NCBI GenBank assembly: GCA_026390575.1
Contig: JAPLFR010000001.1
Location: forward strand, 1-64,000
Direction: 5' to 3'
Length of the DNA stretch: 64,000 bases
From: Ignavibacteriales bacterium
GTDB taxonomy: Bacteria > Bacteroidota > Ignavibacteria > UBA10030
A program made the position numbers and the translations under genes. Shown here piece after piece: positions 1 to 64,000 of this stretch. Numbering within the stretch: the first letter of the stretch is position 1; each line of letters begins with the position of its first letter. The notes beneath the pieces are model-generated. The model did not search any database, had not been told where the DNA came from, and saw only the letters and a program-made list of their open reading frames with translations.

Positions 1-35
1 CATTTGATTGAGCAAAAATATATTTGACAATTGCT

Positions 36-193
36 GGCTAACCAGGCGCTCAAGCTGACGGTTGCCAGCTGGGTACGTTAAGCATGGCGAGCATAGGTTT
101 TGTTCTTAATAATTTCTTTATCAGCATGAACTCATTTCGTTGGGTGCATGTTAAAACTTTTCAGCACCGCAGCTTAGCGCCGGTCCGTTAGCG
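36..193 (+). repeat. attC site 0 (end of a cassette lying left of the window)
   Basis: R'' GGCTAAC at 36-42, L'' follows directly, R' GTTAGCG at 187-193. Length 158 bp. Its spacer is of the first kind, with GTTGCCAGCTGGGTACG after L''. Bases 1-35 before it are the tail of the previous cassette, with no gene visible. Confidence 0.93.
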
Positions 194-243
194 GGCGTGT
201 TGAGAGTTTACTAAAAAGTTATCGTTTCATAATTAAGAATATC

Positions 244-1188
244 ATGATATTTAGACAATTTATATTATCTGTTGTTTTGTTATCAGTTGTTTCAGTTACC
301 AAGGGACAATCGACTTCTAATGATTATTTTCCTCTCTATATTGGTAACCAATGGACGTATAATTACTTAACAATCACTGATACACCATCGGATTGGATAA
401 TAACTGATAATGGCATTGCTATTTATACAATTCTATCAAAATCAGTTTCTACTGACTCAATTGTATGGGGATTTCAGGAGATACGAGATCTTATTCGAGA
501 CAGCCACTTTACCTTTCCTCCTCAAAATCACGATACTTCTTTTATTAACGATACGACTTTATTTCAAATTGTTGAATATAATAGTGGCAATCACAAACTC
601 ATACGGATTGGGAATATATCGAACTTTTGGAATTCTGTTTTCCCTTTTATATCAGGGCCTAATGATTCAATGGGATTCTATCGCTATTATCCTTCTGCGT
701 TTTCCGATTTTGATACAGTTACTTTTATCAGTATAGACACTTCTATGAGTAGAACCGTACCTTTTCGATGCAACATAAAAAATGCAACATTTAGAAAATC
801 TGTTGGATTAACTAATATTTCTACTTCTTCCAATGAGCAAGTATTAGTAGGTCATACGACAAACCATACACTTAAAAGCTTTGTATTAACATCCGTAAAT
901 GCTTCTTTATTATCATCTTTACCAAAAGATTTCATTCTTTCTCAAAATTATCCTAATCCATTTAATCCACAAACCATAATTCCATTTCAGATTGCTAAAG
1001 AAGCGAGAGTATCGATTCGTATCTACGACGTTCTCGGTAGATTGGTGTCTACAGTTTATGACGGTAATATTAAGACCGGTGATCATGCTGTGCAATGGAA
1101 TGCATCCAATCAATCTGCTGGTATTTATTTATGTGTCCTAAATGTAAACGGTGTCTCAAAAGCCATGAAAATGGTTTTACTAAAATAA
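244..1188 (+). CDS. Secreted protein with T9SS C-terminal sorting domain (cassette 1)
   Basis: The 314-residue product begins with a signal peptide (hydrophobic core about residues 5-20, then TKGQ). The middle 200 residues are unassigned and rich in Ser, Thr and aromatic residues. Residues about 226-314 form a type A T9SS sorting domain: LSQNYPNPFNPQT, a beta-rich stretch with YDVLGRLV, and the end GVSKAMKMVLLK. Such domains send proteins through the type IX machinery to the cell surface. The stop codon is 7 bases before the attC R'' box, so the gene fits its cassette tightly. The role of the passenger domain is not recognisable. This cassette cargo is only useful in a T9SS-bearing host. Confidence 0.85.
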   Translation: MIFRQFILSVVLLSVVSVTKGQSTSNDYFPLYIGNQWTYNYLTITDTPSDWIITDNGIAIYTILSKSVSTDSIVWGFQEIRDLIRDSHFTFPPQNHDTSFINDTTLFQIVEYNSGNHKLIRIGNISNFWNSVFPFISGPNDSMGFYRYYPSAFSDFDTVTFISIDTSMSRTVPFRCNIKNATFRKSVGLTNISTSSNEQVLVGHTTNHTLKSFVLTSVNASLLSSLPKDFILSQNYPNPFNPQTIIPFQIAKEARVSIRIYDVLGRLVSTVYDGNIKTGDHAVQWNASNQSAGIYLCVLNVNGVSKAMKMVLLK

Positions 1189-1194
1189 CACGCC

Positions 1195-1391
1195 CGCTAA
1201 CCAGGCGCTCAAGCTGACGGAATGAGCGTATGGACGTTAAGCATGGCTAATGGTGGATTTAAGTTTTTATTATTAACATTTTAGTGCCTCGTTGGTTGAG
1301 TACAAATTAATTTGGTTTGTCGCATGAACTTGTTTCGTTTTGTGTATATTGAAAATTATCAGCGCCGCAGCTTAGCGCCCGTCCGTTAGGC
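1195..1391 (+). repeat. attC site 1
   Basis: R'' CGCTAAC 1195-1201, R' GTTAGGC 1385-1391, 197 bp. The spacer is of the second kind (GAATGAGCG after L'', then a TTGGTTGAG block). Cassette 1 begins GTTAGCGGGCGTGT and ends with its exact complement ACACGCCCGCTAAC, so the circular form would have a 14-bp outer stem. Confidence 0.93.
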
Positions 1392-1418
1392 CGCATTCAT
1401 AAAAAGAGGAGAGGACAA

Positions 1419-1823
1419 ATGGAAAACAATCAAAAATATCTGCCACTCATATTCATTCTTCCAATATTCTTTAGATGGTTTATCGATCCCCAACCTAAAA
1501 GCTTAGCATATATTGGCATTGTTCTTGTTTTTCTTGTAGTCATTCTTTTGTTTGTATATTTAGAAATAAGTATGAAAAAGAGAATACAAAATATTAGTAG
1601 ATACAATAACAAGAGGTTCCTTTATACAACAAAGTTTAGTTTACTCTATGGATTACCAATTTCAGTATGCTTGGCGTTCATACTATCACAGAAAGTTCAT
1701 ATTCTTTATTCGATTATTTTTATTGTTCTCCCGTTAGTGATATTGTTCGGTTGGGTAGGCTTTAATGATTGGAATGAGTGTCAGAAAAAACATCTCGAGA
1801 TAAAATATTCTTCAAATCAATGA
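1419..1823 (+). CDS. Small integral membrane protein (cassette 2)
   Basis: The product has 134 residues and three or four predicted membrane helices, at about 8-22, 28-50, 72-88 and 92-112. A basic loop (MKKRIQNISRYNNKR) lies between the second and third. A GAGGAG-type ribosome site precedes the ATG. No family was recognised. It is the only gene of its cassette and ends 5 bases before the R'' box, whose flank (ATGAATGCGG) pairs with the cassette start. Confidence 0.75.
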   Translation: MENNQKYLPLIFILPIFFRWFIDPQPKSLAYIGIVLVFLVVILLFVYLEISMKKRIQNISRYNNKRFLYTTKFSLLYGLPISVCLAFILSQKVHILYSIIFIVLPLVILFGWVGFNDWNECQKKHLEIKYSSNQ

Positions 1824-1828
1824 ATGCG

Positions 1829-1986
1829 GCCTAACCAGGCGCTCAAGCTGACGGTTGCCAGCTGAGTACGTTAAACATGGCGAGCATAGGTATTAGTCTT
1901 AATAATTTCTTTTTCAGCGTGAACTCACTTCGTTGGGTGCATGTTGAAAGTTTTCAGCGCCGCAGCTTAGCGCCGATCCGTTAGGC
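1829..1986 (+). repeat. attC site 2
   Basis: R'' GCCTAAC 1829-1835, R' GTTAGGC 1980-1986, 158 bp, first-kind spacer. Cassette 2 starts GTTAGGCCGCATTCAT and ends with the exact complement. Confidence 0.93.
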
Positions 1987-2002
1987 GGCAACAGGTGAAA
2001 AT

Positions 2003-2701
2003 ATGCCAACGTATAATTATCCCAAAATGAATTGGCCAGACATAAAACGGAGTCTCTCCTTTGTTATACCACTTGTCGCTCTTGTTGCAATTGGTCCGCT
2101 TGCAATGATGTATGCTATGGTGCAAGAATATTTTCTTTTGTTCCTTGGATTTCTCACGTTCATCATTTTAATCGGAATTACGCTAGGAATATTTATCCGT
2201 CCACGGATTCAAATTACCATAGACAATGACGAGCTTACATTAACTCGACCTGGTAAGTTACCGACTACAATTGCCCGCATCTCAATCACGTCAATCTCAG
2301 AGGACTTTGAAGGGGGACTTACAGTTGCTTCCGATAACTCCGACAGTAAGATTTTTATCCCAAAGAATCTAACGAAGTATCAGGCTGTTCGAGATGAACT
2401 CCACACCTGGCACCCAATTCTTCCCGCAACTCCATCCGATAAAAGTCAGTTGTGGATAATGGTAACTATTATCGCCATCTCAGGCCTTTCTGCAATTGGT
2501 GCATTCATATTTAGAATTAAAGCTTCATTTTATGTTTTTGTCGCTTCGTTCCTATATATTTTTATCATGCAGGGAATTTCTATTTTCAAGAGTAAACCAC
2601 AACCCATGCCCAAGAAAGCCTTAAGCCCAATTCAACGCATCTTCGTGGGTTTGGTAATTCTCTATTTTTTATATAGAATTATTGTTTCTTTTATTTTATA
2701 A
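2003..2701 (+). CDS. Membrane protein with central soluble beta domain (cassette 3)
   Basis: The product has 232 residues. Two helices at about 14-34 and 38-60 are followed by a soluble region (about 64-140) of short beta strands (IQITIDNDELTLT, ISSI-type strand, SKIFIPKNL), then two or three helices. The layout resembles membrane proteins with a PH-like domain. It matches the product of cassette 7 (5639-6298) in topology and in the SKIFIPKNL / ASIFIPNDV motif, so the two are probably diverged members of one family. Function unknown. GTGAAAAT precedes the ATG. Confidence 0.75.
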   Translation: MPTYNYPKMNWPDIKRSLSFVIPLVALVAIGPLAMMYAMVQEYFLLFLGFLTFIILIGITLGIFIRPRIQITIDNDELTLTRPGKLPTTIARISITSISEDFEGGLTVASDNSDSKIFIPKNLTKYQAVRDELHTWHPILPATPSDKSQLWIMVTIIAISGLSAIGAFIFRIKASFYVFVASFLYIFIMQGISIFKSKPQPMPKKALSPIQRIFVGLVILYFLYRIIVSFIL

Positions 2702-2709
2702 CAGTTGCC

Positions 2710-2866
2710 ACCTAACCAGCAACTCAAGCTGACCAAATGAGCGTAGTACGTTAAGCATGGCGAGCAGAGGTATAGTGTTTAATAATAAACTTTTCTACAT
2801 GAACTTGTTTCGTTTTCAAAATATTGAAAGTTTTCAGCGTGGCAGCTTAGTTGCGGTCCGTTAGGC
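2710..2866 (+). repeat. attC site 3
   Basis: R'' ACCTAAC 2710-2716, R' GTTAGGC 2860-2866, 157 bp. The L boxes are changed but still pair (CAACTCAAGCTGA with GGCAGCTTAGTTG), so the change was compensated on both arms. Cassette ends match with one mismatch. Confidence 0.9.
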
Positions 2867-2898
2867 CGCACAAAAAAAACATTACAAAGGATAATATC

Positions 2899-3627
2899 AT
2901 GAAACTACTAGGGATGCTGTTATTATGTATTTCGTTCTTTTATTTATCATCAGCAGCTCAACAATCTGATTCTCTTACGAACAAGTCTTTTATTACATCC
3001 AATGCGCTTCAATTTAATTTTATTAACGAAACAGCAATTTATTACTATTTCAATATGTCGAGTTCATCTTCTCTCCGGATAGGCTTTAGTCTTTTTTGGA
3101 ATTATAGCGAGTCGAGCCCAAGCAATGAAAAATATCACTCCTTGAATTCAGGAAGTTCTCCTGATACGATTGATGAAACATATTCTTCATCAAGTACGAA
3201 TAACTATTATAACGCTGTAATCTCTGCCTTGTATATCTTTTCATTGAATAAGTCGTCTCAATTACAAATAAATTTGGGTATCGGACCTGCGTTCACATAT
3301 TATTATAGTCGATCGACTTCGTCTGGTACTGCTTTTCATGACTCTATCCGAGACGAATCTTCGAATAATTATTTCAATAAGAACTATGGTGCAGGCTTAT
3401 TAGTGTGTTGCCAGGTTCTAGTCCCTCTCAATTCAAGTCTTCAATTGATAGCAGAATATAGTCTGCTTGGTAGTTATGTATGGCAGAACTATGAGTCGAA
3501 TTATAGTTATTCCTATTTTACATATAACCGCTTTACTTCATCGCGTCTTAGTCAACAAAGTAGTGATTCTCATGGTTGGCAATTTAGTTTAAACCGAGTT
3601 ACTTTTGGCATAAAATATTCCTTCTAA
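2899..3627 (+). CDS. Putative outer-membrane beta-barrel protein (cassette 4)
   Basis: The start is taken at the ATG at 2899, which follows AAAGGA and gives a clean signal peptide (MKLLGMLLLCISFFYLSSAA, then QQ). A longer TTG reading from 2851 would begin inside attC. The 242-residue product is rich in Ser, Tyr and Asn, with alternating hydrophobic strands (LQINLGIGPAFTYYY, GAGLLVCCQVLVPL, VTFGIKYSF) and a C-terminal Phe. That is the pattern of an outer-membrane barrel. No specific family was recognised. Confidence 0.7.
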   Translation: MKLLGMLLLCISFFYLSSAAQQSDSLTNKSFITSNALQFNFINETAIYYYFNMSSSSSLRIGFSLFWNYSESSPSNEKYHSLNSGSSPDTIDETYSSSSTNNYYNAVISALYIFSLNKSSQLQINLGIGPAFTYYYSRSTSSGTAFHDSIRDESSNNYFNKNYGAGLLVCCQVLVPLNSSLQLIAEYSLLGSYVWQNYESNYSYSYFTYNRFTSSRLSQQSSDSHGWQFSLNRVTFGIKYSF

Positions 3628-3637
3628 ATCTTGTGCC

Positions 3638-3830
3638 GCCTAACCAGCGGCTCAAGCTGACCGTATGAGCGTCGCCCGCCTACGTTATAAAGCAAACTTC
3701 GGCGGGCTTGTACGTTAAGCATGGCTGGCAGAGGTTCAGGTTCTTAATAATAAAATTATCAGAATGAACTTTTTCGTTTTGTGTATTTTGAAAGTTGGTC
3801 ACGCGGCAGCTTAGCCGCCATCCGTTAGCC
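3638..3830 (+). repeat. attC site 4, with a small inserted stem
   Basis: R'' GCCTAAC 3638-3644, R' GTTAGCC 3824-3830, 193 bp. The extra length is a palindromic block at about 3673-3709 (CGCCCGCC ... GGCGGGCT) between GAGCGT and the usual TACGTTAAGCATGG. A related block recurs in sites 14, 15 and 16. Confidence 0.9.
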
Positions 3831-3853
3831 CGCAACTAAAAAAGGAGAAATAT

Positions 3854-4363
3854 ATGGCTATCATTTTAATTTCTGGATTTAGTAATTGGGGTAAAACAAC
3901 AATTATAAAAGACATTTTTGCGCGATCGTATTTCAAATGGGGTCGTGTTTATCCAATTCCAAATGTAAACAACGCTGTATTTACTGTAGAGACAAGATCC
4001 AACGATGATTATTCAAAGGATACATATATTAGTGAATGGAAAGAACGCATCAAGTTCGCTCCACATCAACCTTATCATTTGTTTGGCGCTTTTTGTCCAT
4101 CTCGTGAGAGAAAAAATAATAGTTATGATATTTTAACAAATCATCCTTTTGATCAGCATGGAGATATTCATCTCTTACATTTAGTGAGAAAGTGGGACCA
4201 TCATGCCGAACTACGTATGACAGAAATACGTAACTATTTTTCTAGAATTAGGCATTTACATCATCATCTAATTGATGCGGATTTTAATGTCCAAGGTGAT
4301 CCTGCGCGCCAAGTTTCAAGGGCACAACAGGCAATTACTATATTACAAAGTATATTTCCATAA
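3854..4363 (+). CDS. P-loop protein of unknown role (cassette 5)
   Basis: The 169-residue product opens with a beta strand and a Walker A motif (GFSNWGKTT, residues 8-16) on an IILISGF strand, as in small nucleotide-binding proteins or nucleotide kinases. The rest has a His-rich stretch near residues 135-140 (RHLHHHLIDADF) and no clear Walker B. The start has a good ribosome site (AAAGGAGAAATAT). It could bind or phosphorylate a nucleotide. No specific family was recognised. Confidence 0.7.
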   Translation: MAIILISGFSNWGKTTIIKDIFARSYFKWGRVYPIPNVNNAVFTVETRSNDDYSKDTYISEWKERIKFAPHQPYHLFGAFCPSRERKNNSYDILTNHPFDQHGDIHLLHLVRKWDHHAELRMTEIRNYFSRIRHLHHHLIDADFNVQGDPARQVSRAQQAITILQSIFP

Positions 4364-4371
4364 TAGTTGCG

Positions 4372-4529
4372 GGCTAACCAGGCACTCAAGCTGACGGTTG
4401 CCAGCTGGGTACGTTAAGCATGCCGTGCATAGGTTTTAGTCTTAATAATTTCTTTACCAGCGTGAACTCACTTCGTTGGGTGCATGTTGAAACTTTTCAG
4501 CGCCGCAGCTTAGCGCCAATCCGTTAGGC
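4372..4529 (+). repeat. attC site 5
   Basis: R'' GGCTAAC 4372-4378, R' GTTAGGC 4523-4529, 158 bp, first-kind spacer. Cassette 5 starts GTTAGCCCGCAACTA and ends with the exact complement. Confidence 0.93.
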
Positions 4530-4557
4530 AGCCCCAAACTTAATATGGACAAACATT

Positions 4558-5457
4558 ATGGCTATACCAGATTATCAAACAATCATGCTTCCTCTTCTGC
4601 AATTTGCCGGAGATGGAAAAGAGCATACACTCCGAGAGACCGTCGATAAATTATCTGATGTATTCGGATTAAGAACTGATGAACGAGAAGCGCTTCTTCC
4701 AAGTGGCCAGCAAACTGTTTTTCATAATCGAGTTGGTTGGGCGCGAACTTATATGAAGAAGGCTATGCTCCTCGAAGCTCCTCGCCGTTCTTTCTTCATT
4801 ATTTCTAAACGAGGCAAAGAAGTATTGGCTTCTAATCCCAAACGAATTGATGCCGAGTTTCTTGATCAATTTGCAGAATTTAAGGAATTCAAATCGCTTC
4901 GTCATGAAAAAACAGAAGTGGAATTACCAACCACCAACGATACACCCGAAGAAGTTCTCGAAAGCGCATTCCTCAGTTTGCGTCAAAATCTTGCCAGCGA
5001 TATTCTCCAGCAAATTAAATCTTGCCAACCTCGCCAATTCGAGAGAATGGTAGTTCAATTGCTTGTCGCAATGGGATATGGTGGCACTCTCAAGGACGCA
5101 GGCAAGGCTGTCGGCAAGTCAGGTGATGAGGGCATTGATGGAATCATCAAAGAAGATCGACTTGGACTTGATATTATTTATATTCAAGCCAAACGCTGGG
5201 AAGGTACTGTCAGTCGTCCCGAAATTCAAAAGTTTGCTGGTGCGCTGCAGGGCCAACGCGCAAGAAAAGGTATTTTCATCACCACCTCTGAGTTTTCCAA
5301 AGAGGCGCAAGAATATGTTGCCAAGATTGAAAGCAAAATTGTTTTAATCGACGGTCAACAGTTTGCTCAGTTTATGATCGATCATAACCTTGGTGTTACA
5401 CCGGTAGCCAATTACGAAATTAAACGGATCGATTCTGATTATTTCACTGAAGAGTAA
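4558..5457 (+). CDS. Mrr-like restriction endonuclease (cassette 6)
   Basis: The 299-residue product has the two-part layout of Mrr proteins. An N-terminal winged-helix domain (about 1-90; FHNRVGWARTYMKKA) is followed by a C-terminal PD-(D/E)XK nuclease domain (about 155-280) with FERMVVQLLVAMGYGG, GDEGIDGII (Asp194) and IQAKRW (Gln210-Lys212). The catalytic D...QxK residues are intact. Mrr enzymes cut modified DNA and act in defence. It lacks a strong Shine-Dalgarno, but the ATG lies about 35 bases into the cassette, where starts in this array usually fall. Confidence 0.9.
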   Translation: MAIPDYQTIMLPLLQFAGDGKEHTLRETVDKLSDVFGLRTDEREALLPSGQQTVFHNRVGWARTYMKKAMLLEAPRRSFFIISKRGKEVLASNPKRIDAEFLDQFAEFKEFKSLRHEKTEVELPTTNDTPEEVLESAFLSLRQNLASDILQQIKSCQPRQFERMVVQLLVAMGYGGTLKDAGKAVGKSGDEGIDGIIKEDRLGLDIIYIQAKRWEGTVSRPEIQKFAGALQGQRARKGIFITTSEFSKEAQEYVAKIESKIVLIDGQQFAQFMIDHNLGVTPVANYEIKRIDSDYFTEE

Positions 5458-5464
5458 TGGGGCT

Positions 5465-5622
5465 GCCTAACCAGGCGCTCAAGCTGACGGTTGCCAGCTG
5501 GGTACGTTAAACATGGCGAGCATAGGTTTTAGTCTTAATAATTTCTTTTTCAGCATGAACTCACTTCGCTGGGTGCATGTTGAAAATTATCAGCGCCGCA
5601 GCTTAGCGCCAGTCCGTTAGGC
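5465..5622 (+). repeat. attC site 6
   Basis: R'' GCCTAAC 5465-5471, R' GTTAGGC 5616-5622, 158 bp, first-kind spacer. Cassette 6 ends (GTTAGGCAGCCCC / GGGGCTGCCTAAC) are exact complements. Confidence 0.93.
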
Positions 5623-5638
5623 GGCAAAAGGAGAGAAG

Positions 5639-6298
5639 ATGTCTGTTTATAATTTATCAGATAATGGGAAAAAACGAGTAAGGATGGAGTATTATCGTCT
5701 TTTGCTCCTTATCGTATTTCCATTAGTCATCATTCTCTTAATACCAACGTTTGCATTACTTTACCAACATGAACACACTATCTTCTCTTTAGAATTTATC
5801 GAACCTATTTTAATCTTATTGTCCGTCATTATTGTAAGCGTTCTTTTTGCAAGCTGGAATATACTTAGACAAGTCCAATCTCTTCAATTTACGATTAACG
5901 AGACATTAATTGTTCAAGAACAAATAGGTAAACCAACAAAGACAATTCTACGATCTGATGTAAGCCAATTAATTGAAGTGGAAGGTAAAGGAATTGAAGT
6001 AAGGTCTTCAGATATATCTGCGTCAATCTTTATTCCCAACGATGTTGAAAATGTAGATAGACTTAAATTAGAGATATATTCTTTAGCACCACTCACATCT
6101 GAACATAATCAACCTGATCGAAAAAAGCTCAAGTTGATATTAATAATATTTCCGTACGCAATATTACTCACCATCTATTATCTAACAGGAAATGCAATTC
6201 TTGGAATTATCCTTGGTCTTATGATAATTTTATCGATTATATATACACTTATTACCAAGGTTAGGTCGATGATTAATACGAGAAAGAAAGAATATTAA
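5639..6298 (+). CDS. Membrane protein with central soluble beta domain (cassette 7)
   Basis: The 219-residue product has two N-terminal helices (about 19-40 and 50-72), a soluble beta-rich domain (about 80-140; LQFTINETLIVQEQ, ASIFIPNDVENVDRLKLEIY) and two C-terminal helices (about 162-200). It ends in a basic tail (RKKEY). Topology and the IFIP motif match the cassette 3 product, making this a second member of a family carried twice in the array. The ribosome site GGAGAG is 5 bases from the ATG. Function unknown. Confidence 0.75.
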   Translation: MSVYNLSDNGKKRVRMEYYRLLLLIVFPLVIILLIPTFALLYQHEHTIFSLEFIEPILILLSVIIVSVLFASWNILRQVQSLQFTINETLIVQEQIGKPTKTILRSDVSQLIEVEGKGIEVRSSDISASIFIPNDVENVDRLKLEIYSLAPLTSEHNQPDRKKLKLILIIFPYAILLTIYYLTGNAILGIILGLMIILSIIYTLITKVRSMINTRKKEY

Positions 6299-6343
6299 AA
6301 ACCTTAACGGATAAAGCATTCATTTCAATATATTTCTTTTGCC

Positions 6344-6539
6344 GCCTAACCCGGCGCTCAAGCTGACCGGATGAGCGTGGGAGCAATTTACATTGCGAAT
6401 GGTGGGTTGACGTTTTTATAATTAACTTTTCAGTACCTCTTTGGTTGAGTAAATTAAATTTGGTTTTCAGCGTTAACTTGTTTCGTTTAGTGCAATTTGA
6501 AAGTTGGTCACGCGGCAGCTTAGCCGCCAACCGTTAGGC
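6344..6539 (+). repeat. attC site 7
   Basis: R'' GCCTAAC 6344-6350, R' GTTAGGC 6533-6539, 196 bp, second-kind spacer (GAGCAATTTACAT and TTGGTTGAG blocks), like sites 1, 11 and 12. Cassette ends pair (GTTAGGCGGCAAAAG with CTTTTGCCGCCTAAC). Confidence 0.92.
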
Positions 6540-6558
6540 CGCCATAAAAAGGAGCAAT

Positions 6559-7509
6559 ATGCAAAAACAGATTTTTTTATTTGTCTTGCTTGCTTTTAGT
6601 GTCATGCTATCTGGTTGTTCAAAAAAAGAATCTCCAATTGAACCTACTCCTGTGCAATATACTGTCATCGGCGGTCATCTTAATGCTATTCTAACCGCAA
6701 GTGGCTCTCCCTATAAAGCCAGTAATACACTTCTAGTAGATTCTTCCAGCGTACTTACCATCGAAGCTGGTGTTCGGATATATTTCGAGGATTCAACTCA
6801 ATTAATTGTTCGAGGCAAACTTTCTTGTATTGGCAATTCAACAAGTCAAGTTTTATTCACTTCAATGAATGCATCATGGAAAGGAATCCAAATTACGGGA
6901 ACACCGATCCAATCCATTATTCAATTTGCAATCATTGAGAATGTCGATCTTACTGTCAAGTATGATACAATAAGAAATGGGGCTGTAGAGGTAACAAACG
7001 CTAATGTCGTGATTCATAATTCGATATTCAGAAATAATAAATCTAACAGTGGAGGCGGTCTCTATCTTGATCAGTCAAACTCTATAATAATCAATAATGT
7101 TTTTATCAATAATTATTCTGTAGGGTTCGGGGGTGCATTGCTTTCCTCTTCGTCTTCGAATAACATTGTCAATAATACTTTCTATAATAATAGTTCCAAT
7201 AATTACGCAGGCGGTCTTCTCCTCGTAAGTCCAGTTATTGACAGCGTTCAGAATAACATATTCTATGCAAATACTAACGCATCGGGCGATCCAAGGATAT
7301 CCTTTTATCACACCGATTCTAGTCATTATATGGTTAAGTATAATTTTCTTCAGGCAGGTAATAATCCATACTTTGTTTCAGCAACTGACTTCCATTTGTC
7401 AACATCATCACCATGCATTAATGCTGGCAACCCGGATTCTAAATACAACGATGTCGATGGAACTCGTAATGACCAAGGAGCATATGGTGGCACTTTGGGA
7501 AATTGGTAA
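6559..7509 (+). CDS. Lipoprotein with right-handed beta-helix (cassette 8)
   Basis: The 316-residue product has a lipoprotein signal (lipobox LSGC, Cys20) and a short Pro-rich linker. A parallel beta-helix follows: repeated coils of the type VVIHNSIFRNN, IIINNVFINN, NIVNNTFYNN and SVQNNIFYAN (residues about 150-240). It ends with the SPCINAGNPD...G..YGG signature common at the C-terminus of bacterial surface beta-helix proteins (choice-of-anchor Q type). It is probably outer-membrane anchored and may bind or cleave a polysaccharide, but no catalytic residues can be named. AAAGGAG lies 5 bases before the ATG. Confidence 0.82.
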   Translation: MQKQIFLFVLLAFSVMLSGCSKKESPIEPTPVQYTVIGGHLNAILTASGSPYKASNTLLVDSSSVLTIEAGVRIYFEDSTQLIVRGKLSCIGNSTSQVLFTSMNASWKGIQITGTPIQSIIQFAIIENVDLTVKYDTIRNGAVEVTNANVVIHNSIFRNNKSNSGGGLYLDQSNSIIINNVFINNYSVGFGGALLSSSSSNNIVNNTFYNNSSNNYAGGLLLVSPVIDSVQNNIFYANTNASGDPRISFYHTDSSHYMVKYNFLQAGNNPYFVSATDFHLSTSSPCINAGNPDSKYNDVDGTRNDQGAYGGTLGNW

Positions 7510-7523
7510 ATAAAAATATGGCG

Positions 7524-7681
7524 GCCTAACCAGGCGCTCAAGCTGACGGTTGCCAGCTGGGTGCAATTTACATGGCGTGCATAGGTTTTAGTCTTAATAA
7601 TTTCTTTTTCAGCGTGAACTCACTTCGCTGGGTGCAAATTGAAAGTTGGTCACGCCGCAGCTTAGCGCCGGTCCGTTAGGC
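7524..7681 (+). repeat. attC site 8
   Basis: R'' GCCTAAC 7524-7530, R' GTTAGGC 7675-7681, 158 bp, first-kind spacer. Cassette 8 ends (GTTAGGCCGCCATA) are complementary. Confidence 0.93.
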
Positions 7682-7699
7682 GCCCGATAAAAAAATATT

Positions 7700-8446
7700 A
7701 TGGCAATACTCGAAAATTCAAGACGATCCCTATTACTTCAGCTTCTATGTAATGATCAGCCGCTTGGAACTGGCACTGGTTTTATCGTTATAAGTAAAAA
7801 GGGTCCCGTCCTGATTACCAATAGACACATAGCTACTGGACGGCATAACATTACAGGGCAACCGATGTCCCCATCCGGCGGTATTCCCAACAAAGTACAA
7901 ATTGCTCATAATTGTCTTGGCAAACCAGAGGAATGGGTATTACGAACCGAGTTACTTTTAAAGGATGATTCACCACAATGGATAGAACACCCAACTCTTG
8001 GGGCCTTGGCTGATTTTGTCGCACTTCCTCTTACTCAACTTAACGATGTTAAATTATTTCCATATTCATTAATTCAAGTTGGGCATGCAGTTATCAAAAT
8101 TGCACCAGCGGAAGTTGTAAGTGTTGTTGGATTTCCATTTGGTAAAACTGGAGGTGGCTCGTTAGCTATTTGGGCTACCGGTTTTATTGCGACCGAACCC
8201 GACATTGATTTCGAAGGCCAACCAAAGTTTCTAATTGATTGTAGAACAAGGCCAGGTCAATCTGGTTCTGTAGTCATTGCTCATCGAAACGGTGGTAGTG
8301 TGACATTGGAAAATGAACGTCATGTGGTATCTAGTCGACCCATGACAAGATTTCTTGGTATCTATAGTGGCAGAATCAATGATCAATCAGATCTTGGAAT
8401 TGTATGGAAAGCATCTTCAATTAATGAACTTGTTGAATCCATATAG
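7700..8446 (+). CDS. Trypsin-like serine protease (cassette 9)
   Basis: The 248-residue product has the chymotrypsin-fold catalytic triad: His43 in LITNRHIATG, Asp105 in ALADFVAL and Ser188 in RPGQSGSVV. GTGTGFIV strands precede the His motif. There is no signal peptide, so it probably acts in the cytoplasm. Cytoplasmic trypsin-like proteases of this size often serve as effector or helper modules in defence or stress systems, but no partner gene is in the cassette. No Shine-Dalgarno is visible; the ATG is 25 bases into the cassette. Confidence 0.87.
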   Translation: MAILENSRRSLLLQLLCNDQPLGTGTGFIVISKKGPVLITNRHIATGRHNITGQPMSPSGGIPNKVQIAHNCLGKPEEWVLRTELLLKDDSPQWIEHPTLGALADFVALPLTQLNDVKLFPYSLIQVGHAVIKIAPAEVVSVVGFPFGKTGGGSLAIWATGFIATEPDIDFEGQPKFLIDCRTRPGQSGSVVIAHRNGGSVTLENERHVVSSRPMTRFLGIYSGRINDQSDLGIVWKASSINELVESI

Positions 8447-8461
8447 TCACTAAAATCGGGC

Positions 8462-8620
8462 GCCTAACCAGGCGCTCAAGCTGACGGTTGCCAGCTGGGT
8501 ACGTTAAGCATGACGAGCAGAGGTTTCGGTTCTTAATAATAAAATTATCAGCGTGAACTCACTTCTCTGGGTGCATATTGAAAGTTGGTCACGCCGCAGC
8601 TTAGCGCCGGTCCGTTAGGC
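8462..8620 (+). repeat. attC site 9
   Basis: R'' GCCTAAC 8462-8468, R' GTTAGGC 8614-8620, 159 bp. Cassette 9 ends (GTTAGGCGCCCGAT / ATCGGGCGCCTAAC) are exact complements. Confidence 0.93.
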
Positions 8621-8648
8621 GGCATTCTATTAACCATAAAGGGTTATT

Positions 8649-9191
8649 ATGAGACTCAAAACACTTATTTCTCAATATTTCTTAATGCTCGTGGTTGTAA
8701 TTGCTTCGGGATGTTCGCGTAGCAGTGACGATTTTCTCCAAGCTGGCCGGACTGATGCGAAAAACCTCAAATATGATCAAGCCATCAAAAATTTCAATCG
8801 TGCAATTGAGCTTGACTCTAATAACGCACAAGCATATCTGGAAAGAGCCTTTATGGCATGCGAAATAAAAAATCCAGTACTTCTGGAAACGGATTTATCA
8901 AAGTACATAGAACTCACTAAAAAGCCTTTGGCTATTGCATACACAGGCAGAGCGTTGTCTCATATGTTGGCTCAAACTAATACTGGCGAATCATTGGCAG
9001 ATTGTGACAAAGCTATTGCAATCGATCCATCAAACATCCAAGGTTATGCTTTCAAGAAACAATTGTTAATCCAACAAGGTGATACGGTTCAATTGAAGAG
9101 GTTTCTTAACAGTCTAGATGATTCGACGCGGTCAAGGCTACTTCAAAATAATAATAATAATAAATGCCGCCTAACCAGGCGCTCAAGCTGA
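8649..9191 (+). CDS. TPR lipoprotein whose stop codon lies in attC (cassette 10)
   Basis: The 180-residue product has a lipoprotein signal (lipobox ASGC, Cys22) and then tetratricopeptide repeats: KYDQAIKNFNRAIELDSNNAQAYLERA and SLADCDKAIAIDPSNIQGYAF (each given across more than one segment of the domain, about residues 30-150). The last codons cross an AAT microsatellite (poly-Asn) and continue into attC, giving CRLTRRSS before a TGA at 9189-9191. Loss or gain of one base in the AAT tract would shift termination. It probably acts as a periplasmic or outer-membrane scaffold. Confidence 0.82.
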   Translation: MRLKTLISQYFLMLVVVIASGCSRSSDDFLQAGRTDAKNLKYDQAIKNFNRAIELDSNNAQAYLERAFMACEIKNPVLLETDLSKYIELTKKPLAIAYTGRALSHMLAQTNTGESLADCDKAIAIDPSNIQGYAFKKQLLIQQGDTVQLKRFLNSLDDSTRSRLLQNNNNNKCRLTRRSS

Positions 9192-9326
9192 CGGTTGCCA
9201 GCTGAGTACATTAAACATGGCGAGCATAGGTTTTAGTCTTAATAATTTCTTTTTCAGTGTGAACTCACTTCCTTGGGTGCATGTTGAAAGTTTTCAGCGC
9301 CGCAGCTTAGCGCCGGTCCGTTAGGC
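9169..9326 (+). repeat. attC site 10
   Basis: R'' GCCTAAC 9169-9175, R' GTTAGGC 9320-9326, 158 bp, first-kind spacer. It overlaps the 3' end of the cassette 10 gene and supplies its stop codon. Confidence 0.93.
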
Positions 9327-9343
9327 AGCGGTATAGTTTTAAA

Positions 9344-10450
9344 ATGAAATCCTTGCGAATATATCGTATCCACTTTATGTTCTTTCTATTGGTGGCTATA
9401 CTAGCGCTACGTTGCTCTAAAGATATCTCTCTCGTCTCACCAGTCCCAGAGCCAGAAAAGCCAACACTCCGTGGCGTACAGCGTTTGCAGGGCTATTGGA
9501 AAGTGGTAGAGGGTCCGCCAGATGTCAAATACTTTATCGCGGACACCATGACATCTCACGTTGTTATAAAGCAGGATCTCGGCTTCAATTTTCGATTTAC
9601 TGATGACTTTAAAGTTGTCTTCACGGATAGCACTATCCTGAATTACAACGTGCCCTCCACTTTGTTATATTACCGCATCAGTTCACAATCCGATACTCTG
9701 ATCTTTTCATATGACTCACTTTTTAGATTTCCGTACTTGGCAATCATCGACTCAGCACCTGACAGCAGTAATCCTTGGGCACCTACAATTAGATGCCTAA
9801 ATAAAACTTGGTTTAACTCAAATGCTTCTTCTCATATCAACGGTGTCGATCACTACGGCGATCATTGGTACTTTCGTGAGGAAGGTTATCAGAGTTCCAC
9901 AATCAATGTTTGTAATGTCAGTGGTTTGATAGTGAAAAGTTACATATTACCTGGCGTAACATCCGTGGACATTGCAGGAGGTTACTTGTGGACCGCTGGA
10001 TCCTATTATGTGGACCAACGAAATATAGAAGACACAACGCTGATCCGTCGAATCAACTTAACTTCACAGTATTCGTTCCAGCATGGTAAGCAAATCAACT
10101 CTCTCGCTATATATGATTCGCTCATTGTCATTGCTTTCGAGGAATATTTGCTTCTCTTTGACTTCTCAGGACGATTTATTAGACAGATGTCGACTTATGA
10201 TGGAATCTTCTCTATGAGCTTCGTCGGAGATAAGCTCATCGTCGGTACGAATTATTCTACCATAAACACTGTTGATATAGCAACCGGTTGTGCTCTAGAT
10301 AGTTATCTGCTTCCAGATGCACTATTCGAAGGACCATATGGCTATTATATTTATCCCGTTAAAGGTATAGTTGAAATTGGCGGTCACGTCGGGGCATTCC
10401 GACAAACGTCTGATGCTATCTACCTTTATGAATTCACATTGTCACAATAA
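9344..10450 (+). CDS. Putative lipoprotein with beta-propeller-like repeats (cassette 11)
   Basis: The 368-residue product has an N-terminal hydrophobic segment ending LALRCS, close to a lipobox (Cys24 would be lipidated), then a Pro-rich linker (SPVPEPEKP). The remainder is beta-rich, with repeated short motifs (INGVDHYGDHWYF, VDIAGGYLWTAG, INSLAIYDSLIVIA, FVGDKLIVGT) spaced about 40-50 residues apart, suggesting a propeller. It resembles the cassette 13 product in layout. Function unknown. The start at 9344 lacks a Shine-Dalgarno but gives the full signal peptide. Confidence 0.7.
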   Translation: MKSLRIYRIHFMFFLLVAILALRCSKDISLVSPVPEPEKPTLRGVQRLQGYWKVVEGPPDVKYFIADTMTSHVVIKQDLGFNFRFTDDFKVVFTDSTILNYNVPSTLLYYRISSQSDTLIFSYDSLFRFPYLAIIDSAPDSSNPWAPTIRCLNKTWFNSNASSHINGVDHYGDHWYFREEGYQSSTINVCNVSGLIVKSYILPGVTSVDIAGGYLWTAGSYYVDQRNIEDTTLIRRINLTSQYSFQHGKQINSLAIYDSLIVIAFEEYLLLFDFSGRFIRQMSTYDGIFSMSFVGDKLIVGTNYSTINTVDIATGCALDSYLLPDALFEGPYGYYIYPVKGIVEIGGHVGAFRQTSDAIYLYEFTLSQ

Positions 10451-10457
10451 TGCCGCT

Positions 10458-10654
10458 GCCTAACCAGGCGCTCAAGCTGACGGAATGAGCGTGAGTACGT
10501 TAAGCATTGCTGGTGGTGGTTTTTCGTTTTTTTAAGTTTGTTTTAGGTTTCTCGTTGGTTATGTTTTTATTAATTTAGTTTTGTGTTTAAACTTGTTTCG
10601 TTGGGTGCATGTTGAGGTTTTGTCATGCCGCAGCTTAGCGCCCGACCGTTAGGG
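10458..10654 (+). repeat. attC site 11
   Basis: R'' GCCTAAC 10458-10464, R' GTTAGGG 10648-10654, 197 bp, second-kind spacer. Cassette 11 ends (GTTAGGCAGCGG / CCGCTGCCTAAC) are exact complements. Confidence 0.92.
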
Positions 10655-10670
10655 CGCTGGCACAGAAAGA

Positions 10671-10982
10671 TTATTGAGCGATAGATCGCAGTAGAGCTTT
10701 TGGTCTAGCGCCGAGAGTCAAAAGAGAACGAATGAGTAAATCAACAGAGACAGTCGGGTCTCCAGCTTCCATTTTTGCTACACGAGATTGGCTTGATTTA
10801 AGCATACGTGCTACTTCTGTCTGTGTGAGTCTTTTTTCAATACGGCGTTTTTGCAAGTTCTTCGCCAATTGAAGTTTAAGTTCGATGTATGCAGATTCTT
10901 CAGAGGAAAGGTTTAAGAAATCATTGGCGGTACCAACTTTCCATCCTGCAGATTCGAGACGTTTTCGTTTTGCCTTATCCAT
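10671..10982 (-). CDS. higA: HigA-like XRE antitoxin (cassette 12)
   Basis: The 103-residue product has a helix-turn-helix of the XRE family (RLTQTEVARMLKSSQSRVAKMEAG). It should neutralise the HigB-type toxin encoded just upstream and repress their shared promoter. The start at 10982 is chosen because AAGGA lies 10 bases before it. Longer readings would overlap the toxin gene. The order is toxin then antitoxin, as in HigBA modules, with 10 bases between the genes. This is the only cassette in the array read against the attC direction. Confidence 0.87.
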   Translation of the reverse strand: MDKAKRKRLESAGWKVGTANDFLNLSSEESAYIELKLQLAKNLQKRRIEKRLTQTEVARMLKSSQSRVAKMEAGDPTVSVDLLIRSLLTLGARPKALLRSIAQ

Positions 10983-10992
10983 TATGGTATCC

Positions 10993-11325
10993 TTACAATT
11001 CGTCATACAAGCGTAAGCGATGCTTGCAGATATCAATAATTTGTTTTAATGTCTGTTGTGTTTTCTTCTGGAATATTTCTAAGATAATTATAGCATCAGA
11101 ATCAATCCGATAAATGATACGCCATATTTTATTTTCATCGTTAATTCGGAGTTCGTGGCATCTTGCTCCAATTATTGGCATCGGTTTTGAGAAGGGGAGA
11201 CTTAGCTTTTCTCCCGCTTGTAGCCGTCTCAATAAAAAGCCAGCTTCAAGGCGGGCGTTCTTTGATAAAGGCGGAGTTTTTACTTCACCGTGTAGCCAAA
11301 CAATAGGTTTGTCGTCATCATTCAT
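10993..11325 (-). CDS. higB: HigB/Gp49-like toxin (cassette 12)
   Basis: The 110-residue product fits the RelE/HigB-like superfamily (Gp49-type). It has LSKNARLEAGFLLRRLQAGE near the N-terminus, then MPIIGARCHELRI and WRIIYRIDSDAIIILEIFQKK in the core strands, and a helical tail. Toxins of this group cleave mRNA on the ribosome. It is the first gene of the pair and has its own promoter within the cassette, so expression does not depend on an integron promoter. Confidence 0.87.
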   Translation of the reverse strand: MNDDDKPIVWLHGEVKTPPLSKNARLEAGFLLRRLQAGEKLSLPFSKPMPIIGARCHELRINDENKIWRIIYRIDSDAIIILEIFQKKTQQTLKQIIDICKHRLRLYDEL

Positions 11326-11333
11326 ACGTATAC

Positions 11334-11362
11334 AATATATGTCATATCTGGCATAATGTCAA
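11334..11362 (-). promoter_or_regulatory. Promoter of the toxin-antitoxin pair
   Basis: On the minus strand TTGACA (11357-11362) and TATATT (11334-11339) are separated by 17 bases. The predicted start of transcription falls within a few bases of the toxin start codon, so the mRNA would be nearly leaderless. The overlapping palindrome ATACGTAT (about 11325-11332) is a candidate antitoxin operator. Confidence 0.6.
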
Positions 11363-11373
11363 TAAGGCCAGCG

Positions 11374-11626
11374 CCCTAACCAGCGGCTCAAGCTGACCGA
11401 ATTAGCGTGGGAGCAATTTACATAGCTAATGGTGGGTTGACGTTTTTATTATTAACTTTTCAGTATCTCGTTGGTTGAGACAAATAAATATGGTTATCAG
11501 CATGAACTCGTTTCGTTTAGTGCAATTTGAAAGTTGGTCATGCGGCAGTCCGATCCTGCTCTGCAGGATCGCGATCGCGTTCCATTGCAATGGCAATGGA
11601 ACGGACTTAGCCGCAGTCCGTTAGGT
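11374..11626 (+). repeat. attC site 12, carrying the 57-bp palindromic element
   Basis: R'' CCCTAAC 11374-11380, R' GTTAGGT 11620-11626, 253 bp. It is a 196-bp second-kind attC plus an inserted element at 11549-11605 that splits the L' box GCGGCAG / CTTAGCCGC. Cassette 12 ends (GTTAGGGCGCTGGC) are exact complements. Confidence 0.9.
11549..11605. repeat. 57-bp two-hairpin element A, copy 1 (in attC 12)
   Basis: The element runs TCC, hairpin GATCCTGC-TCT-GCAGGATC, palindrome GCGATCGC, hairpin GTTCCATTGC-AATG-GCAATGGAAC, GGA. It contains no coding capacity. It lies between CAG and CTT of the L' box, the same place as the four other copies. Confidence 0.88.
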
Positions 11627-11647
11627 GCACGGCGTATATTAATTCAG

Positions 11648-12802
11648 ATGATTGTGCCGATAAAATATCAAAAGGTAGTAATCGTTGGCATTCTTTCTCT
11701 TTTCATATCTTGTACAAAGAATCCAGCGAGTCCTACCACTCCCTCGGAGGATCGTCCGATTATTGATGAGAAAAATAATAAAAACATCCTCCTTAACCTT
11801 ATCGACTATGATGTTGTACATATTCTTCATCAATCGGGCCTTGATTTACGAAGTTCCAAAATTATCCGAACGATAATTGGCTCAAAAAGTATGTCTGGAT
11901 TTAGGCAGCTTTATTCTTCCACTTCCACATATGATCAGGAAGCAAAATCATATATTCTTCATTTTGACTTTTCCGTCAAAATGGATTCTTCACAAATCAA
12001 TGCTCCATTGACAATCCGTTATTATTCCTTCGATTCAAGCTATATCGATGTTGATACTACTGTGGCACTATTCAAATATCCATATAATTCTACGGAAATC
12101 ATCGCAGATAGTACTATTTTGCCTGATGGCGAACCATTTCAAGATATTTCTAGAATCGGCTCTAAGCTTTATTATCATCCACTTGGTCCATGGGGTTTAT
12201 TTGAATTTGATCTGATTTCGAAATCCAAACAATTGCTTACTAATTATCCCGGAGGCGATCATTTGGCAGCAGATTCCAACTTTGTTTTTTGCGATATTGG
12301 TCACAATAGCGTCTATCGCTATAACACTCTAACAAAAACCATAGATTTTGTATTTCCCTTACCGACTTCTATCGATCTAGATGGAATGGCAATTTTTAAT
12401 AACGCACTCTATATTTATATGAGTGAGCAAGGGATATCTTCCTTGAAAAAGTTAACTTACGATGGAAAATTACTTGATTCTATTGCATATCCAAGATATG
12501 TATACTACTTAGCTATCTATGATAGTATAGTCTATAGCGCGGAGTATTTCAACAATTCAGCGACGCAAATAAGTCGATTCGATTTACGAAACAAAACTTA
12601 TCTTTCCAATGTCATAAGCCCAGCCTATTGGATAGACGGCATCAAGGTATACGGAGATAGATTATATTTTTGCGATGACTTCAAAAAATGTGTGAGTTCA
12701 GTACCATTTGCTAAACTGATTGAAGTCGATACGACACATAAGAATACTAAATCTTCTCGCCGTGCACCTAACCAGGCGCTCAAGCTGACGGTTGCCAGCT
12801 GA
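11648..12802 (+). CDS. Beta-propeller-like lipoprotein with attC-encoded C-terminus (cassette 13)
   Basis: The start is taken at 11648, the first ATG inside the cassette that gives a lipoprotein signal (IKYQKVVIVGILSLFISC, Cys22). A longer reading would begin inside the palindrome of attC 12. The 384-residue product has a Pro-rich linker (ASPTTPSEDRP) and then beta-rich repeats (ISRIGSKLYYH, FDLISKSKQLL, MAIFNNALYIYM, LAIYDSIVYSA, IKVYGDRLYFC) like a propeller. Its last residues, PNQALKLTVAS, are translated from the attC R''/L'' boxes, and the stop is the TGA at 12800-12802 in the spacer. Function unknown; similar in layout to the cassette 11 product. Confidence 0.75.
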   Translation: MIVPIKYQKVVIVGILSLFISCTKNPASPTTPSEDRPIIDEKNNKNILLNLIDYDVVHILHQSGLDLRSSKIIRTIIGSKSMSGFRQLYSSTSTYDQEAKSYILHFDFSVKMDSSQINAPLTIRYYSFDSSYIDVDTTVALFKYPYNSTEIIADSTILPDGEPFQDISRIGSKLYYHPLGPWGLFEFDLISKSKQLLTNYPGGDHLAADSNFVFCDIGHNSVYRYNTLTKTIDFVFPLPTSIDLDGMAIFNNALYIYMSEQGISSLKKLTYDGKLLDSIAYPRYVYYLAIYDSIVYSAEYFNNSATQISRFDLRNKTYLSNVISPAYWIDGIKVYGDRLYFCDDFKKCVSSVPFAKLIEVDTTHKNTKSSRRAPNQALKLTVAS

Positions 12803-12923
12803 GTACGTTAAACATGGCGAGCATAGGTTTTAGTCTTAATAATTTCTTTTTCAGCGTGAACTCACTTCGCTGGATGCAAAATGAAAGTTGGTCACGCCGC
12901 AGCTTAGCGCCGGTCCGTTATAC
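12766..12923 (+). repeat. attC site 13
   Basis: R'' ACCTAAC 12766-12772, R' GTTATAC 12917-12923, 158 bp, first-kind spacer. It overlaps the 3' end of the preceding gene. Cassette 13 ends (GTTAGGTGCACGGCG) are exact complements. Confidence 0.92.
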
Positions 12924-12979
12924 CGCTTGCGCATTAAAAAGTTATGCGAAATTCCGAGCCGCATTAAAGGAGCAATAGT

Positions 12980-13561
12980 ATGGGAAAATCATACGTTCAA
13001 TTAAAAAAATACCCAACGATTGCCGTATGCGGTCTTGATTGCGGCTTATGCCCTAGATTCTATACTGTAGGTAAATCAAGATGTCCCGGATGTGCAGGTC
13101 CTAATTTCTTTGCTAAGCACCCATCATGTTCCTTTATTACTTGTTGCGTAAAGAAAAATAATCTTGAAGTTTGTGCTGAATGTTCAACCTTCCCGTGTTC
13201 CAAATTCAAAAGCAATGAAGAATATCAGAAATTGAAAGAATCTTCTTCTTTTCCTTCATCCAAGAAGATCATGTCTAATTTGATTTTTATCAAAGATCAC
13301 GGTATCGAGAAATTCATGGAACAACAGAAAGTACGGATGAAATTGCTCAAAACAATGATAGAAAAATTTGATGATGGCAGATCTAGAAGTTATTTTTGCA
13401 AAGCATCAACATTAATTGACTCAAGGATTCTTAAAAGTTCAATAGATAAAGCAATTTTGAAAATCAGAGTTGATAAAATCAATCAAGATGACGTTAAAAG
13501 CAAGGCAAAAATACTTAAAACTATTCTTGATAAATATTTGATTGGAGTATTAACTAACTAA
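12980..13561 (+). CDS. Cys-rich DUF3795-type protein (cassette 14)
   Basis: The 193-residue product has an N-terminal cysteine cluster typical of DUF3795 proteins, probably binding zinc: CGLDCGLCP (residues about 18-26), CPGC, CSFITCC, then CAECSTFPC. The C-terminal half is Lys-rich and helical. The biochemical role of the family is not known. A strong ribosome site (AAAGGAG) precedes the ATG. Unusually, both cassette ends carry a longer complementary arm here, GTTATACCGCTTG near the start and CAAGCGGTATAAC at the end, together with ATGCGAAATTCCGA and TCGGAATTTCGC. Confidence 0.8.
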   Translation: MGKSYVQLKKYPTIAVCGLDCGLCPRFYTVGKSRCPGCAGPNFFAKHPSCSFITCCVKKNNLEVCAECSTFPCSKFKSNEEYQKLKESSSFPSSKKIMSNLIFIKDHGIEKFMEQQKVRMKLLKTMIEKFDDGRSRSYFCKASTLIDSRILKSSIDKAILKIRVDKINQDDVKSKAKILKTILDKYLIGVLTN

Positions 13562-13629
13562 ATCAGAGTGAAAAGATTTCAGAAAATGAATAATACAAAC
13601 TGTAATAGGTTCGGAATTTCGCACAAGCG

Positions 13630-13945
13630 GTATAACCATCCGCTTCCCGAAGGGATCCCTTTGGGACAAGCTGAAGGAATGAGCGCCAGCCCAAAGATAA
13701 AGCATGGCGGGTAAATGCGTACGTTAAGCATGGCTTGCAAAGGTTTTGTGCAGAATTGAAAGTGAAGCGAATGAACCTGTTTCGTTTAGTGCATTTTGTG
13801 CGCCTCTGGCGCAAAAGTTGTCACCTGCCTGCCGTAGTGCCTACGGCACGCAGGCAGGGTGCGGCAGTCCGATCCTGCTCTGCAGGATCGCGATCGCGTT
13901 CCATTGCAATGGCAATGGAACGGACTTAGCCGCCATCTGTTAGGC
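13630..13945 (+). repeat. attC site 14, carrying five palindromic inserts
   Basis: R'' GTATAAC 13630-13636, R' GTTAGGC 13939-13945, 316 bp, about twice the basic length. Inserts are a TCCCGAAGGGATCCCTTTGGGA stem at 13645-13666 splitting L''; a CCAGCC...GGCGGG block at about 13684-13717; TGCGCC-TCT-GGCGCA at 13799-13813; CCTGCCTGC...GCAGGCAGG at 13824-13858; and the 57-bp element at 13868-13924 splitting L'. Confidence 0.85.
13868..13924. repeat. 57-bp two-hairpin element A, copy 2 (in attC 14)
   Basis: Same sequence and same point of insertion (CAG / CTT of L') as the copy at 11549-11605. Confidence 0.88.
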
Positions 13946-13970
13946 CGCTTACTAGATCGGAGATAGAAAA

Positions 13971-14444
13971 ATGAAACAACAGTGTTATATGGCGTCGATC
14001 TATGGTTCTTGGCTTATTATAATTGTAATATTTGTCTTTTACATTTCCCGTGGCCATTACTTGGAAGCAGTTCTCTTACCCTTCCTTGTCGCATACTTTC
14101 TTTGGTTGTATGTGAAGTATTTTCCCAAACTGTCCAAAGTCATGGGATATGGTTCAGTGAATGATCAGGTAGCAGAAAATGTCCAGCGTTCTGAGGTTAC
14201 AGTCCACTTCTACTCCGGCGTTGGATGTCCCTTTTGCCCAATAGTCAAGAGAAGGCTATCGGAATTGCAACAACGAATTGGTTTCACTCTTATTGAAAAG
14301 GATGTGACGCTCAAGCCAGATATCTTGATAGCGAAAGGCATTCGGGCATTACCTGTAATTGAGATCGGAAATGCTCGGTGGGTAGGAAATGCTACTAGTC
14401 AGCAATTGTCACAGTTTATTGCGGCAAACTCAACGGTAACGTAG
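13971..14444 (+). CDS. Membrane-anchored glutaredoxin-like protein (cassette 15)
   Basis: The 157-residue product has two membrane helices (about 8-26 and 31-48) followed by a thioredoxin-fold domain. That domain has a CPFC active site (residues 86-89, SGVGCPFCPIVKRRL) and the cis-proline segment ALPVIEI. Glutaredoxin-type CPFC enzymes reduce disulphides or mixed disulphides. Topology prediction is needed to say which side of the membrane the domain faces. GATCGGAGATAG precedes the ATG. It is the sole gene of its cassette. Confidence 0.82.
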   Translation: MKQQCYMASIYGSWLIIIVIFVFYISRGHYLEAVLLPFLVAYFLWLYVKYFPKLSKVMGYGSVNDQVAENVQRSEVTVHFYSGVGCPFCPIVKRRLSELQQRIGFTLIEKDVTLKPDILIAKGIRALPVIEIGNARWVGNATSQQLSQFIAANSTVT

Positions 14445-14447
14445 GCG

Positions 14448-14689
14448 GCCTAACCAGCGGCTCAAGCTGACCGAATGAGCGCCCGCCCAAAGATAAAGCA
14501 TGGCGGGTAAATAAGTACGTTAAGCATGACGCGCAGACGTCGGTATATAATTGAAAGAACCAGCGTGAACTTATTTCGTTTGGTGCAAATTGAAAATTGG
14601 TCACGCGGCAGTTCGATCCTGTTCTGCAGGATCGCGATCGCGTTCCATTGCAATGGCAATGGAACGGACTTAGCCGCAGTCCGTTAGGT
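14448..14689 (+). repeat. attC site 15, carrying two palindromic inserts
   Basis: R'' GCCTAAC 14448-14454, R' GTTAGGT 14683-14689, 242 bp. It has a CCCGCC...GGCGGG block at 14482-14507 and the 57-bp element at 14612-14668. Confidence 0.88.
14612..14668. repeat. 57-bp two-hairpin element A, copy 3 (in attC 15)
   Basis: As the other copies but with two C-to-T changes in its first arm (TTCGATCCTGTTCTG), one at the tip and one in the first stem, leaving a G-T pair. Confidence 0.87.
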
Positions 14690-14733
14690 TCCCTAACGGA
14701 AAGAGATAGTCGCTACACTATAGGAGCAAAACT

Positions 14734-15804
14734 ATGGTTGTCTTTATTTTACTAGTTCTAATTTTTATTTTGGGGATAGGAATCGTCTGCCTAATGCCTG
14801 GTCACACAGCGCTGATTACTGATATACGGGGAAAACCCGTCCCCGGAAGTATTGCCTCATTAGAAAAGATTAAACTGGGTGGCGTAGAACAATGGATTCT
14901 CATTCGTGGCGAAAACAAAGAAAATCCTTTATTGCTTTTTTTACATGGTGGTCCAGGAACCTCAGAGATGGGGCTTGTTCGAAAATACAATTTGGCAGTT
15001 TTGGAAAAACATTTTACGGTCGTCGTGTGGGATCAGCGCGGGGCAGGGAAATCTTATGCGGCGATTAATCCTGTGTCTGGGATGAATATAGAACAATTTG
15101 TTTCCGACACGCACGAACTGACCATGCTACTTTGCCTACGGTTTAACCAAAAAAGAATCTGTTTAGTAGGGCATTCTTGGGGCAGCGCCTTGGGAGTGCT
15201 TACAGTTAAGAAATATCCTGAACTCTACTATGCCTATGTCGGAATTGGTCAGGTAGTTAATGGTCTGGAAGGTGAGCGTGTTTCTTATGAATGGACTTTG
15301 GCACAGGCAATAAAGGCAAACGATATCAAATCCGTCGAGAAACTGAAGATAATGGGTGCACCTCCTTACTCTGGTAATTGGCGGTCAAAGTTTATTGCAC
15401 AGCGTGCCATATTGGCTAAGTACGGCGGTGAAGTCTATGGTAATCCCCGGGGAGGTTTTTTCATCACCATCGGAAGTTTGATAAAAGCAACCGAATATAG
15501 TTGGATCGACAGGATTAATTTCTTTCGGGGAATCTTCGCTTCCGTGCACTTAATGTGGCCGCAAATTCTCAACGTTAACTTGATGGAGCAGGCTTCTGAA
15601 TTAAAAGTACCTGTATATTTTCTGGAAGGAAAACACGATTATGAAACTCCTTCGATATTGGCAGAACAATATTTTGAGAAGTTGAAAGCACCTCACAAGG
15701 AACTGATCTGGTTCGATAATTCGGCGCACTTCCTCAATGTAGAAGAAGTTGACAAATTCAACGAGTTTTTTATCAAACAGGTTTCACAATTCAAGCGAGT
15801 ATAA
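14734..15804 (+). CDS. Membrane-anchored alpha/beta hydrolase, prolyl-aminopeptidase type (cassette 16)
   Basis: The 356-residue product has an N-terminal membrane helix (residues 3-21) and an alpha/beta-hydrolase domain. Features are the oxyanion motif HGGPG (71-75), WDQRGAGKS (99-107), the nucleophile elbow GHSWGS (Ser148), an acid near GKHDYETP and the catalytic His in NSAHFLNV. HGGPG plus DQRGAGxS is typical of the peptidase S33 group (proline iminopeptidase and relatives). The substrate cannot be named. The ribosome site AGGAG is 8 bases from the ATG. This is the only cassette whose 5' and 3' ends do not show extended complementarity. Confidence 0.85.
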   Translation: MVVFILLVLIFILGIGIVCLMPGHTALITDIRGKPVPGSIASLEKIKLGGVEQWILIRGENKENPLLLFLHGGPGTSEMGLVRKYNLAVLEKHFTVVVWDQRGAGKSYAAINPVSGMNIEQFVSDTHELTMLLCLRFNQKRICLVGHSWGSALGVLTVKKYPELYYAYVGIGQVVNGLEGERVSYEWTLAQAIKANDIKSVEKLKIMGAPPYSGNWRSKFIAQRAILAKYGGEVYGNPRGGFFITIGSLIKATEYSWIDRINFFRGIFASVHLMWPQILNVNLMEQASELKVPVYFLEGKHDYETPSILAEQYFEKLKAPHKELIWFDNSAHFLNVEEVDKFNEFFIKQVSQFKRV

Positions 15805-15871
15805 ATTACGCTTCAAGAATTTGTACTCAAATGTGGCAGCAGTGTAACATCAACGGTAAAGGTGGTCGGCG

Positions 15872-16249
15872 GCCTAACCAGCGGCTCCCCGCAAAAAGAA
15901 CGGGGTTTCACACAAAACGTTCAACAAGTTGACCGAATGAGCGCCCGCCCAAAGATAAAGCATGGCGGGTAAATAAGTACGTTAAGCATGGCGTGCATAG
16001 GTTTCGGTTTTTAATAATAAACTTTTCAGAATGAACCTGTTTCGTTTAGTGCATTTTGTGCGCCAAAGGCGCATGCGCTTCTGGCGCAAAAGTTGTCACC
16101 TGCCTGCCGGCTTGTCCGCTGAAACGAAGTGCAAGCGGAAGTGCCTACGGCACGCAGGCAGGGTGCGGCAGTCCGATCCTGCTCTGCAGGATCGCGATCG
16201 CGTTCCATTGCAATGGCAATGGAACGGACTTAGCGCCGGTCCGTTAGGC
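15872..16249 (+). repeat. attC site 16, carrying at least five palindromic inserts
   Basis: R'' GCCTAAC 15872-15878, R' GTTAGGC 16243-16249, 378 bp. Inserts are CCCCG...CGGGG plus tail at 15887-15924 inside L''; CCCGCC...GGCGGG at 15943-15968; a tandem pair of GGCGCA-type hairpins at 16059-16088; a CCTGCCTGC...GCAGGCAGG stem at 16099-16162 that itself holds a second insert; and the 57-bp element at 16172-16228. Confidence 0.85.
16172..16228. repeat. 57-bp two-hairpin element A, copy 4 (in attC 16)
   Basis: Same sequence and insertion point in L' as the other copies. Confidence 0.88.
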
Positions 16250-16289
16250 AACAAGCGGAAGAATAGCAACCTTATAGTAAGGAGACAAT

Positions 16290-16709
16290 ATGAAAAAGCC
16301 GAGTGTAAGCCAAGACCAGTCGGCATCGGAACTCATCTCGAAAAGAATCGCCGAACTCGGGGACTGGCGTGGTGTAACTCTTAGTAGGATGCGAAAGCTC
16401 ATCAAGAAAGCAGACCCGGCCGTTCTCGAGGAGTGGAAGTGGATGGGCACTCCGATTTGGTCGCATGACGGTATCATCTGCACTGGCGAATCCTACAAAA
16501 ATGTTGTGAAACTTACATTCGCCAAGGGCGCGTCTCTGAAAGATCCGGCCCGTCTCTTTAACTCGAGTCTCGAAGGAAACGTACGTCGCGCGATTGACAT
16601 CCACGAAGGAGAAGAAGTTGACGAATCCGCCTTCAAGGCATTGGTTCGCCAAGCAGTCGCTCTCAATAGTTCTGGCAAGTTGAATCCTTTGAAGAAACCG
16701 AAATCATAA
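16290..16709 (+). CDS. DUF1801 / YdhG-like protein (cassette 17)
   Basis: The 139-residue product matches the DUF1801 (YdhG-like) fold by its typical motifs: LRKLIKKADPAVLEEWKWMGTPIW (shown across residues 33-56), then IICTGESYKNVVKLTFAKGASLKDP and a C-terminal helix with FKALVRQAVAL. Family members are small, frataxin-like in fold and poorly characterised. The base composition is visibly higher in G+C than in most other cassettes, suggesting a different source. TAAGGAG lies 6 bases before the ATG. Confidence 0.8.
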   Translation: MKKPSVSQDQSASELISKRIAELGDWRGVTLSRMRKLIKKADPAVLEEWKWMGTPIWSHDGIICTGESYKNVVKLTFAKGASLKDPARLFNSSLEGNVRRAIDIHEGEEVDESAFKALVRQAVALNSSGKLNPLKKPKS

Positions 16710-16835
16710 TGGATTCTGTTTCTAAACATGTCCAATATCGGGATGGCTTGTTGCCTTACCAGATATCTAGACGCTCCTATCTCTCCTATGACTTTGCCAA
16801 TGGATTAGGATACGAAAATAATTGTCACAAACTCA

Positions 16836-17087
16836 ACATACGAGGCGCTCAAGCTGACCAAATGAGCGTGAGTACGTTAAGCATTGCTGGTGGTAGGTAT
16901 AGAAACACACTTCGTGTGTTACAGTTATGGGGCTCCGCCTGTTATCAGCAATTTGAAAATTATCACCTGCGTGCCGTAGTGCCTACGGCACGCAGGCAGG
17001 GCGCCGCAGTCCGATCCTGCTCTGCAGGATCGCGATCGTGTTCCATTGCAATGGCAATGGAACGGACTTAGCGCTGGTCCAATAGGC
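16836..17087 (+). repeat. Degenerate attC site 17
   Basis: L'' is intact (AGGCGCTCAAGCTGACC from 16843), but R'' has decayed to about ACATACG, and the right core reads CCAATAGGC (17079-17087) in place of CCGTTAGGC, losing the conserved GTT. It also holds an AACACAC-TTC-GTGTGTT hairpin (16904-16920), a CCTGCGTGC...GCAGGCAGG stem (16966-17000) and the 57-bp element. Probably inactive. Confidence 0.82.
17010..17066. repeat. 57-bp two-hairpin element A, copy 5 (in attC 17)
   Basis: One base differs from the main form, turning the GCGATCGC linker plus next base into GCGATCGTG. It lies at the same position in L'. Confidence 0.87.
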
Positions 17088-17118
17088 GCCCGTAGAATAG
17101 CTACAATGAGGAATTGCA

Positions 17119-17556
17119 ATGAATCTTAAGTTTGCGTCAATAGCAGGCTTTGGTGTCGCTGTTATGGTCCTTATAATTCTCGTCTTACGAGAATCAATTC
17201 TGGCTGTTGGTATTTTCGCGATTCTAGTTCAAGTCCTTTCAGTACTGCTTATGCTTTGGGCGCGCTTTACATTCGGTCGTCGCAGTTTTCATGCAACGGC
17301 GAATCCTACAGAAGGTGGTCTAATAACCTCTGGCCCATATCATTATTTTCGACATCCGATTTATGCCGCTGTGATATATTTTCTTTGGGCAGGAATATTA
17401 AGTCATGTATCATTGTTGAATGTATTTCTAGGAGTCATCGCAACAATCGGATTGTTTATTCGCATTTTTGCAGAGGAGCGTCTCGTGACTGAACGGTATC
17501 CAAGCTATGCAGAGTATGCTGTACGCACCAAACGAATAATTCCGTACATATTTTGA
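17119..17556 (+). CDS. ICMT-like membrane methyltransferase (cassette 18)
   Basis: The 145-residue product has three or four membrane helices and the C-terminal signature of the isoprenylcysteine carboxyl methyltransferase / phospholipid methyltransferase group: GPYHYFRHPIYAA (about residues 72-84), then AEERLVTERYPSYAEYAVRTKRIIPYI. In this group the RHPxY and EER..Y motifs bind S-adenosylmethionine. Bacterial members have diverse or unknown lipid or peptide substrates. ATGAGGAAT precedes the ATG. Its flanking attC sites are both decayed, so the cassette is probably fixed in place. Confidence 0.83.
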   Translation: MNLKFASIAGFGVAVMVLIILVLRESILAVGIFAILVQVLSVLLMLWARFTFGRRSFHATANPTEGGLITSGPYHYFRHPIYAAVIYFLWAGILSHVSLLNVFLGVIATIGLFIRIFAEERLVTERYPSYAEYAVRTKRIIPYIF

Positions 17557-17583
17557 TTCAAATGTTTTTGTCGTGTTACGGGC

Positions 17584-17970
17584 GCCTAATCAGCGGCTCC
17601 CCTCAAAAGATCGGGGTTTCACACAAAACGTTCAACAAATCCCGCTATCAATATTAATTTTGATGTAGCGGGATGGCACCGAAGGCGCTCACTGACGGTT
17701 GCCATCTAAGTACGTTAAACATGGTTCGCATAGGTTTTGTTCTTAATAATTTCTTTTTCAGTGTGAACTCACTTCCTTGGGTGCATATTGTGGCCAAAGG
17801 CGCATGCGCGCTCCGTCGCTGAAGCTATGGAGCGTAAGCGACCTCTGGCGCAAAACTTATCACCTGCCTGCCGGCTTGTCCGCTGAAACGAAGTGCAAGC
17901 GGAAGTGCCTACGGCGCGTCCGCCGCATCCCGCTTTGTGGGACGGAAGGCGGGCACGCAGGCTGGGCATG
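17584..17970 (+). repeat. Broken attC site 18 and palindrome graveyard at the array end
   Basis: R'' reads GCCTAAT (17584-17590). L'' is split by a CCCCT...CGGGG insert (17599 to about 17636) like that of site 16, followed by a second stem ATCCCGCTA...TAGCGGGAT (17639-17674). A second L''-like GAAGGCGCTCACTGACGG follows at 17681-17698, then the normal first-kind spacer, nested GGCGCA-type and CCTGCCTGC-type stems (17791-17855 and 17863-17965), and no L' or R'. The array ends here by decay or deletion. Confidence 0.78.
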
Positions 17971-17997
17971 CAAAAAACAAGTATGTAGGAGAATTCC

Positions 17998-18732
17998 ATG
18001 GACGTAAATAAGGAATCATCAGTTAGTTGCCACCGAAACTTTTTCTATGTTTGGATTGCTGCCTTCATAGCCATTTTATTTTATATACCTGCTCTACCAA
18101 AACTTGTTCCCGCCCATGTGCATCTGCCGTATTCGATGAATACATTCATTCTTCTTCAAATTGTAGTGTTTTTTATTTCTGCTACTATCTTTGCTGCTTC
18201 AGGAGCGTACCTTACACCCCGAATTGGTTTTCGAGCTTACCTTGCTGAAATTTCAATAAAGAAAAAAGATTTCTGGATAGTACTGAAGCGGCAATTTTTT
18301 TATGGCGCCCCAATAGGTCTTGCAGGTGCCATTGTTGCTTACTTCATAGCCCCAGATTTCATCTCTTATCTTACGATGGTCCCATTTCTCACACGCTTGT
18401 TTGGTGGTGTTTTCGAAGAAGTAATCATGCGTTGGGGTCTTTTAACAATTATTGTATGGATTTTATGGCGCATTTTTCAACATGGCATAGGAATTCCCAA
18501 AAAATTATTGATTTACTTATGTATATTCTTAAGCCAAATTCTATTTGCTTGTGGACATACTCCGGCATTAATAAATTTTGGCATCACGAATCCAGCTTGG
18601 TCTATATTTACAATTTTCATAGTTTCTCTGCCGTGGGGTTGGTTGTTCTGGAAACACGGATTAGAATCGGCCTTTATAGCTCACGCATGTTTTCATGCAT
18701 TCGTCGCTCTTTTTGTTGCAGTCAAACTTTAA
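17998..18732 (+). CDS. CPBP-family intramembrane metalloprotease
   Basis: The 244-residue product has about seven membrane helices and the three CPBP (Rce1/Abi) motifs: EEVIMR (Glu140-Arg145), FACGH (Phe183-His187) and HACFH (His229-His233), the expected metal ligands of a glutamate intramembrane protease. Substrates of bacterial members are mostly unknown; some relate to bacteriocin immunity or prenylated proteins. It starts 28 bases after the decayed last attC with a GTAGGAG ribosome site. It may be a former cassette that lost its 3' attC, or the first fixed chromosomal gene. Confidence 0.83.
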   Translation: MDVNKESSVSCHRNFFYVWIAAFIAILFYIPALPKLVPAHVHLPYSMNTFILLQIVVFFISATIFAASGAYLTPRIGFRAYLAEISIKKKDFWIVLKRQFFYGAPIGLAGAIVAYFIAPDFISYLTMVPFLTRLFGGVFEEVIMRWGLLTIIVWILWRIFQHGIGIPKKLLIYLCIFLSQILFACGHTPALINFGITNPAWSIFTIFIVSLPWGWLFWKHGLESAFIAHACFHAFVALFVAVKL

Positions 18733-18781
18733 ATTATTCATCGAGAATATTATTGAAAGTGACTTAACCTATCGCCCCCTG

Positions 18782-18807
18782 CCAAAAAACAGCGAAGCAG
18801 TTTTTGG
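18782..18807. terminator. Possible stem-loop terminator after the CPBP gene
   Basis: CCAAAAAAC...GTTTTTGG stem of about 8 bp with an AT-rich arm on each side. It could end transcription from either direction. It is weak because no clean T-run follows the stem. Confidence 0.35.
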
Positions 18808-18839
18808 AATGTAATAAGATTTTTAAACAGAGATGAAGA

Positions 18840-19649
18840 ATGACACAATCGATTTTCAAAAATAAAGTGGTTATCATTACCGGAGCTTCAAGTGGAATCG
18901 GCCGCGAACTTGCATATCAACTCGCAGCACAAGGCGCATGGCTATCGCTTGCCGCACGTACTACAGAGCGCTTAGAATCGGTAAGAACTGAGTGTGAAGC
19001 CCGTGGCGGAAAGGCGATTGCTATTTCAACAGATGTGAGTGAACAAACCCAGTGTGAGGCGCTGATTCGTAAGACTGTGGAACACTTTTCGCGTCTTGAT
19101 ATATTGATCAATAATGCTGGGAAGACGATGTATGCGAATTTTGAAGATGTTCGTGATCCCAGTATATTTGAAAAACTCATGCGTGTCAATTATCTGGGAA
19201 GTGTTTATTGCACATATTATGCCTTGCCGTACTTGAAGCAAACGCAGGGACGCATACTCGGTGTGTCCAGTTTGACCGGCAAAACGGGCGTGCCGACGCG
19301 GAGCGGCTATTCGGCGAGTAAACATGCAATGGCAGGGTTCTTTGACTCGCTGCGTATCGAAGTGGCACCGCATAACGTGAGTGTTACGATGATCTACCCC
19401 GGATTTGTAGCGACAGCAGTGCGTGAGCAAGCGTTTGGCGAGAATGGCCAATCCGTTGGACGAAGTACTGTGCGAGAAAGTGAAGTGATGCCGGTTGAAA
19501 CGTGTGCGAAAATAATTCTTCGGGCTGCTGCGCAGCGTAATCGGGAAGTGGTGATGACATTGCGCGGCAAAATCGGGATATGGCTGAAACTGATTGCGCC
19601 TGGACTGGTCGATCGCATTGCTCGCAAGGCTATTCGAAGGGGCCGTTAG
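18840..19649 (+). CDS. Short-chain dehydrogenase/reductase
   Basis: The 269-residue product is a classical SDR: TGASSGIG (residues 14-21) for NAD(P), NNAG (about 93-96), a Ser in the GVSSLTG segment and YSASK (Tyr-x-x-x-Lys) as the catalytic pair. The AARTTERL segment after beta-2 suggests NADP preference. The substrate is not evident. The next gene, a methyltransferase, begins 26 bases downstream, so the two are probably co-transcribed. Base composition is higher in G+C than in the cassette array to the left. Confidence 0.88.
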   Translation: MTQSIFKNKVVIITGASSGIGRELAYQLAAQGAWLSLAARTTERLESVRTECEARGGKAIAISTDVSEQTQCEALIRKTVEHFSRLDILINNAGKTMYANFEDVRDPSIFEKLMRVNYLGSVYCTYYALPYLKQTQGRILGVSSLTGKTGVPTRSGYSASKHAMAGFFDSLRIEVAPHNVSVTMIYPGFVATAVREQAFGENGQSVGRSTVRESEVMPVETCAKIILRAAAQRNREVVMTLRGKIGIWLKLIAPGLVDRIARKAIRRGR

Positions 19650-19675
19650 TATAAATAGACAGGAGAAGCAAATCG

Positions 19676-20302
19676 ATGAGTTTTGCAAAATTCATGGCAG
19701 CGCAACTCCGGCAGCCGTCTGGTTTCTTCGGTCGGTATGTGATGGTGCATCTTCTCAATCGCATCAATGTATCCATAAACAGTCTGACAATTGAAGCTCT
19801 GCAACTGGATCCTCGTGATCATGTGCTGGAAGTTGGCTTCGGCGGTGGAGACCTGATAGCAAGAATGTCACGTGTTCTGAGCCGGGGCCGTATCACAGGT
19901 GTGGATTTTTCGCAAGATGTCGTTGAGATTTGTACAAAACGTTTTGCATCGCTCATCAGGGCTGGAATAATCGATCTGCATTGTGCAAACGTTGTGGAAC
20001 TTCCGTTCGATTCCAACATGTTCACAAAAGTATGCACCGTGAACACTATATACTTCTGGCCGGATCCGCTTGCCGCACTTCACGAGATCCATCGTGTACT
20101 CAAGGAAGACGGTAAGCTGGTGGTTTGCTTCTCCCCGCGGATAGCAATGGAGAACCGAGGAAAAGTCATACGGCACGGGTTCAGGTTGTATGAACCGGAG
20201 GAAGTCAGCGCTCTTCTTAGTGAGGCAGGTTTTCGTGATGTGCAGCTTGTTCTTGGTAAAAATCGTTCCAGAGAATGTATAGCGGCAGAAGGTAAGAAAT
20301 AA
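19676..20302 (+). CDS. Class I SAM-dependent methyltransferase
   Basis: The 208-residue product has the SAM-binding signature VLEVGFGGGDLI (about residues 46-57), followed by GVDFSQDVVEIC, VVELPFDSNMF and a post-II strand FWPDPLAALHEIHRVLKEDGKL (given in context at about 123-144). This is the Methyltransf_11 layout used for small molecules, quinones or lipids. It likely works with the SDR upstream. The start follows GGAGAAGCAAATCG. Confidence 0.85.
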   Translation: MSFAKFMAAQLRQPSGFFGRYVMVHLLNRINVSINSLTIEALQLDPRDHVLEVGFGGGDLIARMSRVLSRGRITGVDFSQDVVEICTKRFASLIRAGIIDLHCANVVELPFDSNMFTKVCTVNTIYFWPDPLAALHEIHRVLKEDGKLVVCFSPRIAMENRGKVIRHGFRLYEPEEVSALLSEAGFRDVQLVLGKNRSRECIAAEGKK

Positions 20303-20314
20303 TACTTAAGTACT

Positions 20315-20340
20315 GGCGCTCAAGCTCCAGTCTGTTAACC
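20315..20340 (+). repeat. Candidate attC remnant outside the array
   Basis: GGCGCTCAAGCT (20315-20326) is an exact 12-base match to the conserved L'' core of the attC sites. CCAGTCTGTTAACC follows at once, resembling the right end CCAGTCCGTTAGG of attC 6. This reads as an attC with its spacer deleted, about 2.3 kb beyond the end of the recognisable array. Confidence 0.5.
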
Positions 20341-20429
20341 AGCTTATAAGATTTGAAGGAAACGTTTGGTTCATTGTGAGTGTTTATAGTTTACAAATCC
20401 ATCATATAACTTATTTAAGGAGATATCCT

Positions 20430-21260
20430 ATGATTACAAAAACTTTTTCCATCCTGCTTGCCGCTGCTTTCATTGTTACATTAGTTCAGGCGCAAGTACC
20501 GGTGCGTGTTCCACAGCTTAGTCAAGCGGCGAAGATCTCACAGACTGTCGGCTTGAGTGAAGTTTCGATTTCTTATCACCGTCCGGGTGTGAAGGGCCGC
20601 GTCATCTGGGGTGGACTGCTGCCATATGATGCCGTTTGGCGGGCAGGTGCCAACGAACCAACCGTCATAACTTTTAGTGATGATGTGACTATCGAGGGAA
20701 ATAAACTGAAAGCCGGATCATATCGGTTCGTCGTGATTCCTTCAAAGACAGGAGAGTGGGCGCTGATCTTTAACTCCGAAATCAAGAATTGGGGAACAGT
20801 GTATGACGCAAAGTACGACACATTGAAAATAATGGTAAAACCAGAAACAGGGCCACAAGAAGAGTGGATGTCGTTTAGCTTTACAGATTTGACACCTGCC
20901 TCTGCTCAAGTCGTGCTTGCGTGGGAAAAAATCCGATTGAGTTTTAAGATCGAGACCAACATACTTGCGAAGTTACAGGCGTCGGTGGGAACGTGGCAAG
21001 TGCTCAACAGCGCGGCACGGTTCGCACTCGATAATAAAATGTACCTCGAGGAAGGACTCGCATGGGTGGAGCGTTCTATTGCTCTTGACAAGAATGCGCG
21101 GAATCTCCAGACAAAGGCGGAACTCCTTGCACAAACCGGCAAGGTCGACAATGCAATCGCGATAGCGGAAGAAGCCGTGAAATTAGCGAAGGCGAATGAT
21201 CCGAAAACAAACACAAGCGGATTAGAAAAGATGATCGCAGATTGGAAAGCTAAGAAGTAG
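20430..21260 (+). CDS. DUF2911 periplasmic protein
   Basis: The start is taken at the ATG at 20430 after TAAGGAG, giving a signal peptide (KTFSILLAAAFIVTLVQAQ). An upstream GTG reading is less likely. The 276-residue product carries a DUF2911 domain (about residues 30-175) with the typical VSISYHRPGVKGRVIWGGL, VWRAGANEPTVITFS and KAGSYRFVVIPS segments. The C-terminal 80 residues look like one or two TPR-like helices (LEEGLAWVERSIAL, VDNAIAIAEEAVKLA). DUF2911 proteins are common in this group of bacteria and have no proven function. Confidence 0.88.
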   Translation: MITKTFSILLAAAFIVTLVQAQVPVRVPQLSQAAKISQTVGLSEVSISYHRPGVKGRVIWGGLLPYDAVWRAGANEPTVITFSDDVTIEGNKLKAGSYRFVVIPSKTGEWALIFNSEIKNWGTVYDAKYDTLKIMVKPETGPQEEWMSFSFTDLTPASAQVVLAWEKIRLSFKIETNILAKLQASVGTWQVLNSAARFALDNKMYLEEGLAWVERSIALDKNARNLQTKAELLAQTGKVDNAIAIAEEAVKLAKANDPKTNTSGLEKMIADWKAKK

Positions 21261-21278
21261 AAACAATTGTTATGCACG

Positions 21279-21317
21279 ACGCCTTCCGGGAAATTGCTTT
21301 TTCGGAAGGCGTTTTTG
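21279..21317 (+). terminator. Rho-independent terminator of the DUF2911 gene
   Basis: Ten-base stem ACGCCTTCCG / CGGAAGGCGT (21279-21288 with 21303-21312) followed by TTTTG. Confidence 0.85.
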
Positions 21318-21469
21318 TTTCCGGTTAACTAATGTTAGGCAAAAGAGAGAAATTGTTATACCCGAACGTTTCTATCGGGTATCTTGTAGCATGAGTGTCA
21401 ATGTCCCCTGTAAAATATACAAGGCATGTATACCGTGTCACCGAATATGGATTGTCTTTCATGACTCAG

Positions 21470-21526
21470 CGTCACGAAATCCTGCCCGATTGCTGACGCA
21501 GTCACGCAGGCGGGGATTCGTGACGT
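21470..21526. repeat. REP-like interrupted palindrome
   Basis: CGTCACGAA-ATCCTGCC on the left pairs with GGCGGGGATTCGTGACG on the right around a short loop that itself has CTGACGCAGTCACGCAG. It lies between two genes that converge on this gap. It resembles extragenic palindromes in form; a single copy was seen here. Confidence 0.6.
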
Positions 21527-21578
21527 CCTAGTGCATAAGGTGTTTTTGTTTCGGATTCAATTTCTTTTTCCGCGGTGG

Positions 21579-23288
21579 CTACAGTGATGTCAGGTTGCCG
21601 GAAGTTTTTCTTCTCTCGAAAACAGAGAGAATGATCCCGACACCAACTACAACAAAGCATCCGATGACGTTATACCATAACCAGGCAATGGAGGTGAATT
21701 GAAAGCAGTACAAGACTACGACCTCACCCGATAAAGCCCCGACGAATGCGGCAGTCCCTTTGACCGACTTGAAATAGAATGCAAGAAGAAATATACCGAG
21801 CATCGTTCCATAAAAGAGCGAACCAAGTATATTCACCGCCTCAACCAGAGATCCCATCTTACCTGCGTACTGCGCAAATGCAATTCCGTACAGACCCCAA
21901 AACGCCATCATGATGCGTGAGATGAGAAGATAATGTTTTTCACTTGCCTCTCGCTTGATGAAGCGTTTATAGACATCGATGATAGAGGTGGTTGCCAGAG
22001 CGCTTAATTCACCAGATGATGAAGACATCGACGCAGTGAAAATACACGCAAAGATCAGTCCTACTAATCCTGCCGGCAGATACGTCAACACAAAGGTCAA
22101 GAAAATATAATTCGTATCACTGGTGTCGGATGTGCGATCCTTTTCTGCAAGAAGGTTGGATGCTTTACCATGGACGGCGTCGTACCGCTGCTGGAGCAAT
22201 TGCAGTTCTTCTTTCTTCTTAGCAGCTCGGACATCATCGTGTTGATGCCGAGCCTGCAAGTATTCTCGGATTTGTTCTGACTTCTTCTGAAATAAATTTT
22301 CGTGCTCCACTTCCAGCAGCCGGTATTCTTCCGCTCTCTCGCCGGTCTTTACTTTTCCGGCTTCGACCGGATTGAAGATAAGTGGAGGTTGAATGAATTG
22401 AAAGAATACGAATACCATTACTCCAATGAACAGGATAAAGAACTGCATCGGCACTTTTGCCAGACCATTGAACAAAAGCGCGAGACGGCTTTGCGTGACA
22501 GATTCACCGGTGAGATACCGCTGAACCTGCGACTGATCCGTTCCGAAATAGGCAAGCGCAACAAACATGCCGCCTATAATGCCCGACCAGACATTGTACC
22601 GGTTGCTGAAATCAAGAGAAAGATCGACCGTGTTCAACTTTCCCATTACAGCAGAGACAGAAAGGGCGTCGGTGAAAGAGATTTCTTTTGGAAGCAGGGT
22701 AAGAGCTACACCGAGCGCGATACACATTCCTGCCATAACTATGATGAGTTGAAAAAAATCCGTATGGTTAACCGCCTTGACGCCTCCGGAGGTTGTGTAG
22801 ATGATGACAAGTCCCCCGATGATAAGAGAGGTGATCCATATATCTACACCAAGCATAACGGAAAGGACAAGTGACGGCGCATAGATTGTTATTCCGGCAG
22901 CGAGTCCTCGTGAGACGAGGAAGATCAGAGTTGTCAGTACTCTGGTTTTTGCATCGAAACGTTTTTCAAGATATTCGTAGGCTGTATAGACGCCGAGTTT
23001 GTGATAGATAGGAACGGCGGTGATGCAAAGAATTACCATCGCTATCGGCAAGCCAAAATAGAACTGCACAAACCGCATGCCGTCCGCATACGCCTGACCC
23101 GGGGTCGATGTGAAGGTGATGGCGCTTGCCTGCGTTGCCATAATTGCGAGCGCAACCGTGTACCACTTCATCGACCTATCTGCTAAGAGAAAGCCCTTGA
23201 TGTTTCGGCTTCCGCGTCCTTTCCAAATCCCATAGAGGACGATGAAGAGGAGGGTCACTGCAAGCACAATCCAGTCAAGTTGTCTCAT
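21579..23288 (-). CDS. Sodium:solute symporter with a hydrophilic insert
   Basis: The 569-residue product is an SSS-family transporter with about 13 helices. Family segments include ADRSMKWYTVALAIMATQASAITF, TSGGVKAVNHTDFFQ and FGTDQSQVQRYLTG (each shown in part of residues 36-262). Residues about 303-393 are a charged, probably coiled-coil insert (KSEQIREYLQARHQHDD and neighbours) between two membrane helices, longer than in most relatives. The gene overlaps by 4 bases the 47-codon gene before it and follows a PIG-L deacetylase, so it may import the deacetylation product or its precursor. Confidence 0.88.
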   Translation of the reverse strand: MRQLDWIVLAVTLLFIVLYGIWKGRGSRNIKGFLLADRSMKWYTVALAIMATQASAITFTSTPGQAYADGMRFVQFYFGLPIAMVILCITAVPIYHKLGVYTAYEYLEKRFDAKTRVLTTLIFLVSRGLAAGITIYAPSLVLSVMLGVDIWITSLIIGGLVIIYTTSGGVKAVNHTDFFQLIIVMAGMCIALGVALTLLPKEISFTDALSVSAVMGKLNTVDLSLDFSNRYNVWSGIIGGMFVALAYFGTDQSQVQRYLTGESVTQSRLALLFNGLAKVPMQFFILFIGVMVFVFFQFIQPPLIFNPVEAGKVKTGERAEEYRLLEVEHENLFQKKSEQIREYLQARHQHDDVRAAKKKEELQLLQQRYDAVHGKASNLLAEKDRTSDTSDTNYIFLTFVLTYLPAGLVGLIFACIFTASMSSSSGELSALATTSIIDVYKRFIKREASEKHYLLISRIMMAFWGLYGIAFAQYAGKMGSLVEAVNILGSLFYGTMLGIFLLAFYFKSVKGTAAFVGALSGEVVVLYCFQFTSIAWLWYNVIGCFVVVGVGIILSVFERRKTSGNLTSL

Positions 23289-23428
23289 TTAAACGCTTCG
23301 GAAAAGGAATAGAAAAGAAAGATCAATACGAATAAATTGAGAAGAACGACGAGATAGATTTTTTCCCATGAACCAAGGATGGGCGGCTTCTCTTTAATAA
23401 TGTCGTTATCAGCATTCGAGTGTTCCAT
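23285..23428 (-). CDS. 47-residue single-pass membrane peptide coupled to the symporter
   Basis: A short gene begins at 23428 (ATG) and stops with a TGA at 23285-23287 that overlaps the ATG of the symporter (ATGA). The peptide is MEHSNADNDIIKEKPPILGS at its N-terminus, then one membrane helix (about residues 24-42), ending SFSEAFK. GGATGGAGCTGA just upstream gives a ribosome site. Small membrane partners are known next to other SSS transporters. Position and translational coupling suggest an accessory subunit; homology was not tested. Confidence 0.72.
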   Translation of the reverse strand: MEHSNADNDIIKEKPPILGSWEKIYLVVLLNLFVLIFLFYSFSEAFK

Positions 23429-23465
23429 CGTTCAGCTCCATCCTGAGTTATTGTCGTTTGTTCTT

Positions 23466-25970
23466 TCAGCGATGTGTGGCTTTCGCTGCAGACGGACGAT
23501 CACTGCGCAGCGATAGAATATTGGCAAATAATCGATATGCACCTTCCACACCTGCAGGTAATTGACGGAAAAATGCATAGGCACTGTACACATAATGTCC
23601 TTTTCCGTACTTTGCAGTCAGCAGACCGCCTGCCCGGTCCGGCTCGTTCGCATCGTGGCAGCTGAGCACCGAATCGTACTTTGCATCCCAATGATCGGCA
23701 AAATACAATCCCCGTTCCTGAATCCATCCTTTGAAATCATCTTCGGTGATTTTGTTGGGCGTTGTCAATAGAGGGTGGTTCCGGTTCACGAAAGTGATTT
23801 GAGCATCTTCTTCAGCGACCCGATTACGCGAGATATTCAATGGATACGGTCCAATATTCTCAGCCTCATTTCTTTGCGGAGTGACATATTGAACTATATA
23901 TGTTCCTCCCCGTTTTACATAATCCATGAAGCGCTGCTGATGCATTCGCAGCTTTGGCCGTGTGTTGTACGCCCTCACTCCTGCAACGATAACATCGTAC
24001 TGGTCAAGATTTCCTTCCGCAAGTTCAGCATCCGACAGAAGTGCAACTGAATATCCCATCTGCCGGATTGCAGAAGGCACATCGTCTCCAGCTCCCATAA
24101 TGTATCCAACGGTACGGCCGTTTTTTCTTAGATTGACTCTTAAAAGTTTTCCCTCAGCGAGCGGGAATATCGTCTGCGGCGGAATGTGCTGGTACTGTGC
24201 AATTTGTACACCGAGGTCGATGGTTGTCTTTCCAACCTCGACTTCTCCGGTGAACACACCGCTTTTCGCACCTTTGAGCGGATGCACTGTAAAGGCGAAG
24301 GTCTGTTCGTCACCCTTGTTCTGAAATTGAAACTCAGACCGCTCAGGAACAACACTCCAAAATTCCGGCAGCTTCAATCGTACCATTCCTCGTGCATTCG
24401 CTATCGAGGTTTTGAGAGAAAGAGATATTCGTCGTGCAGACAGATCTGGAAAGAGAACGACCGGCTCTGGAACATTAACAACAACCGGCGGAACAATTTC
24501 GAATGGATGCAGTAACTCTCCATCTACCGGATCGATGACTCTTTGACACAGAGGGATCTTGATGTTCAATTTACCGTCAGGCGAAGAGAGTATGACGTTG
24601 ACAATGATTGGTGGTACATTTTCCGGCAGGCCAACCAACAGTTGGTTTGAAATATTGTATGAACCAACATGAGGTTTCTCCATCAGCCAGTACGGTTGAG
24701 TATAATTAATTTGTTCAGGCAATCTTATCGTAAAGTTTGAACGTACAGGCTTGTTCATTTCAAGTTTTGTGTGGAAGAGTGTATCCATCCCGCCAAATGG
24801 CAGGACGACACGTTCAAGAATAAAAGGATATACCGATCGATTGATAGTTGTCGTTGTGAGTTTTACTTCGCCGCCCGGAATCGCGGAATTATCTGGAGTT
24901 GTAGCATCAATCCATACTCCAGCACACGCAAGAATCACACGCGTCAATTGCTCCTTTTTAACAATGACCCATGGATCTTGTGTGAGCGTGTCAAGAATAT
25001 TGAAAGCTTTGAAGAGCAGTGGAATCGATTGAGCCGGTGTCTCATCGTTAAACTTCAGGAAGGCGTCTTGAAGAATTGTATCTAAGCTCTCTGCGCCTTT
25101 TACTCTCGACCATCCAGTGTTAATTCCATCAAAAAGATCTTTCTTCGCGGTATCCCCGGCGATGTGTTGGAAGTAGTTCAGAGACTCGCCGCGGTTCTGC
25201 ACTGCACCCATGCCTTGACTTTTATGCATACTTCGTCCCTCGCCGGCAATTTCTGTAAACGATTTTCCGAGGAGAGGAGAATACGTCCCGACATCGATGG
25301 TCACAAGAGGCAGGGCTTTCTGAATTGTATCGGTTTGCAATGGGCGGAATCCATTCCACAGAATTCGTTTCGCTTGCCACGGTGAGACGTACTGAAGCTG
25401 TTCGGGAAAACGTGATGGATCTGCCGCAGCATGAAATGCTTCCTCTGCAAGTATCGCAGATGCTGTGTGATTCCCATGACCTCCAAGTGTCGGCGTGAAA
25501 CGTGTCACGATCACATCAGGTCTGAACGTGCGAATAATCCAGACTACATCGGCAAGGGTTTTCTCTTTTTCCCAAAAGCGCAGAGTTTCCTCCGAGGTCT
25601 TGGAGAAGCCGAAATCAATTGCACGCGTGAAGTATTGTTCTGCGCCGTCAATTCTTCGTGCGGCAAGAAGTTCCTGAGTCCGGATGAGTCCCAGCATTTC
25701 TCCCTGCTCGGAACCAAGGAGGTTTTGACCTCCTTCACCGCGAGTCATTGAGAGATATGCGGTTCGATAAGACCGGCCCTGCGCAAGAGTAGCAAGCAGC
25801 GCCGTATTCTCATCATCAGGATGCGCTCCGACGTAAAGAACTGATCCCAGCACTGTGAGTTTCTTTAATGCGAGTTTGATCTCGGCTGCGTTGCGCGGAT
25901 TTGATGATTGAGTATGTACTGGTTGACCAATGAAAAGAATGAGAAACAACAAAAAGGTTCTTCGAATCAT
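23466..25970 (-). CDS. Large secreted PIG-L (LmbE-type) deacetylase
   Basis: The 834-residue product has a signal peptide (FLLFLILFIGQPVHTQ) and an N-terminal LmbE/PIG-L domain. The zinc motif is AHPDDE (His50-Glu54), with GEGGQN and the third metal ligand in GGHGNHTASA. The roughly 550-residue C-terminal part has beta-sandwich-like stretches and a flavodoxin-like segment near residues 640-800 (YDVIVAGVRAYNTRPKLRMH). PIG-L enzymes remove N-acetyl groups from N-acetylglucosamine-type sugars. It starts a minus-strand operon with the small membrane peptide and the symporter. Confidence 0.87.
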   Translation of the reverse strand: MIRRTFLLFLILFIGQPVHTQSSNPRNAAEIKLALKKLTVLGSVLYVGAHPDDENTALLATLAQGRSYRTAYLSMTRGEGGQNLLGSEQGEMLGLIRTQELLAARRIDGAEQYFTRAIDFGFSKTSEETLRFWEKEKTLADVVWIIRTFRPDVIVTRFTPTLGGHGNHTASAILAEEAFHAAADPSRFPEQLQYVSPWQAKRILWNGFRPLQTDTIQKALPLVTIDVGTYSPLLGKSFTEIAGEGRSMHKSQGMGAVQNRGESLNYFQHIAGDTAKKDLFDGINTGWSRVKGAESLDTILQDAFLKFNDETPAQSIPLLFKAFNILDTLTQDPWVIVKKEQLTRVILACAGVWIDATTPDNSAIPGGEVKLTTTTINRSVYPFILERVVLPFGGMDTLFHTKLEMNKPVRSNFTIRLPEQINYTQPYWLMEKPHVGSYNISNQLLVGLPENVPPIIVNVILSSPDGKLNIKIPLCQRVIDPVDGELLHPFEIVPPVVVNVPEPVVLFPDLSARRISLSLKTSIANARGMVRLKLPEFWSVVPERSEFQFQNKGDEQTFAFTVHPLKGAKSGVFTGEVEVGKTTIDLGVQIAQYQHIPPQTIFPLAEGKLLRVNLRKNGRTVGYIMGAGDDVPSAIRQMGYSVALLSDAELAEGNLDQYDVIVAGVRAYNTRPKLRMHQQRFMDYVKRGGTYIVQYVTPQRNEAENIGPYPLNISRNRVAEEDAQITFVNRNHPLLTTPNKITEDDFKGWIQERGLYFADHWDAKYDSVLSCHDANEPDRAGGLLTAKYGKGHYVYSAYAFFRQLPAGVEGAYRLFANILSLRSDRPSAAKATHR

Positions 25971-26044
25971 GTTTGATTATCCGGTGTTTGTGAGGTGTAT
26001 GAGCTGAGAATTGAATGACTTCGTGGAAAATATCTTTCTTCTTA

Positions 26045-27754
26045 CTATGCAGCGTGGTAAAGAACTTCGTACGTTTGGACTGGTGTGCTGATCCCTTTTA
26101 CGACAATTGCCTCAAGTGAGCGCGTTTTCACTTCCTTGCTTTTGAGGGAACGCCATGATGATTCCGATATTATGATCTGGCCGGAAAGGGCAATTGAACA
26201 TAATCTGCTGCCGAGATTCATATTATTGCCGAGCACTGTATGATCCATCCGCTCTTCGCCTCCCACGTTTCCAACAATAGCCATTCCGGTATTAATGCCG
26301 ATACCAACACGGATGTCTTCTGTGTTCTTTGAATTCAATTCATTGATCGCACACTGGATTTCGATAGCGCATAATACCGCATCGTCTACCATTTCCGAAC
26401 CTTCGAAAATGGCAATGAGTTCATCACCGACATACTTATCGATAATGCCGTTGTGAGAGATGACGATAGAAGCCTGTCGGCTTAAATATCTGCTCAACAA
26501 TTCAATAACGACCTCCGGTTCAACTTTTTCAGAGAATGCAGTGAACCCGCGAATATCTGAAAAGAGCACGGTTACATTACGCCGCTCTCCGCCCAAATGT
26601 AATTTATCGCCTTCCTTTCGGATCATCTCCATCGTTGATGAAGAAAGGAATTTCGACATCATAAACCGTTCTTTTAATCCCAGCACCATTTCGTCGAACG
26701 ATTGCGCTAATTTGCCGATCTCGTCTTTGGAATCGATCTGCAGGTGAAAATCGTAATTCCCGGCGCGGATTTGCTCTGTGCCGACAACAAGTTTCCGTAA
26801 CGGGGAAGTGATCCCTTCTGCCAATATAAATGCACCGAGAATCGCAAGGATCAGAGAAAGTCCGCCAATCATCAGGATGATCTTTTCAATCTTCCGTAAT
26901 TCTGCGAGCGATTGATCGACGGAAATGGCCATCACATAAATAGCATCGCTGGTGTTCGATGCACGGACGAAAGCGCATAAGAAATTTTCCCCGTCCAGTA
27001 TTGTTTCACGCTGAACACTCTTTCCCTCGCTGATTTGCCTGTCGAGTTCAGTCATGTCCACCATATACGAACGGAGCAGATCAATTTGTGCCAGGTCCGA
27101 ATTCGTCGATGCAACAATGCGATTCCCCCGGAGGAATGTGATGTCGCTGTGTGTATCAGACTTTAATGCTTTGGCCTCTTCTTGAGTAATACGTTTTCCC
27201 AGGGTCAGCGTTCCGATAACGAATTTTTGAAAGATGGGTACTGTGACCGTTTGGTACATCTGCTCGTCAATTATGAGGAATGAAATATCATCTGGAGTTG
27301 GATCTTTACCTTCCAACGCATGGCGGATAACAGGCATGAACGCCAATGTGTCTCCGAATTTTTCCGGCCGGTCAAGCCGGAAGAGTACCCGGCCTTTTTC
27401 ATCTGTCAGTGTAAAAAGATCGACACCGACAAGCCTGGCAGGGCTTTCTTCGCGTGAAAGAATATAATCTTTGATCGTTGCCGGATCTCGTGTGGATAAC
27501 TGCGCTTTTAATACTGGAAGTTCTGAAATCAACAGACATGATTTCACAAGGGTCTCATTACGCAGAGAAAGAAACCGTTTGAACGTGTGGTACGTAATAT
27601 CAAAATCCTTCTGCAGCTTTGTGTTAGTTAAATCCCGGATTTCGTAGTCTACAATCATCAGCACTGAACCGGCGATAAGGATAACAAGAGCTACTGTCGA
27701 AATGAGGAGACGATTCCGAAGCGATCCTGTAAAGAGATTGCGGAGAATAGCCAT
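26045..27754 (-). CDS. Membrane sensor adenylate/guanylate cyclase (class III)
   Basis: The 569-residue product has a membrane helix (about 16-36), a periplasmic double-CACHE-like sensor (about 40-285), a second helix (about 292-312), a HAMP linker (about 313-365) and a class III cyclase domain (about 390-560). The two metal aspartates are Asp400 (FSDIRGF) and Asp444 (YVGDELIAIF); VGIGINTG and MDHTVLGNNMNLGSRL are also present. The start codon is 3 bases after the stop of the cupredoxin gene, so sensing may relate to the copper protein and barrel upstream. Confidence 0.9.
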   Translation of the reverse strand: MAILRNLFTGSLRNRLLISTVALVILIAGSVLMIVDYEIRDLTNTKLQKDFDITYHTFKRFLSLRNETLVKSCLLISELPVLKAQLSTRDPATIKDYILSREESPARLVGVDLFTLTDEKGRVLFRLDRPEKFGDTLAFMPVIRHALEGKDPTPDDISFLIIDEQMYQTVTVPIFQKFVIGTLTLGKRITQEEAKALKSDTHSDITFLRGNRIVASTNSDLAQIDLLRSYMVDMTELDRQISEGKSVQRETILDGENFLCAFVRASNTSDAIYVMAISVDQSLAELRKIEKIILMIGGLSLILAILGAFILAEGITSPLRKLVVGTEQIRAGNYDFHLQIDSKDEIGKLAQSFDEMVLGLKERFMMSKFLSSSTMEMIRKEGDKLHLGGERRNVTVLFSDIRGFTAFSEKVEPEVVIELLSRYLSRQASIVISHNGIIDKYVGDELIAIFEGSEMVDDAVLCAIEIQCAINELNSKNTEDIRVGIGINTGMAIVGNVGGEERMDHTVLGNNMNLGSRLCSIALSGQIIISESSWRSLKSKEVKTRSLEAIVVKGISTPVQTYEVLYHAA

Positions 27755-27757
27755 AGG

Positions 27758-28453
27758 TCATTCCATAACAAAATTTTCTATGATATGCCCACCTGGTGTA
27801 ATGGTGATCATCCGCTCTCGATTTGTGAACCGTTCATGCCAGACTTTGAGGGTGTAAACGCCGCCGGGTATGTTTTCAATCGAGTAATTCCCATGTTCAT
27901 CGGGTTGAATATAATAGGGTGAGTCCAAGACAAGAATATACGCATACATATGAGAATGAATATCGCAAAAGACATGGACTATTCCTTCTTTATCAAACTG
28001 AATAGGCACATTCTCACCCGTGGGACGCCGCCCGATATTAAATTTTTTTGTTGGAGAAAGAGAAAACACATTATGATAGGTATTGTCCCGATTGACAAAA
28101 TCGACCACCGTTCCTCGTTGAATAGGCAAAACATGCGGAATAAACTCAGCATTCCGTTGATCCATAAGAGCTTTTGCATTAGTTTTCGGTTTCTCTTGCT
28201 TCAAATCCTTACTTTCTATATAAACGACCATGTTTGCATATTCATTGACTTTAGACTCTATAGAATGAGTCATCGGTGTCATTCCATACGAATGAGATCG
28301 CATATCACGTGATACTATATCAGGTTTGAGTATTGCTCGAATGTCGATCTTGCCTCTCACAGACCCTGTTTGTTGCTCTTGTGCCAGAACCTTCAACAAG
28401 GAAACAGTGTTGCTTCCGAAACAGAGCCATAGAATCATCAAGAATTTATTCAT
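27758..28453 (-). CDS. Secreted cupredoxin-like (plastocyanin fold) protein
   Basis: The start is taken at 28453, giving a signal peptide (MNKFLMILWLCFGSNTVSLL). A longer reading would run into the upstream gene. The 231-residue product carries type 1 copper ligands: His127 in TYHNVF, Cys163 in VFCDIH, His166 and Met169 in IHSHM. A C-terminal carboxypeptidase-regulatory-like beta domain (about 180-231, NYSIENIPGGVYTLKVWHE) follows. It is similar to methylamine-utilisation-type cupredoxins. The role is probably periplasmic electron transfer or copper binding. The middle gene of a three-gene operon. Confidence 0.85.
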   Translation of the reverse strand: MNKFLMILWLCFGSNTVSLLKVLAQEQQTGSVRGKIDIRAILKPDIVSRDMRSHSYGMTPMTHSIESKVNEYANMVVYIESKDLKQEKPKTNAKALMDQRNAEFIPHVLPIQRGTVVDFVNRDNTYHNVFSLSPTKKFNIGRRPTGENVPIQFDKEGIVHVFCDIHSHMYAYILVLDSPYYIQPDEHGNYSIENIPGGVYTLKVWHERFTNRERMITITPGGHIIENFVME

Positions 28454-28475
28454 GCGTTCTGATTTTCTAATTTTT

Positions 28476-29738
28476 TCATTGCAGAGTAACGACAATTGCA
28501 CATCCCCAGACATCAAGATCGGGCACCGGTTGTAAATTGACGGCGGTTCGTTCATAGCCCAATTTGATGAGAACTTTATGATCCGGTTTGTATCCTAATC
28601 CAATTGCAGAACGAACAACATTCCGATCCCAGGCAATAGAACTACCGCTTATAGATGATATCAGCAGTCCGGGAATGTTATTGAATGTCAGTGCATTGTA
28701 CCGTACGGCAAGATATAATCCTGGATAAAAGGGAACATCCATCTTTACATCGATGTAATATTCCTGACTTTCAAGCGAACACGAATAGCCATTTGAGAAA
28801 CCTGAATTGTATACTGAGGAACCTGAACCGTCCATATAAATAGAGTTATAAACAATATACGGTGCCTGAAATTGATTTTTTATATACTCCGCATTGATCT
28901 CGAAATACAAATAACTCAAAAGTAAGTCGGCTCCATATGTGGATTGGTCAAAAGAATTCAACGAAGTATACTGCTGTTCGAAATATTGACTAACGAATGA
29001 TGATTGCATATATGATCCGACGGCATACGAAAACCCAATGGTTCCCCAAATTCCGGGATGTACGGCTACTCTCCCATGAAACGCCAATCCTTCATCAATA
29101 TTATAATCTCCATTTGTGCCGGAGAGAGGGGCATTCATACAGGCAACGTCATAGTCTATCATTCCAAAGATCAAACCAGAAGCTTCAATTCCTGAAAAAT
29201 ATCCACATGGATACAGGGTGGTTAATCGATTACCATATTGAGCATCTGTTCCATATTGAGCGTATGCAAGATATGTTGTTTGAGGGCCGAGATATCCGGT
29301 CAATGGTGATATATTTTGTCTATACGAAAAGAAGAGGGGTTGACCAATGAAAGGATTTTCCGATGACAATTGACGTTTGGAAAATGTACCGAAAGGCGTC
29401 ACTATCTTCCCAGCTGAGAAAGAAAGGGCGTCACCGAGAAGATTGGAAAACGTCACATACGCCAATTGAAGTTCGAATGCCTTGAAATCTAATCCTTTGG
29501 AGGGGTTGGTGGCAAGTTTTGCAGTAAAGGTGATATTTGAACTAATATCTGCATCGAAAAATAAATCCAATTCCTGGAGGCTAAGCTGAACATGATCATT
29601 TGGTACGTTATTCTTTTCTAGTCCGCTATCCTCTCCTCCTTTTCGTATCTCGAAATCGGATAACCCCCACCAATGAATTTGAGCCGTGGCTGTGGAAGTG
29701 ATGGATGCACATACCAATACCAGGAAATATCTCTTCAT
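28476..29738 (-). CDS. Outer-membrane porin-like beta-barrel protein
   Basis: The 420-residue product has a signal peptide (FLVLVCASITSTATAQ), then alternating amphipathic strands (LSLQELDLFFDADI, ITFTAKLATNP, FELQLAYVTFSNL, LLSYLYFEINAEYI). It ends with a long run of strands to VVTLQ. An N-terminal region with SAGKIVTPFGTF is common in phosphate-selective-porin-like and cytochrome-associated barrels. It begins the operon with the cupredoxin and cyclase genes, which suggests the three act in one envelope process. Confidence 0.78.
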   Translation of the reverse strand: MKRYFLVLVCASITSTATAQIHWWGLSDFEIRKGGEDSGLEKNNVPNDHVQLSLQELDLFFDADISSNITFTAKLATNPSKGLDFKAFELQLAYVTFSNLLGDALSFSAGKIVTPFGTFSKRQLSSENPFIGQPLFFSYRQNISPLTGYLGPQTTYLAYAQYGTDAQYGNRLTTLYPCGYFSGIEASGLIFGMIDYDVACMNAPLSGTNGDYNIDEGLAFHGRVAVHPGIWGTIGFSYAVGSYMQSSFVSQYFEQQYTSLNSFDQSTYGADLLLSYLYFEINAEYIKNQFQAPYIVYNSIYMDGSGSSVYNSGFSNGYSCSLESQEYYIDVKMDVPFYPGLYLAVRYNALTFNNIPGLLISSISGSSIAWDRNVVRSAIGLGYKPDHKVLIKLGYERTAVNLQPVPDLDVWGCAIVVTLQ

Positions 29739-29984
29739 ATTCCTTCCGTATGATGGTGTATTGGTTGAATAAATTGTTCATCCTTAACTTACTAAAAATT
29801 TATAACAAAATTCAGGTTTTAATGATTCCATAGTTCACAGGAATTTACCGCTTCTCGTTCAAATGAAGCAGTTCTTTAGTATGAAGGATTTGTTAATTGT
29901 GCCTTCAGCTGATGAGGATGGCTTGAAAGAGAGAACCTTAACCTCTATATTATATGTAATAAATCGGAACGATTCATAACGTTT

Positions 29985-30674
29985 ATGAAAAAAACAATTC
30001 TGGTTGTCGATGATGAAAAAGACATTATCGATCTCTTATCCTATAATCTGAACAAAGAAGGTTTGACGGTTATTACCGCACGCAACGGGCGCGAGGCGCT
30101 GGAGCGGGTGAAACAAAAACCGGATTTGATCATTTTAGATGTCATGATGCCGGAAATGAATGGATTGCAGGTCATTCAGGAATTAAAAAAGGATAAGAAG
30201 ACAGCATCCATTCCCGTGCTGTTGCTTACAGCAAAGGGTTCAGAGACGGACGAAATTGTTGGATTGGAAGTAGGAGCGGATGATTATATCGTCAAGCCGG
30301 TAAAAATTGGCAAGATTGTTGCTCGTGTGCATGCGGTACTTCGTAGGCAGGAACAATCTGCCCGGAAAGCAATTCCACAAATGGATATTATCTCTATCAA
30401 AGATTTAGAGATTAACGTGTCCAGCTATACAGCAAGCATTGGGAAACAGAAGCTTGTGCTTCCAAGGAAAGAATTTGAGACACTTGTCTATCTTATTCGC
30501 AATCGGGGCAGAGTGCTTTCACGGGAATCTATATTGAATGCAGTCTGGGGAGAAAATATCCACGTCGTGGATAGAACGATCGATGTTCACATTAGAAAAA
30601 TACGCGAGAAACTTGGTGCTTATTCGGAGTATGTCGAAACAGTCTCCGGTGTTGGATATCGATTTAGAGCGTAA
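29985..30674 (+). CDS. PhoB/OmpR-type response regulator
   Basis: The 229-residue product has a receiver domain (about 1-120: VVDDEKDI acidic pocket, phosphoacceptor Asp in LIILDVMMPEMNG, Thr/Lys in LLLTAKG and DDYIVKPV) and a winged-helix output domain ending SVETVSGVGYRF-like (ETVSGVGYRFRA). The stop codon abuts the ATG of the histidine kinase gene, so the pair is translated together. Closest in design to PhoB/PhoR pairs of phosphate control, but other signals are possible. Confidence 0.88.
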   Translation: MKKTILVVDDEKDIIDLLSYNLNKEGLTVITARNGREALERVKQKPDLIILDVMMPEMNGLQVIQELKKDKKTASIPVLLLTAKGSETDEIVGLEVGADDYIVKPVKIGKIVARVHAVLRRQEQSARKAIPQMDIISIKDLEINVSSYTASIGKQKLVLPRKEFETLVYLIRNRGRVLSRESILNAVWGENIHVVDRTIDVHIRKIREKLGAYSEYVETVSGVGYRFRA

Positions 30675-32117
30675 ATGAAAATACAGACAAAAATCACTGT
30701 TACCTATGTTCTGCTTGCACTATTGATTGTTGTCAGTCTCGGTGTATTCACAAGCATGCGCATGGAATCGTACTTCAAAGAACGCTTGGTGGGTGAATTA
30801 AGCTACCAAGCCGATTTGGTTCTCTTCATTCTCCAGAAAGACACCACGTACTCGTTCCCACAAATCGATCAGCAGGTTAAGTTGATTGGAGGTCTTGAAC
30901 ACCTTCGTATCACGCTCATCGATGTTCAAGGAAACATATTGGCTGACTCGGATATTCCATTTCCTGATATTACCGGTGTAAAAAATCATCTGGATCGTCC
31001 GGAAGTTCAAGATGCGAAGCAGTACGGTATTGGACACGATATCCGTCATAGCACAACTGTTGGTCACGATTTTTTATATATGGCAAAACTTGTAAAGAAA
31101 TCTCCAAAGAGAACTAGTTTTGAAACTCTTCAGTATATCAGATTGAGTGTCCCGCTCGAAAACGTGCAAGATCAAATCAATAGCATCCGTTCGATCGTGA
31201 TTGTAGTCGGGTTAGGAGTGCTTTTGGTGATTGTAGCAGTGAGCATTATCGTTTCTCGCCGCATTACAAAATCGATGGTGCGAATTGCCCAGGGTGTGGA
31301 ACAAATTCGTTCCGGTGATTTAGATGCACAACTTATCATTTCTTCGAACGACGAAATCGGACTTGTCGCAAAGGCTATCAACGAACTCGTACAAAAGCTT
31401 AAATCAGATATCGTACAATTAAAAAAATTAGAGCTCGTGAGAAGCCAGTTTCTCGGAAATGTTTCGCACGAACTTCGCACACCAATCTTCGCTGTTCAGG
31501 GATACCTGGAAACACTTCTCGGCGGTGCAGTGGAGGATCCATCCGTGAATCGATCGTTTCTAGAAAAAGCGCAGTCGAATCTGGGTCGTCTCAATGCATT
31601 GTTGGAAGACCTCATCAACATTTCACAGATTGAATCAGGTGAAATGAAAATGAGTCTTCGTTATTTTCGGGTGAACGAATTCCTTGAATCGGTAGGGAAG
31701 GATTATGAATCATTGGCAGCAGCACGAAATATCACATTGAAACTCTTGTTGAGCACAAAAAATGATGATGATGTATTTGGCGATAAGGATCGACTAAGAC
31801 AAGTTCTGAACAATTTGATCAGCAATGCCATCAACTATAATAAGCCCGGGGGGGAAGTTACGATCACTTCCGAAAAAGAAGAACATGGCATTCAAATAAG
31901 TATAAAGGATACGGGCGTGGGTATCCCTTCTGAACATCTTTCGAGAATATTCGAGCGATTCTATCGTGTTGACAGTGACCGATCACGTGCGCTGGGCGGC
32001 ACGGGACTTGGTCTTGCAATTGTCAAACACATTATAGAAGCGCACGGAAGCCAGGTACAAGTAGAAAGTACATTGGGAAAAGGAAGCAATTTTCGTTTTG
32101 TGCTGAAAAACAGTTAA
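30675..32117 (+). CDS. Sensor histidine kinase, PhoR/PhoQ type
   Basis: The 480-residue product has a membrane helix (about 7-29), a periplasmic sensor of about 140 residues, a second helix (about 174-194), HAMP (about 195-250), HisKA (NVSHELRTP; His is the phosphate donor) and an HATPase domain with N box (NLISNAINYN), G1 (DTGVGIP) and G2 (GGTGLGLAI). It is the partner of the preceding response regulator. A long extracytoplasmic domain and lack of a PAS domain separate it from typical proteobacterial PhoR. Confidence 0.9.
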   Translation: MKIQTKITVTYVLLALLIVVSLGVFTSMRMESYFKERLVGELSYQADLVLFILQKDTTYSFPQIDQQVKLIGGLEHLRITLIDVQGNILADSDIPFPDITGVKNHLDRPEVQDAKQYGIGHDIRHSTTVGHDFLYMAKLVKKSPKRTSFETLQYIRLSVPLENVQDQINSIRSIVIVVGLGVLLVIVAVSIIVSRRITKSMVRIAQGVEQIRSGDLDAQLIISSNDEIGLVAKAINELVQKLKSDIVQLKKLELVRSQFLGNVSHELRTPIFAVQGYLETLLGGAVEDPSVNRSFLEKAQSNLGRLNALLEDLINISQIESGEMKMSLRYFRVNEFLESVGKDYESLAAARNITLKLLLSTKNDDDVFGDKDRLRQVLNNLISNAINYNKPGGEVTITSEKEEHGIQISIKDTGVGIPSEHLSRIFERFYRVDSDRSRALGGTGLGLAIVKHIIEAHGSQVQVESTLGKGSNFRFVLKNS

Positions 32118-32184
32118 ACCTGAACAAGCTTTAAAAGAACCCATTAATTTTATGTCATTCTCTCATATTATCTCCTTTGATCAA

Positions 32185-33309
32185 TTATTTATTTACAATG
32201 CATTTAAATGTTTCGGGATATTTTGCCAGATAGTCTAATTCTTCATCTTTCAGGACAATGTTTAGTCCCCATCCTTTGAAGAATGTAAATGCCTTTGCAA
32301 TAAATTCCTTATTGATGCCGGTGGAATAATTCACAAAGTACTGATTTACTACTCCCTCATAATTACAATCTAGATTGAGTACTTTCGCCGTAATAGAACA
32401 ATTGAAATCTAACCCTTCGAAATCAAGGATCTTCGTTATTGGATCATACGGCGGTTGCTTCAAGAATATTTTCATTTCACCGGCAATCGTGGGTGTTTCA
32501 AAAACCTTGAAGTATATTCTCATGTTTGTGATATCGTAGACAATACTCCATTTCGTACCTAGTCCTTGAGCGACGGTATTTAAAGTGCGAAACGCATAGT
32601 CAATAGTCGAATTATCGACGGAATAATCGGGATGGTTAGTTTGACGTGCTGCGGTACAAAAATTATAGAGTGAACGATCAGACTGGGTGTCGCCATTCTT
32701 GTTGTAGCAGATCAGTGACTCATCATATGTACTATTTGCCAGAGCCTGAATAGGAAGATTCTTTCCTGTATGACACACCATCTTGCCATTGAGGAATTCT
32801 ATTGCCGCAGTATGACCAAATCGGTCACAGACTAAAAAATGGATTTTCGAATTGGCGTCAACAATTCTCAACAAGGTATCGCTGCTCATCACTTCTTCAA
32901 TTGTCGAGTAATTATCCAATTGAAACTGAATCCATTGAAATGCTCCTATCGCATAACGGTTATCTTTGGCAGGATATACTGTCTTATCCAACGTCATGTG
33001 TTCCACGACGAGTCCGCTTTCGTTCATACCGCCGTATGGCAAGTCTCTTCCGATCTGATTGAAGGTGATACTGCCGAATTTTGAGATCCATCTGACCGGC
33101 TTTTCTGTAGAATCGACGAGAGCCACCTTCTCAAGATTCCTTGGATTAACCATGGCCAAGCCTGTTCCGGTTAGCCAGTCGAGGTTGCGTCCGAACACCA
33201 GCCGATTCCTTTGATGAAGGACAAAAGTTGTGCAAGGATATGCATCAGTTAAAGTGAATAATATCAAGAGAACGACTTGGACGAGAATAATAATCATACG
33301 TTTATTCAT
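32185..33309 (-). CDS. Secreted linear-amide C-N hydrolase (choloylglycine hydrolase family)
   Basis: The 374-residue product has a signal peptide whose cleavage after ...LTDAYP would expose Cys26 (CTTFVL), the N-terminal nucleophile of this Ntn-hydrolase family. FGRNLDW and YGGMNESGL, holding the conserved Arg/Asp and Asn, follow. Members cut linear amide bonds in bile salts, penicillins or N-acyl homoserine lactones; the substrate here is open. It lies 31 bases after the XRE membrane regulator gene, so it is probably controlled by it. Confidence 0.85.
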   Translation of the reverse strand: MNKRMIIILVQVVLLILFTLTDAYPCTTFVLHQRNRLVFGRNLDWLTGTGLAMVNPRNLEKVALVDSTEKPVRWISKFGSITFNQIGRDLPYGGMNESGLVVEHMTLDKTVYPAKDNRYAIGAFQWIQFQLDNYSTIEEVMSSDTLLRIVDANSKIHFLVCDRFGHTAAIEFLNGKMVCHTGKNLPIQALANSTYDESLICYNKNGDTQSDRSLYNFCTAARQTNHPDYSVDNSTIDYAFRTLNTVAQGLGTKWSIVYDITNMRIYFKVFETPTIAGEMKIFLKQPPYDPITKILDFEGLDFNCSITAKVLNLDCNYEGVVNQYFVNYSTGINKEFIAKAFTFFKGWGLNIVLKDEELDYLAKYPETFKCIVNK

Positions 33310-33340
33310 GAATTACTCCTTAAGTGTGAGCAAAATAAGA

Positions 33341-34195
33341 TTATGTAAAACTGCTTTCTTCCTGTTTTGATTTTATAAGATCCATGCTTTTATAAAGGAT
33401 TATGATTTCAAAAAGCTCAGCTGGTACCAACATAATGAATCCCATAAACGATAAAATTACCGTAAGAAAGAAACATCCTGCTATAATTTCAAAAACACCG
33501 GCATAAGTAGCCACTGCACCGATAGATTTCCGAAGCCGTCTTAATGATATCCCGTAAATTATTCCAATACACCCAAAGACAACTGCCTCAGATCCTAAAA
33601 TATATTGTCGTTCTATCGAATCATAAAATATTGACGCAACATCATAGCCGATGATCAATATATTTCCAAATATGAGTATGAAGGAAGTAATTCTCAACAA
33701 GTAATTTTTAAAAAATCCTCCTAGAAGTATGAATCCGCGCTGAAAGAAAATATAAGTAACTATAAAGGATATCTTTATTGCGAGATAGACCGGCGTGCTA
33801 AAGATCATTCGGTGATCTTCGAATCTGAAATATTCTGCGGCTCCTTCGAAGAATCCGATTAAAAAATAGATTATTCCTATAATCCAAGAGATGTTGAGTT
33901 GTTTAATAAAAAAGTCAGGCGAAGCAGTTAGGTCTATATCAAGGAAGAGATATTTTTTGAACGATCTTATCGTTGAATGAATGATTGTATCGTCGTTCAC
34001 CTCGATGGCACTTAAATCATAATCGAGCGCAGCAAGAATTGTCTTTATAGTATAGCTTCTCGGTGTTACTTCTCCGGTTTCAATCCTTTGAAGTGTTCTA
34101 ACGCTGATATTACATTTTTCCACAAGCTCTTCTTGTGTTAAGCTTTTTGCTTTTCTCAGCTCGGATATTTTTCTTCCTAAATCTGGTTGTTTCAT
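33341..34195 (-). CDS. XRE regulator fused to a membrane domain
   Basis: The start is set at 34195 because AAAAGGAG lies 9 bases upstream; a longer reading begins at 34258. The 284-residue product has an N-terminal HTH (LRKAKSLTQEELVEKCNISVRTLQRIETG, spanning about residues 13-41). About 80 residues later come six or seven membrane helices. Such one-component membrane regulators sense at or in the membrane. Its likely target is its own operon, which includes the downstream Ntn hydrolase. Confidence 0.83.
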   Translation of the reverse strand: MKQPDLGRKISELRKAKSLTQEELVEKCNISVRTLQRIETGEVTPRSYTIKTILAALDYDLSAIEVNDDTIIHSTIRSFKKYLFLDIDLTASPDFFIKQLNISWIIGIIYFLIGFFEGAAEYFRFEDHRMIFSTPVYLAIKISFIVTYIFFQRGFILLGGFFKNYLLRITSFILIFGNILIIGYDVASIFYDSIERQYILGSEAVVFGCIGIIYGISLRRLRKSIGAVATYAGVFEIIAGCFFLTVILSFMGFIMLVPAELFEIIILYKSMDLIKSKQEESSFT

Positions 34196-34553
34196 GAGAT
34201 TGGTCTCCTTTTTTGTTTTTGACAATTTACTCATTGAATGAGTGATTGTCCAAGACATTGGAAGGGATTTTACCCGTCATTTACCCGTCACTTCATTAAT
34301 TATCAATTTATCAATGATTTTTCACAAGAGTAATGCTCTTGGCAATTAGAAATGTATTTAAATGTTCAGCCATTTAGTACCCAACCAAGAATTTTTTTAT
34401 TATATTTTTACGCGATTCCATACGCCACAAAGCATGGCGGACAAGTGAACATTGAACAGTGGAGTTATAAAGTGAGTGAGCAGTTGAACCAAATAGCAGA
34501 TGAACAGAGATTTACTTTGAGAAGCGTCTGTTCCGATTTGTGCCTAAAGGTAA

Positions 34554-36380
34554 TTAATGTACAAACTCAAGTACTTCAAGAGGAGGGATAACAATCTCTA
34601 ACAATTCTTGTTCAAGATCGAGCAATTCATTCCGCATTGTCTCACGGTAGCGCTCTGTCTCTTCAATGAACTTAGGAATAAGGGATTTATAATGAGCAAT
34701 GCCTTCCTGAAGGTTGGCCCGATAGGTACTAAAATACTTAAGTTCCTTTGCATTCCAATTATCAAGCCGCTTCTGAATTTCACTTTTCATATAATCGATA
34801 TATAACTGGAGTTCGTTAATGAACAAATTTGGTCGATTGGGATCGGTCATAAGTTGTATGCGACCGTAGATATGTCCCACCATTTCTTCTAACGTTGCGA
34901 TCTTCGAAAAATAGGCAAGATTTGGTCCAGGACATACGGCAACAGCGCGGCCCTTCATCGATCCATTTGAACTGCTGTTAATGAAACCAGACGCGGCAAG
35001 ATCTTCACAAAGGCATGCTTTCTCGACAACCTTCGCAATTTTTTGTTCCAATACCTCAGGCGGTAAATTCTGTTCTTGCAATTGTTTGATTTTCAATTCC
35101 TGATACTCTTTCGATGCAGTGCAAATTGGTTCTGTTGTGAACTCTGTATTTGAAACAAGATACTTTTTTGTGCAACGGCTTCCGGGTTTTCCCTCGATGA
35201 AACGTTGTTGGATTTGCAGATCGCTTAAACTGCCGCGCACATTGTTGAATGGTATGCCGAGTGGTGAAGCATCGCTGATGTAATAATCTTCTTTCGTAGC
35301 ACGCGCAAGGATTTCTCTGGTCGTTTTATCAATATTGGTTGCTTCGGGGACGAGCAGGAAAGGTGATCCCCACCCGGTTCCATCAACGCGATAATAGTCG
35401 CGCAGGAATGCATCTTCTTTCGCCGTACCGATTCCACCTTGTACCGTTATACGAAATTGCATTGGTACAGATGGTACAGTGAGTCCTTTGTCCCTGAGGG
35501 CCGCATTATAGAGGAGAGAGAGTTCATCAAAAAGGATTTGACGATTGGTTTTGAATTCATCCAGAATCGGTCCAAGCAAATAACCATCGGAGGCAAATGC
35601 GTGTCCACCGCAGTTCAATCCGGATTCAACCCGGAATTCAGAAATCCATATTCCTTTCTTCGCGAGAATCTTTCCTTGGATATATGCGGAGCGATAATCT
35701 GTAACTTTTAAAATTACTCTTTTTTTGAGATGACCCTGCTCATCCGGAATGAACTCTTTACGCTGTCCCAGATAGCTGAATAAACGGGAATTTAAACCCG
35801 CAGAAAGAACAACCGACGCGCTGAGGTCGCATTGCGCAAACCCGCGCAGCGATGCTAGGGCGTCTGAAAATTCTACCGGAAGTTTTTCTTCATCGCGGCC
35901 GACATTTACTTTATCCAATTTCGTCATGATGTTGACATCGATATGACCAGCAACAATATTTTTTCGTAACTCATGTTGCAATGCAGATCGCTTTTCAGTG
36001 TCAGTCGTATGTATCATGCGACGGTAAAGAGCTTTGAGCTGTGAATCCTCGGGCAGCATTTCAAAATATTTGACGATCTCGCTCCCTTTTTCAAACGCTG
36101 AGGCCTTGAGATCTGCAATCTGTTTCTGCACGATCTTCTGGAGAAGATTGAGATATTCGGTGATTCTTCTGGCTCGATAATCTTCATCCCGCACAGTAAT
36201 TGGGCTATATGCTTCTCCATACACACGTGCATAATACTTGCGCATATGCTCGATGAGGATATCATCTACAATCGAAATGACAGACGAAATACCGAATCTC
36301 GCAACACGAATCGGCGTATCAACAGAGAATGCCAATCCGAGTACGGGAATATGAAATGAATGCACCGGAGAATCTGCCAT
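34554..36380 (-). CDS. Conserved 608-residue protein of unknown function
   Basis: No signal peptide or membrane helix was seen. The N-terminal 170 residues are helical and basic. The central part (about 200-360) has features of a TIM-barrel flavin or amide enzyme (VQGGIGTAKEDAFL, VDGTGWGSPFLLVPEAT). Cysteines are spaced through the C-terminal half (LNCGGHAF, CTKKYL, PICTAS, KACLCEDL, VAVCPGPN), compatible with a metal or Fe-S centre. The last 120 residues are helical. No recognised family; function not assigned. Confidence 0.7.
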   Translation of the reverse strand: MADSPVHSFHIPVLGLAFSVDTPIRVARFGISSVISIVDDILIEHMRKYYARVYGEAYSPITVRDEDYRARRITEYLNLLQKIVQKQIADLKASAFEKGSEIVKYFEMLPEDSQLKALYRRMIHTTDTEKRSALQHELRKNIVAGHIDVNIMTKLDKVNVGRDEEKLPVEFSDALASLRGFAQCDLSASVVLSAGLNSRLFSYLGQRKEFIPDEQGHLKKRVILKVTDYRSAYIQGKILAKKGIWISEFRVESGLNCGGHAFASDGYLLGPILDEFKTNRQILFDELSLLYNAALRDKGLTVPSVPMQFRITVQGGIGTAKEDAFLRDYYRVDGTGWGSPFLLVPEATNIDKTTREILARATKEDYYISDASPLGIPFNNVRGSLSDLQIQQRFIEGKPGSRCTKKYLVSNTEFTTEPICTASKEYQELKIKQLQEQNLPPEVLEQKIAKVVEKACLCEDLAASGFINSSSNGSMKGRAVAVCPGPNLAYFSKIATLEEMVGHIYGRIQLMTDPNRPNLFINELQLYIDYMKSEIQKRLDNWNAKELKYFSTYRANLQEGIAHYKSLIPKFIEETERYRETMRNELLDLEQELLEIVIPPLEVLEFVH

Positions 36381-36605
36381 CGTTCACTCTTTCAATAGTA
36401 ACAATATAAATCAAACTACTATAAGATCGTGTATTTTCCTGCAAAATCAAATTATACTTAGAATAATTCGGATTCCTTTATTACATTGACTATGAAGTAT
36501 TCGAGGTTGGTTCCGATGAATAAGCTACCACACAAAATAGAATGTCAGAATTGATGTTCCAAATTTAATCTTTTTATGTCTGCCAACATCGATTGAGAAA
36601 CAATA

Positions 36606-37751
36606 TTGATTAGAACTCGTCTAAATACTGTGAAAAGATTACAGAAAAAAGTAGCATTAGTATGTTTCTCCCATTCCCTTGGCGGGCTTGAGCTTTCTAC
36701 TATTCGCATAGCACAAGCGATGAAGAAAAAAGGTGTTTCTACGGTCGTCATTGTTCCACATTCATCGCCGCTTGACCAACGAGCCCATGAAGCAAATCTT
36801 CATGTAATCACAATCACTCCTCATTGGAAATATGGAGATATCTTTGCTGCATTTCACCTTGCCCGCGTACTCAGGGATCAACAGATCGAACTGGTACTGC
36901 TCATGCAGTCAAGCGATATTCATCTTGCCGCCGTCGCATCAATGATAACGCCTCAAGTGAAGTTAGTGTTTTATCAACAAATGAATTCCCGTTATAACAA
37001 GCGTGATATTATACACTCATGGATATATTCAAAACTATCGCTCTGGATTTCCCTGACCCAGAGTATGAAAGAGGATGTAATTTCATTTACGTGTGTGCCT
37101 CGTGAGAAAGTAAAAGTAGTTCCTTTGGGCACTGATCTCCAGCAATTTGATCCATCACACTATAATAAAAATGAAGCACGAACATTATTCGGATTACCTC
37201 ATAAAGGTTATACTATTGGAGTTCTAGGACGGCTCGACAAACTAAAAGGTCAGCATATATTGCTTCGTGCAGTACCGGAAGTTGTAAAGCAGCACCCCAA
37301 TGTTATGTTTCTTATTGCAGGTGATGAAACCGCGGGTGAACATGGATACAAAGAATATTTATTGAAATTATGCCGCGAACTTGACATCGAGCGGTATGTG
37401 AAATATCTGCCCTTTACGGACGATGTTCCTCGTTTGATGGCAGCTCTTGACGTTTTTGTTCTTCCATCGTTTTCTGAGACATTCGGACTTGTGGTTGTTG
37501 AGGCAATGGCTATGCAGCGACCAATCATTGCGACGAATGCCGGTGGGTTGCCGGAGATTATTACAAACGGTAGGACGGGATTGCTTATAAGGCCACGCGA
37601 TGCGACAGCGGTAGCATGGGCAATACACCGCGTGCTCAGTGACTCTGCTCTCCGTTTGTCGCTGGGTCATTTAGCTCGCGAGGAAGCTCTGAGGCGATAC
37701 GACATTGATAGTTGTGTAGATTCTCTTCTCGGATCGCTTGCAACACTTTGA
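36606..37751 (+). CDS. Family 4 glycosyltransferase
   Basis: The 381-residue product has the GT-B layout of GT4 enzymes. SHSLGGLELST near the N-terminus matches the Gly-rich acceptor-side loop. The C-terminal half has VLGRLDKLKGQHILL, FLPSFSETFGLVVVEAMA (E-x7-E motif, given as part of about residues 285-305) and ATNAGGLPEII. It probably transfers a hexose in polysaccharide or glycolipid assembly. The start is uncertain: TTG at 36606 or GTG at 36630; no strong ribosome site decides it. It stands alone, with no other capsule genes nearby. Confidence 0.83.
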   Translation: MIRTRLNTVKRLQKKVALVCFSHSLGGLELSTIRIAQAMKKKGVSTVVIVPHSSPLDQRAHEANLHVITITPHWKYGDIFAAFHLARVLRDQQIELVLLMQSSDIHLAAVASMITPQVKLVFYQQMNSRYNKRDIIHSWIYSKLSLWISLTQSMKEDVISFTCVPREKVKVVPLGTDLQQFDPSHYNKNEARTLFGLPHKGYTIGVLGRLDKLKGQHILLRAVPEVVKQHPNVMFLIAGDETAGEHGYKEYLLKLCRELDIERYVKYLPFTDDVPRLMAALDVFVLPSFSETFGLVVVEAMAMQRPIIATNAGGLPEIITNGRTGLLIRPRDATAVAWAIHRVLSDSALRLSLGHLAREEALRRYDIDSCVDSLLGSLATL

Positions 37752-38170
37752 GTATTTTGTGTTGGTCTCTAAGAGATGGTACTGTTGGTGCATTCATAGT
37801 ATCGCGTGATTATTCAATTCTCAGTTTTGAGGAACGTGGACAAATAAAAAAGGCAAGGCGAATCAAATTGGTTCGCCCTGCCTTCAACTTTGTTAAGCCT
37901 CCTAACACCCCTGTGACTCAGCATTTCCCATTGTGCTTCGTCAAGCGTTACGCTGCAGGTGAAGCGTGTCGCCTTTATGGTAGAGCGATCCAAATTCCTC
38001 GGATACAGCTTTGTAGGTGGTTTCAACAAACCCTTGGTGGGCTACAAACTGCACTGCAAAGATACATATTAGCTCATTAAAGCGGTATCACGCAAACGCG
38101 TGATTTTTTATTTTTTTGGTTTTTTAATAATTTCGTGAAAGAACTACTTGACAAACAAATCCAAAACGGT
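37752..38170. other. Intergenic region with a minus-strand terminator and no clear gene
   Basis: A stem AAGGCAAGGCGAA / TTCGCCCTGCCTT (37850-37862 with 37872-37884) followed on the minus strand by TTTTTTATTTG is a rho-independent terminator. It lies about 290 bases past the NarL-type regulator gene, leaving an untranslated stretch (37885-38170) that could be a long 3' UTR or a small RNA. Short reading frames here lack good starts. Confidence 0.55.
37847..37884 (-). terminator. Rho-independent terminator (minus strand)
   Basis: Thirteen-position stem with one mismatch and a 9-base loop, followed by a T-run when read on the minus strand. Confidence 0.75.
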
Positions 38171-38848
38171 TTAGACAATCCGTTGTTTCAGAGCTTTTGC
38201 GACAGCACTGCTGCGCTTGTTGACATGAAGTCTGTCATAGATTTTCCGTACGTGTGTATCGATGGTGTGATGACTGAGGGAAAGCTTCTCGCCGATTTCC
38301 TTTTTCGTTAAACCATTTATCATGTGCAGAAGGATTTCCCTCTCGCGGTTCGTCAAATCATAATTGGGGGAAGGTGTGTTTAATGCCGCGTACGCCGTTA
38401 AAACTTTTCGTGCAATTTGTGCGTTAATAGGCGATCCGCCTTTTTGCACATCGCGAATTGCCTCGATAATTTTCTCTCCCGAAGATTCTTTGAGTAAGTA
38501 GCCTGCGGCTCCGGCACAGATGGCTTGAAAGATACTGTCACTATCTTCGTGCACAGTAATGATAATGATTTGTGTGGATGGAGCAAGCTGCCTAAATTTC
38601 TGTATTCCTTCCAGCCCGCTCATACCGGGCAACCCGATATCCAATAAAATGATGTTTGGATGCGTACCTAATTCCAACTGTTGAAGAGTTTTCTCACAAG
38701 AGTTAAATGATTGGCTGCATTTTAAATCGGTTTCAGAGTTGATCAATTCAATAAGACATTTTTGGAAGAAAATATTATCCTCAACAATCCATATTTCTGC
38801 TCTTTTGGTTGACCGCTTGATAGGTCGTTTTGTTGAGGGGCTTTTCAT
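38171..38848 (-). CDS. NarL/FixJ-type response regulator
   Basis: The 225-residue product has a receiver domain (phosphoacceptor Asp in NIILLDIGLPGMSG; TVHEDSD; LLKES) and a LuxR-type HTH (LTNREREILLHMINGLTKKEIGEKL, then HTIDTHVRKIYDRLHV, residues about 160-215). It is an orphan: no kinase gene is adjacent. A short Lys/Arg-rich N-terminal extension of about 15 residues precedes the receiver. Confidence 0.88.
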   Translation of the reverse strand: MKSPSTKRPIKRSTKRAEIWIVEDNIFFQKCLIELINSETDLKCSQSFNSCEKTLQQLELGTHPNIILLDIGLPGMSGLEGIQKFRQLAPSTQIIIITVHEDSDSIFQAICAGAAGYLLKESSGEKIIEAIRDVQKGGSPINAQIARKVLTAYAALNTPSPNYDLTNREREILLHMINGLTKKEIGEKLSLSHHTIDTHVRKIYDRLHVNKRSSAVAKALKQRIV

Positions 38849-39028
38849 ACTATGGTATTCAGTGATCTTGTTATGTGATATAAAAATGCTTTATCAAAGT
38901 AATCAATTTCGTTTGTCTTTTCAATAAGCTTTTGTCAATCTGTAATAATTAATTGTGAACAACAATGACCGGATGTGATGTTTTCCTCACCTTGCTAATC
39001 GATTGATTATTGGCTACATTTTTCATTA

Positions 39029-42000
39029 ATGAAACGAATTATTTTGATATGTTCCCTCCTCAGTCTCTGTTCGTTTCCGATGCTTGCACAAGATTCGAAA
39101 GAGAACGCCGATTTCAAACTTGCCGTGAACCTCTATAATGACAAGTTATACGATCTGGCATTGGAACAATTCCAAGCATTTATCAACTTGTATCCTTCTA
39201 CAGCACAAGGCGTTGAGGCACATTTCTATCTTGGACTGTCGCAATCCAAGCTTGGTAAACACGACGAAGCACGGTTCACCTTCCAAAATTTTGCTCTTGC
39301 ATATTCTGACAACAGTAAAGCTCCTGAAGCGTGGATGAACGCCGCAGAGGAATATGCGGCTATGAAGAATGAGCGCGAGGCAGCAATGGCGTTCGAACGC
39401 GTTAAGACGTTTCATCCGAAGAGCAAGTTCGCACCGATTGCATTGTCAAAAGCAGCGGATTATTACGAACAGCTTGGCGATAAGGAAAATACGAACCGTG
39501 TTCTTCGCATGTTGACGCAAGAGTACACGACAGCCGAAGTCCTACCGGCGCGGCTAAGAATTGCGGAAATGCTTATTGTGGAAGGACAGTATGAACTAGC
39601 GCGTCAGGAATGTAAACGTGTTGCGGATGCAGCAAACGATGCACCGTTGAAGGCTCGCGCGTTGTTGCTGTTGGGCCAAGCTCTTGCAGGGTTAGGGAGA
39701 ACTTCCGAAGCGGAGGAAGCAATCTCTGATGTCGCGAAGAATTTTAAATCCACCTCAAGCTATAACAAGGCGCTCTTCACGCTCGGTGTGTTGAAGAATC
39801 TCGCGGGCAATACAGATGATGCCATGGCAGCATGGAAATCGCTCGCAGAGGACAGTGCCAAAGCGCCGAAACAGTTGCGGCAAGATGCCTACATCGAAAT
39901 GGCGGAGGCAAACAATCACGTTCGGTCATATCCGCGTGCGTTAGCCTTGTATGAACGAGCAAGCGAAATTCGAGGAGTGCGCAATGGGGAAGTGCTCTAC
40001 AAAGCCGGCATTGCGGCAGAGCAGACGGGTGACCTCACAAAAGCGGCGCAGTATTATTCCCGTGCGCTCAATGATAGTCTTGGCAGTGTGGATCGACGGG
40101 CATTGGTCGTTGGTGCATATAAAGCTGCGAAGATAACGAAAAACTTCACCGAAGCTGTGCGATTGGTAAATGACTACCGCCAGCAATTTTCATCGGATGC
40201 GAATTTGCCGCGTCTTCTGGTTGAGGGTGCAAGGATAGCGAACACGGAACTGCGTGATCCAAAAACAGCCATCGATTTTTGCGAATGGCTGCGCGAACGT
40301 TATTCTGCGAGCGAATGGATTGATGATGCGACTTTTGAACTTGGTGAAGCGCGGATAAAAGCCGGCGATGTTGACGGAGCAATTGATGCCTTCGAAAATT
40401 TGCAAAGACGTTATCCGAGCAGCGAATTTGTTCCGGATGCACAAAAACAAATTCGTCTCATCAAAGCGTTCGATCAACGAAGTAAGGATGCAAGTCTGCA
40501 AAAACTTGCATTGCTGGTAGGGGATGTGATAGCACAGAAATCAAAAGGCAATCTTGCATACCGCCTTGCAGAAATCTACTTCTTTGATTTGAAAGATTAC
40601 AATCTTGCCGCAGGGCAATACGCGTATGCACTCAGCGTCGATTTGGAAGATGCTCTCCGGCCTTCTGCGTGGATGAAACAAGCACAGTCCTATGAACTGC
40701 TTGCGCTGAAAGAGGAAAAAACGAGCGCACGAGAAAAAGAATATATTTCCAAAGCCATCGCGTTCTATGATTCACTGGCAGCATATTTTCCGGCAGGTGA
40801 ACTCACAGATCAAGCTGTTGTGGCTGCATTTACACTCCGCTTGCAATTGACAGAGAAGCCGGAAGATTTGCGAACACTGGGAACAGAATTTTTGTCGAAG
40901 TCTTCTGGAACACGCGGAAGAGACATAGCGCTTCTCTTGCTGGGTGATTCATATTTTTCTGCGAAGAATTATGAAAGCGCAATCCTAACCTATAAACTTT
41001 TGTTGGAAAAATATTCAGATCGTGAGACAGCTCCATCCGCATATTATCACCTAGGCATGTCGCTCGATGGAATCATGGAAAAAGATTCCGCACTCCAAGT
41101 GATAGATCGATTTCTCTCCCATAATCCAAATCACACGTACAGCGCGGCTGCAGCGGCGTACCTCGCAAAAGCGGCAGCGGACAGCGCTCGATTAATCAAA
41201 GCGCTTGGTTTTTTTGATCTCCTGGAGAAACGATACTTTTACAGTCCGTTGAATTCGAATATTGATATACGAAAAGCAGACGCATATTTCAACGCGAAGG
41301 ATTTCAAGAATGCTTTCGATTGGTATGAACGAGGATGGAAAAGAATGCGGTCGGATTTCTTCGCTGTGACCGGCGATCAGAACGTTGAGCGTTCCATAGT
41401 CTTCAACCTCGGAGCGTGCAGTGAAAAACTTGGCAATCACGCGGCGGCAAAGAAATATTATGCCGATTATGTAACGCGGGATCAGGCGACCGAGAAAGCC
41501 GGACAGGCGTACTATGCTCTTGCATCTATCGCGAAGGCAGAAAATGATATTGATGCTGCTACAACATATTTGCAGAATGTAAGTCGCATCGCAGTGAAGA
41601 CAGGTGGACAAGGGGCATCGGTAGCGCTGGAAACAGCAGAAATGTTATTTCGGAATGAAAAATATTCCGATGCGATTGTGAAGTATAATGCGGCACTATC
41701 GCAAACAAACAATGATAGTCTGAAACACTACATCCAATCACGCGTGATTATATCATACTTCCGTCTTGATAATATAAAAGAAGCGGACAAACGTGCCGCG
41801 GAATTTGTAAAAACGAATGACGCAGGTTTGTTGAGCTATGCAGCAGAGTTTGAATTTGAGCGCGGCAAATATCAAGTCCGGAAGGAAAATTTCATAAAAG
41901 CGAAAGAGCGATTCGACAATGTCGTTCTTTCTTATCGAGGGGCTGCTGTTGTTCCTGAGGCGCTCTTCTGGATAGCGCATGTGCATGAGCTGGATCAAAA

Positions 42001-42682
42001 AATGCCTGAGGCAGTGCAGCTGTATGATTCTCTTCTGCGGAATTTTCCAAACGACGGTATTCTGCCGCGCGCGCGGCTGAGTCTTGGCAATGCATATTAT
42101 AGTATGGAACAATGGGACAATGCTTCCAAACAGTACCGTTTCATTCTTGATAATGAAGAGCGCTCCCCCGATCTTGTTCCGCTTGCCATGAGCAATTTGA
42201 TTATGACCTATAAGGAAATGGAGCTTTTCGACGGTGCATTAGAACTGACCCGCAAGTTCATCGATCGTTTTCCGAACGATCCGGATCTCATCGATAAAAA
42301 AATCGATATGGGTGTGCTCTATCAGAAGCTCGGATACTACGATCAATCGATTCTGCAATTGCAAAGTTTGATTGCAGCCGGCAACTCCGACCTTGAAGCG
42401 GAACTCCGGTATTACATTGGTGAAGCGTACTTCTACAAGGGAGAATATCAACAAGCTGTTTTAGAATTTCTGAAGGTACCATACCTGGTTACGAAACGAG
42501 GCAAAATTGATTGGATTTCAACTTCTTACTATATGGCGGGTCAATCGTATGAAAAAACATCCAAGTACGATCAGGCAATGACGATGTACAGGCAGATCGT
42601 CGATCGGAAAGATACTGATGCACAGTTTAAAACAGCAGCACAAAAAGAAATAGACCGCGTAAAAGCTATATTAAAAAAATAG
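39029..42682 (+). CDS. 1217-residue periplasmic TPR protein
   Basis: A signal peptide (LICSLLSLCSFPMLAQ) is followed by TPR-like helical pairs along the whole length. Recurrent motifs include YDLALEQFQAFINLYP, AHFYLGLSQSKLGKHDEA, DKENTNRVLRM and KYDQAMTMYRQIVDR. Repeats of the kind found in BamD/YbgF-type proteins are visible at both ends. Very long TPR proteins of this type are typical of this bacterial group and are thought to act as envelope scaffolds. It stands alone on the plus strand, followed by a small mobile-like unit. Confidence 0.85.
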   Translation: MKRIILICSLLSLCSFPMLAQDSKENADFKLAVNLYNDKLYDLALEQFQAFINLYPSTAQGVEAHFYLGLSQSKLGKHDEARFTFQNFALAYSDNSKAPEAWMNAAEEYAAMKNEREAAMAFERVKTFHPKSKFAPIALSKAADYYEQLGDKENTNRVLRMLTQEYTTAEVLPARLRIAEMLIVEGQYELARQECKRVADAANDAPLKARALLLLGQALAGLGRTSEAEEAISDVAKNFKSTSSYNKALFTLGVLKNLAGNTDDAMAAWKSLAEDSAKAPKQLRQDAYIEMAEANNHVRSYPRALALYERASEIRGVRNGEVLYKAGIAAEQTGDLTKAAQYYSRALNDSLGSVDRRALVVGAYKAAKITKNFTEAVRLVNDYRQQFSSDANLPRLLVEGARIANTELRDPKTAIDFCEWLRERYSASEWIDDATFELGEARIKAGDVDGAIDAFENLQRRYPSSEFVPDAQKQIRLIKAFDQRSKDASLQKLALLVGDVIAQKSKGNLAYRLAEIYFFDLKDYNLAAGQYAYALSVDLEDALRPSAWMKQAQSYELLALKEEKTSAREKEYISKAIAFYDSLAAYFPAGELTDQAVVAAFTLRLQLTEKPEDLRTLGTEFLSKSSGTRGRDIALLLLGDSYFSAKNYESAILTYKLLLEKYSDRETAPSAYYHLGMSLDGIMEKDSALQVIDRFLSHNPNHTYSAAAAAYLAKAAADSARLIKALGFFDLLEKRYFYSPLNSNIDIRKADAYFNAKDFKNAFDWYERGWKRMRSDFFAVTGDQNVERSIVFNLGACSEKLGNHAAAKKYYADYVTRDQATEKAGQAYYALASIAKAENDIDAATTYLQNVSRIAVKTGGQGASVALETAEMLFRNEKYSDAIVKYNAALSQTNNDSLKHYIQSRVIISYFRLDNIKEADKRAAEFVKTNDAGLLSYAAEFEFERGKYQVRKENFIKAKERFDNVVLSYRGAAVVPEALFWIAHVHELDQKMPEAVQLYDSLLRNFPNDGILPRARLSLGNAYYSMEQWDNASKQYRFILDNEERSPDLVPLAMSNLIMTYKEMELFDGALELTRKFIDRFPNDPDLIDKKIDMGVLYQKLGYYDQSILQLQSLIAAGNSDLEAELRYYIGEAYFYKGEYQQAVLEFLKVPYLVTKRGKIDWISTSYYMAGQSYEKTSKYDQAMTMYRQIVDRKDTDAQFKTAAQKEIDRVKAILKK

Positions 42683-42697
42683 GAATACGAAGATTTG

Positions 42698-43157
42698 GTG
42701 ATTGAGTGATTGAGAGAGTGAGTGATTAAGAGAACGAGAGATTGATTCATTGTAAAAAGTCAACCGGAAATATTAAGAGATCGAACAAAACAATTTGCTA
42801 TTGGAATTGTTAGACTCGTTCGGATATTCCCGAGTAATGAAGAGAGTAAGATTATAGGAAGACAATTGATGCGTTCTGCAACATCTGTTGCTGCAAATTA
42901 TTGTGCGGTTTGCAGAGCCCGTTCAAAAGCAGAATTCATTGCGAAAATTGGTATTGTTGTAGAAGAAGCTGATGAAACAGTGTTTTGGCTTGAAATGATA
43001 ACAGAACTCAATATACTTTCCACAGAAAAGACGGGTGACTTGCTTAAGGAAGCAAATGAATTGCTTGCTATTTTCTCAGCCTCCCATCAAACAGTACGTG
43101 GTAGGAGATAAAATGTATTTTCCTCATAATCCTTTAATCGCTCAATCACGCAATCAC
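42698..43157. repeat. 460-bp unit bounded by 17-bp inverted repeats
   Basis: GTGATTGAGTGATTGAG (42698-42714) and CTCAATCACGCAATCAC (43141-43157) are inverse complements with one mismatch. The unit contains only the IVS-type four-helix-bundle gene. Extra tandem copies of the GTGATT motif follow the left arm. No target duplication was identified. Confidence 0.65.
42749..43111 (+). CDS. Four-helix-bundle protein (23S rRNA intervening-sequence type)
   Basis: The reading frame is open from just after an in-frame TGA at 42743 and encodes 120 residues if read from an ATT at 42749. The product matches IVS-type four-helix-bundle proteins over its whole length: RTKQFAIGIVRLVRIFP, IIGRQLMRSATSVAANY, SKAEFIAKIGIVVEEADET, WLEMITELNIL. 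Their usual size is about 115-125 residues. The only standard starts (TTG 42866, ATG 42869) would remove the first helix. Either ATT is used or the gene has lost its start. Confidence 0.78.
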   Translation: MVKSQPEILRDRTKQFAIGIVRLVRIFPSNEESKIIGRQLMRSATSVAANYCAVCRARSKAEFIAKIGIVVEEADETVFWLEMITELNILSTEKTGDLLKEANELLAIFSASHQTVRGRR

Positions 43158-43176
43158 ATAATGGCTTAATTTAACA

Positions 43177-45455
<2,279 letters not shown>

Positions 45456-45464
45456 GCAGGTTCT

Positions 45465-47315
45465 GTGACAAGTCTCCGTTATAAAATTGGTTTTAGTTAT
45501 GTCGTTATTGTTGTTATCGGTTTGGCAACGAGCGCTTTTGCTGTCTATAGTTTTTCCAATCTCCGTGATACGTTTAGTCTCATGTTACATGATAACTATG
45601 AAAGCGTCCGCGCTGCGCAAAATATGTTTAAGGCTTTAGGTCGACAGGAAAATGCCCAGCTTTCGATGTTGATTCAAGATAATGATGCGTATTTTCAATT
45701 TAGCACGAATCGATCAAATTTTTTCGGATGGTTGGAAAAAGCAAAACAAGGCAATGTGAATGATCGAGAAAAAATAGTCCTGGACCGGATCACCCAGGAT
45801 TCTTATCGATATACCCAGCTTACTGATTCGTTGTATCGTCTCTTGCAAATGAAAAGACAGACAACCGCTGCAGCCGAATTCAGAACGAGATTAATTCTTC
45901 CTGTCGCGAAATCGTTGCAGGATGGATGCTTCGAGTATCTCGAAATTAATCAAGATGCAATGACGGTGACCGAAGAAAAATTAAACCAGCTGACCAGCGA
46001 TGCAACTGTCACGGTCATTACGATTTCTATCGTAGCAGTATTTCTGAGTATCTTCACAAGTATACGATTTTCGCGGACTATTCTTTTACCGGCAGAGAAA
46101 CTGACTCGTTCTGTCCGCAGTATCAGTAGCGGTCAGCTGAATCAAAAAATCGATGTGAACACAGACGATGAGATTGGAGAGCTGAGTCAAGAATTCAACA
46201 AGATGACGGAACGCTTGAGAACCTATGAGCAATTAAATATCCAACAGCTCATTGTGGAGAAGAAAAAATCCGAGACGATTGTAGAAAGTATTGCCGACCC
46301 GGTTATCGTGACGGATCAGAACGGAGTCCTTGTTCTGATGAATCAAGCCGCGGCGGCTGTCTTCGATGTCCGTGGAGCCGATTGGCATGGGAAAGTTTTG
46401 CGCGAAGTCGTCGGCAATCAAAGCTGGGCAGAGATGCTGGAATTCGGCGGCATCCGGCGCATAGAACAGGAGCACCGCGATCCGCTTTTCGCATTCACAC
46501 GCAACGATCTGAAATTATACTTCCGGCCGCGTCAAGCGCACATTATGGATGAGCATGGAAATATTCAAGGTGTGGTCACGCTGTTACAGGATGTAACGCG
46601 ATTCAAAGACCTTGACCGGATGAAATCCGAGTTTATTGCAACGGTTTCTCATGAACTTCGCACACCGTTGACGTCATTAAGCATGGGCATCGATATCCTT
46701 TCTCAGGAAGTTGTGGGATCCGTGAACCAGCGCCAAAAAGATCTTCTTGTGGCTGCGAAAGATGATTCTGAACGACTGCGAAAATTGGTAAAAGAATTGC
46801 TGGATCTTTCCAAGCTTGAATCCGGCAAATATGAAATGAAAAAAGAACTTATAGATTTCCGCCGGCTTGTGGCGGACGCCGTGCGACCGCTGCGTCTTCC
46901 GTTTGAGGAAAAACAGATTCACCTAGAGCTTGCTATTCCGGAACATCTCCATGCGCTTTCTGCCGATCCCCATCAGCTTACCTGGGTTGTCACGAACTTA
47001 TTGAGTAATGCACTTCGTTACACCGATACAGGCGGCAAAGTTCAGTTGACTGCCAAGGAAGAGAAAGATGGACTTTTTGTAACCGTTGCCGATACGGGGC
47101 ATGGAATTCCACAAGAGAATTTAGAAACAGTTTTTGATAAATTTGTACAAGTGAAAAGCTCAACTGAGACAACACCGGGCAGCGTTGGATTGGGGTTGGC
47201 AATTGCTCGAGAAGTAGTAGAAGCCCACGGTGGACGAATCTGGGTAGAAAGTCAGATAGGAGTTGGCAGCACATTTTTCTTCACTCTTCCTACCGTACTG
47301 CAGGCCGAGGTATAA
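45465..47315 (+). CDS. Membrane histidine kinase, KinB-like
   Basis: The 616-residue product starts at a GTG (45465). Order of parts: helix (about 8-30), periplasmic helical-bundle sensor (about 31-180), helix (about 183-203), HAMP (about 205-258), PAS (about 270-385), HisKA (TVSHELRTPL) and HATPase (NLLSNALRYT, DTGHGIP, GLGLAIARE). Together with the sigma-54 activator 5 bases downstream it forms a pair like KinB/AlgB. The signal is unknown. Confidence 0.88.
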   Translation: MTSLRYKIGFSYVVIVVIGLATSAFAVYSFSNLRDTFSLMLHDNYESVRAAQNMFKALGRQENAQLSMLIQDNDAYFQFSTNRSNFFGWLEKAKQGNVNDREKIVLDRITQDSYRYTQLTDSLYRLLQMKRQTTAAAEFRTRLILPVAKSLQDGCFEYLEINQDAMTVTEEKLNQLTSDATVTVITISIVAVFLSIFTSIRFSRTILLPAEKLTRSVRSISSGQLNQKIDVNTDDEIGELSQEFNKMTERLRTYEQLNIQQLIVEKKKSETIVESIADPVIVTDQNGVLVLMNQAAAAVFDVRGADWHGKVLREVVGNQSWAEMLEFGGIRRIEQEHRDPLFAFTRNDLKLYFRPRQAHIMDEHGNIQGVVTLLQDVTRFKDLDRMKSEFIATVSHELRTPLTSLSMGIDILSQEVVGSVNQRQKDLLVAAKDDSERLRKLVKELLDLSKLESGKYEMKKELIDFRRLVADAVRPLRLPFEEKQIHLELAIPEHLHALSADPHQLTWVVTNLLSNALRYTDTGGKVQLTAKEEKDGLFVTVADTGHGIPQENLETVFDKFVQVKSSTETTPGSVGLGLAIAREVVEAHGGRIWVESQIGVGSTFFFTLPTVLQAEV

Positions 47316-47320
47316 GTCGA

Positions 47321-48643
47321 ATGCAGCAGCAAAAACCAAAAATACTTGTTGTCGATGACGAGAAAAATATTCTCAATACAATCGGTATCTGTTTCGAATC
47401 GATCGGTATTGATGCAACGCTCTGTGCGAAACCGCAGGATGTATTGCACTTACTGCAGGAACATGTATTTGATATAGCTTTTGTCGATCTAAAAATGTCG
47501 CCCATGGATGGTATTGAAGTCCTTGCTGAGATAAAACAGTATTCGCCCAACACGACTGTTATTATTATGACAGCCCATGGCTCGGTCGATACAGCTGTCG
47601 TCGCGATCAAAAAAGGGGCGCACGATTATCTACAGAAACCCTTCGATTTTGAGGAATTGAAACTATTCACACAAAAAGTTCTTGCACATCATCAGCTTGT
47701 TCATGAAGTAGCTGAACTTCGCGAAGAACTTGCCTCCTTGCAGGGCAGCGGTGAAATCATCACACGGAACCGTGCAATGATTGAACAGCTTGACATTGCA
47801 GCGCGTGTTGCAGAAAGTACCATTAGCATTCTGGTTGAAGGAGAAAGCGGCACAGGAAAAGAATTAGTAGCGCATTACATCCACCAGAAAAGCAATCGTG
47901 CCGATAAACCGTTTGTCAAAGTGAACTGTGCCGCAATTCCAGAACAGCTATTAGAGAGCGAACTATTTGGCCATGTGCGCGGTGCATTTACCGGCGCGTT
48001 GAAGGATCGGCAGGGCCGGTTTGAAATGGCAGACGGCGGAACAATCTTCTTAGATGAAATTGGGGAGTTGTCATCATCCATCCAATCGAAACTCTTGCGT
48101 GTTCTGCAGACGAAAGATTTCGAGCGTGTTGGTGAAAATATAACGCGCAAAGTGGACGTGCGAGTAATTTCTGCAACAAATCGCAATTTGGACGAAGCAT
48201 TGAAAGAAGGAAGTTTCCGCGAAGATCTCTTCTACCGCTTGAATGGAGTCCGGATAAAACTTCCTTCGCTTCGAGAACGGCCGGAAGACGTGCCGCTGCT
48301 CATCCATCATTTTCTCAATAAAATTTCAAAAGATCGTGACATCAAAATTTCAACGGATGCTGACAAAGTTCTGAAAACGTATCGTTGGAGCGGCAATGTT
48401 CGGGAATTGGAAAACGTCATCGAGCGCGCAGCGCTTCTTGCAGCAAATGGCGTCATCGAACCAGCACATTTGCCGGAAGAGATTCGCGCAAGAATTGAAA
48501 CAAATGCCCTCTCTTTGGAAGAAACTGAAAAAGTACAAATCAAAAAAGTTCTTCAGATTGCAAAAGATTACGATGAAGCCGCTCGCATTCTTGGCGTAGA
48601 TCGAAAGACCTTGCTGAACAAACGCAAGAAATTTGGATTATAA
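47321..48643 (+). CDS. Sigma-54-dependent response regulator (AlgB/NtrC type)
   Basis: The 440-residue product has a receiver domain (VVDDEKNIL, FVDLKMSPMDG with the phosphoacceptor Asp, KPFDF), an AAA+ domain with Walker A GESGTGKE, the sigma-54 contact loop GAFTGA and Walker B GGTIFLDEIGEL, an R-finger region, and a Fis-type HTH (AARILGVDRKTLLNKRKKFGL). It activates sigma-54 promoters. It pairs with the preceding kinase. Confidence 0.92.
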   Translation: MQQQKPKILVVDDEKNILNTIGICFESIGIDATLCAKPQDVLHLLQEHVFDIAFVDLKMSPMDGIEVLAEIKQYSPNTTVIIMTAHGSVDTAVVAIKKGAHDYLQKPFDFEELKLFTQKVLAHHQLVHEVAELREELASLQGSGEIITRNRAMIEQLDIAARVAESTISILVEGESGTGKELVAHYIHQKSNRADKPFVKVNCAAIPEQLLESELFGHVRGAFTGALKDRQGRFEMADGGTIFLDEIGELSSSIQSKLLRVLQTKDFERVGENITRKVDVRVISATNRNLDEALKEGSFREDLFYRLNGVRIKLPSLRERPEDVPLLIHHFLNKISKDRDIKISTDADKVLKTYRWSGNVRELENVIERAALLAANGVIEPAHLPEEIRARIETNALSLEETEKVQIKKVLQIAKDYDEAARILGVDRKTLLNKRKKFGL

Positions 48644-48879
48644 GCGTCAGAACGCGGGGCATTTTTCCTCATTCATTTTCTCGTCAAATTTCTGCAATTT
48701 CGCCTTTATACACTCCTTATTCATTAAGAGCGTGGAATTTTTCCCCACATCTTCACTTTCTGTTATTCCAAAAGGCAGATATTGTATTGAAAAAGCCATG
48801 AAAGACTCGGGATGTGTGGTACTAAATTTGAGTATCAGAATTAGTTTGTTTATCGAACTCAAAGAATCGAGGAATTAAA

Positions 48880-49224
48880 ATGTCAACAAAACTTACAACA
48901 CTCAATAATTTGGAAATCGCTGTGCTGGAGCCGCGTGGTTCGCTGATTGGCGGTGAAGAGACGGACGATTTAAAAGCCAAAGCCAAAGATTTAGTGGAAC
49001 AAGGAAATAAAAAACTTGTGCTTGATCTTGGCAGCATTACGTATATGAATAGTTCCGGAATAGGTGCGCTCGTCGGCATCCATTCTATGTATCAAAAAGT
49101 GTCTGGCAAAATCAGCCTCTGCAACGTTGCAAAAGGGGTTCAAAATGTTTTTGTCATTACAAAGCTCACGAGTGTTTTTAACGTAGAAGAAGATCGTCAG
49201 CAGGCGATCAATAGTCTTAAGTAG
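48880..49224 (+). CDS. STAS-domain anti-sigma-factor antagonist
   Basis: The 114-residue product is a single STAS domain with LEPRGSLIGGEE, LVLDLGSITYMNSSGIGALVG (the second Ser of NSSG is the expected phosphorylation site) and LTSVFNVEEDRQQAI. Such proteins switch partner anti-sigma kinases. No kinase gene is adjacent. The ATG follows GAGGAATTAAA. Confidence 0.9.
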   Translation: MSTKLTTLNNLEIAVLEPRGSLIGGEETDDLKAKAKDLVEQGNKKLVLDLGSITYMNSSGIGALVGIHSMYQKVSGKISLCNVAKGVQNVFVITKLTSVFNVEEDRQQAINSLK

Positions 49225-49284
49225 TCTTAAAGTATAAGTCATAATCATAATCATTACATATCACACAAATCAGGAGAACGTTTC

Positions 49285-50019
49285 ATGAAGACTTCCACGT
49301 TCAATGCTATCGTTATCGTCCTCGCTTTCGTTTTTGGCTGGGTGATTTTCGAATACTTTTTACCATCCTTCATCAAGGAAGGCGGTGTACTTGTCATCGG
49401 TCTTATCGCAATTGTTATCATGCTGATCGCAGTAGTCGTTGAGCGTTGGCTCACATTGAAGAAAGCCAATGGCAAAGGCACGTTAACTGTGTTTTTAAAA
49501 AGCGTGCAACAGGCAGTGAATTCCGGCGATATCGATGCAGCGCTTGCCGCATGCGATAAACAGCGCGGCTCTTGCGCCAACGTTCTCCGCGCGGGCCTAG
49601 AAAAATACAAAATGGTGATAGAAGAAGGTGATGTGAAAGGACAAAAAGAATTAATGGAAAGTATTCAGCGCTCTATTGAAGAAGCAACGATGCTCGAAGT
49701 GCCAATGCTGGAAAAAAACCTATCGATGATGTCCACAATTGCTTCTATTGGAACGATGGTGGGATTGCTCGGAACAGTTATCGGGATGATTCGTTCATTC
49801 CAAGCAATGGGGCGAGCCGGCGCACCTGATGCAGTTCAACTCGCTATCGGTATTTCTGAAGCGCTTATCAACACTGCCGGCGGTCTTGTTGCTGGTATCG
49901 GCGGTATCGTTGCATATAACTTCTTTGTCACGAAAATCGATAACTTCACCTATATGATTGACGAAGCGAGCTATTCCATAATTCAATCCTTAGCATCACG
50001 CAGACCGCATAAGAAGTAA
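49285..50019 (+). CDS. exbB: ExbB/MotA/TolQ-family proton channel subunit
   Basis: The 244-residue product has an N-terminal helix, a second helix (about 36-55), a cytoplasmic domain and two C-terminal helices with the conserved GTMVGLLGTVIGMIRSF and GISEALINTAGGLVAGIGGIVAYN (parts of residues 151-215). It forms the inner-membrane energiser with ExbD and TonB. First gene of the operon exbB-exbD-exbD-tonB, spaced by 17, 3 and 8 bases. Confidence 0.93.
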   Translation: MKTSTFNAIVIVLAFVFGWVIFEYFLPSFIKEGGVLVIGLIAIVIMLIAVVVERWLTLKKANGKGTLTVFLKSVQQAVNSGDIDAALAACDKQRGSCANVLRAGLEKYKMVIEEGDVKGQKELMESIQRSIEEATMLEVPMLEKNLSMMSTIASIGTMVGLLGTVIGMIRSFQAMGRAGAPDAVQLAIGISEALINTAGGLVAGIGGIVAYNFFVTKIDNFTYMIDEASYSIIQSLASRRPHKK

Positions 50020-50036
50020 CCGGGAAAGGTGACGTT

Positions 50037-50504
50037 ATGCCAAAACATAAAAAGAAAAGACTCGGCACTCGCATCGACATGACACCAATGGTGGACGTAG
50101 CAATGCTCTTGCTGACGTTCTTCATGTTGACGACGCAGTTTAAACCGCCCGAGGATGTCGATGTTATCATTCCGGCGTCGCATTCGGAATTCAAACTGCC
50201 GGAATCGCACATCATGATGGTGTATGTGACCAAAGACGGCAAGATCTGGCTGGGTGTTGATTCACAAGGTCTGATGGAGCGGTTGTTTGGTGTGCAAAAC
50301 AAATACAGAAAATCAGTCGAGGTGGATAAAAATACGCTCGGCAATTTACTCATTACAGCACGTATCAATGATCCAAAGCTTCGCACGGTCATTAAGGGTG
50401 ATAAAAACGCACCCTATGGACCGATGGAAGATGTGATGGATGTTTTAGTGAAAGCGAAGATTACACGCTTTAATCTCGTCACAGATTTGGATAAAGGAGC
50501 ATAA
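50037..50504 (+). CDS. exbD: ExbD-family biopolymer transport protein (first copy)
   Basis: The 155-residue product has a basic N-terminus, one membrane helix with the proton-relay Asp (IDMTPMVDVAMLLLTFFML) and a periplasmic domain ending ITRFNLVTDLDK. It couples the proton gradient to TonB. Paired with a second ExbD directly downstream. Confidence 0.93.
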   Translation: MPKHKKKRLGTRIDMTPMVDVAMLLLTFFMLTTQFKPPEDVDVIIPASHSEFKLPESHIMMVYVTKDGKIWLGVDSQGLMERLFGVQNKYRKSVEVDKNTLGNLLITARINDPKLRTVIKGDKNAPYGPMEDVMDVLVKAKITRFNLVTDLDKGA

Positions 50505-50507
50505 TTT

Positions 50508-51005
50508 ATGGCCGGTGCAGAAGTTGCTGAATCAAAATCGCATTCAAAAGGGAAGAAGAAAAAGAAGCGCGCTGGTATTCACATCGACATGACGCCGATG
50601 GTTGACGTTGCCATGTTGCTGCTGACATTCTTCATGCTTACGACAGTCTTCAACAAGCCCCAAACGATGGAGTTGAATTTACCGCCGGATGACAATGTTC
50701 AGGTGGAAGTTGCAGCATCCACGCTTCTCACAGTACGCGTTGAGCCGAGTATGGCTATCTACTGGAGTATGGGTAATGAACCGACTGCGCTTAAAAAAAT
50801 CACATTTAAAGAACTGCGTCCGCTGCTCATTGAAAGACTTCGCAGCAATCCAAAACTCATAACGCTGGTGCAGATCGATCGTGAATCAAAATATAACGAT
50901 ATGGTCGACATTATGGATGAGCTCAACCTCGCTAATATCACAAAATTCAGCTTTGCACCAATGAAAGATGCTGATAAAAAGTTGATAGCGAAAGTAGCAG
51001 GATAG
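50508..51005 (+). CDS. exbD: ExbD-family biopolymer transport protein (second copy)
   Basis: The 165-residue product has a Lys-rich start (KGKKKKKRAG) and the helix motif IDMTPMVDVAMLLLTFFML, identical to that of the first copy. The periplasmic domain differs. Two ExbD genes in one operon are common in this phylum and may make mixed complexes. Confidence 0.93.
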   Translation: MAGAEVAESKSHSKGKKKKKRAGIHIDMTPMVDVAMLLLTFFMLTTVFNKPQTMELNLPPDDNVQVEVAASTLLTVRVEPSMAIYWSMGNEPTALKKITFKELRPLLIERLRSNPKLITLVQIDRESKYNDMVDIMDELNLANITKFSFAPMKDADKKLIAKVAG

Positions 51006-51013
51006 GAGACGAT

Positions 51014-51745
51014 ATGGCGCAAACAATTGCAGTACCTGTCCAGTATGGTGCAGCCGAATTAAAAACGGTTGCTCAAAAATATATGATGTGGGGCCTTATA
51101 ACAGGCATTCTCATCTGCTTCTCCGGTGTCGGCACATATCATCTAGCCATCTGGTTGAATGAAGATGAAGAACCTGTTCATATGGTCCGCATTATGAAAT
51201 ACACAGATCTTGGACCACCTCCATCGTTGACCAATCAAGCCGCACCTGCTGTTGCAGTTTCAGGTCCGGCAGTGAGGCCAAGTATTGGTGTTCCCGTTCC
51301 TGTGCCTGATGCAGAAGTCAGCCCAGAGCAGACCATTTTATCACAAACAGAATTGAGCCAGCAATCCGCACCTGCAATCGATGCAAGTTCGTCAAGTGCT
51401 GGTGCCGCTCAAATTGAACAAGATTTGAAGATTGATGAAGATGCTCCACCTCCAGATTTCGTTCCATACGAAAAGGAACCCACAGTTGTCAAGCGAGTTG
51501 AGCCGAAATATCCGGATCTCGCTTTACGCGCCGGCTTGGAAGGCAATGTGTTCGTAAAAGTATGGGTAGATAAAGAGGGAAAAGTACGTAAGGTTGTTCT
51601 TCTCAAGAGCGATGCTCCAATCTTTGAAGATGCTGCGATCGGAGCTGCGAAGCAATGGGTCTTTACTCCGGCAGTGATGCAGAAAGGTCCGGTCTCGGTT
51701 TGGGTTTCTATCCCGTTCCGGTTTAGACTGACGGGAAATAAATAA
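51014..51745 (+). CDS. tonB: TonB-family energy transducer
   Basis: The 243-residue product has an N-terminal membrane helix (about 25-48), a Pro/Ala/Val/Ser-rich linker (PVPVPDAEVSPEQ) and a C-terminal TonB domain (about 155-240; EPKYPDLALRAGLEGNVFV and WVFTPAVMQKGPVSVWVSIPF). It spans the periplasm to power TonB-dependent receptors. Confidence 0.92.
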   Translation: MAQTIAVPVQYGAAELKTVAQKYMMWGLITGILICFSGVGTYHLAIWLNEDEEPVHMVRIMKYTDLGPPPSLTNQAAPAVAVSGPAVRPSIGVPVPVPDAEVSPEQTILSQTELSQQSAPAIDASSSSAGAAQIEQDLKIDEDAPPPDFVPYEKEPTVVKRVEPKYPDLALRAGLEGNVFVKVWVDKEGKVRKVVLLKSDAPIFEDAAIGAAKQWVFTPAVMQKGPVSVWVSIPFRFRLTGNK

Positions 51746-51840
51746 CCATTTGATAACGTCAAAGCTGATGAGTGCAAGGAAACAGCACATCCTGAAAGTT
51801 GGGATGAACTGATACTTAGACTTATCAGCTTTGCACGTTT

Positions 51841-52080
51841 ATGAGGTCGAGGTTCGTAAGAGTGCGGAAGCTTTCCAATATATCGACGTATTTACATTAC
51901 TCCGTTTCTATTATTACGTTTCTATTCGGAATAATAGTGATAAGCGGTGTTGCATTCCAATATGTGCCGAGTAAATTGCGCGTAACATTCGGCATTGTAC
52001 TAATGCTCTGGGGAATTTATCGGTTTGTTTCTACATGGATCCACGTGCGTCAAAAAAATGAAAAAGATGAAGAAGAATGA
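51841..52080 (+). CDS. Small two-helix membrane protein
   Basis: The 79-residue product has two membrane helices (about 16-40 and 46-65) joined by FQYVPSKLR and an acidic tail (NEKDEEE). The stop overlaps the ATG of the next gene (ATGA), so it is translationally coupled to the PstS-like lipoprotein. Function unknown. It lies just after tonB. Confidence 0.75.
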   Translation: MRSRFVRVRKLSNISTYLHYSVSIITFLFGIIVISGVAFQYVPSKLRVTFGIVLMLWGIYRFVSTWIHVRQKNEKDEEE

Positions 52081-52979
52081 AGCATACACTTCTTTCCATA
52101 CTCTTTATTATCATTGCAGTCATCAGCGGATGTAAAAAACAAAATGAGACAGCGCCATTAAGTAATCGCCTGTTGCTTACCGCTGATCCGTACTTACCGC
52201 TCATGCAACAAGAAGGTGAACAATACATGAGTCTCTATCCGCAGGTGAAAATTGAAGTGCGCGGCGCAACAACTCGTGAGGCAATCGTTTCATTTTTAAA
52301 TGACAGCGTTCATACTATTGTGATTGATCGGCAGTTTAATGAAGAAGAAAAACAAGTTGCACAACAAGCTTCTCTTCGGCTTGTTGAGTATAAAATTGCC
52401 GAAGACGGCATTGCAGTCATCGTTCACAAGCAAAATCCAATTCCAAATATTACTCCAGAATCGGTACATCACATAGTCACAAAAACAGCAACAGAATGGA
52501 CACAGATTGCTGAATCTCGATGGTCTGGGCCTATTGATTTTGTTCTGACCGGAAGAAACTCTGGGTTGTATGAATTACTTCAGAAAAAGATATTTGCCGG
52601 ATCGAAACCGTTGGAACCAAATACAGTCATGGACAGTCAACGTGACGTGATTCAGTACGTAAGTGCACACGCGCAATCGGTTGGATTTGTAGCCGCATCG
52701 CTTCTGACGGATCAAACGATAAAAGTGAAGATGCTCCCAATCCTTGCAAAATCGCCAGAGGGCGACGAAAGAGAATATTTACCGGGTCAGCAAGAAATTC
52801 ACGAATCGCTTTATCCATTCCATTATTCTTTGTATCTTTACAACGCGGAAGCCAAGGCGGCTGTTGGAGTTGGTTTTAGCGCATTAGTACTATCAAATGT
52901 TGGGCAAAAGATTTTTCAGACAGCAGGCTTAGTGCCTGTTACTATTCCATATCGGACTATTCAGTTACATGCGGAGTGA
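52077..52979 (+). CDS. PstS-like substrate-binding lipoprotein
   Basis: The 300-residue product has a lipobox (VISGC, Cys19) and a phosphate-binding-protein-like fold (QYMSLYPQVKIEVRG, LVEYKIAEDGIAVIVHKQNP, TGRNSGLYELLQ, QSVGFVAAS). The TRE and RNSG segments correspond to ligand-contact regions of PstS. No Pst permease is nearby; association with ExbB/TonB genes suggests an envelope role rather than ABC import. Confidence 0.82.
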   Translation: MKHTLLSILFIIIAVISGCKKQNETAPLSNRLLLTADPYLPLMQQEGEQYMSLYPQVKIEVRGATTREAIVSFLNDSVHTIVIDRQFNEEEKQVAQQASLRLVEYKIAEDGIAVIVHKQNPIPNITPESVHHIVTKTATEWTQIAESRWSGPIDFVLTGRNSGLYELLQKKIFAGSKPLEPNTVMDSQRDVIQYVSAHAQSVGFVAASLLTDQTIKVKMLPILAKSPEGDEREYLPGQQEIHESLYPFHYSLYLYNAEAKAAVGVGFSALVLSNVGQKIFQTAGLVPVTIPYRTIQLHAE

Positions 52980-52986
52980 AACGATA

Positions 52987-54693
52987 ATGAAGCGTATCCT
53001 TTTAGTTGTTGCGGTTATGATGGTAGCTGCCACGACCACAGTCATCAGTCAGTCACTTGATAGAGCAACAGACCTGATGAAACAAAAAAAATATGGTGAG
53101 GCAATTGTTGTTTGTCAAACGTACCTTCAATCCAACTCGCGCGATGAGAATGGATGGCTAATTCTTGCAAAGGCATATGAACAAGCAGGAAGCCTCGATT
53201 CTGCGGAAATTGCTGCAAAGAAGGCAGTGCAGTTGGACGACGAGATGATGGAAGGATATACAGTTCTCGGGCAGATTCAACTTGCAAAGAAAAACGTACA
53301 AGACGCTTATGCTACAGCAAAAGCAGGGCTGAAGATGACGAAGCGAAAGCAGTCGAAGTATCCTCCTTTGCTTGTTGTCCTGGGACAGAGTCTCATTGCT
53401 TTAGATTCTGCTGATGCTGCGTTGGTCGCCGCCGCAGAAGCAAAGGAATTGGATCCACAGATTGCGGCAGCATACGAAGTGATGGGAGATGCTTATTTAA
53501 AGCAAAAAGTAACTCCCATGGCGATTAGTAATTATGAAAAGTGCTTAGAGATAGATTCGCTCCAATCCGGAGTATTGTATAAAATAGCCAATACATATAA
53601 GAATGACCGGCAATATACAACAGCGGCAGAATGGTATGTCCGTATTCTTGCCCAAGATCCAAATAATGAAGCAGCTCGTCTTGAACTTGCAGGATTATTC
53701 TATCGCGCAAAACAATATACAAATTGTGCAAAGACTCTCAAAGAATACTTTAAGAACGAGAAAGCTCCTCCTAAAGAAATCCAATCGATATTTTTAGAAG
53801 CGCTGTATAAAAGCAGGCAATATAAAGAAGCCTTCGAGGTAGCAAAAACATATATAAAACTCGAGCCAAATTCAGTTCTCGCGTATAGAGCCCTTGCCTA
53901 TGGAAATCTTATCGATAAACAATATGCACAATCTATTGAGGCATATAAAAAAATTGCAGCCATTGATACCATGGAGTTTGATGATTATCGCTGGCTAGGA
54001 ACTGCTTATAAACAAGTGAAAAAGGATTCTCTGGCGGTGATAACCTGGGAAGAAGCGATCAAAGATACGACACAGGCAATTGCACTGCGATCCTATTTGC
54101 TTGGTGAAATAGGGTCGTATTATATGAACCACAAACAATACGAGCGTGCTGCAGAATTTTTTCAAAAGCGTTTTCAGATCGACACAGTAGCTGTAGGATC
54201 TATCATTAATTACGCTCAGTGTATGATGCAGATCGATAAATTTGAATCAGCAAGTGCCGCCCTGAAAAAAGCAATTGCGCAGAATCCAAAATATCCGCCC
54301 GCTTATATTAACCTGGGCTTTTGTTATTTCCAGATGAAAGATTTTGATGCCGGGAGCAGCGCATTTGAAACGGCAATTAAGGTCATTGATACTGCAGAGA
54401 CAAAGTTTCGCTTTGAACTTGCCGATGCCTATCGCGGGATTGCGTTGGCGTTAATGCTGGAAAAGAAATCGACGCCGGAAGAATCAAAAAAGAAATGGGA
54501 AGATGCCGTTACTTCCTTAAAGAAATCAATTAAGTACAAAGAAGATGTTGGTCAATCGCACCTTCTTCTTGGACAGAGCTATCAGAATTTGAATAAAAAG
54601 GAAGATGCTATAAGAGAATATAAACGGACGCTTCAGCTTGATCCGAAGAATGAAGCCGCTAAAAAAGGTTTGAAAGATCTGCAGCCAGAATAG
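52987..54693 (+). CDS. Periplasmic TPR protein
   Basis: The start at 52987 gives a signal peptide (LLVVAVMMVAATTTVISQ); a longer reading starts at 52969 inside the preceding gene. The 568-residue product has about ten TPR units (KYGEAIVVCQTYLQ, NEAARLELAGLFYRAKQY, KKEDAIREYKRTLQLDPKN). It is probably a scaffold working with the neighbouring lipoproteins. The gap to the previous gene is 7 bases. Confidence 0.85.
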   Translation: MKRILLVVAVMMVAATTTVISQSLDRATDLMKQKKYGEAIVVCQTYLQSNSRDENGWLILAKAYEQAGSLDSAEIAAKKAVQLDDEMMEGYTVLGQIQLAKKNVQDAYATAKAGLKMTKRKQSKYPPLLVVLGQSLIALDSADAALVAAAEAKELDPQIAAAYEVMGDAYLKQKVTPMAISNYEKCLEIDSLQSGVLYKIANTYKNDRQYTTAAEWYVRILAQDPNNEAARLELAGLFYRAKQYTNCAKTLKEYFKNEKAPPKEIQSIFLEALYKSRQYKEAFEVAKTYIKLEPNSVLAYRALAYGNLIDKQYAQSIEAYKKIAAIDTMEFDDYRWLGTAYKQVKKDSLAVITWEEAIKDTTQAIALRSYLLGEIGSYYMNHKQYERAAEFFQKRFQIDTVAVGSIINYAQCMMQIDKFESASAALKKAIAQNPKYPPAYINLGFCYFQMKDFDAGSSAFETAIKVIDTAETKFRFELADAYRGIALALMLEKKSTPEESKKKWEDAVTSLKKSIKYKEDVGQSHLLLGQSYQNLNKKEDAIREYKRTLQLDPKNEAAKKGLKDLQPE

Positions 54694-54775
54694 AAAATGA
54701 AGTTCCGATTCAATGAGAATAATAGTGAAAAATCAACTTGTTTCTTCCACACAGCTCTAATCGAAAGGAACGGCG

Positions 54776-55792
54776 ATGAATAAAAAAATCATCCTCTTCT
54801 TATTAGCAGTATTTGCTTTCTTGCCAGGGTGCAAAAAGAGCTCAACTGCCGATATAAAAGAATGGGCACAGTTTCAGGATCAATTCTTCAAAGTTTCATT
54901 TAACTATCCTAAGGATTGGGTGGTTGTGACAGAATCGAAGAAAGTGGTCATTTCATCTTCAGCCGAAGCTGCTGAGAAATTCTTTGATCATGAGACACGT
55001 AAAGCTGATGGTATCCAGATCATTATTGCGTCTGTGCGCAGTGATTCTATGCAGGATTATACGAAATATATCAAGGACTTCAAAGACGGAAAGACGGCTG
55101 AAGGATTCACTGTTAAAGAAATTGAAGACGCCACTATTGAGGGACTTGGTGCCAAAAAGGTAATCTATACCGGTGCGTACGACGAGAAAACAAAAATCAG
55201 TACGATCTGCGCCGCCACGTTGAAAGATTCAACAATTTTTTATGTGCAATATTCTGCTTTCAACGATCTTTTTGAACCGTATAAAATCGTGTTTGATTCG
55301 GTAATGGCATCATTAAAATTACCCCAAAAAATTGTTATTGAAAAAGGCGTTGATCCTGCACTTCCAATTGCACAGACCGAACGGTATTCAGATAACAATC
55401 TCCAATTGGAATATCCAGCTAATTTTGGCGCGAGTGATATGCCAAAAAAGGGTGATGTGATATCAGCGATAAGGTTTATGGGAGTTACTAAAGTCTCGAG
55501 AAATGATTGCACAATTGACATAGATGTAAGGCCTGCTAAGAAACTTTCATTGGAAAAGGTTGTTGAACAAAACTCAAAAAAGATCAAGGCAACTTCCAAA
55601 GGTGACACAAAAATTAACGGAGAAAAATCCGTTTATTTTAACGAAATTCCTCAGAAGGGTATTGAACGCAGAACATATTTTGTCGTGAAAAACGACAAAT
55701 TTTTCAGGGTTATATTAACTTATTACGCTCCAATGAAGAAAGACTTCCTGCCTGCGTTTGAGAAAGTCATTGCTTCCATTCGCTTTAAGTAG
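54776..55792 (+). CDS. Two-domain lipoprotein (PsbP-like repeats)
   Basis: The 338-residue product has a lipobox (FLPGC, Cys19) and two similar domains of about 150 residues. Each begins with a strand-turn such as FFKVSFNYPKDWVVV and LQLEYPANFG and ends in a helix with VFDSVMASLKL or AFEKVIASIRFK, as in PsbP/DUF1795-like folds. Function not assigned. It ends the gene run that began at exbB. Confidence 0.75.
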   Translation: MNKKIILFLLAVFAFLPGCKKSSTADIKEWAQFQDQFFKVSFNYPKDWVVVTESKKVVISSSAEAAEKFFDHETRKADGIQIIIASVRSDSMQDYTKYIKDFKDGKTAEGFTVKEIEDATIEGLGAKKVIYTGAYDEKTKISTICAATLKDSTIFYVQYSAFNDLFEPYKIVFDSVMASLKLPQKIVIEKGVDPALPIAQTERYSDNNLQLEYPANFGASDMPKKGDVISAIRFMGVTKVSRNDCTIDIDVRPAKKLSLEKVVEQNSKKIKATSKGDTKINGEKSVYFNEIPQKGIERRTYFVVKNDKFFRVILTYYAPMKKDFLPAFEKVIASIRFK

Positions 55793-55815
55793 TATTATTA
55801 CACCCATCTTTTGAT

Positions 55816-55851
55816 AAGCCGAGGTCATTCACAGGCCTCGGCTTCCCTTTT
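55816..55851 (+). terminator. Rho-independent terminator
   Basis: AAGCCGAGG (55816-55824) pairs with CCTCGGCTT (55836-55844), followed by CCCTTTTG. Ends transcription from the lipoprotein gene. Confidence 0.82.
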
Positions 55852-55872
55852 GTTGAATTCGGAATTTGAATT

Positions 55873-57633
55873 TTGGATCTTGATGGTTCTAGTGCTTCAC
55901 TCCCGCACTCGGGAGTGAAGGAATATGCTACCAGCCGGCCGCGTGTTCTCGGGTGGCTCCGCAGTGCAGCAATTCTCGATGGTGACTGGGGTACAAGTGT
56001 AGCTTACGTCATGGGACTTGGATTCGCTCTTGCGGGCTATTCAAGCTTCTGGCATCTCTGTTTTATGATGGCGTTAACCACTCTCGTTGCCGTCAATTAT
56101 ATTACGATCTGTCGTCTCTATCCTCACGGCGGCGGAGTCTATAGTTCAGTATATCATCGCTCTCAATTACTTGCCGTTTTCGGTGCATTACTTCTGGCAG
56201 CAGACTATGTTGTTACCATGGCTTTATCTATACTGGATGCCTGCCATTATTTAGGTCTCGAAAATCCGGCGTTATGGGCAATAATTATTATCGGCATTCT
56301 TGGCACCATTAATTGGTACGGTCCAAAACACTCGGGTGGTTTGGCTCTCTTGATTTCCGCGTTTACACTTGCCACATTAGCAACAATAATATTTTCTTCT
56401 GCAGGGACTGCAGTCCAACAAGCGACTATTGTCAAGCCAGAGGGAGGATTATTTCATAATTGGGGCATCTTTATTGGATTCATTCTGAGTCTTTCAGGCA
56501 TAGAAGCAATTTCTAATATGACGGGTTTGATGAAAGACCCTGCCAGAGATTCGCGTCGCGCCATACTTTCTGTTCTCGCAAAAGTCATTATTGCTAATCT
56601 TCTCCTTGGACTTGCCATGCATGCAATCCATGGGTTGAATCCTGGTGATCACAAGGAAGACATGCTGCGTTTTCTTGGCGAGCATTATGTTGGCGCTTGG
56701 TTTGGGTGGTTTGTAGCTTTCTCTCTTGGCACACTTCTGATTTCGGCGGGTAACACGGCGCTCAATGGCCTGATATCCATTCAATTCTTGATGTCAATAG
56801 ATAAAGAACTTCCCTTTTCACTGCGCAAACTGAATCGTCATGGCGTTCCTATTATTCCGCTGGTAGTAACGACGATTCTGCCTATTACAGTATTGCTCGT
56901 TTTTCAGGATGTAGAGACGCTCTCTCATCTTTATGCCATCGGATTAGTGGGAGCAATGGTCATCAATCTTGGTTCGACAGCGACAGATAAATCGGTCAGT
57001 ATGAAGCCGTACGTAAAAATCTTGATGATGGTTTCAGCGGCGGTGCTCCTTTTAATCGAAATATCAATTGCTGTAAAAAAACACGAAGCAACGATTTTTG
57101 CCGGACTCATTTTATTGCTCGGCTTTGCTGCTCGCCAATTTGTAAAATGGAGATTAGCAGCCAAACAAATCCCTGCGGAGGTAGTGCAGACATTATCTGT
57201 ACCGACGCGCAAACGTCGCCGAACATCTATTCCTTCTACGAAATATCTTCTTGCACTTAAGGATGTGAATGACAAGCTGTTGAAATTCGCTCTTGATGAA
57301 GCAAAGCAACGTGGTGCATTGCTCTTTGTGTTGCGCGTCAAGGAGATTGCAGTAGGTGCATTGCCGGAACGAATAGAAATGAAAGTGAATGGTGAAGAAG
57401 AACATATTGAAACTATTTGTTCAGCCTCAGGCATAGATTATCAGATTATTTCAATCCCGAGTTATGAAGTTGGATACACCATTGCCGAACAAGCCGCTAC
57501 GTTTGGCGTTGATCGTGTCATTATGGGAGCGACCAAACGTAGTGTGTTGGAAAGCGTGCTCAGGGGCAGCGTGATGCGCTCTCTCAGCGCATTGCTGCCG
57601 GAAGAAGTACAGCTTATCATCTTCGGCGGATAA
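55873..57633 (+). CDS. APC-family permease fused to a UspA domain
   Basis: The 586-residue product has 12 membrane helices typical of amino acid/polyamine/cation permeases. A cytoplasmic universal-stress-protein domain (about 445-586) follows, with the ATP-binding loop GATKRSVLESVLRGSVMRSL. The Usp domain probably regulates transport by nucleotide. The start is uncertain: TTG at 55873 or GTG at 55915. A palindrome CACTCCCG-CACT-CGGGAGTG (55898-55917) lies between them and could hide the start. Confidence 0.85.
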   Translation: MDLDGSSASLPHSGVKEYATSRPRVLGWLRSAAILDGDWGTSVAYVMGLGFALAGYSSFWHLCFMMALTTLVAVNYITICRLYPHGGGVYSSVYHRSQLLAVFGALLLAADYVVTMALSILDACHYLGLENPALWAIIIIGILGTINWYGPKHSGGLALLISAFTLATLATIIFSSAGTAVQQATIVKPEGGLFHNWGIFIGFILSLSGIEAISNMTGLMKDPARDSRRAILSVLAKVIIANLLLGLAMHAIHGLNPGDHKEDMLRFLGEHYVGAWFGWFVAFSLGTLLISAGNTALNGLISIQFLMSIDKELPFSLRKLNRHGVPIIPLVVTTILPITVLLVFQDVETLSHLYAIGLVGAMVINLGSTATDKSVSMKPYVKILMMVSAAVLLLIEISIAVKKHEATIFAGLILLLGFAARQFVKWRLAAKQIPAEVVQTLSVPTRKRRRTSIPSTKYLLALKDVNDKLLKFALDEAKQRGALLFVLRVKEIAVGALPERIEMKVNGEEEHIETICSASGIDYQIISIPSYEVGYTIAEQAATFGVDRVIMGATKRSVLESVLRGSVMRSLSALLPEEVQLIIFGG

Positions 57634-57686
57634 TTTCCGCTCACCTTGTTTGTGATGTCCTTTACGTTCAGCATGGAGTCTCATTC

Positions 57687-59126
57687 GTGATCGAACAGAT
57701 ATCTCTTGAATGTGGAGTGGAGAAGGAACAGAATAAACTCTCTCGCCGCTTGGGACTGACTTCGGCGATTATGATCGTCATTGGGTCGGTCGTTGGTTCG
57801 GGAATTTTTCTCACTCCATCCAATGTTGCAGCGGCAGTTCAGATCCCCGGTGTGATGATCTTTGTCTGGATTCTGAGCGGACTCCTGACGCTTGCCGGCG
57901 CCATGACCAATGCAGAAATTGCCAGTCAGATTACTGATGCCGGTGGTCAGTACGTCTTTTTCCGGGTTCTCTATAATGATCTTATTGCGTTTCTCTACGG
58001 TTGGACTACTTTCATTGTGTACCAAACTGGGTCAATAGCCGCTATTGCGGTTGCGTTTGCGAAATATTTTGGTTTCTTCGTCAACCTTCCTCATTTTTCT
58101 CCATCGCTTGAAGCATGGCAGCTCCCGCTGATAGGGAATATCCATCCTTTTGCAGATATCGGATTAAAGCTCATGGCGATATCGGCCATCATGGTTCTTG
58201 CGATCATCAATTACTTTGGCGTGCACTTTGGCGGGTTTGTGCAGAATGTATTCACCTTTCTGAAAGTGGCGGCTATCGGCGGTATTGTGTTTCTGGGATT
58301 TACGTTCGGGAAGGGGAGCGTAGAACATTTCTTTCCGCTGTGGGGCAGTCCTTCTTCAGGTACTCTGATCTCAGCGATTGGTGTTGCAATGATTGCAACG
58401 CTTTGGTCATATGACGGCTGGAACAGTCTCACGTATCTTGCCGGAGAAGTGAAAGAACCCAAGAAAACTATTCCGCGAGCTTTGGTCATTGGAACGATTG
58501 CCGTTATCATTATTTATGCAGTCACAAACTTAGCGTATCTCTATGTCCTTCCAATCGAAGAGATTGCAAAATCAAATTTGGTTGCGGCAGATGTGATGGA
58601 AAGGGTCTTTCGCGGGTATGGCGGTGCGATCATTTCGTTGTGTGTGATGGTCTCGACATTCGGAACGGTGAACGGAACATCGATGACGACGGCACGCGTC
58701 TTTTTTGCGATGGCAAAAGATAAGCTCTTCTTTTCTGGATTCGGCAAAGTTCATCCGAAATATAAAACCCCGGGCAGATCACTCATGATCCAGGGCGTGT
58801 GGGCCTCGCTTCTGACATTGACTGGAACGTACGATCAGTTGTTTACGTACGTGATCTTTGCAGGTTGGATATTCTTCGCGCTTGGTGCTTTTGCAGTATT
58901 CATTATACGAAAAAAGATGCCAGACGCAAATCGAGCTTTCCGTGTGCCGGGTTACCCGTATGTTCCAATCGCATTCATCGTTGTTGCAACATGGTTTGTG
59001 GTGAATACCCTGTTGGTGCAGACTGCCGATTCATTAGTAGGTCTCCTCTTGCTTATTGTAGGAATTCCTTTCTATCTTTATTGGAAACAACAAATGAATC
59101 AAGAAGTTCTTATGAGAAAGCAATGA
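57687..59126 (+). CDS. APC-family amino acid permease
   Basis: The 479-residue product has 12 helices and the LAT/APA-type start SAIMIVIGSVVGSGIFLTPSN (residues 28-48, shown in part), then GAMTNAEIA and WSYDGWNSLTYLAGE. It transports or exchanges amino acids. The TerC-like gene overlaps its end by a 4-base ATGA. Confidence 0.9.
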   Translation: MIEQISLECGVEKEQNKLSRRLGLTSAIMIVIGSVVGSGIFLTPSNVAAAVQIPGVMIFVWILSGLLTLAGAMTNAEIASQITDAGGQYVFFRVLYNDLIAFLYGWTTFIVYQTGSIAAIAVAFAKYFGFFVNLPHFSPSLEAWQLPLIGNIHPFADIGLKLMAISAIMVLAIINYFGVHFGGFVQNVFTFLKVAAIGGIVFLGFTFGKGSVEHFFPLWGSPSSGTLISAIGVAMIATLWSYDGWNSLTYLAGEVKEPKKTIPRALVIGTIAVIIIYAVTNLAYLYVLPIEEIAKSNLVAADVMERVFRGYGGAIISLCVMVSTFGTVNGTSMTTARVFFAMAKDKLFFSGFGKVHPKYKTPGRSLMIQGVWASLLTLTGTYDQLFTYVIFAGWIFFALGAFAVFIIRKKMPDANRAFRVPGYPYVPIAFIVVATWFVVNTLLVQTADSLVGLLLLIVGIPFYLYWKQQMNQEVLMRKQ

Positions 59127-60064
59127 TAATGCATTCCATCCTTTTATGGATCGGGTTTAATGTTTTTGTTCTCATTCTCCTGACTATCGATTTGAAAGTG
59201 TTAAACCGCAAACCGCACGAGATTAGCATTAAAGAGTCTTTAATGTGGAGCGCAGGGTGGATTGCATTGTCGCTTCTTTTCAATGTTGGAGTATATTTTT
59301 GGTTTGGTCGCGAATCTGCACTGCAATTTTTTACGGGCTACTTGATTGAAAAATCTTTAAGTATTGATAATCTCTTCGTTTTTTTACTTCTTTTCTCCTA
59401 CTTCAAGGTTCCAGCAAAATACCAGCATAAAGTTCTCTTCTGGGGAATTTTGGGTGCTCTGATCATGCGCGGCGTACTGATCGTTCTTGGTGCTGCGTTA
59501 ATTACTCGTTTTCATTGGCTACTGTATATCTTCGGATTATTTCTGGTCGTTACCGGAGTCAAGATGTCGTTTCAAAAGGAAAAAAAGGAAGTGCATCCGG
59601 AACGTAATATTGTTGTTCGAATTTTTAAAAAATTCTTTCCTGTTACGGCTGGTTACCACGAAGAAAAGTTTTTTGTGAAAGCGAACGGAAAACACTATGG
59701 CACACTTCTTCTCATCGTTGTAATAGTAATAGAAACAACGGATTTGCTCTTTGCTGTTGATTCAATTCCCGCAATATTTGCCATCACGCAAGATTCGTTT
59801 ATTATCTATACATCTAACGTGTGTGCCATCCTCGGGCTGAGGGCTCTCTATTTTGCACTTGCCGGTATTATGGATCTGTTCTACTACCTTCGGCATGGAT
59901 TATCGATTGTCTTGACCTTCATAGGATTGAAGATGCTGCTCATGGGATATGTGAATATTCCGATCGGAGTGGCATTGGCGGTAGTGGGAACCGTTATAGC
60001 AATTGCAATTGCTGCTTCGGTTATTCGGACAAGAGTTCAAAAGAACAATTCGTCACAGGCATGA
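59123..60064 (+). CDS. TerC/Alx-family membrane protein
   Basis: The 313-residue product has about nine helices with family signatures SLSIDNLFVFLLLFSYF, LLIVVIVIETTDLLFAVDSIPAIFA (parts of residues 80-230) and RALYFALAGI. TerC/Alx proteins export or handle metal ions, manganese in the best-studied cases. The start is the ATG overlapping the previous stop; a second ATG six bases on (59129) is equally possible. Confidence 0.88.
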   Translation: MIMHSILLWIGFNVFVLILLTIDLKVLNRKPHEISIKESLMWSAGWIALSLLFNVGVYFWFGRESALQFFTGYLIEKSLSIDNLFVFLLLFSYFKVPAKYQHKVLFWGILGALIMRGVLIVLGAALITRFHWLLYIFGLFLVVTGVKMSFQKEKKEVHPERNIVVRIFKKFFPVTAGYHEEKFFVKANGKHYGTLLLIVVIVIETTDLLFAVDSIPAIFAITQDSFIIYTSNVCAILGLRALYFALAGIMDLFYYLRHGLSIVLTFIGLKMLLMGYVNIPIGVALAVVGTVIAIAIAASVIRTRVQKNNSSQA

Positions 60065-60480
60065 TATAGTTTTATTCGTGGAACTACCAAACGCATAGAT
60101 AGATTTATATATCTTTCCCTTCGTTGCTCATAGAGATTCCGAATTTCGTACTCCGTCATCTAATCGAATCATGGAGAATTTGTACGCGGTACTATCAATG
60201 TACAACTTCAACTTTTAGAGGGATGTTAACTAACTAAAGAGGATGGATGTTTGCGTTAGAGATCTAAGATTGGTGTGTAATGTTGTTGGGCTACGCGTTT
60301 GCATCTGTCGGTATGCAATGAATCAAAAGAAATACTGAGTTCACTGAACTCTTAACTCGAACCTTCATTCAACGATCCAAATTGATAATAATTTTGTTGA
60401 AAAATGAAAAAGGCACACAAGCTTTTAGCTGTGTGCCTTTCTGTGTTTAAAAAATGTTCGCAATAATGAAGTGGATTCCT
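60065..60480. other. Intergenic region, only a terminator seen
   Basis: No convincing gene. The right part holds the minus-strand terminator of the cold-shock gene (60404-60440); the remainder shows no clear structure. Confidence 0.6.
60404..60440 (-). terminator. Terminator of the cold-shock gene
   Basis: AAAGGCACACA (60409-60419) pairs with TGTGTGCCTTT (60430-60440); on the minus strand the stem is followed by TTTTTCATTTTT. Confidence 0.85.
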
Positions 60481-60681
60481 TTATATTTTGGAAACGTTCA
60501 CTGCTTGCAGGCCCTTCGGACCCGTTTGGACTTCGAACTGCACTTTGTCGCCGTCGTTCAGGGTCTTGTACCCATCACCAACGATCGACTTGTAATGGAC
60601 GAACACATCTTCGCCATTGGCGCGAGAAATAAATCCAAAGCCTTTAGCTCCGTTGAACCACTTGACTGTTCCTTCTTCCAT
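60481..60681 (-). CDS. cspA: Cold-shock domain protein
   Basis: The 66-residue product is a single cold-shock domain with RNP1 (KGFGFI), RNP2 (VFVHY) and [11 protein letters not shown]. It binds single-stranded nucleic acid as an RNA chaperone. AAAGGATTTG precedes the ATG. The symbol is used for the family; several paralogues are usual in a genome. Confidence 0.93.
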
Positions 60682-61393
60682 GGAACAAATCCTTTCCTAA
60701 AAAGTTACCCCGATCAACCGTCGGGTCGGTGTACGCCGCAGGTACCGGCTCTTGCGAAAAACATCAACGAACAGGTGTGCCAATTGGTGGATGTCCGATG
60801 ACAGCTTCTTACACTTGGGATGCGAAACTTTGCCCATCTAAAGATGATCGAAGCGGGTTCTCTTCTACACATGTATCCGAGAATTATCACAAAGAAGCAA
60901 GCACGGTGTACTGTTACTTGGCATAGTATTATACAGATTGTTAGGATAAGTTCCAAGTGGAAAAACAACCGCCCTGAGATATGTAACAGATATGCGCATG
61001 CCTTGTAAATACGTGTAAAACAGGGAAAGAGGATATTACCCGGCGGTGCGGCTCATTCTTGCCGTGAAATCATCACTTTATGAAGTGAAGGACTGAGGCA
61101 ACAAATGAACTTACAGCAAATCTGAAATGCATTTTCGCTGCGTACATAAGAATGTCCAAGCCGACAGAAAGACATTCTTGAGGGTATATCTATCGGATCG
61201 CATAAGATTTGTCCGCTGCTGCATAAACCAATCTCAAACAAAAATTAGCACGTAGAAGTTCCGTTGCTTCGCATTAAAATTTTCTTAAATAAGGCGAATA
61301 GATAATAAATATTTATTTACTATTGACATATTGCATAACAATCTTATATTATTAGGTAGTTATTATTAATGACGGTAATAATTAAGGATTTAA
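60682..61393. other. Long intergenic region
   Basis: The left part holds the 5' leader of the cold-shock gene, with a possible CCCCGA...TCGGG stem near 60707-60725. The right part has the promoter of the nitrogen cluster. Short reading frames between them have no good starts or recognisable products. Confidence 0.55.
61323..61350 (+). promoter_or_regulatory. Promoter of the nitrogen cluster
   Basis: TTGACA (61323-61328) and TATATT (61345-61350) are spaced by 16 bases. An imperfect AT-rich palindrome TTATTATTA...TAATAATTAA (about 61360-61387) just downstream is a candidate operator. Confidence 0.55.
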
Positions 61394-61420
61394 TCGTTTA
61401 AAAGAAAAGGAATTACCGTT

Positions 61421-61723
61421 GTAGGGAAAATCGAGGCAATTGTTCGTTCCGATAAACTTGATGAGTTTCGTGAAGCGTTTTTAAAATCAGGGATTCAAAA
61501 AATGACGGTTACGGAAGTTCGGGATTATGGAGACTCTACAGCGCATACTGAAATATATCGAAGCATTGCATTCTCAATAGATACAAAGGCTAGAGTGAAG
61601 GTAGAAATCACTGTTGCTCAAAAAAAAGTGCCTCATGCGGTTTCAATACTGAAGACAAAAGGGCAAACGGGAAAAGGAGGAGAAGATAAAATACTTATTT
61701 CGACGGTCAATGATATCAGTTAG
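61421..61723 (+). CDS. PII-like protein without a standard start codon
   Basis: The translation aligns with PII from its first residues (VGKIEAIVRSDKLDEFREAF against [19 protein letters not shown] of the second copy at 62759). The position of the initiator Met is occupied by GTA (61421), with GTT before it. The frame closes at TAA 61391. AAAAGG at 61405-61410 is well placed for a start at 61418-61421. An internal ATG (61502) would delete a quarter of the fold. The T-loop keeps Tyr46 (IYRS) but has Phe at Tyr51, and the B-loop KGQTGKGGEDK is intact. It may use a rare start or be decaying. Confidence 0.72.
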   Translation, partial: VGKIEAIVRSDKLDEFREAFLKSGIQKMTVTEVRDYGDSTAHTEIYRSIAFSIDTKARVKVEITVAQKKVPHAVSILKTKGQTGKGGEDKILISTVNDIS

Positions 61724-61994
61724 GTCTCTTCAAATGGAATCGAGAATCCGTTTGATAGATCAAGGGTGCAAGCGATAAGTCAATAAAACCACACAATGAG
61801 AGATTGTTCATGAAGAATTTTATAACTATGACAGTGTTATTTACTTCTATAAGTTTTTCAACGGGAATTCGCGCTGCCCAATTAGTCGAACCTTATCATC
61901 GATGCTGATGTAGTCCGGTTGTCGGCCGATATAACTCAGATTTTTCGTTAAAACCAATAATTCAAATAACAATTTTTAGAACAGGGATAATACT

Positions 61995-62726
61995 ATGAAG
62001 TTAGTAAAAAATATCATCTTTACGATGCTCGCGATCTTTATGATAACGAGCTCGCGTACCTATGCTACACCATCAACAATTATCTGGATTCCTTCTGTGG
62101 ATTTCCAAGGATATAAATCGTTCCATCTTGGCATTGATAATTATGCTTACGATTTTAATAGTGGAAAACCATACAGCGGTACGGCATTCCCAACAGATTT
62201 CGGTTTAACTGTCGGAGTATTGCCTGATTCCGTCGTACAAGCGGAAATTGGCTTTGATTACATGACGCCTCAATGGTCACCTTTCATGCTGAATGCCAAA
62301 GTCGGAGTCCCGGAGGGAGCGCTTACCGGTTGGTCCCCCGCGATAGCGGTAGGAGGATTTGGCTTCGGATTTCTGAAAAATGTGACGGACTATAATATTT
62401 TCTATGGAATAGTTGGAAAGACTTTTCCCGTCTTAGGACGAATTGAACTAGGATTCTTTTCTGGGAATAAGACACTGCTGGTCGATCTTTCAACCGGAAG
62501 CGCGGATAACTCTGGAGTTTTACTTTCGTGGGATAGGCAAATTCCGGAGATCAGCGAAAACCTCTGGCTTGCTGTCGATTATCAAGGTACCAAAAGCAGT
62601 TTTGGTGCATTAAGCTATGGACTTGCATGGACATTTTCAAAAAACGTGAGCGTTATCTTTGCGCGAGACGTTTTCAACGCTGATCTCCCAAGCACGTTTA
62701 CGATGCAATTAGACATCAATATATAA
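61995..62726 (+). CDS. Outer-membrane-type protein in the nitrogen cluster
   Basis: The 243-residue product has a signal peptide (IIFTMLAIFMITSSRTYA) and regularly alternating strands (FHLGIDNYAYDF, FGLTVGVLPDSVVQAEIGFDY, LSYGLAWTFSKNVSVIFARD) ending with DINI. That suggests a small barrel. It lies between two PII genes and before the ammonium transporter gene, so a link to nitrogen uptake is likely but unproven. Confidence 0.75.
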   Translation: MKLVKNIIFTMLAIFMITSSRTYATPSTIIWIPSVDFQGYKSFHLGIDNYAYDFNSGKPYSGTAFPTDFGLTVGVLPDSVVQAEIGFDYMTPQWSPFMLNAKVGVPEGALTGWSPAIAVGGFGFGFLKNVTDYNIFYGIVGKTFPVLGRIELGFFSGNKTLLVDLSTGSADNSGVLLSWDRQIPEISENLWLAVDYQGTKSSFGALSYGLAWTFSKNVSVIFARDVFNADLPSTFTMQLDINI

Positions 62727-62743
62727 TAACGACTCATTATTAA

Positions 62744-63097
<354 letters not shown>

Positions 63098-63175
63098 AGC
63101 GCTATATACTTATTCATAAAACCAAGGTGAAAGCATATGAAAATTTTTTCTAAAGTAAACGAAAGTGGAGGATCA

Positions 63176-64000
63176 ATGACCACGTATCCGAATAGTCTCC
63201 TCAAACGCTTTATCGATAATATTCACAATCCCATTCGCTGGCGCAACTCCGGCCTTCGAATGTTGGGGAAACTCATTGGAGTTGCCGCCGTGTTACTTCT
63301 CATGTGGGAACTCACTCCGGCTGTTGCAAGAGCAGGTGATGCACCTCTTCCGCAAATCGCGGTCATCAATGCAATCAATACAGTATGGGTGCTGGTCGCA
63401 GCATTTTTGGTTTTCTGTATGCAGGTCGGTTTTGAAATGCTGGAAGCCGGATTTGCCCGTTCCCGTGAAGCGGTGAACATTCTGGTGGAAGGTATTGCCG
63501 ATACTTCTATTTGCGGTGTTCTTTTTTGGGCATGGGGTTTTGCGTTTATGTTCGAACCGGGAACTCCCTGGATCGGCACAACCGGATTTTTCTTACAAGG
63601 GTTACCGGAAACATATGGATCAACGGGTGTACCAGTATTAGCGTTCTGGGTATTTCAATTCGCTTTTGCAGATACCTGCTCCACGATTACATCAGGTGCC
63701 ATGGTAGGACGTACGGGATTCATCGGAGATCTGCTCTATAGTGTCGGCGTGACCGGTTTTATCTACCCAATTATTGGCCACTGGGCATGGGGACCGGATG
63801 GTTGGTTAGCAGTGATGCAGCCTTTTGCGTTCCATGATTTTGCCGGATCAACTGTTGTCCATACAATCGGTGGTGCTATATCTCTCGTTGGAGCTTTGGT
63901 TCTTGGACCTCGTCTCGGCAGAGTATTTAAGCGTGACGGAGGCGGACCAATGCCGCCCCATGACATCATTTTAGGTGCACTCGGCGGGTTGATTCTCTGG
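63176..64000 (+). CDS. amt: Ammonium transporter (partial, cut by window end)
   Basis: The 275 codons visible encode the N-terminal part of an Amt/MEP/Rh channel: a leader of about 60 residues with a hydrophobic signal-like segment, then the first helix with NTVWVLVAAFLVFCMQVGFEMLEAG, the FADTCSTITSGAMVGR segment and AFHDFAGSTVVHTIGG with a pore histidine. The start at 63176 is preferred (GTGGAGGATCAATG). An ATG at 63137 in the same frame is possible. The gene continues beyond the window. Confidence 0.93.
   Translation, partial: MTTYPNSLLKRFIDNIHNPIRWRNSGLRMLGKLIGVAAVLLLMWELTPAVARAGDAPLPQIAVINAINTVWVLVAAFLVFCMQVGFEMLEAGFARSREAVNILVEGIADTSICGVLFWAWGFAFMFEPGTPWIGTTGFFLQGLPETYGSTGVPVLAFWVFQFAFADTCSTITSGAMVGRTGFIGDLLYSVGVTGFIYPIIGHWAWGPDGWLAVMQPFAFHDFAGSTVVHTIGGAISLVGALVLGPRLGRVFKRDGGGPMPPHDIILGALGGLILW

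What the first reader, a model, noticed from the sequence alone, without database searches (positions are those of the whole stretch)
42698..43157. 460-bp unit with 17-bp inverted ends and an IVS-type gene lacking a standard start
IVS four-helix-bundle genes are known from intervening sequences in 23S rRNA genes and also occur alone. Here the gene sits in a unit bounded by near-perfect inverted repeats, like a small mobile element, and its full-length frame begins with ATT.
Basis: partly seen in the sequence, partly recalled or inferred. Interest (0 to 1): 0.58.

Follow-up and report, generated by a model that had tools for sequence, protein, structure and literature searches.

The report
IVS gene cassette with mirrored repeats
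A small gene of a family known from insertions in ribosomal RNA sits here between two mirrored arrays of a short repeated word; the same design recurs around its relatives in many bacteria, each with its own word, which points to a widespread and little-described kind of mobile gene cassette.

Summary
The 17-nt ends (42698-42714, 43141-43157) match at 16 of 17 positions in inverted orientation, and between them lies an open IVS-type frame (PF05635/TIGR02436) with no ATG, GTG or TTG near its start. The ends are not a classic terminal repeat: they are the best-matching part of two mirrored arrays of a degenerate octamer. The same design flanks most IVS genes examined: 77 of 85 loci from at least ten phyla have a 7/8-nt-period array within 150 nt on at least one side, 53 on both. 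Each locus has its own unit, shared by its two arms; heptamer arms most often hold five cores. At one orthologous site in 48 Dyadobacter-group genomes the gene is present in 20, in lineages that largely keep their own unit; sister species with 94% identical flanks carry IVS genes 71% identical. Arm mismatches show no G·U preference, so RNA pairing alone does not keep the arms alike. At the window's own site a relative has an ATG-started ortholog, and others have gene or array remnants, so the ATT start is probably decay. How the cassette moves, and whether the pentameric protein binds the cores, is untested.

The parts
42690..42748 (+). left arm: degenerate octamer array (GTGATTGA and variants), ending just before the frame
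   Evidence: array detected at 42683-42724
42749..43111 (+). IVS-type gene (PF05635/TIGR02436), frame from ATT to TAA; no ATG, GTG or TTG before 42866
43112..43162 (+). right arm: inverted octamer array
   Evidence: array detected at 43122-43172
43141..43157 (-). best-matching 17 nt of the right arm
39029..42682 (+). upstream neighbour, TPR-repeat protein gene, same direction
43177..44436 (+). downstream neighbour, 419-aa gene without a Pfam match at E 1e-5, same direction; used to find the same site in relatives

Best explanation
The unit is one copy of a widespread IVS cassette: an IVS gene, usually in the same direction as its neighbours, in the loop of a hairpin whose two arms are mirrored arrays of a 7/8-nt repeat (core GATTG-like, spacer free). 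Shown: the architecture, its recurrence, a unit that differs by locus but is shared by both arms, the link of unit type to gene lineage in one genus, and exchange of arms plus gene together. Inferred: the arms are kept alike at DNA level (copying between arms, or recognition of both ends by one protein) rather than by RNA pairing. Also inferred: the arms are multi-core binding or landing sites for the IVS protein, whose family forms a pentameric ring, with about one core per subunit, much as ring-shaped TRAP reads evenly spaced triplets (the TRAP comparison is recalled). The cassette spreads between sites and species and is lost by deletions that leave arms behind; the window copy, with no usual start codon, is probably beginning to decay.
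For: Within-locus inverted similarity far above ORF-flank and cross-locus controls. Period 7, 14, 21 in arms chosen by inversion alone. Arrays near 77 of 85 and 35 of 41 IVS genes. Of eight distinct array hairpins with 350-560 nt between the arms found away from the known gene, six hold another IVS gene. Core conserved and spacer free across loci. Mode of five cores in heptamer arms. Unit order mirrored. No G-U excess among arm mismatches. Element shared without flanks between L152 and L171 and between L019 and L020. L195/L200 carry different IVS lineages and units in 94.3% identical flanks, and units of the two arms correlate across 20 species. Remnants at the window site. Pentamer reported for the family (PMC4990558 section 3); 2rld has five chains.
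Against: No binding or mobility was tested. Octamer loci show no sharp five (9 of 30 arms on each side) and the Dyadobacter arms have a mode of four; the window's arms count eight and five. Gene-less array hairpins are common (17 distinct short ones in the wide loci), so arms may exist without the gene. In the own-genome sample arrays of period 6 and 12 exceed shuffles about as much as period 7/8. The same-direction bias is also what an ordinary operon gene shows. No target-site duplication was identified. Arm-arm correlation was not corrected for phylogeny.
Confidence: 0.55

Rival explanations
1. RNA element: the cassette works like the IVS of 23S rRNA but in an mRNA. It is transcribed with its neighbours, folds into a stem of the two arms, and RNase III cuts it out, splitting the mRNA between the flanking genes. 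The arms are alike because pairing is selected.
For: Both neighbours run with the IVS gene in 79 of 113 classified loci, against it in 11. The RNA fold pairs the arms, z -2.68. 23S IVS are cut by RNase III in their stem, and the Coxiella one has heptamer repeats there (PMC4990558).
Against: Mismatches between arms are 132 G-U and 147 A-C (p 0.40), and in the own and related loci A-C even exceeds G-U (33 against 52, p 0.05); 477 of 756 are of transversion type.
Confidence: 0.3
2. Passenger: 7/8-nt array hairpins are an independent, gene-less class of intergenic hairpin, and IVS genes merely land in their loops, as they do in loops of 23S rRNA helices.
For: 17 distinct short-loop array hairpins without a full gene in the wide loci; L229 and L230 have gene-less hairpins with the units of their IVS-bearing relatives; L141 has a gene-less hairpin with a 6-nt loop where L125 has the gene; Nostoc trnL introns have heptamer stems (passages of PMC4476775 and PMC3488679).
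Against: Arms travel with the gene between unrelated flanks; unit type follows the IVS gene lineage; partial genes between arms show that gene-less forms can be derived (L048; L173, by eye).
Confidence: 0.25
3. Ordinary transposon or MITE with terminal inverted repeats and a lost or distant transposase.
For: Inverted ends, scattered copies, transfer between species.
Against: Ends differ from copy to copy in one genome; no transposase among the four neighbours scanned; no target-site duplication identified.
Confidence: 0.05
4. Chance: low-complexity intergenic DNA that happens to look inverted.
For: Further arrays exist in the own genome: 15 in 444 kb, two of them the target's, and periods 6 and 12 are also in excess.
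Against: Scores far beyond ORF-flank and cross-locus controls; period and core shared across phyla.
Confidence: 0.02

Closest known systems
IVS of 23S rRNA genes with S23p gene (Coxiella, Leptospira)
   Same: Same protein family, size near 430-460 nt, complementary ends forming a stem; the Coxiella IVS has three or four heptamer repeats before the gene (PMC4990558 sections 3, 16, 19).
   Different: Here the unit lies between protein genes; the single 23S gene of the genome matches the model from end to end in 2,931 nt, with no insertion. Mirrored arrays as a general feature were not described in the sections read.
Nostoc/Calothrix trnL intron P6b stem of 7-nt repeats (TDNGATT, NNTGAGT)
   Same: Degenerate heptamers with a GATT core forming both sides of a stem; unit classes that do not follow host phylogeny (PMC4476775, passages).
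   Different: Inside a group I intron, without an IVS gene in the passages seen.
Avd protein of diversity-generating retroelements
   Same: PF05635 is said to resemble Avd in sequence and structure (PMC10053308, passage).
   Different: No reverse transcriptase among the four neighbours scanned; two RVT_1 matches lie elsewhere in the genome.
TAACTGA heptamer repeats of Beggiatoaceae and others
   Same: Intergenic 7-nt tandem repeats, also in some Cyanobacteria and Bacteroidetes (PMC4679880, passages).
   Different: One fixed unit, mostly direct orientation; the words S23, four helix and intervening sequence do not occur in that text.

Membership tests
IVS protein family (PF05635 / TIGR02436) | Profile match over the curated cut-off | tested here: met
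   59 bits (cut-off 33.8) and 85.2 bits (cut-off 24)
IVS of 23S rRNA | Lies inside an rRNA gene | tested here: not met
   Lies between protein genes; the genome's 23S match is uninterrupted
IVS of 23S rRNA | Complementary ends able to form a stem | tested here: met
IVS of 23S rRNA | Excision by RNase III | not testable with these tools
Transposon or MITE with terminal inverted repeats | Ends common to the copies of one genome | tested here: not met
Transposon or MITE with terminal inverted repeats | Transposase, own or nearby | tested here: not met
   The IVS gene is the only frame of 50 aa or more wholly between the arms on the + strand; four neighbours scanned. The rest of the genome was not searched for transposases
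Transposon or MITE with terminal inverted repeats | Target-site duplication | tested here: inconclusive
   Filled and gene-less sites compared by eye; deletions and array remnants blur the borders
Diversity-generating retroelement (Avd) | Neighbouring reverse transcriptase | tested here: not met
   template and variable repeats were not searched for
TRAP-like ring binding evenly spaced cores | Number of cores equals number of subunits | tested here: inconclusive
   Mode of five in heptamer arms, not sharp in octamer arms, four in Dyadobacter
TRAP-like ring binding evenly spaced cores | Binding of the repeat by the ring | not testable with these tools
   -

The most novel reading that the evidence does not exclude
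IVS cassettes are a distinct class of minimal mobile element in which a pentameric ring protein reads an array of about five evenly spaced cores at each end, one core per subunit. Protein and unit co-evolve, so each lineage has its own word; the two ends are copied from one another; and the cassette colonises hairpin loops, in intergenic DNA, 23S rRNA and introns alike.
Probability: 0.22. Interest if true: 0.88.

Novelty: new variant of a known kind. Interest (0 to 1): 0.68.

Why it matters
What IVS proteins do and how IVS elements arise and spread is called unclear in the one study of which I read the main sections (PMC4990558, Discussion). A constant architecture (mirrored arrays, a core with free spacers, about five cores per heptamer arm) gives the protein a concrete candidate ligand and makes both questions directly testable. 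It also links three things reported separately: 23S rRNA IVS, trnL-intron heptamer stems, and stand-alone four-helix-bundle genes.

Tried and rejected
Classic transposon or MITE: disfavoured because the window's end is not shared by other IVS loci. RNA-pairing selection as the sole cause of arm similarity: disfavoured by the absence of a G-U excess. 'Exactly five cores everywhere': softened after splitting by period and by the Dyadobacter mode of four. Rfam search of 42300-43600: nothing at E up to 1. The random-position control was spoilt (runs of N scored as matches) and is not used; the ORF-flank control is. Searches were run before I noticed that genome-search loci lie in contig orientation: the arm scores are symmetric and stay valid, but 'upstream' is mislabelled there for minus-strand loci; the first empty-site reading missed minus-strand loci and was completed. 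Rows dropped before counts: L150 (contig end); L018 (protein identical to L156); loci below the arm-score thresholds (108 of 125 passed; 103; 95; 96 in the permutation test); three short loci from the orientation count; one of the 20 stretches (masked).

Full report
OBSERVATION. The unit lies between the stop codon of a TPR-protein gene (39029-42682) and a 419-aa gene (43177-44436), all on the + strand. The 17-nt ends are real (16 of 17) and belong to longer arms, 51 nt at 73% complementarity. The left arm reads as a row of octamers (GTGATTGA and variants). The inverted-flank score of 17.5 exceeds all 296 ORF-flank controls (maximum 14.5). The frame is an IVS protein by Pfam and NCBIfam and is open from TTC-ATT-GTA; the first usual start codon in frame is TTG 42866.

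OTHER COPIES IN THE GENOME. TIGR02436 gives 14 matches at 13 places in the own genome (two matches are adjacent pieces of one copy), all over the cut-off. Nine of these 13 loci score 13 or more in the inverted-flank test (the 99th percentile of the controls); the other four score 10.5 to 11.5. The arms differ in sequence between loci. The window's 17-nt end with up to two mismatches occurs nine times, three of them within this element; the other six places are not arms of the IVS genes found, although some lie in array-like sequence. Three of the 13 copies are broken (L004 and L012 by a stop, L013/L014 split). The single 23S match runs from end to end without an insertion.

GENERALITY. For 41 own and related loci the median score is 16 against 8 for ORF flanks; 27 of 41 reach 13, against 4 of 296 controls. 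For 84 of 85 loci (80 genome loci of at least ten phyla by record title, 5 viral-contig loci; one dropped), the within-locus median is 18.5 against 8 across loci; 63 of 84 reach the cross-locus 95th percentile and 46 of 84 are the best pair in their row. Arms chosen by inverted similarity alone show identity at lags 7, 14 and 21 (0.55, 0.52, 0.55 in 158 arms; lag 8 0.47; control 0.26-0.28 from own-genome upstream regions). An array detector that does not use inversion finds arrays within 150 nt on at least one side of 77 of 85 IVS genes (both sides 53) and of 35 of 41 (both sides 23). In 444 kb of the own genome it finds 15 arrays, two of them the target's, against 6, 0 and 5 in three shuffles; periods 6 and 12 show a similar excess (12 and 9 against 1-3), so solitary arrays in this genome are weak evidence. 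In the wide loci more than 400 nt from the IVS gene it finds 84 arrays in 387 kb, 42 with an inverted partner. Among these are eight distinct hairpins with 350-560 nt between the arms; a profile built from 30 IVS proteins finds a further IVS gene in six (L114, L115, L126, L142, L148, L167) and none in two (L120, L158). The arrays thus predicted IVS genes. Seventeen further distinct hairpins have less than 150 nt between the arms and no full gene; one of them, L173, holds a piece of an IVS gene by eye.

ANATOMY. Over 108 of 125 loci the arms have a median of 34 nt; the period is 7 in 73, 8 in 30, 9 in one and undefined in four, and those with a period have a median of 4.6 units per arm. The consensus is G/A-A-T/A-T-G/T plus two free positions (70 heptamer loci), or G/C-A-T-T-G/T plus three more variable positions (25 octamer loci); in heptamer loci heterozygosity within a locus is 0.09 at the core A and 0.41 in the spacer. 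Core counts peak at five: 40 of 108 left and 38 of 108 right arms with a generic core, against 4 of 400 random stretches with five or more; 43 and 36 of 103 with a core chosen on the opposite arm, 27 and 31 of 103 with a strict core; 34 and 27 of 73 in heptamer loci, 9 and 9 of 30 in octamer loci. The Dyadobacter octamer arms have a mode of four (13 and 12 of 20), and the window's arms count eight and five. The order of unit variants is mirrored between the arms more than permuted orders would be (96 loci, mean fraction of permutations at least as good 0.27; 24 loci better than every permutation). This test is somewhat favoured by choosing the best alignment first.

LEVEL OF CONSTRAINT. If pairing in RNA were selected, imperfect pairs should favour G-U over A-C. 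Observed: 132 G-U, 147 A-C (p 0.40) and 477 of transversion type among 756 mismatches in 4,053 pairs over 108 loci; in the 31 own and related loci 33 G-U and 52 A-C (p 0.05). The similarity of the arms therefore looks like DNA-level copying or recognition. The predicted RNA fold of the unit does pair the arms (z -2.68, 1 of 100 shuffles as good), so an RNA role is not excluded. Orientation: of 113 loci that a simple ORF rule could classify, both neighbours run with the IVS gene in 79 and both against it in 11 (15 and 8 mixed); nine more were at contig ends or far from genes and three were too short. An ordinary operon gene would show the same bias; an element inserted at random would not.

EVOLUTION AT THE WINDOW SITE. 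Homologs of the 419-aa gene were found in 28 of 32 genomes of the family, the own one included. Of their 28 sites, two could not be read (L056, L062). An IVS gene stands in two: the window's, and that of G010, another genus, with ATG and octamer arms of another word. G003, of the same genus, keeps only the last 21 residues of the IVS frame and right-hand arrays. G004, G005 and G001 keep what look by eye like array remnants; G002 and several others are short and bare; some of the rest carry gene-less arrays by eye. Loss with arms left behind is thus seen directly. The missing start codon of the window copy fits early decay: only 6 of 125 loci lack ATG, GTG or TTG in frame before the matched part, and 104 of 125 have an ATG there.

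MOBILITY. L152 (Deltaproteobacteria) and L171 (Brocadiaceae), IVS proteins 80% identical, share about 400 nt with arms included and nothing else at this sensitivity; L019 and L020 likewise share about 440 nt plus two matches of 32-33 nt (L019 has little right flank). L125 and L141 carry a related cassette (86% aa) in two neighbouring but different intergenic sites; at each site the other genome has arms, decayed in one case, without the gene. In the genus of L161 (Dyadobacter by record title), 48 of 48 genomes have the flanking isomerase gene. The IVS gene stands in the site in 20 of 48; the tree of the upstream gene needs 13 changes (at least 8 forced by well-supported branches), and presence is not clearly clustered (58-64 of 500 shuffles as low). 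In the IVS gene tree the groups largely coincide with unit type, though one of them has weak support and a few arms are mixed; unit use of the two arms correlates across the 20 species (rho 0.76, 0.72, 0.91, 0.49; not corrected for phylogeny). Sister species L195 and L200 (flank 94.3% identical) carry IVS genes 71.5% identical (75% aa) from different groups, with different main units. Arms and gene are therefore exchanged together, by recombination across the site or by renewed insertion. The proteins are conserved (for example 99.1% aa at 95.1% nt, 95.9% aa at 86.1% nt).

MECHANISM. Most likely the arms are multi-core sites read by the IVS protein, a family with a reported pentameric ring (PMC4990558 section 3; 2rld, five chains). 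About five cores with 2-3-nt free spacers fit one core per subunit. This is inference; the count is sharp only for heptamer loci. The RNA rival and the passenger rival are set out in their sections.

KNOWN WORK. The Coxiella 23S IVS paper (abstract and sections 3, 16 and 19 read) reports heptamer repeats before the gene in that one element. Passages of PMC4476775 and PMC3488679 describe 7-nt repeat stems in the Nostoc trnL intron. A passage of PMC10053308 relates PF05635 to Avd. Nine literature searches listed no paper whose title or abstract start describes mirrored 7/8-nt arrays as a general feature of stand-alone IVS genes; I read into six papers only, the library holds open-licence papers only, and subscription papers were not searched.

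Noticed in passing
L023, L027, L029, L036, L037, just outside the arms: Several IVS genes of related genomes share outer flanks of the type CACTGGTCACCCC on one side and GACGATAGGGGCG-like sequence on the other, as if inserted into one dispersed sequence.
   Followed up: no
L194, L207, L208: In three Dyadobacter-group genomes the site holds a gene-less hairpin of a roughly 10-nt unit (TTGTCAGGTA-like) between remnants of the octamer arms, where relatives have the IVS gene.
   Followed up: partly
L201: A long gene-less hairpin of another unit (GTGAGAT-like) at the same Dyadobacter-group site.
   Followed up: no
G000:C3:8131-8155 (L237): A solitary GTGATT-type array in the own genome without a strong inverted partner within 800 nt; perhaps the remnant of a lost cassette.
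   Followed up: partly
L150:55-264: A long, nearly perfect octamer array (GTTGAATT-type) near a contig end in a Cytophagales genome.
   Followed up: no
L177 and L178: Two IVS genes 12 kb apart in one 42-kb contig classed as viral; gene-less array hairpins of a GAAGAAC-like unit lie near L178.
   Followed up: no
G000:C10:31045-31665 and G000:C1:347977-348612: Two reverse-transcriptase (RVT_1) matches in the own genome, outside the window.
   Followed up: no
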